Source: Candidatus Aenigmatarchaeota archaeon (GTDB lineage Archaea > Aenigmatarchaeota > Aenigmatarchaeia > QMZP01). Taken from it: 15,990 bases of DNA. The DNA is taken from positions 1 through 15,990 of the forward strand of contig VGIZ01000003.1 in assembly GCA_016867675.1 (NCBI GenBank). The letters run 5' to 3'. Made by a program: the position numbers and the translations under genes. Position 1 is the stretch's first letter. Every line of letters starts with the position of its first letter. Positions 1-15,990 of the stretch are shown piece after piece. The notes under the pieces are model-generated. The model worked only from the letters and a program-made list of their open reading frames with translations. It was not told the DNA's origin and did no database searches.

Positions 1-1
1 G

Positions 2-514
2 TTCCGCGGAAAGAAGGTCGCTGTCATAGGCGGCGGCGACACAGCGGCGACATATGCCCTGCTGCTGGAGCAGATGGGCTGCGACACAACCCTTGTCCAC
101 AGGCGCGACGAGCTGCGCGCGGTCGATGTTTATGTGAAGGAGCTGAAGAAGTCAAAGGTCAGGTTTGTCTGGAACGCCGTCCTGAAGGAGATAAAGGGCG
201 ACAGGATGGTGAAGTCCATTGTCGTGCAGGACGTCAAGACGAAGGATATGAAGGAGCTGCCGATGGACGGCGTCTTTGTCGCCATAGGCAGCGTGCCTGC
301 CAGCGAACTGGTTAAAAACATCGGCGCCAAGACCAACGAGTCAGGCTTCATCATGGTGGACAGGAAGCAGATGACCAGCGTGCCAGGCGTGTTCGCCGCA
401 GGCGACTGCTCGGACAACTGCACCAAGAGGATTGTCACGGCGTCAGCCGAGGGCTCGGTCGCGACCGAGATGGCCTTTGAGTTCATCAGGGCAAGGGAGC
501 TTGAGAAGCAATAA
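2..514 (+). CDS. trxB: Thioredoxin reductase, C-terminal part (5' end outside window)
   Basis: This reading frame is open from base 2, so the start lies upstream and about 170 residues are visible. It is a pyridine-nucleotide disulfide oxidoreductase of the thioredoxin reductase type, which uses NAD(P)H and FAD to reduce thioredoxin-like proteins in the cytoplasm. Visible signs are the NAD(P)H-binding glycine motif VIGGGDTA close to the window edge, followed by the HRRDELRA segment that normally binds the NADPH phosphate, and near the C-terminus the FAD-contacting GVFAAGDCSD motif followed by a short helix. The redox-active CxxC pair would lie upstream and cannot be seen. It ends 26 bases before rfcL on the same strand. 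Family assignment is firm; the exact electron acceptor is not visible. Confidence 0.9.
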   Translation, partial: FRGKKVAVIGGGDTAATYALLLEQMGCDTTLVHRRDELRAVDVYVKELKKSKVRFVWNAVLKEIKGDRMVKSIVVQDVKTKDMKELPMDGVFVAIGSVPASELVKNIGAKTNESGFIMVDRKQMTSVPGVFAAGDCSDNCTKRIVTASAEGSVATEMAFEFIRARELEKQ

Positions 515-540
515 AAGCCAGACTAACATCTTTTACTTCT

Positions 541-1743
541 ATGGCCATGGAACCCGACTGGACAGGCAAGCACAAGCCAAAATCTATCACTGAGATGGCG
601 GGGCAAGGGAAGGCTGCTTCCGAGGTTATGGAATGGCTTCAGAACTGGAAGAAGGGCAAGGCGCTGATGCTTTGCGGGCAGCCGGGTGTGGGCAAGACCC
701 TGCTGGCTGAGCTGGCAGCGAAGGAGGTGGGGCTTGCTGTTGCCGAGCTGAACGCGTCAGACGAGCGCACGCCCGCCATGATGGCAGGCTTCATCCAGGC
801 AGCGAAGAGCAGGCAGCTGTTCGGCGGCGGCAAGGTCATGGTGATAGACGAGGCAGACGGCATATCAGGCCGCTCTGACCGCGGCGCTGCCGGCGCCATA
901 GCCGAGCTGATAAAGGATTCCTCATATCCTGTCATCATAATAGCCAACGACCCGTATGACCAGAAACTGAGGGCAATAAGGTCTCATTGCAATGTCATCA
1001 GGCTGGGCAAGGTGCCGTCGCCGAGCATCACGAAATACCTCAGGGGCGTCTGCGAGAAGGAAGGCATAGAAGCAGAGGAGGACGCGCTGAAGAGCCTTGC
1101 GCGCTGGGCAAACGGCGACATGCGCTCGGCGCTCGGAGACCTGCAGATGATCGCGAAGGGCAGGGATAAGCTGACAGAGAAGGAGCTTGAGCCGCTCGGC
1201 TTCCGCGAGAGGGAGAGCTCCATCTTTGAAATCATGCCTGCGCTGATGCACTCGGGCTCAGCGAACGCGGCAAGGAACGCCATACGCAGCGGGGACAAGG
1301 ACCCTGACGAGATATTCCTCTGGATTGAGAACAACCTCGCGCAGGAGTTCGCCGACCCGGCCGAGCTCGCTGAGGCGTTTGACATCATATCAAGGGCTGA
1401 CGTGTTCAGGAGGAAGGTCTCAACCCAGCAGAACTGGCGCTTCAAGGCCTACATGGTTGACCTGATGGCCTGCATATCCGCCGTCGGCAGCCCCGAAGCC
1501 CGCCACCGCTGGATTCAATACGCTCCGCCCCAGCGCATGCTCATGCTCGGCAGGAGCAAGGCAGAGCGCGCTCTGCTGGACGGCGCCTGCGGGAAGATGG
1601 GCGAAAAGATGAAATGCTCAAAGAGGATTGTGAAGAGGGATTATCTGCCATTTCTGAAAATCATCACGAAGAAGCACAGGAAGTCGAGGGCTGAGCTGGC
1701 GGATTATTTCGGGCTGGATGAGGATGAGGCCAAGGTGCTCTAG
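541..1743 (+). CDS. rfcL: Replication factor C large subunit (clamp loader)
   Basis: This 400-residue AAA+ ATPase is the large subunit of the archaeal clamp loader, which with RfcS opens the PCNA ring and places it on primed DNA. The Walker A motif GQPGVGKT is at residues 46-53 and the Walker B motif (D103, E104) lies in VMVIDEADG. The sequence ELNASDERT after the first ATPase helix and the sensor-1-like IIIANDPYD are typical of RFC. The rest is helical collar. It lacks the long acidic, lysine-rich tail with a PIP box seen in some homologues and ends at GLDEDEAKVL. The ATG at 541 is followed by another at 547; either could be used. The stop overlaps the stop of the convergent HAD gene by four bases. 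Confidence 0.93.
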   Translation: MAMEPDWTGKHKPKSITEMAGQGKAASEVMEWLQNWKKGKALMLCGQPGVGKTLLAELAAKEVGLAVAELNASDERTPAMMAGFIQAAKSRQLFGGGKVMVIDEADGISGRSDRGAAGAIAELIKDSSYPVIIIANDPYDQKLRAIRSHCNVIRLGKVPSPSITKYLRGVCEKEGIEAEEDALKSLARWANGDMRSALGDLQMIAKGRDKLTEKELEPLGFRERESSIFEIMPALMHSGSANAARNAIRSGDKDPDEIFLWIENNLAQEFADPAELAEAFDIISRADVFRRKVSTQQNWRFKAYMVDLMACISAVGSPEARHRWIQYAPPQRMLMLGRSKAERALLDGACGKMGEKMKCSKRIVKRDYLPFLKIITKKHRKSRAELADYFGLDEDEAKVL

Positions 1744-2513
1744 CCCTTGGTAAGCGCCTTGTAGACCTCGCCGGGAGTGCCTGCGGGAGTCCTCACCATG
1801 CAGCCGTATTTCTTGGACATATGCTGACGGAATTCGTCTGTCGCAAGCGGAGAAACAACAAATATGTCAGCAACCGTGGCACACGTGGCGTCCCTCATGT
1901 CGTCGCCCATGTAAACAATATCATGGTCGTTGAAGCGGCCGAGTTCCCTTAGCCTATCGGCCTTGTCGTCGTAGTTTCTCAGTTCTATTCCTCCTGCCGT
2001 AATCGAATGGTCTTTTATTCTTATTCGCTTGTTTATCCTGCTGCCGTTGATATTGAAGCTTCCGTATTTTCTTGTGGACAAACCACTCTGCACGACAGAT
2101 GTCACAGCCGGCTGCAGCGCAGAGGTCAGTATCTCCACAGGGGCTGGTAGGTCTGCGCCTGCACCAAAAACTTCGTAGAATGCGCCGTCAAGCCTGAAAA
2201 GGGCTTTTTCAGCGTATCTTCGTATTGACTCGTCAATCCTTTCCATCGGGATGCCGTCGATGACTTCGGTGTTGAATAGCTCGTATGTGGCCCTCAAAAG
2301 CTCTGCCTGCGACTGCGGGTCGTCCCTGTACTGCGCAACCATCCCCTCCATTCTCCCCCTGAGCATGGCAAGGCGCATGACCCTGCCCCAGAGCCAAGGC
2401 CTCTTGGCGCAGTGCTTGAGCTCGTCCATGGCCATCTGCTTGAGAACAGGCTTGTCATCCCTGTCCGATATGAGCGTGCCATTCCAGTCTGAAACTATCA
2501 ATCTTGGCTTCAT
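1740..2513 (-). CDS. HAD-superfamily hydrolase with a DxN motif I
   Basis: The 257-residue protein is a haloacid dehalogenase (HAD) fold enzyme, probably a cytoplasmic phosphatase of unknown substrate. Motif I is SDWNGT, with the nucleophile Asp9 present but Asn11 where phosphatases normally have the second, acid-base Asp. Motif IV is GDDMRDATC near residue 200 and is a normal Mg-binding site. Between them lies a helical cap containing an arginine-rich stretch. The substitution could mean a slower phosphatase or a different HAD chemistry; this is inference. It follows the HD-domain gene by 23 bases on the same strand, so the two are probably co-transcribed. Its 3' end overlaps the end of rfcL. 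Confidence 0.75.
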   Translation of the reverse strand: MKPRLIVSDWNGTLISDRDDKPVLKQMAMDELKHCAKRPWLWGRVMRLAMLRGRMEGMVAQYRDDPQSQAELLRATYELFNTEVIDGIPMERIDESIRRYAEKALFRLDGAFYEVFGAGADLPAPVEILTSALQPAVTSVVQSGLSTRKYGSFNINGSRINKRIRIKDHSITAGGIELRNYDDKADRLRELGRFNDHDIVYMGDDMRDATCATVADIFVVSPLATDEFRQHMSKKYGCMVRTPAGTPGEVYKALTKG

Positions 2514-2536
2514 TGCCTAGAATTGGACAACAAGTC

Positions 2537-3076
2537 TTAAAAACCGATATCCTTCGCAATGCCCTGCATCGCGCGTATGGAGATTTCAAGGAACTTGTCC
2601 AGCGGCACGCCTGCCTTCTCGATGTCAAGGATTAGGTCACGCCTGATTGCAGCCGCGAAGCTCTTCTCCTTGATGCGCTTCTTAAGCCCCTTCACTTCCA
2701 TTCCGTCCAGCCCCTTCCTCATCAGCGCATAGGCATAAATGAGGCCTGAGATGTTGTCTGCGGCGGAAAGGCAGTAGTCAATCCTGCTCTCGCGCCTGAC
2801 GCCCATACCCTCCTCGTTGTGCGAGAGCATGGACCTGATGAAGGCTTCGTCATAACCCTCAGCCTTCAAAATATCGGCGGTCCTTTTCCCATGTGTCGCC
2901 AGGTCCTTCTCGGTCTCAAAGTCCAGGTCATGCAGCAGCCCCAGGCTGGCCCACCTTTCCTCGTCCTCGCCGAGCTCGCGCGCAAGGGCGCGCATGATGG
3001 CGCTGACCTCTATGCAGTGGCAGCTGAGCTCGCGCGTGCGGATGTGCTCCATGAAAAGCTCGCGGGATGACTTCAT
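2537..3076 (-). CDS. HD-domain phosphohydrolase
   Basis: This 179-residue protein has the HD-superfamily metal site: His20, the His49-Asp50 doublet in LLHDLDFE, His62, His86 in SHNEE and Asp107 in AADN. HD proteins hydrolyse phosphate esters of nucleotides or cyclic nucleotides, or act on RNA; nothing here fixes the substrate. Single-domain archaeal proteins of this size with a LLHDLDFE-like doublet are often annotated only as HDIG or HD-family hydrolases. The start at 3076 is supported by a TATA-like CTTTTAAA about 25 to 30 bases upstream on the minus strand, consistent with a leaderless message. It is divergent from the tRNA gene, with only 40 bases between them, and precedes the HAD gene in a likely operon. 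Confidence 0.8.
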   Translation of the reverse strand: MKSSRELFMEHIRTRELSCHCIEVSAIMRALARELGEDEERWASLGLLHDLDFETEKDLATHGKRTADILKAEGYDEAFIRSMLSHNEEGMGVRRESRIDYCLSAADNISGLIYAYALMRKGLDGMEVKGLKKRIKEKSFAAAIRRDLILDIEKAGVPLDKFLEISIRAMQGIAKDIGF

Positions 3077-3086
3077 GATAAGGCTA

Positions 3087-3106
3087 TTAAAGGATGGTTT
3101 AAAAGT
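3087..3106 (+). promoter_or_regulatory. Promoter region of tRNA-Arg
   Basis: An AT-rich stretch with ATTAAAGG centred about 27 bases before the tRNA 5' end, and TTTAAAAG closer in, fits an archaeal TATA box. The same 40-base gap also serves the divergent HD gene. Confidence 0.5.
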
Positions 3107-3131
3107 GTAAGGGTGAGGGCCCGTAGTTCAG

Positions 3132-3163
3132 AGCCATGTTGCTTCGCGCAATGGGGCGGACAA
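3132..3163 (+). other. tRNA-Arg intron 1, D-loop (15/16), 32 nt
   Basis: The RNA folds as a bulge-helix-bulge. The exon bases GTTC (3126-3129) pair with GGAC (3158-3161) as the central four base pairs. Bulge 1 is A-G|A (3130-3132) and bulge 2 is A-A|C (3162-3164). The inner helix pairs 3133-3142 with 3148-3157 (one A-G mismatch, two G-U) and closes a five-base loop. Cutting each bulge between its second and third base gives G15 and C16. The outer helix is weak: one A-T pair and one wobble. Confidence 0.82.
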
Positions 3164-3208
3164 CTGGATAGAATGCCGGCTTGCGGAGCCGGAGGTCCTG
3201 GGTTCGAA

Positions 3209-3245
3209 TGCGCTGCTGCGCAGGCATATGCAGCAGAGCCGCATA
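3209..3245 (+). other. tRNA-Arg intron 2, T-loop (59/60), 37 nt
   Basis: The T-stem CTGGG/CCCAG (3198-3202/3247-3251) is the outer helix. TTCG (3203-3206) pairs with CGCA (3240-3243) as the central helix with one T-C mismatch. The bulges are A-A|T (3207-3209) and T-A|T (3244-3246). The inner helix is 3210-3211 with 3238-3239, one G-A mismatch, then seven perfect pairs CTGCTGC/GCAGCAG (3213-3219/3230-3236) around a ten-base loop. Cutting between the second and third bulge bases restores TTCGAAT and the T-stem exactly. Confidence 0.87.
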
Positions 3246-3248
3246 TCC

Positions 3249-3260
3249 CAGCGGGCTCAT
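3249..3260 (+). repeat. Direct repeat copy 1 (attL-like, tRNA 3' end)
   Basis: CAGCGGGCTCAT covers the last 11 bases of the tRNA (end of T-stem, 3' acceptor strand, discriminator A) and one base beyond. It is identical to 3665-3676, and the flanking bases differ on both sides. Confidence 0.8.
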
Positions 3261-3261
3261 G

Positions 3262-3274
3262 GAACAAAATGTTC
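3262..3274 (+). repeat. 13-bp palindromic inverted repeat, left copy
   Basis: GAACAAAATGTTC is itself an inverted repeat (GAACA-AAA-TGTTC) and is the exact reverse complement of 3646-3658. It sits directly before the TATA-like TATTTAAG (3276-3283) of the small ORF, so it could be an operator as well as an element end. Confidence 0.75.
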
Positions 3275-3275
3275 G

Positions 3276-3283
3276 TATTTAAG
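3276..3283 (+). promoter_or_regulatory. TATA box of the element ORF
   Basis: TATTTAAG lies 20 to 28 bases before the ATG at 3304, the spacing expected for a leaderless archaeal message. The adjacent palindrome at 3262-3274 occupies the BRE position. Confidence 0.5.
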
Positions 3284-3303
3284 ACTTATTTCTAACGAGC
3301 TTT

Positions 3304-3585
3304 ATGCTCAAAAGAATACTCGATACCTCCGGAATTGACATTAGCGACCCTGAAATTGCATCTGAATTGAGAGTAGACCTCCGGAGGATGGACCATCTGG
3401 AACATGTCGATATGCCTGATGGTTGTGATGTTTACAGAGTAAAGGTGCTGCCTTCAACCCAAACATATCGTTTGGGGTTACATAGGTTCAGATTTGAGAT
3501 TCAATACGGAAATCTCATTGGTGACGAGTTTGAGCAAAAAGGCGAAACTTCTTTCTATCAAACTGAAACCTTGCCAATGATTTAG
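3304..3585 (+). CDS. Unrecognised 93-residue protein carried by the mini-element
   Basis: I do not recognise this protein. It is a soluble-looking product without signal peptide, membrane segment or cysteine motif; its single Cys is in GCDVYRV. The N-terminal half is charged and probably helical (EIASELRVDLRRMDHLEH). The C-terminal half looks like beta strands (DVYRVKVLP, TYRLGLHRFRFEIQYG). The pattern of a basic YR-x(4)-RFRFEI strand faintly resembles the core of RelE/ParE-type toxins, but length and motif are not enough to assign it, and no antitoxin partner gene is present. It is the only plausible gene of the inserted 416 bp, has a TATA box at leaderless spacing, and uses more AT-rich codons than the surrounding genes. 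Confidence 0.6.
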   Translation: MLKRILDTSGIDISDPEIASELRVDLRRMDHLEHVDMPDGCDVYRVKVLPSTQTYRLGLHRFRFEIQYGNLIGDEFEQKGETSFYQTETLPMI

Positions 3586-3645
3586 CATATATGAGAAACC
3601 CATATGCCTTCTTATATGTAACAGCCAATTATTATCAGAAAAACG

Positions 3646-3658
3646 GAACATTTTGTTC
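3646..3658 (+). repeat. 13-bp palindromic inverted repeat, right copy
   Basis: GAACATTTTGTTC is the exact reverse complement of 3262-3274. It lies six bases before the second copy of the tRNA-end repeat, whereas the left copy lies one base after the first. Confidence 0.75.
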
Positions 3659-3664
3659 ACTTAA

Positions 3665-3676
3665 CAGCGGGCTCAT
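3665..3676 (+). repeat. Direct repeat copy 2 (attR-like)
   Basis: Second copy of CAGCGGGCTCAT, 14 bases before the end of the aminotransferase gene. It is not part of any tRNA structure: the preceding bases TTAA do not continue the T-arm. Confidence 0.8.
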
Positions 3677-3690
3677 AAAATGGCACAGTG

Positions 3691-4965
3691 CTATTCCCCG
3701 CACGCGGCGTGGATGTTTTCAAACAGCTTCCGTATGTTGTCTTTCCTGACGGATGAGAAGGCGACCCTCAGGTGGCTGCTGTCCAGCGCTATCACGCCTG
3801 TGCCGTACTTCTGCAGAAGCAGCCTGCGCACGGTATTGGCATTCCCCTTCTTCAGCCGCGCGCACATGAAGTAGCCTGAATTGAAGGGCAGGGCTTCAAA
3901 CCTGCCCCTGAATTTGCCTGACGACAGAACCTTCTTGGCCTCATCGTAGCGTGACTTGAGCAGGCTGAAGTTCTTCCTTTCCTCCGCGGCCAGGCCCTGG
4001 CTTTCCAGCGCCTTTATCGCGAGGAACTGCGAGTGTGTGCAGCAGTTGGACACGCTGGCCCTTACGGCGCCAGCGCTCTTGTGCTCCAGCGCGCGCGCTG
4101 TCTCGTCTGTCATGCCCCTGCACGCGTAGGTCACGAAGCCTATGCGCAGGCCCCACGCATAGAGCTCCTTTGTGATGCCGTCCAGCTTGACAGCAAGCAC
4201 GTTCTCGTGCAGGCCGGCGAGCTTTGTGAAGAGGGATTCCCTGAACACGCTGTCCTCGAAGAAGAATCCGAAGTATGCGTCGTCGCACACAGCAAGGATT
4301 TTGTTGCCGCGCTCCGCACTCTCCTTTATGGCTCCGGCGACCCCGTCGGCTTCGGCCTTGGTGAGGCTGTAGCCTGTGGGGTTGTTGGGGAAGTTGAGCA
4401 GGATTATCTGTTTGCCCTTCCTTGACTCAAGCTTCTTCCTGAATCCCGCTACATTGAAACCCTTCCCGTCGAACATGGGAAAGGTGTCAAGCTCGGCGTG
4501 CTGGAAAATCAGGCCGCAGTTCTCCCACATCATGTCAGGAACGATTACGCTGTCGCCGCTCTCCATGAACAGCCCTGAGATGATGTCAAGGCCGTGGGTT
4601 ACGCCGGCTGTCACTACAGGCGTTGTTGCCATTGCTTTCAGCGACGGGTTCTGTGTCCTGATGCGCTTCAGCCAGAGTTCCCTGAGCCTGGCTTGGCCGT
4701 AGCTGTTCGAGTAGGAGAGGCTTTCAGCAGGAGCGAGTTTTGAGTTCTTCATTATGGACGGCAGCGACAGCGGCTTCCCGCCATCATCCAGCGCCACGCC
4801 TATGGTGGCGTCTATGGGCTTGCTCTTGGCTTCCGCTGTCTGCGCAATGATGCCTGCGCTGGGAAAGAACGCAGCCCTGCCCGCCTCTGAGAACAGCTCA
4901 TAGACGGCGGGGTTGCCGCGCCTGATGGCTTCGTTCAGCTCTCTTGCCTGAAAATCAATGTTCAT
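3691..4965 (-). CDS. Class I/II pyridoxal-phosphate aminotransferase
   Basis: This 424-residue protein is a fold-type I, PLP-dependent aminotransferase of the aspartate/aromatic group. Family signatures in order are SYSNSYGQARLRE near residue 85, NFPNNPTGYSLT around residue 200 (the Asn that contacts the PLP ring oxygen), CDDAYFGFFFE (the Asp that binds the pyridine nitrogen), and DGITKELYAWGLRIGFV, where the Lys forms the Schiff base and the later Arg-containing segment contacts the phosphate. The amino-group donor cannot be read from the sequence. It starts 22 bases after the prenyltransferase gene and is the last gene of the long minus-strand series. It is slightly longer than the usual 390-400 residues because of an N-terminal extension. 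Confidence 0.85.
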   Translation of the reverse strand: MNIDFQARELNEAIRRGNPAVYELFSEAGRAAFFPSAGIIAQTAEAKSKPIDATIGVALDDGGKPLSLPSIMKNSKLAPAESLSYSNSYGQARLRELWLKRIRTQNPSLKAMATTPVVTAGVTHGLDIISGLFMESGDSVIVPDMMWENCGLIFQHAELDTFPMFDGKGFNVAGFRKKLESRKGKQIILLNFPNNPTGYSLTKAEADGVAGAIKESAERGNKILAVCDDAYFGFFFEDSVFRESLFTKLAGLHENVLAVKLDGITKELYAWGLRIGFVTYACRGMTDETARALEHKSAGAVRASVSNCCTHSQFLAIKALESQGLAAEERKNFSLLKSRYDEAKKVLSSGKFRGRFEALPFNSGYFMCARLKKGNANTVRRLLLQKYGTGVIALDSSHLRVAFSSVRKDNIRKLFENIHAACGE

Positions 4966-4987
4966 GCCCCATCAGCCTGCCCATGCA

Positions 4988-5887
4988 TCAGAACAGCGCG
5001 CCCAGCAGGAAGGCCAGCAGGCCGAACAGCATGCCTGTCTTTATGGTCCTGCTTATCTTTTTGTACTCGCGCTGCTTCTTCTGCCTCCTTGAGAACAGGA
5101 ATATGGAATAAAGGAACAGCAGGTCGGTCGGCACCAGCAGCGCAAGATAGACGTAGCCGAGCATGCCATGCATGAATGGTATGGGTGAAACGGCTATTGC
5201 AACCAGAAGGCAAAGAGCAGCCAAAACAGAAAGCACGCGCGGCCTGTAGCGCAGCCTTATGTTTCCGCTGATGTCCATGTTGAACCTGTGCGCTATTCTG
5301 GATTTCGCCTTTGCAACAGCCTTCTTCAGGAACATCAGCCTGTCGCCCTTGATGTCCTCCAGGTCCTTGGCTATCTCGCGCGCCATGTTCGCGAATGCGG
5401 ACAGGAAGAACATCACGACAGGCAGCATCAGGTTGCCCAGCGCAGCCCCTCCGAACAGGAAGCCGCTGCCGACGAGGTAGCTGATGCTGGCGTTGCCGAT
5501 GAGCATGCGCTCCTTCAGGTAGAATGAGTATGATATCAGAAGAAGCGAGTTTATCACCGCTATTGCGAGCGCGGCTGCGTTGATGAAGAAGGCCATGATT
5601 ATGCCTATCACGAAGAGCGTCATGGAGAAGCCGAGCGCGGCCTTCGGCCTGACCCTGCCTGATGGTATCGGCCTGTAGGGCTTGTTGACCTTGTCAGCAT
5701 CTATGTCCACACAGTCGTTTATGGCGTTACCCGCGCCTGAGACAAGGAACGCGGCGACCATTGCGACGTAGGTGAGCGGATTGAAGAACGCGCCGAACTT
5801 TGCGACTATTATGGCGCCGACAAGGACGGACAGGGCTGTCATCACGCCGTTTGCAGGCCTCATCAGCTTGAAAAAACCCTCTATCAT
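4988..5887 (-). CDS. UbiA-family prenyltransferase, likely archaeal DGGGP synthase
   Basis: This very hydrophobic 299-residue membrane protein has the UbiA Mg/diphosphate motif NDCVDIDADKVNKPYRPIPSG near residue 58 (NDxxDxxxD) and the second aspartate-rich segment in AREIAKDLEDIKGD, with about eight membrane helices between and after. In archaea, proteins of this size and motif generally are (S)-2,3-di-O-geranylgeranylglyceryl phosphate synthase, which adds the second geranylgeranyl chain in ether-lipid synthesis. Other UbiA enzymes (haem or quinone side chain) are less likely, since no quinone genes are near. The frame is also open from a TTG at 5890, but the ATG at 5887 is the better start. 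A TATA-like TATAAATTT lies about 10-20 bases upstream, so an internal promoter is possible. Confidence 0.85.
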   Translation of the reverse strand: MIEGFFKLMRPANGVMTALSVLVGAIIVAKFGAFFNPLTYVAMVAAFLVSGAGNAINDCVDIDADKVNKPYRPIPSGRVRPKAALGFSMTLFVIGIIMAFFINAAALAIAVINSLLLISYSFYLKERMLIGNASISYLVGSGFLFGGAALGNLMLPVVMFFLSAFANMAREIAKDLEDIKGDRLMFLKKAVAKAKSRIAHRFNMDISGNIRLRYRPRVLSVLAALCLLVAIAVSPIPFMHGMLGYVYLALLVPTDLLFLYSIFLFSRRQKKQREYKKISRTIKTGMLFGLLAFLLGALF

Positions 5888-5912
5888 CAAATCACATTAA
5901 ATTTATATCAAC

Positions 5913-7353
5913 CTAACCCTTTAACACTCCAATCGGCTCCATCCTGACAGCCTTGAGCGAGATGCCTGCGCCATGGACTGAGTTGATGACCTCTTCCACG
6001 TCCTTGTAGGCATGCGGGGCCTCCTCAGCGAGGACCTGGGGGTTGGTGGCGCGCGATTCTATGCCCTTCTTGAGCAGCTCTTCCTTTATCCTGCCGCCCC
6101 AGAACTTCCTTATTGCGCCTTCGCGGCTCATGGCCCGGCCTGCGCCGTGGCAGCTTGAGCCGAACGACTTCTCCATCGCAGCCTCGGTGCCCCTGAGTAT
6201 GTAGCTTGCAGTTCCCATCGTCCCAGCAATCAGGACAGGGATGTCAGGGAAAGACCTTGTCGCGCCCTTCCTGTGGACATAAACCTTTTTCTTCTCGCCG
6301 CCAATCTTGTGTTCCTCAAACTTTATGACGTTGTGGCAGATGGCATATACCGTGTGCATGTCCATCTCCTGCCACGTCCTGGCGAAGACCTGCTCGAAAG
6401 TCTCGCGAATCCACTGCGTCATTACGAGGCGGTTGGTGAAGGAGTAGTTGGTGGCAGCTTTCATCGCGGCGAAGAAGTCCTGGCCTTCCTTTGAATTCGC
6501 AGGCGCGCACGCCAGCTGCCTGTCAGGAATCCATATCTTGTATTTCCTGACCGCCTCCTCCTGCGACTTCAGGTAGTCTGTAGCCACCTGGTGGCCAAGC
6601 CCGCGCGAGCCGCAGTGCAGCATTATCATGACTTGGTCTTTCCTGTTTATGCCCAGCGAGCCTGAGAATTTCGGGTCAATCACGTCGCTGACGCGCTGCA
6701 TCTCAAGGAAGTGGTTGCCCGCGCCGAGCGTCCCGAGCTGGTCCCTTCCGCGCTGCTTCGCCAGGCTGCTGACCTTGGAAGGGTCCGCGCCCTCCATGCA
6801 GCCGTTGTCCTCTGTCCTCGCTATGTCCTCCTTGACGCCGTAGCCGTTCTTCACGCCCCATCCCATTCCCTTCACAAGGACTTCGTCAAGCTGGTCAGGC
6901 GTCAGCTTGAGCTTGCCGCGCGCGCCCACGCCGCATGGTATTGCCCTGAAAAGCGCATCAACAAGCTGCCTCATCTTCGGCCTGACCTCTGCCGCTGTCA
7001 GGTTGGTCCTTATCGCATTCACCCCGCAGTTTATGTCGAAGCCGCACAAACCCGAGGAGATTATCCCGTTTTCCGCATCAAAAGCGCTTACTGCACCCAT
7101 TGGAAGGCCGTTAAGGGGCAGACAACCGAATGCCGGTTGAATGCAATCCCCAGTGCATGTCTGGCAGGCCGACGACAGGCTCGATTACGCCTGGCAAACA
7201 TGCAACATTGGTCAGCTGGGTGATGGCGTCGTCTTCAAGCGCGCCAAAGACCGCGTCGTTGGCTATTATCTTGGCGTCGACGCGCATCTTGTCCCTGCTT
7301 CCCTTGGGCAGAAGCCACTCAAAATCGCTGATTCTTTTCACTTTTTCTTTCAT
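5913..7353 (-). CDS. rtcB: RNA-splicing ligase RtcB, coding region split by a 34-nt intron
   Basis: RtcB joins RNA 2',3'-cyclic phosphate and 5'-OH ends with GTP and Mn, and is the archaeal tRNA exon ligase. Exon 1 (7353-7146) and exon 2 (7111-5913) join to 1407 nt, or 468 residues, a normal length. Exon 1 ends PVVGLPDMHWG; exon 2 holds GFDINCGVN, with the metal-binding Cys, and CHGAGRAMSREGA, which carries the GMP-accepting His region. Without removal of 7112-7145 the frame stops after 80 residues; removal gives HWGYGLPMGAVSAF, matching the conserved HWGYGxPxG region. The start has a strong AAAGGAGGT ribosome site. It follows archease by 38 bases. A frameshifted pseudogene is less likely, because the gap has a precise BHB fold and everything else is intact. 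Confidence 0.88.
7112..7145 (-). other. BHB intron inside the rtcB coding sequence, 34 nt
   Basis: Reading the minus strand, exon bases GGGG (7151-7148) pair with CCCU (7117-7114) as the central helix. Bulge 1 is A-U|U (7147-7145) and bulge 2 is U-A|A (7113-7111). The inner helix is GCA/UGC (7144-7142/7120-7118), a two-by-two loop, then CAACCG/CGGUUG (7139-7134/7128-7123) closed by GCAUU. Cutting between the second and third base of each bulge removes exactly 34 nt and creates the Tyr codon U+AC of HWGYG. The outer helix is poor, so this is a relaxed BHB. The intron has no coding capacity. Confidence 0.85.
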
Positions 7354-7391
7354 CAGTACCTCCTTTTGTCGAGCATTATTGACTCATCATT

Positions 7392-7817
7392 TTAAATATC
7401 CAGCACCACAGCAGCCTTCCAACCCCGCTTGTCGTCGCCCTCCAGCCTGAAGTCGTGGTAAGTGACTGATTTTACGACGGTGAGGCTGTTCTTCGGCTTC
7501 GCCTCCTCGCCGTAGCACGTAGCTTTGAGCTTATTTCCATTTATCTTCACCTTGAAGGCGGAGAAGAACATGCTGTGTATGTCAACGAGCGCAATGACCT
7601 CGCCGAGCCAGTTGAAGAGCAGGTCCTGCATGTCCCTGCCCTCGACAGAGACCTCGATGCTGTCCTTCGGCTTCACGTTCCTGATAGAGCACATCACCGA
7701 GCTGAGCGCCAGCGCGGCGTTCTCAAAAAGCTCGCTGGCGCTGTGGCCGTATGCCTCGAACTTCACGTCGGACGTCGGCCCCTTGACGAACTTGTATTTC
7801 ATGGCTTCACCACTCAT
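7392..7817 (-). CDS. Archease (RtcB activator)
   Basis: Archease is a small protein that helps RtcB become guanylylated and turn over many times. The sequence matches the family: a short first strand, then SDVKFEAYGHSASELFENAALALSSVM, where the Asp is one of the conserved metal-site acids, LLFNWLGEVIALVD in the centre, and KSVTYHDFRLE near the end, with the terminal Asp in VVLDI. From the ATG at 7817 it has 141 residues, typical for the family, and this start overlaps the previous stop as ATGA. An alternative ATG at 7802, preceded by GGTGA, would give 136 residues and also fits. It lies immediately upstream of rtcB on the same strand, the classic partner arrangement. Confidence 0.92.
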   Translation of the reverse strand: MSGEAMKYKFVKGPTSDVKFEAYGHSASELFENAALALSSVMCSIRNVKPKDSIEVSVEGRDMQDLLFNWLGEVIALVDIHSMFFSAFKVKINGNKLKATCYGEEAKPKNSLTVVKSVTYHDFRLEGDDKRGWKAAVVLDI

Positions 7818-8428
7818 ATGATTGTGACCTCGCAATTGCACAGCCTCTTGAACTTCTCGGCGTCGGATTTGCTGCCTGTGATGACGCCGTAATGCATGGG
7901 CACGGCGGCCTTCGGCCTTATGTCCTCGTTGGCGGCTGCGGCCGCCTCCTCGGCTGTCATGGTGTATGTCCCTGAAACAGGCAGCAGCGCAATGTCAATG
8001 CTGCCCAGGCTTTTCATCTCGGGAATCCTGTCCGTGTCGCCGGCATGGTATATCCTTCTGCCGTCAATGGTGATGACATAGCCGACGCCCAGGCCCTTCG
8101 GGTGGTAGGGCTTGTTCCTGTTGTAGGCAGGAACGGCTTCTATGGCTATGTCGCCTATGACCTTCTGCCCGCCTGCAGAGATGACCGTCACGCCCTGCAG
8201 CTTTGCTTTGACGCCTGCCGGGCCGATTATGGTGGTGCTTTCCTTCCTCAGCCGCTCGACGGAATCCTCATCGCAGTGGTCAAAGTGCTCATGGGTTATC
8301 AGGATTATGTCCGCCGGGCCGCCCTTCGGCGCCTTGAACGGGTCTATGCAGATTGCCTTGCTCTCGTGCATTATCCTGAAGCCGCTGTGCCCGATGTGCT
8401 GGATTTCAATCCCTTCGATAACTGCCAT
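7814..8428 (-). CDS. Metallo-beta-lactamase-fold hydrolase (UPF0173-like)
   Basis: This 204-residue protein has the metal-binding motif ITHEHFDHCD (HxHxDH) near residue 50, preceded by the N-terminal IQHIGHSGFRI, and later HAGDTD and AVPMHYG, which supply the remaining metal ligands. This set is typical of the UPF0173/UlaG-like metal-dependent hydrolases. The substrate is unknown; given the neighbours aIF2-beta, archease and RtcB, an RNA-related role is possible but unproven. The ATG at 8428 follows GAGGAG by eight bases and fits the family N-terminus better than the frame's earlier possible start at 8446. Its stop overlaps the archease start by four bases, which suggests translational coupling. 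Confidence 0.82.
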   Translation of the reverse strand: MAVIEGIEIQHIGHSGFRIMHESKAICIDPFKAPKGGPADIILITHEHFDHCDEDSVERLRKESTTIIGPAGVKAKLQGVTVISAGGQKVIGDIAIEAVPAYNRNKPYHPKGLGVGYVITIDGRRIYHAGDTDRIPEMKSLGSIDIALLPVSGTYTMTAEEAAAAANEDIRPKAAVPMHYGVITGSKSDAEKFKRLCNCEVTII

Positions 8429-8448
8429 AAACACCGCTCCTCGCACAC

Positions 8449-8853
8449 CTAAACCTTCGGCACAGGCGCCTTGTTGCCGCAGGCATCGCAGCGCAGGAAG
8501 ACGCCCTCGTGCTCCTTGACAAGCTTGGAATCAGGCCTGCCGCACTTCGGGCAGGTCACGTACTGCTTCACGTAGAGCTCCAGCTTCTTCTCTATGGCGT
8601 CGGCGCTGAACACGCCGAGGACGACCAGCCGCTGGCCCTCAACCTCGCCCTTGGTGGCGAGCTGCTTGAGCAGGAACTTCAGCAGGTGCTCGGGCTCCCT
8701 GTCCAGCCCGCCCGCTATCTCAAGGAAGTTCGTGATTATGCTCTTGGCGCCGGCCTTCTCCACCTCGGGCCTGGCTATGTGGAACCTGCCAGCTGTCCTC
8801 ACGTCCTCGGGTATCTTTTCCATCCCGCGCTTCAGCAATGCTTCATAGTCCAT
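8449..8853 (-). CDS. Translation initiation factor aIF2 beta subunit
   Basis: This 134-residue protein is the beta subunit of archaeal initiation factor 2, which with alpha and gamma brings initiator tRNA to the ribosome. The order is a short N-terminal helix (DYEALLKRGM), the aIF2-beta/aIF5 core domain (IITNFLEIAGGLDREPEHLLKFLL), and a C-terminal zinc ribbon with CPKCGRPDSK and CDACG. Length matches the family. The start at 8853 has GAGGGA six bases upstream. It is the first full gene of the long minus-strand series and is preceded by a 21-codon ORF whose start mimics its own N-terminus. Confidence 0.94.
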   Translation of the reverse strand: MDYEALLKRGMEKIPEDVRTAGRFHIARPEVEKAGAKSIITNFLEIAGGLDREPEHLLKFLLKQLATKGEVEGQRLVVLGVFSADAIEKKLELYVKQYVTCPKCGRPDSKLVKEHEGVFLRCDACGNKAPVPKV

Positions 8854-8869
8854 AGCACATCCCTCGCGC

Positions 8870-8935
8870 TCATGCCAGACTTCTCCTGAAGTCCAGCATC
8901 CCCCTCTTCAGGAGCTTCTCGTAGTCGTCTGTCAT
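8870..8935 (-). CDS. 21-codon upstream ORF that copies the aIF2-beta N-terminus
   Basis: The peptide MTDDYEKLLKRGMLDFRRSLA shares DYExLLKRGM with the first residues of aIF2-beta, whose ATG lies 16 bases after this stop. TATA-like TTTAATAAG or TTTAAATC elements 20 to 40 bases upstream suggest this ATG is the first one on a leaderless message. A 9-bp perfect inverted repeat lies inside it. It may be a regulatory leader ORF, or the remnant of a partial duplication of the gene start. Translation is not proven. Confidence 0.45.
   Translation of the reverse strand: MTDDYEKLLKRGMLDFRRSLA
8883..8914 (-). promoter_or_regulatory. Stem-loop in the aIF2-beta leader
   Basis: CTCCTGAAG (8883-8891) and CTTCAGGAG (8906-8914) form nine perfect base pairs around a 14-base loop. 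In the message the loop contains AGGGGGATG, an SD-like run followed by AUG. It lies inside the upstream ORF. Confidence 0.5.
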
Positions 8936-8956
8936 AGAAAAATAATTGGGACGTGT

Positions 8957-8974
8957 CTTATTAAATGGATTTAA
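8957..8974 (-). promoter_or_regulatory. Promoter of the aIF2-beta gene series
   Basis: On the minus strand TTTAAATC (8974 downward) and TTTAATAAG lie about 20-40 bases before the ATG at 8935, the expected place for a TATA box of a leaderless transcript. Confidence 0.45.
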
Positions 8975-9000
8975 AGAGCCCTCAAACAACATGCGCGAAT

Positions 9001-9016
9001 TTTGACAGGCGTCAAA
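9001..9016 (+). promoter_or_regulatory. Inverted repeat TTTGAC-N4-GTCAAA, possible operator
   Basis: TTTGAC and GTCAAA, spaced by four bases, lie immediately upstream of a TATA-like TTTATATA (about 9019-9026) on the plus strand. Such placement over the BRE suits a transcription-factor site. It could also be a short hairpin. Confidence 0.4.
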
Positions 9017-9046
9017 AACTTTATATACCGCCGATACAATAGAAAG

Positions 9047-9190
9047 GCAGCAATCATGCTGCAACTGAGTTAGAACCATCAAAGAACACGGGCTCATTTC
9101 AAGCGCCAACTTGAAACGGGCAATGCGACCATCAAGCGAATTCTGATTTCGTTACAATTCAGTTCATCCAATTCTGCTTGTGAAATAATT
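9047..9190 (+). ncRNA. Possible structured leader or small RNA upstream of ftsZ
   Basis: This stretch has no credible ORF. It begins about 25 bases after the TATA-like element at 9019-9026. It holds two clear stem-loops: GCAGCA/TGCTGC (9047-9052/9057-9062) and TTTCAAG/CTTGAAA (9097-9103/9110-9116). A GAATT/AATTC pair follows near 9138-9160. It does not look like a tRNA, RNase P or SRP RNA, and I see no C/D box pair. It may be a long ftsZ leader or a separate small RNA. Confidence 0.3.
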
Positions 9191-9198
9191 GAAACGCG

Positions 9199-9236
9199 TA
9201 TTTAAATACTTTAAACCGCGGCTGAAAGGCCTTTCA
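9199..9236 (+). promoter_or_regulatory. ftsZ-proximal promoter and 14-bp palindrome
   Basis: GTATTTAAATAC (9199-9210) is a TATA-like and palindromic sequence. It is followed by the perfect palindrome TGAAAGGCCTTTCA at 9223-9236, about where transcription would start, so it may be an operator or an RNA hairpin. Confidence 0.45.
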
Positions 9237-9302
9237 CGCTTTCAATTTCAAAAAGGGAGGGAAATGCGGCTGAGACTGCAATGCTTCAGATGGTCTCAGG
9301 CA

Positions 9303-9330
9303 TTTCCCCCTATAAAATACGGGAGGGAAA
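9303..9330 (+). promoter_or_regulatory. Ribosome binding site of ftsZ within a possible hairpin
   Basis: GGGAGGG (9321-9327) sits at good spacing before the ATG at 9333. TTTCCC (9303-9308) can pair with GGGAAA (9325-9330), which would partly hide the site. A second GGGAGGGAA occurs at 9255-9263, before an in-frame ATG at 9264. Confidence 0.45.
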
Positions 9331-9332
9331 TA

Positions 9333-10451
9333 ATGGCAGAATCTTTGGTTCAGGAGGCAATCGACAAGGGTCTTGAGAAGGCGGAAGTCATCCCCGAGAG
9401 GCAGAGCATCGAGGAGCTGCAAAAACAATTCGGCCTTGAGGTGAGGGACGCGAAGATAATGGTCTTCGGCTGCGGGGGCGCGGGCAACAACAGCGTGACA
9501 AGGCTTGCGGATCTTGGCGTTTTCGGCGCAAAGACCGTGGCTCTGAACACCGACGCCAAGCACCTTCACGTTTCGAAGGCTGACACAAAGATACTCATCG
9601 GCAGGGAGCTCACAAAGGGGCTCGGCGCAGGCGGCTACCCTGAGATAGGCAAGAAGGCCGCCCTTGAGAGCGCAAGGGAGATAAAGAAGGAGCTTGAGGG
9701 CATGGACATGGTCTACCTTGTGACAGGGCTCGGCGGAGGGACAGGCACTGGTGCTTCGCCTGTTGTGGCGAAGATAGCGAGGGAGATGGGCGCCATAACC
9801 ATAGGCTGCGTCACCATGCCGTTCAAGATAGAGGGCGCCAGGATGAGGAAGGCAGAGGATGGCCTAGGCGAGCTGAGGCAGGTCTGCGACACGGTCATCG
9901 TGATAGAGAACGACAGGCTGCTCAAGGTCGCGGGAGACCTTCCGCTGCAGCAGGCGTTCGGCGTTGCGGACAACCTCGTGTCAACAATCATAAAGGGCAT
10001 AACCGAGACCATATCAACGCCTTCGCTGGTAAACCTCGACTATGCGGACGTGAAGACCATCATGCACTCGGGCGGCGTGGCTGCCTGCGGCTTCGGCGAG
10101 TCCAACACGTCAGGCAGGGCCGAGGAAGCTGTCGTAAAGGCGCTGACAAATCCGCTGCTAGAGGTGGATTACGACGGGGCAACGGGCGCGCTGGTGCACA
10201 TAACAGGCGGCGACGACCTCAGGCTTGAGGAAGTCAACCTCATAGGCGAGTATGTCTCAAGGCACCTTGATCCCGACGCGCAGGTCATCTGGGGCGCGAG
10301 GCTTGACCCTGCATTCAAGGGCAAGGTAAGGGTCATAACCATTGTCACGGGCGTGAAGTCGCCGTGGATACTCGGTCCTATCGAGCTTGCAGAGGCCCCG
10401 CAGAAGGCCGTGGAGATGTCCCACAGGCTGGGCATCCCGGTATACGCGTAA
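9333..10451 (+). CDS. ftsZ: Cell division protein FtsZ
   Basis: FtsZ is the tubulin-like GTPase that polymerises into the division ring on the inner face of the membrane. The first GTP-binding loop is FGCGGAGNN at residues 45-53, the tubulin signature GGGTGTG is at 134-140, and ENDRLLK and the T7-loop region NLDYADVKTIM follow, so nucleotide binding and hydrolysis look intact. From ATG 9333 the protein has 372 residues, with a short helical N-terminal extension and an abrupt end after the C-terminal domain (GIPVYA). The start is chosen for GGAGG six bases upstream. An in-frame ATG at 9264, with the same SD-like sequence only about three bases away, would add 23 residues. It is transcribed alone, divergently from the aIF2-beta series. 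Confidence 0.95.
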   Translation: MAESLVQEAIDKGLEKAEVIPERQSIEELQKQFGLEVRDAKIMVFGCGGAGNNSVTRLADLGVFGAKTVALNTDAKHLHVSKADTKILIGRELTKGLGAGGYPEIGKKAALESAREIKKELEGMDMVYLVTGLGGGTGTGASPVVAKIAREMGAITIGCVTMPFKIEGARMRKAEDGLGELRQVCDTVIVIENDRLLKVAGDLPLQQAFGVADNLVSTIIKGITETISTPSLVNLDYADVKTIMHSGGVAACGFGESNTSGRAEEAVVKALTNPLLEVDYDGATGALVHITGGDDLRLEEVNLIGEYVSRHLDPDAQVIWGARLDPAFKGKVRVITIVTGVKSPWILGPIELAEAPQKAVEMSHRLGIPVYA

Positions 10452-10459
10452 AATTTCGG

Positions 10460-10492
10460 GGGGTTATTCTTTCCCCTTTCATTTTTATTTTT
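10460..10492 (+). terminator. Terminator after ftsZ
   Basis: GGGG/CCCC (10460-10463/10473-10476) can form a short hairpin, and the following TTTCATTTTTATTTTT run is T-rich. Archaeal termination commonly needs only such T-runs. Confidence 0.5.
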
Positions 10493-10524
10493 GATGCTGG
10501 CAGAAGAGGCACTGCTGATAAATG

Positions 10525-11115
10525 TTATCTTTTCCAAACGATGTATCCATTTACGTTGTTCCTTTCGTATACCTCTAGAATCTCTTCGCAGAATTTTTTC
10601 ATTTTATCATCATTCTTTATTTTTGCCAGTTCATACAGCCTTATGAACATTCTCTTGCCTGTCTCTGTTTGCTTGTAATTTTTCTTCTGGAAGTTATGCT
10701 GCGCACATAGTGTCTGGCCATTTTCTATTGTAGCTTCTCCACCAAGGTCTTTGGATATAATATGATCAGCGTGTATCTCTACACCATCCTCTCTGCCTTT
10801 TCCGCATCTCACACAACGATAATTATCTCGCTTGAATATTGCTTCCTTTTGTGCAGGCGTGAAATCTTCTAACTCTCTATTCTCTACAAAATTAGGATCA
10901 TATCTGTATACGCCTTTTGATATTTTGATAAGAAAACCTTCTTGAGATAGTTTTCTAATGGCTCTGTCGGGGTCACGAAAAACTTTACCTGTTCTTTTCT
11001 TGTATTCTTCAGTAACCCAATCAACTATTTCTGGATGCTTAATATCACGTTTCGGGTGATTCTTGAAGTATTCCATAATGAGGTTGTCCTGTTTGGTCTC
11101 CTCATCATTTGTCAT
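10525..11115 (-). CDS. HNH endonuclease with N-terminal winged helix, probable restriction enzyme
   Basis: This 196-residue protein has two parts. Residues about 20-75 (IKHPEIVDWVTEEYKKRTG ... LIKISKGVYRY) look like a winged-helix DNA-binding domain. Residues about 90-145 are an HNH nuclease, with CVRCGK, the HADHI segment carrying the catalytic His, and NGQTLCAQHNFQKKNY with the second Cys and the final His. HNH nucleases cut DNA with one metal ion. It starts 10 bases after the methyltransferase stop, which points to a type II restriction-modification pair that cuts unmodified DNA. Codons and base composition are much more AT-rich than the flanking genes, indicating transfer. A solitary homing-type nuclease is less likely given the partner. 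Confidence 0.8.
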   Translation of the reverse strand: MTNDEETKQDNLIMEYFKNHPKRDIKHPEIVDWVTEEYKKRTGKVFRDPDRAIRKLSQEGFLIKISKGVYRYDPNFVENRELEDFTPAQKEAIFKRDNYRCVRCGKGREDGVEIHADHIISKDLGGEATIENGQTLCAQHNFQKKNYKQTETGKRMFIRLYELAKIKNDDKMKKFCEEILEVYERNNVNGYIVWKR

Positions 11116-11125
11116 GATACCACTT

Positions 11126-11926
11126 CTACCTTTTAATTTCTATTTCATTAAGCTTTTTGTCTAATACTTTCGCTTCATTAATCAATCTTTTTTTAGCTAG
11201 AGCACAATATTCTTCATCAATATCAAGGCCTATAGACTTTCTCTTGTTCAACTGCGCGGCAATTAGTGTTGTTCCACTACCAACAAACGGGTCCAAAACA
11301 ACATCACCTACATAGCTAAACATTTTTATGCACCTCTTGGGTAGCTCTACTGGGAAAGGTGCTGGGTGACCAACTCTCTTTTTGCTCTCGCCGCTGAAAG
11401 TCCACATACCATTTGTCCAATCGATGAAATCTTTCTTGCTTATATCGGATTCTTTCTTTTCTTTTTTCTTCCATGTATCCTTGTAAAAAATTACTATAAC
11501 CTCAACGGGTGCTATAATATATGGGGCGCTTGCACTCATATAAGAGCCCCACGCTGTTCTTCTTGATATGTTGCCTTCATTCCAGATTATTGTGGAATGA
11601 TATTTGTATCCTATTTTCTTTGCGATCGTGGTAATGTCGGCGCAGACGCTTTGTTGTCCACCCTTGTTTTTGTCGAGCGGTATGTTCAAACACAATCTGC
11701 CATCAGACTTTAACCATTCAAAACATCTAGATAACCATTTCCTTGTGAATTCTAGGTATTCAGGATAGGATATTTCATCATTGTGGGTGTTGTACTTTAT
11801 ATCAACATTATATGGCGGCGAGGTCACTATCAAATCAACGCTTGATTTTTCGATGAAGTTCGTCGTAAGAACATCGTCTTGAATTATCTTCACGCCGTTG
11901 TGCTCAAAAAACACCTTTCCACCCAT
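11126..11926 (-). CDS. Site-specific DNA methyltransferase (N4-cytosine or N6-adenine, TSPPYN type)
   Basis: This 266-residue AdoMet-dependent DNA methyltransferase has the catalytic motif TSPPYN at residues 35-40 near the N-terminus and the AdoMet-binding motif DPFVGSGTT near residue 215. This is the order of the beta group of amino-methyltransferases. A Ser before PPY is most common in N4-cytosine enzymes but also occurs in N6-adenine ones, so the modified base is uncertain. The target-recognition region lies between the motifs (WNEGNISRRTAWGSYMSASAP and onward). The start has a TATA-like TTTAAATAAG about 20 bases upstream, consistent with a leaderless message. It is AT-rich like the HNH gene that follows, and the pair forms a probable acquired restriction-modification unit. 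Confidence 0.88.
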   Translation of the reverse strand: MGGKVFFEHNGVKIIQDDVLTTNFIEKSSVDLIVTSPPYNVDIKYNTHNDEISYPEYLEFTRKWLSRCFEWLKSDGRLCLNIPLDKNKGGQQSVCADITTIAKKIGYKYHSTIIWNEGNISRRTAWGSYMSASAPYIIAPVEVIVIFYKDTWKKKEKKESDISKKDFIDWTNGMWTFSGESKKRVGHPAPFPVELPKRCIKMFSYVGDVVLDPFVGSGTTLIAAQLNKRKSIGLDIDEEYCALAKKRLINEAKVLDKKLNEIEIKR

Positions 11927-12027
11927 ACATCATACTTATTTCTCTTATTTAAACGGCTAGGGTAGGACCATGCCGCTAGGGCCGCTAGAATCTGTTTCTA
12001 CAGGCTCAGGCTCGTCCTTCACGAACC

Positions 12028-12279
12028 CTATAAGCTCAGCGAGGTTCGGATGTTCTCGACGCTCTGGACGCCCTTCACCTTTCCTAGGCTTTCTTCCAGC
12101 TTCTCAATCTCCCCGGAGGCGTCAGGGATGAGCTTTGTGAACTTGTAGGCTGTCAGGCCAAAGGCAACAGGCTCCTCCTCAAGCCGGTTGGGCTTCAGCT
12201 TCTCCAGCGCAGCCTTGACTGCCGCCGCGGAGTCCGGAGACTCAGGCATCACACGGAATACGACGATTACTGTTCCCAT
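12028..12279 (-). CDS. Elongation factor aEF-1 beta
   Basis: This 83-residue protein is the archaeal elongation factor 1-beta, the nucleotide exchange factor for aEF-1 alpha. It consists only of the small alpha-beta exchange domain: a first strand MGTVIVVFRVMPES, a helix, the conserved FGLTAYKFTKLIPD strand and the final VKGVQSVENI segment. Length matches the family. I chose ATG 12279, because family members begin with MGxVxVxxRVMPES; an ATG nine bases earlier (12288) is also in frame. It lies 104 bases after the zinc-ribbon gene, a pairing common in archaea. Bases 11927-12027, between it and the methyltransferase, hold only the latter's promoter and nothing else I can identify. Confidence 0.93.
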   Translation of the reverse strand: MGTVIVVFRVMPESPDSAAAVKAALEKLKPNRLEEEPVAFGLTAYKFTKLIPDASGEIEKLEESLGKVKGVQSVENIRTSLSL

Positions 12280-12383
12280 AATTTTCATCCTTTGTCATTC
12301 AATCTGAGCATTTGGCTGATAGGCAGTCCCGACAGACACGGCAAAAAATCATCAATCTCTTCGGCAGCGCCCATTCGCCAAAA

Positions 12384-12560
12384 TCACGGCCCCTCGAAGC
12401 CGCATTTGCACCTGTAGCTGTTCTCAAGCCGCTTGCAGCTGTCGCAGCGGATTATCTTCTCCTTGCCGCAGCCGGGGCATCTGAACTCCACCCAGTTCCT
12501 GTCAGCCACCACCAGCTTGCCGCAGCTCGTGCATTTCATGGAATCTTTCTTTTCAGCCAT
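12384..12560 (-). CDS. Small zinc-ribbon protein, probably translation-related (HVO_2753-like)
   Basis: This 58-residue protein has four short cysteine pairs: CTSCGK, CPGCGK, CDSCK and CKCG, enough for two zinc sites. It belongs to the archaeal small zinc-finger family often described as a predicted RNA-binding protein involved in translation, which is usually found beside aEF-1 beta, as here. Start ATG 12560 gives MAEKKDSMKCTSCG, the usual family beginning; the frame is open further upstream but that part is not conserved-looking. TATA-like TATAAAAA lies about 25-30 bases upstream on the minus strand (near 12590-12600), which suits a leaderless message from this start. Confidence 0.88.
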   Translation of the reverse strand: MAEKKDSMKCTSCGKLVVADRNWVEFRCPGCGKEKIIRCDSCKRLENSYRCKCGFEGP

Positions 12561-12613
12561 GCAATCAGCTTTAGTCCTTATTGGGCGAGGGGTTTTTATA
12601 CCTTCCACTCATT

Positions 12614-13237
12614 CTATTCCCAAATAAACTGATAATCCCTGAAGCCCTTGTAGCTTATCCTGCCCCTGCTGCGCCGCCACCAGAGCATGAGCAGCGCCCC
12701 CGTGACGATGCCGCCCAGGTGGCCGAAGTTTGCTATGCCCGGCTCAAGCCCCGTTAGCCCGAGGAACAGCTCAAGGCCCGCGAACATTATGACCGCCCAT
12801 TTTGCAGGCAGCGGGAAGAACCCTATTATCCACACGATGTTCCTGGGGTAGAGGAAACCGTAAGCGGTCAGGACCGCGAACACCGCGCCCGATGCCCCCA
12901 GCATCATGACCTCCATGTCGCCGGGCATGACAAGGTATGTGAGGCCCATGTAAAGCAGGGCCGAGCCGACGCCTGATATGAAATAGAGGATGGCAAACCT
13001 CTTCGTGCCAAGGCTGGCCTCGACAGGAAAGCCGAACATCAGCAGCACGAACATGTTGATGGTGATGTGCAGGAAGCCGCCGTGCATGAACATGTACGTC
13101 AGGAATTGCCACCATGCGCCGCTGAAGGCAATTGAAGGTGTGAGTGAGAACAACTCTGTGAAGCCTGGGATAAGGGCTTGGGCTATGAAAAGTGTTATGT
13201 TGGCTGCTACAAGGATTAAGGTCAAATTGAATTTCAT
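12614..13237 (-). CDS. Rhomboid-family intramembrane serine protease
   Basis: This 207-residue membrane protein has six hydrophobic helices, the basic rhomboid core. The catalytic Ser is in GASGAVF near residue 117 and the catalytic His in NFGHLGG near residue 171; the upstream HITINMFVL segment supplies the conserved HxxxN oxyanion residues. Rhomboids cut other membrane proteins within the bilayer; the substrate here is unknown. Both residues of the dyad are present, so it should be active. A TATA-like TAATAAAA lies about 25-28 bases before the ATG. It ends 53 bases before the zinc-ribbon gene, on the same strand. Confidence 0.92.
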   Translation of the reverse strand: MKFNLTLILVAANITLFIAQALIPGFTELFSLTPSIAFSGAWWQFLTYMFMHGGFLHITINMFVLLMFGFPVEASLGTKRFAILYFISGVGSALLYMGLTYLVMPGDMEVMMLGASGAVFAVLTAYGFLYPRNIVWIIGFFPLPAKWAVIMFAGLELFLGLTGLEPGIANFGHLGGIVTGALLMLWWRRSRGRISYKGFRDYQFIWE

Positions 13238-13285
13238 AACAAGATTAAACCTCGGTTTTATTAAAGGACGGGCGGTCGTGACAGC

Positions 13286-14443
13286 CTACTGGCCGCGCCT
13301 CTTTTTCTTCCTGCGCCTGCTCCAGAAATAGTAGCCGACCACTACCACCACGATGACGATGACTATTGCCACGCCTGTGCCGTCGCCGCCGCCCTGCGGG
13401 GCGAAGCTTAGTGACACGTCCCTGGACTCAGAGTTTGATTCCACGCCCGGGCCTATGTATTCCATGCTGAGCGAGCCCTGGCCGCTTAGCACAAGCGGAA
13501 ACTCCAGGGTCGTCTTCTTGTTGGCCTTGAGCGAGCTGATGTAGTCTACGCCTATCAGCTTCCCGCCAACCGTGAGCCTGGCCTCGATGGACTTCGCCTC
13601 TGCGGTCCCCTTGTTCGCGACCTCTATCCTGAGGGTGCCGCTGTCATAGTTCGGCTCCATCTTGATTATATCCATCCTTATGCTGCCCCTGACGGGGAGC
13701 CCTATGCTGAACGTCTTTGAGACTGTGCTGCCGTTCTCGTTCTTGTATGAAGACCTTATTTCCGCGTCATAGGTCTTCTCCTCGGCCGCCGACTCTATGC
13801 TAACCATGAATTCCGAGACCCTGGATTCGCGCGGGGCTATCGTGCCTGCGAAGACGCTGCCCTTTGCGAGCACCGGCTTTATGTATGCGGAGCTGGAGTT
13901 GAGGGTGAGCTGGACGTCCCTTGCGGCGCCGACGCCTATGTTTTCAAATTCAACCAGTATGGCCGCCGTTGCGCCCGGCTCGAGCACCGCGGGCTTGGTT
14001 GTTATGTTCCTGATAATCAGGTTCGGCGCGCCCTCCACATAGACATCAACCGAATATTCGAAATATATGCTGCTCTGCCCAGTCGCATAGACCCTGAAGT
14101 CAACCTCGTACGTGCCTGTCACCGCGTCCGGGTCAACCTGCAGGCGGTATTCAATGGAGTATGAGCTCCGCGGCGCTATCCTGGTTATGTCCTTGGTGAC
14201 ATGCTCGCCCGGAAGCAGCGTGAAGGGAGCCTTTGGAACTATTTCTATTGTTTTGCCCACGGCTTCGTCATTGCCCGTGTTTTCAGCCTGGACTTCGATT
14301 GTGACCAACTTACCCGGCTCCGCCGGATAGGGGCTCTGGCTGGACAGCGCCACGCTTACCGAAGGCCCTGTCGATATGGCTGCCATTGCAGGCTGGAGCA
14401 GCAATACCGACGCCAGAAGTATCCCCAACAAAACCGCTTTCAT
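13286..14443 (-). CDS. Membrane-anchored extracellular protein with CARDB/S-layer-like domains, ABC-transporter partner
   Basis: The 385-residue protein has an N-terminal signal peptide (MKAVLLGILLASVLLLQPAMA), about 330 residues of beta-rich extracellular repeats, and a C-terminal membrane helix (VAIVIVIVVVVVGYYFW) followed by a basic cytoplasmic tail. The repeats look like CARDB-type Ig-like domains of the COG1361 S-layer-related group: ENTGNDEAVGKTIEI, ENIGVGAARDVQL and ANKGTAEAKSIEA share the xNxGxxxA pattern. It lies next to an ABC ATPase and a MacB-type permease on the same strand, a recurring archaeal trio whose cargo is unknown; it may act as the external subunit. Start 14443 is chosen because the signal peptide begins there and GTGAT precedes it; an in-frame ATG at 14467 would add eight residues. 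Confidence 0.78.
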   Translation of the reverse strand: MKAVLLGILLASVLLLQPAMAAISTGPSVSVALSSQSPYPAEPGKLVTIEVQAENTGNDEAVGKTIEIVPKAPFTLLPGEHVTKDITRIAPRSSYSIEYRLQVDPDAVTGTYEVDFRVYATGQSSIYFEYSVDVYVEGAPNLIIRNITTKPAVLEPGATAAILVEFENIGVGAARDVQLTLNSSSAYIKPVLAKGSVFAGTIAPRESRVSEFMVSIESAAEEKTYDAEIRSSYKNENGSTVSKTFSIGLPVRGSIRMDIIKMEPNYDSGTLRIEVANKGTAEAKSIEARLTVGGKLIGVDYISSLKANKKTTLEFPLVLSGQGSLSMEYIGPGVESNSESRDVSLSFAPQGGGDGTGVAIVIVIVVVVVGYYFWSRRRKKKRRGQ

Positions 14444-14479
14444 GCCAATCACAACAATATTGTCCATCGTCCTTATTAA

Positions 14480-15184
14480 TCAGCGCTTCCTTGCCCCGCC
14501 GACTACTGAGCCGTCCCTGAGCCTCACCACGCGGTCGGCTGCCCTGCTCACGTCCTGGTCGTGCGTGACCACTATTATCGTGTATCCGTCCTCCCTGTTC
14601 AGCCTCCTGAGCAGGCCGAGTATCCTGTCGCCGGTCCTGGTGTCGAGGTTCCCCGTGGGCTCGTCGCCGAGTATTATCCTGGGCTCGTTCGCAAGCGCCC
14701 TTGCTATCGCGACCCTCTGCTGCTCGCCGCCCGACATCTGGTTCGGCCTGTTGTTCAGCCTGTGGGAGAGCCCGACGGTCTCAAGGAGCTCCCTGGCGCG
14801 CTTCCGCGCAAGCGCCTTCGGCTTTCCGACCACCCTCATGGCAAGCTCGACGTTCTCAAGCGCGGTGAAGCTGGGCACCAGGTTGTACTGCTGGAATATG
14901 AACCCGATGGTCCGGCCGCGTATCCTTGCCAGCTCGTTGTCGTCGAGGCTTCCGGTGTCCACGCCGTTGAGATAGACCGTGCCTGTGCTCGGCTTCATCA
15001 GGCAGCCGATTATGTCAAGGAGCGTCGTCTTGCCGCTTCCCGAAGGCCCCATTATGGAGACGAAGCTGCCCGCGTCAAAGCATATGTTCACGTCCCTGAG
15101 GACGTGAACCTCCGACGGCAGGCCGCGGTTGTAGTATTTGTTCACGCCCGACACATCCAGAATGCAGCCTTTCCTGCCCGCCAT
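14480..15184 (-). CDS. ABC transporter ATPase, LolD/MacB type
   Basis: This 234-residue ATPase has Walker A GPSGSGKT, the Q-loop in FQQYNLVPSFTALENVELAM, the signature MSGGEQQRVAIARALA, Walker B IILGDEPTGNLD and the switch histidine in VTHDQ. NQMSGGEQQR and DEPTGNLD are the usual forms of the LolD/MacB/FtsE group, which drive permeases that push or extract substrates at the cell surface rather than carry them through a pore. The start at 15184 follows AGGTGAT at good spacing; an in-frame ATG at 15199 would add five residues. It lies between the permease and the surface protein, all on one strand, and should power the permease upstream. An AT-rich 40-base gap before it may hold its own promoter. 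Confidence 0.93.
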   Translation of the reverse strand: MAGRKGCILDVSGVNKYYNRGLPSEVHVLRDVNICFDAGSFVSIMGPSGSGKTTLLDIIGCLMKPSTGTVYLNGVDTGSLDDNELARIRGRTIGFIFQQYNLVPSFTALENVELAMRVVGKPKALARKRARELLETVGLSHRLNNRPNQMSGGEQQRVAIARALANEPRIILGDEPTGNLDTRTGDRILGLLRRLNREDGYTIIVVTHDQDVSRAADRVVRLRDGSVVGGARKR

Positions 15185-15240
15185 GCCAATCACCTGCATC
15201 TTATATTATTGGATTTTTATGATTTTTATTTTACTTTTAC

Positions 15241-15990
15241 TTATTCATATCTGAGCGCCTCCACAGGGTCAAGCCTCGAGGCCTGCCAGGCAGGGTATAT
15301 GCCGCCTATTGCCCCGAGCGCCGCCGCGAAAGCAAGGCCTGCGGCAGCCAGCCCCGGGGTGACCGTGGCTGGTATTGCGCCGCCTGTCAGCACAACAAGC
15401 CCTACGGATGCCACCCATCCCAGGAACACGCCGATGATTCCGCCTATCAGGCTGATTATCACGGATTCCGAGAGTATCTGCAGCAGCACGTACCTGCTTG
15501 TCGCGCCTATGGCCTTCATCGCGCCTATCTCCTTCCTCCTTTCAAGGACCGCCATTACCATGGTGTTCAGCACGCCCAGCCCTCCTATGACAGCCGCTAT
15601 GCCGCCCATCGCGAACATGAAAAGCCTTATCTGGCCGACCACCTCGGAGGCGGTCCTCGCGAAGTCCTTGTCCGTTGTCGCCGAAAGGGTGTCTTCCTCG
15701 TCCTCTATGGCGTCGGCTATCCTTTCAACATCCCTGACGTCCTCGGGCACCACGTACAGAATCTGGTAGCTCTCGGTGCCCAGAAGCTCCTGCATGTCCC
15801 TGACGCTTATCATCGCGCTTGAATCAATGTTTACGTTGTTTGAAAGCTCGAGTATCCCGAGGACCTCGAACTCGGCGTCCTTGATTGTGACGGTGTCGCC
15901 TACCACGAGATTCCTCTCGTCAGCGAACCTTTTGCCGACCACTATGAACCCGGTGTCCTCGGGCTCCAGCTCCCTTCCCGAGTAGAGCCC
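15241..15990 (-). CDS. ABC permease, MacB/FtsX type (N-terminal part outside window)
   Basis: The frame is open to the window edge, so the start is missing and 249 residues are seen. The first part is the end of the extracellular MacB-PCD domain (VGKRFADERNLVVGDTVTI, EVLGILELSN). The second part is the FtsX-like membrane domain with three helices: GQIRLFMFAMGGIAAVIGGLG, then the typical ERRKEIGAMKAIGATSRYVLLQ coupling loop that docks onto the ATPase, then two helices ending in WQASRLDPVEALRYE. In bacteria such proteins export peptides, lipoproteins or antibiotics, or work as mechanotransmitters. The substrate here is unknown. The C-terminus ends 56 bases before the ATPase start. Confidence 0.9.
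   Translation of the reverse strand, partial: GLYSGRELEPEDTGFIVVGKRFADERNLVVGDTVTIKDAEFEVLGILELSNNVNIDSSAMISVRDMQELLGTESYQILYVVPEDVRDVERIADAIEDEEDTLSATTDKDFARTASEVVGQIRLFMFAMGGIAAVIGGLGVLNTMVMAVLERRKEIGAMKAIGATSRYVLLQILSESVIISLIGGIIGVFLGWVASVGLVVLTGGAIPATVTPGLAAAGLAFAAALGAIGGIYPAWQASRLDPVEALRYE

Follow-up and report, generated by a model that had tools for sequence, protein, structure and literature searches.

Short introns that fold into a bulge-helix-bulge (BHB) motif are known from crenarchaeal cbf5, where, according to the available text of PMC2738675, they split the codon of the catalytic Asp and have been gained and lost by lineage. The same text has archaeal pre-mRNA splicing confirmed, as of 2009, for cbf5 alone, other putative introns of protein genes having been predicted, and the available part of a 2020 article gives cbf5 as the only further mRNA example reported (PMC7714728). 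That part also describes a BHB in Haloferax HVO_1309 which is likewise an mRNA substrate of the splicing endonuclease EndA, but which lies in the untranslated leader (5'-UTR) and not in coding sequence (PMC7714728); in what is available of PMC3491384, no mRNA intron was seen in Nanoarchaeum equitans. The BHB introns of archaeal tRNAs and rRNAs have the same motif as the element described here and presumably the same enzymes, but an intron in coding sequence must restore the frame upon excision. Inteins also insert at conserved motifs of rtcB, the gene of the tRNA-splicing ligase; they are, however, protein-spliced and hundreds of residues long, and 15–35 nt cannot encode one. Non-spliceosomal mRNA splicing further occurs in XBP1/HAC1, where IRE1 makes the cuts in a signal-dependent manner and where the exons of metazoan XBP1 are joined by RtcB; to our knowledge, the ligase's own message is not a substrate in that system.

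Here we describe a 34-nt element within rtcB of an Aenigmatarchaeota genome which, judged from sequence, is very probably an archaeal BHB intron of the rtcB pre-mRNA and belongs to a recurrent family of 15–35-nt mRNA introns. We found no report of introns in rtcB or EF-2, or of mRNA introns in Aenigmatarchaeota, in the titles and abstract openings of the open-licence PMC articles listed (some listings covering the top 20 of 21, 12 of 29 or 10 of 42 records; preprints and most subscription journals lie outside this search), in keeping with the original prediction, which knew of no intron in rtcB.

Anatomy and predicted fold of the split rtcB gene

The window, i.e. the whole stretch analysed, comprises 15,990 nt of contig VGIZ01000003.1 (G000:C3), from a host assembly (G000) of 772 kb in 156 contigs that is 64% complete. 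On its minus strand rtcB is written as two exons (7353-7146 and 7111-5913) with 34 nt between them:

7146..7353, minus strand: rtcB exon 1, start codon ATG up to base 1 of the HWGYG Tyr codon
7112..7145, minus strand: predicted BHB intron, 34 nt, the unique protein-best excision, identical to the BHB cuts
5913..7111, minus strand: rtcB exon 2, beginning with the Tyr-codon bases AC and ending at the stop (PF01139, 1.6e-142)
7392..7841, minus strand: archease, the RtcB cofactor, directly upstream of rtcB on the same strand (PF01951, 3.8e-35)

The interrupted codon is the Tyr (U^AC, the caret marking the interruption here and below) of PDMHWGYGLP, within the motif PDxHxGYG. Reading straight on from exon 1 gives an 80-aa ORF that stops at the TAA at 7113-7111, and the frame of exon 2 differs from that of exon 1 (34 = 3x11+1), so that the two are out of frame by one base, as had been claimed. 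The PF01139 match on exon 2 starts at profile position 26, and a short second match in exon 1 covers positions 1–25. Once joined, the exons give a 468-residue protein that aligns with RtcB of Pyrococcus horikoshii (1uc2) over residues 5-468 (E 2.9e-155). Elsewhere in the window (10525-11926, minus strand) an HNH endonuclease lies beside an N6/N4 DNA methylase, a possible restriction-modification pair.

To place the cuts we scored every excision of 18–74 nt from 132 starts (57 lengths, 7,524 trials) against intact relatives. The best score, 335, belongs to exactly 7145-7112, while the unspliced reading scores 100; the second-best excision (331) is shifted by one base, replaces Tyr by Phe and loses the BHB. 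The top-scoring excision cuts both 3-nt bulges between bases 2 and 3, the canonical BHB placement. The minimum-free-energy fold has the following elements:

7148..7151, minus strand: central helix, exon strand GGGG (Trp-Gly codons)
7145..7147, minus strand: 5' bulge AU^U, predicted cut 7146/7145
7142..7144, minus strand: inner helix GCA, pairing with 7118-7120
7134..7139, minus strand: hairpin stem CAACCG, pairing with 7123-7128
7129-7133, minus strand: hairpin loop GCAUU
7123..7128, minus strand: hairpin stem CGGUUG
7118..7120, minus strand: inner helix UGC
7114..7117, minus strand: central helix, intron strand CCCU
7111..7113, minus strand: 3' bulge UA^A, predicted cut 7112/7111, doubling as the TAA that ends the unspliced reading

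The original prediction had held that a single excision restores HWGYG, that protein conservation and RNA structure choose the same cuts, and that the message folds as GGGG/CCCU with bulges AUU and UAA, GCA/UGC and a CAACCG/CGGUUG hairpin. All three points stand: the best of the 7,524 trials has no tie, it coincides with the BHB cuts, and the fold described is the one of minimum free energy. Only 14 of the 7,524 excisions combine a central helix of 4 bp with three or more inner pairs (109 under a relaxed definition), so that chance agreement of the two lines of evidence would be about 0.2–0.4%, for this locus alone. The folding energy itself is ordinary (z -1.43; 17 of 200 shuffles fold equally well or better), and the weight rests on geometry and placement, not on energy. 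The canonical outer helix has 0 pairs at this intron, the minimum-free-energy fold showing two distal pairs. Features of the BHB class found here are thus the 4-bp central helix, two 3-nt bulges and an excision that restores the gene, along with a splicing endonuclease and RtcB in the host and compensatory pairing across related introns (see below).

Two other kinds of intervening sequence were considered and discarded. An intein is ruled out by a length of 34 nt, for which the earlier claim of "far too short" holds, and by the broken frame and the in-frame stop; a group I or II intron was rejected in view of the 34-nt length and of the lack of any Rfam match at gathering score within the window.

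Related putative introns in rtcB, EF-2 and cbf5

We searched 145 genomes for rtcB, of which 128 had a match (among the other 17 is the single-contig G092, 79% complete). The gene was read as DNA in 86 of the 128, G000 included, a set that took in genes with stops, breaks or odd starts together with many clean ones; the remaining 42 were judged from table rows, so that 19, the number of the 128 genomes of the class found to carry rtcB introns, is a minimum. No gene has more than two of the 25 introns, which lie at PDGH^ (12), at the Tyr of GYG (5), at GY^G (1), at GF/Y-DIN (3), at GG-I-G (1) and at DI-NCG (3), and two further ones at the GYG Tyr site were found on public contigs of 'archaeon ARS1178' (L080) and 'Nanoarchaeota archaeon' (L082). 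Aligning RtcB homologues at HWGYG and looking for introns in relatives had both been proposed with the original prediction; many homologues turn out to have the motif uninterrupted, and introns are present at the same and at neighbouring codons. Position and fold recur among relatives and the letters of the intron do not: a strict DNA pattern of the window intron, run over the 145 genomes, matched the window only.

Some of these introns are textbook BHBs, e.g. those of G063 (central helix AAGG/CCUU, 9 inner pairs) and G051 (UAGG/CCUA, 10 inner pairs). The shortest have 15 and 18 nt (G013, G110), and in G075 and G138 introns of 32 and 31 nt put the middle exon, as written, out of frame with both neighbours. 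Those at the PDGH site are less canonical, usually with 3 central pairs and, next to the 3' bulge, a mismatch that is mostly G.A; the coding sequence in these rows offers a possible outer helix, CCCG/CGGG, as in a relaxed BHB of its own type. Joining the exons gave a stop-free frame of 470–512 aa in 18 of the 19 loci tried, the other (L162) being cut by a contig end. Exhaustive scoring of 25 of the 27 rtcB introns put the BHB cut at the top, alone or in a tie, in 21, and in the remaining 4 a different cut scored one point more; the second introns of G013 and G110 were placed by hand and their geometry then checked.

Inteins and introns appear to share host genes here. In G110 (L170) and G013 (L154) rtcB apparently carries, close together, two BHB introns and an intein, the latter suggested by a long ORF that breaks at DIN^C. 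From ORF length only, inteins are likely in rtcB ORFs of about 900–1000 aa split near NCG in G025, G058, G073, G090, G096, G108, G114, G122, G124, G129, G144 and others.

Possible traces of the same interruption appear in the protein database, where a search with the 80-aa ORF of exon 1 returned 83 short RtcB N-termini. An intact continuation after PDxHxG is absent in 62 of the 83 (63 of 84 rows with the query), with the proviso that these sequences are known as protein only and that some may be contig ends; one, P0070, may derive from the window itself. P0002, which stands for 13 clustered sequences and is 96% identical, stops directly behind PDMHWGL, ten residues short of the end of the window ORF; the site would be shared while the insert, to judge from the reading, would differ. 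P0061 ends as exon 1 of L080 does and occurs on 7 contigs from four sources. Five others (P0005, P0040, P0045, P0066 and P0069) go past PDxHxG and end at GF(R/K), i.e. at the GF^D site.

EF-2 had a match in 141 genomes and was read as DNA in 19, of which 12 carry introns, 16 in all, three each in G014 and G121. They sit at AHI^DHGK (or similar), D^HGK, GK^TT, HVD^F, VD^TPGH and GDV^TR. The BHB cut was best or tied in all 10 of the 16 that were scored exhaustively, and the other six were placed by hand with their geometry checked afterwards. No EF-2 intron was found in the DNA read from G007, G041, G055 and G069, and the insert in G136 resembles an intein. EF-2 ORFs of 1213–1270 aa occur in G050, G051, G085, G136 and G143.

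The third host gene is cbf5, searched in 156 genomes of the phylum (11 of them outside the rtcB/EF-2 set; 134 with a match). In the 11 of these 134 read as DNA, two of them as references, three introns were found: 30 nt in G109 (CUCU/AGAG), 15 nt in G121 (CCUU/GAGG) and 15 nt in G136 (CUCU/AGAG), each with all 4 central pairs formed and each splitting the Asp codon of GTLDP after its first letter. As far as the available text of PMC2738675 goes, this is the position of the crenarchaeal cbf5 introns. A long insert lies downstream of the 15-nt intron in cbf5 of G121 (L224). Introns are present in both rtcB and EF-2 in G014, G063, G109 and G138, and G109 has them in all three genes. Two earlier ideas have to be given up at this point: rtcB is neither the sole nor a special host, as EF-2 and cbf5 of the same phylum carry such introns too, and cbf5 introns are not limited to Crenarchaeota, being present also in G109, G121 and G136.

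Compared with the crenarchaeal cbf5 type, then, the window intron lies in rtcB and not at the catalytic Asp codon of cbf5, and the group as a whole has rtcB and EF-2 as main hosts, belongs to another phylum, goes down to 15 nt, uses many sites and reaches two introns per gene (rtcB) or three (EF-2), its splicing being predicted. Among two control genes, rpoA1 (matched in 135 of the 145 genomes) and EF-1A (144 of 145), no intron-like insertion was seen among the matches listed, the EF-1A matches of the intron-bearing G014 and G109 not being above the cut-off. Within this sample the intron hosts are a subset of the conserved genes. Aenigmatarchaeota and some other DPANN-like MAGs appear to carry such 15–35-nt mRNA introns in codons of catalytic motifs, in rtcB and EF-2 and at times in cbf5.

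The 34 nt might instead stem from faulty assembly or sequencing, or be a recent insertion disabling a gene in decay. The source is a MAG, 64% complete, and breaks or stops with no intron-like insert do occur in such genes: a frame break around residues 156-190 in rtcB of G103 (L043), frame breaks in rpoA1 of G004 and G107, a frame break with lost residues in EF-1A of G127, a stop in EF-2 of G105, a frame break in EF-2 of G108 and a stop in cbf5 of G115; EF-1A of G138 has a TAG near a contig end, again with no such insert. Against an error or decay stand the introns that interrupt this same codon in other MAGs and in two public contigs, the short N-termini lacking an intact continuation (P0002 and P0061 among them) and the constraint on both exons. 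Compared with L074, the nearest row of the RtcB tree and one with no intron, codon positions 1, 2 and 3 of the exons differ by 21, 15 and 51%, and those of exon 1 alone by 20, 7 and 52%, a pattern of purifying selection on both, unlike that of a pseudogene. We therefore regard artefact or decay as highly improbable and retain a BHB intron as the explanation.

Co-variation and scatter of the putative introns

Pairing was assessed over 44 introns (27 in rtcB, 16 in EF-2 and 1 in cbf5; two cbf5 introns found later are outside the set), using a slide and a shuffle test in place of a covariance model because the loops do not align. The central helix has 158 of its 176 pairs formed, with 4/4 in 27 introns, 3/4 in 16 and 2/4 in one (L162). 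Sliding both cuts by 1–6 nt leaves 46–76 central pairs, and shuffled partners average 74.9 over all rows or 133.0 when the shuffling stays within a site; in both cases none of 20,000 shuffles reaches 158. These contrasts are somewhat inflated, tied protein scores having been resolved toward the BHB-fitting cut (the window had no tie). One EF-2 row, G121, had 0/4 central pairs at its first cut and was recut upon inspection. The inner stem runs on average for 6.2 contiguous bp, where the slid cuts give 0.34–1.16, and in 32 of the 44 introns the 5' bulge begins with AU. At the GYG site the intron strand mirrors the codons of the exon: GGGG/CCCU for HWG, AAGG/CCUU for HEG and UUGG/CCAG for HFG. 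The covariance check of the stem proposed with the original prediction thus comes out in its favour.

A hairpin lies in the bypass gap of phage T4 gene 60, and there is one within the gap here; ribosomes might then pass over the 34 nt, by bypassing or frameshifting, with no RNA splicing. A Tyr codon split U^AC, however, cannot be made by hops between whole matching codons, and the codon phase of the cut differs at other sites. Moreover, the insert length is a multiple of 3 in 18 of the 44, several of these with in-frame stops, and the pairing sets the ends of the gap in 3-nt bulges. Bypassing is in our view extremely improbable, and it is as BHB introns that these elements are treated below.

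On an RtcB tree of 105 rows, built by a quick method that left 30 of 102 inner branches open and with G013 and G110 outside it, the GYG introns (seven rows) need 7 changes, the PDGH introns 7 and the presence of any intron 15. Repeated gain, repeated loss or transfer may lie behind this scatter, which suggests that a single conserved ancestral intron is not its simplest reading.

Predicted splicing and self-dependency

The host has the enzymes for such a reaction. An EndA ORF on G000:C19 matches ARMAN-2 EndA (4fz2) over residues 24-406 (5.5e-103) and is of the epsilon2 type; ARMAN-type EndA has a broad substrate spectrum, according to the available parts of PMC7714728 and PMC12397907. Across the intron-bearing genomes the EndA ORFs are of about 200 aa, about 400 aa or both, with no link by eye between EndA architecture and intron presence. 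Four of the 11 tRNA matches in G000 are 103–110 nt long, and cmscan alignments place insertions in two tRNAs, L206 and L210, so that G000 seems to have other splicing substrates; four of the long tRNA candidates carry no intron in the ARAGORN annotation. L206 (G000:C8:5491-5593) has 103 nt and L210 (G000:C93:1618-1722) 105 nt; one of the two has about 31 nt inserted in its T arm, the other has two insertions of about 18 nt.

Cutting, ligation and the part of RtcB as ligase we infer from what can be read directly, namely gene anatomy, cut placement, recurrence, co-variation and the presence of the enzymes. The rtcB transcript would fold into the bulge-helix-bulge, and EndA would cleave both 3-nt bulges after their second base to yield ends with a 2',3'-cyclic phosphate and a 5'-OH. 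These ends RtcB, together with archease, would then join, which would restore the Tyr codon of PDxHxGYG. With the unspliced message yielding the 80-aa fragment only, making functional RtcB would require RtcB to be there already, a self-dependency. If splicing occurs, it would follow, as the original prediction had it, that RtcB probably ligates its own message, because PF01139 finds nothing in G000 but the two rtcB exons and there is no match to the RNA ligase PF09414, within the limits of a 64% complete assembly; in 156 contigs, a missing second rtcB or other ligase is weak evidence. PF09414 matches do occur in 7 of the 19 intron-bearing genomes (4 above the cut-off), and another ligase is conceivable in those.

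An intron in the gene of its own presumed ligase might, in addition to being spliced, be kept as a regulator, its splicing sensing RtcB/EndA capacity in a positive-feedback switch. The recurrence of rtcB introns, up to two in a gene, would fit such a role. On the other hand, no rtcB intron was found in 109 of the 128 rtcB genomes as examined, EF-2 and cbf5 have introns of the same kind and the intron letters are unconserved, so that a switch seems unlikely and the pattern looks more like tolerated insertion. A wider proposal, on which we are evenly divided, is that in Aenigmatarchaeota and in some other DPANN archaea recurrently gained and possibly mobile mRNA micro-introns of 15–35 nt enter the catalytic-motif codons of a few genes for RNA and translation functions (rtcB, EF-2 and cbf5) and not those of the equally conserved rpoA1 and EF-1A, their entry into rtcB making splicing self-dependent.

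The kind of intron is already known; what appears to be new is the presence of BHB mRNA introns in further genes and in a further phylum, with several per gene and with the ligase gene among the hosts. If these introns are spliced, gene callers truncate RtcB and EF-2 in this group, and rtcB would be a naturally occurring example of a splicing enzyme that relies on its own action. With the introns scattered over the RtcB tree, their gain and their choice of targets can be tested in a setting that has no spliceosome. Non-spliceosomal mRNA splicing would then be a recurrent feature of how genes are expressed in a large uncultured group of archaea.
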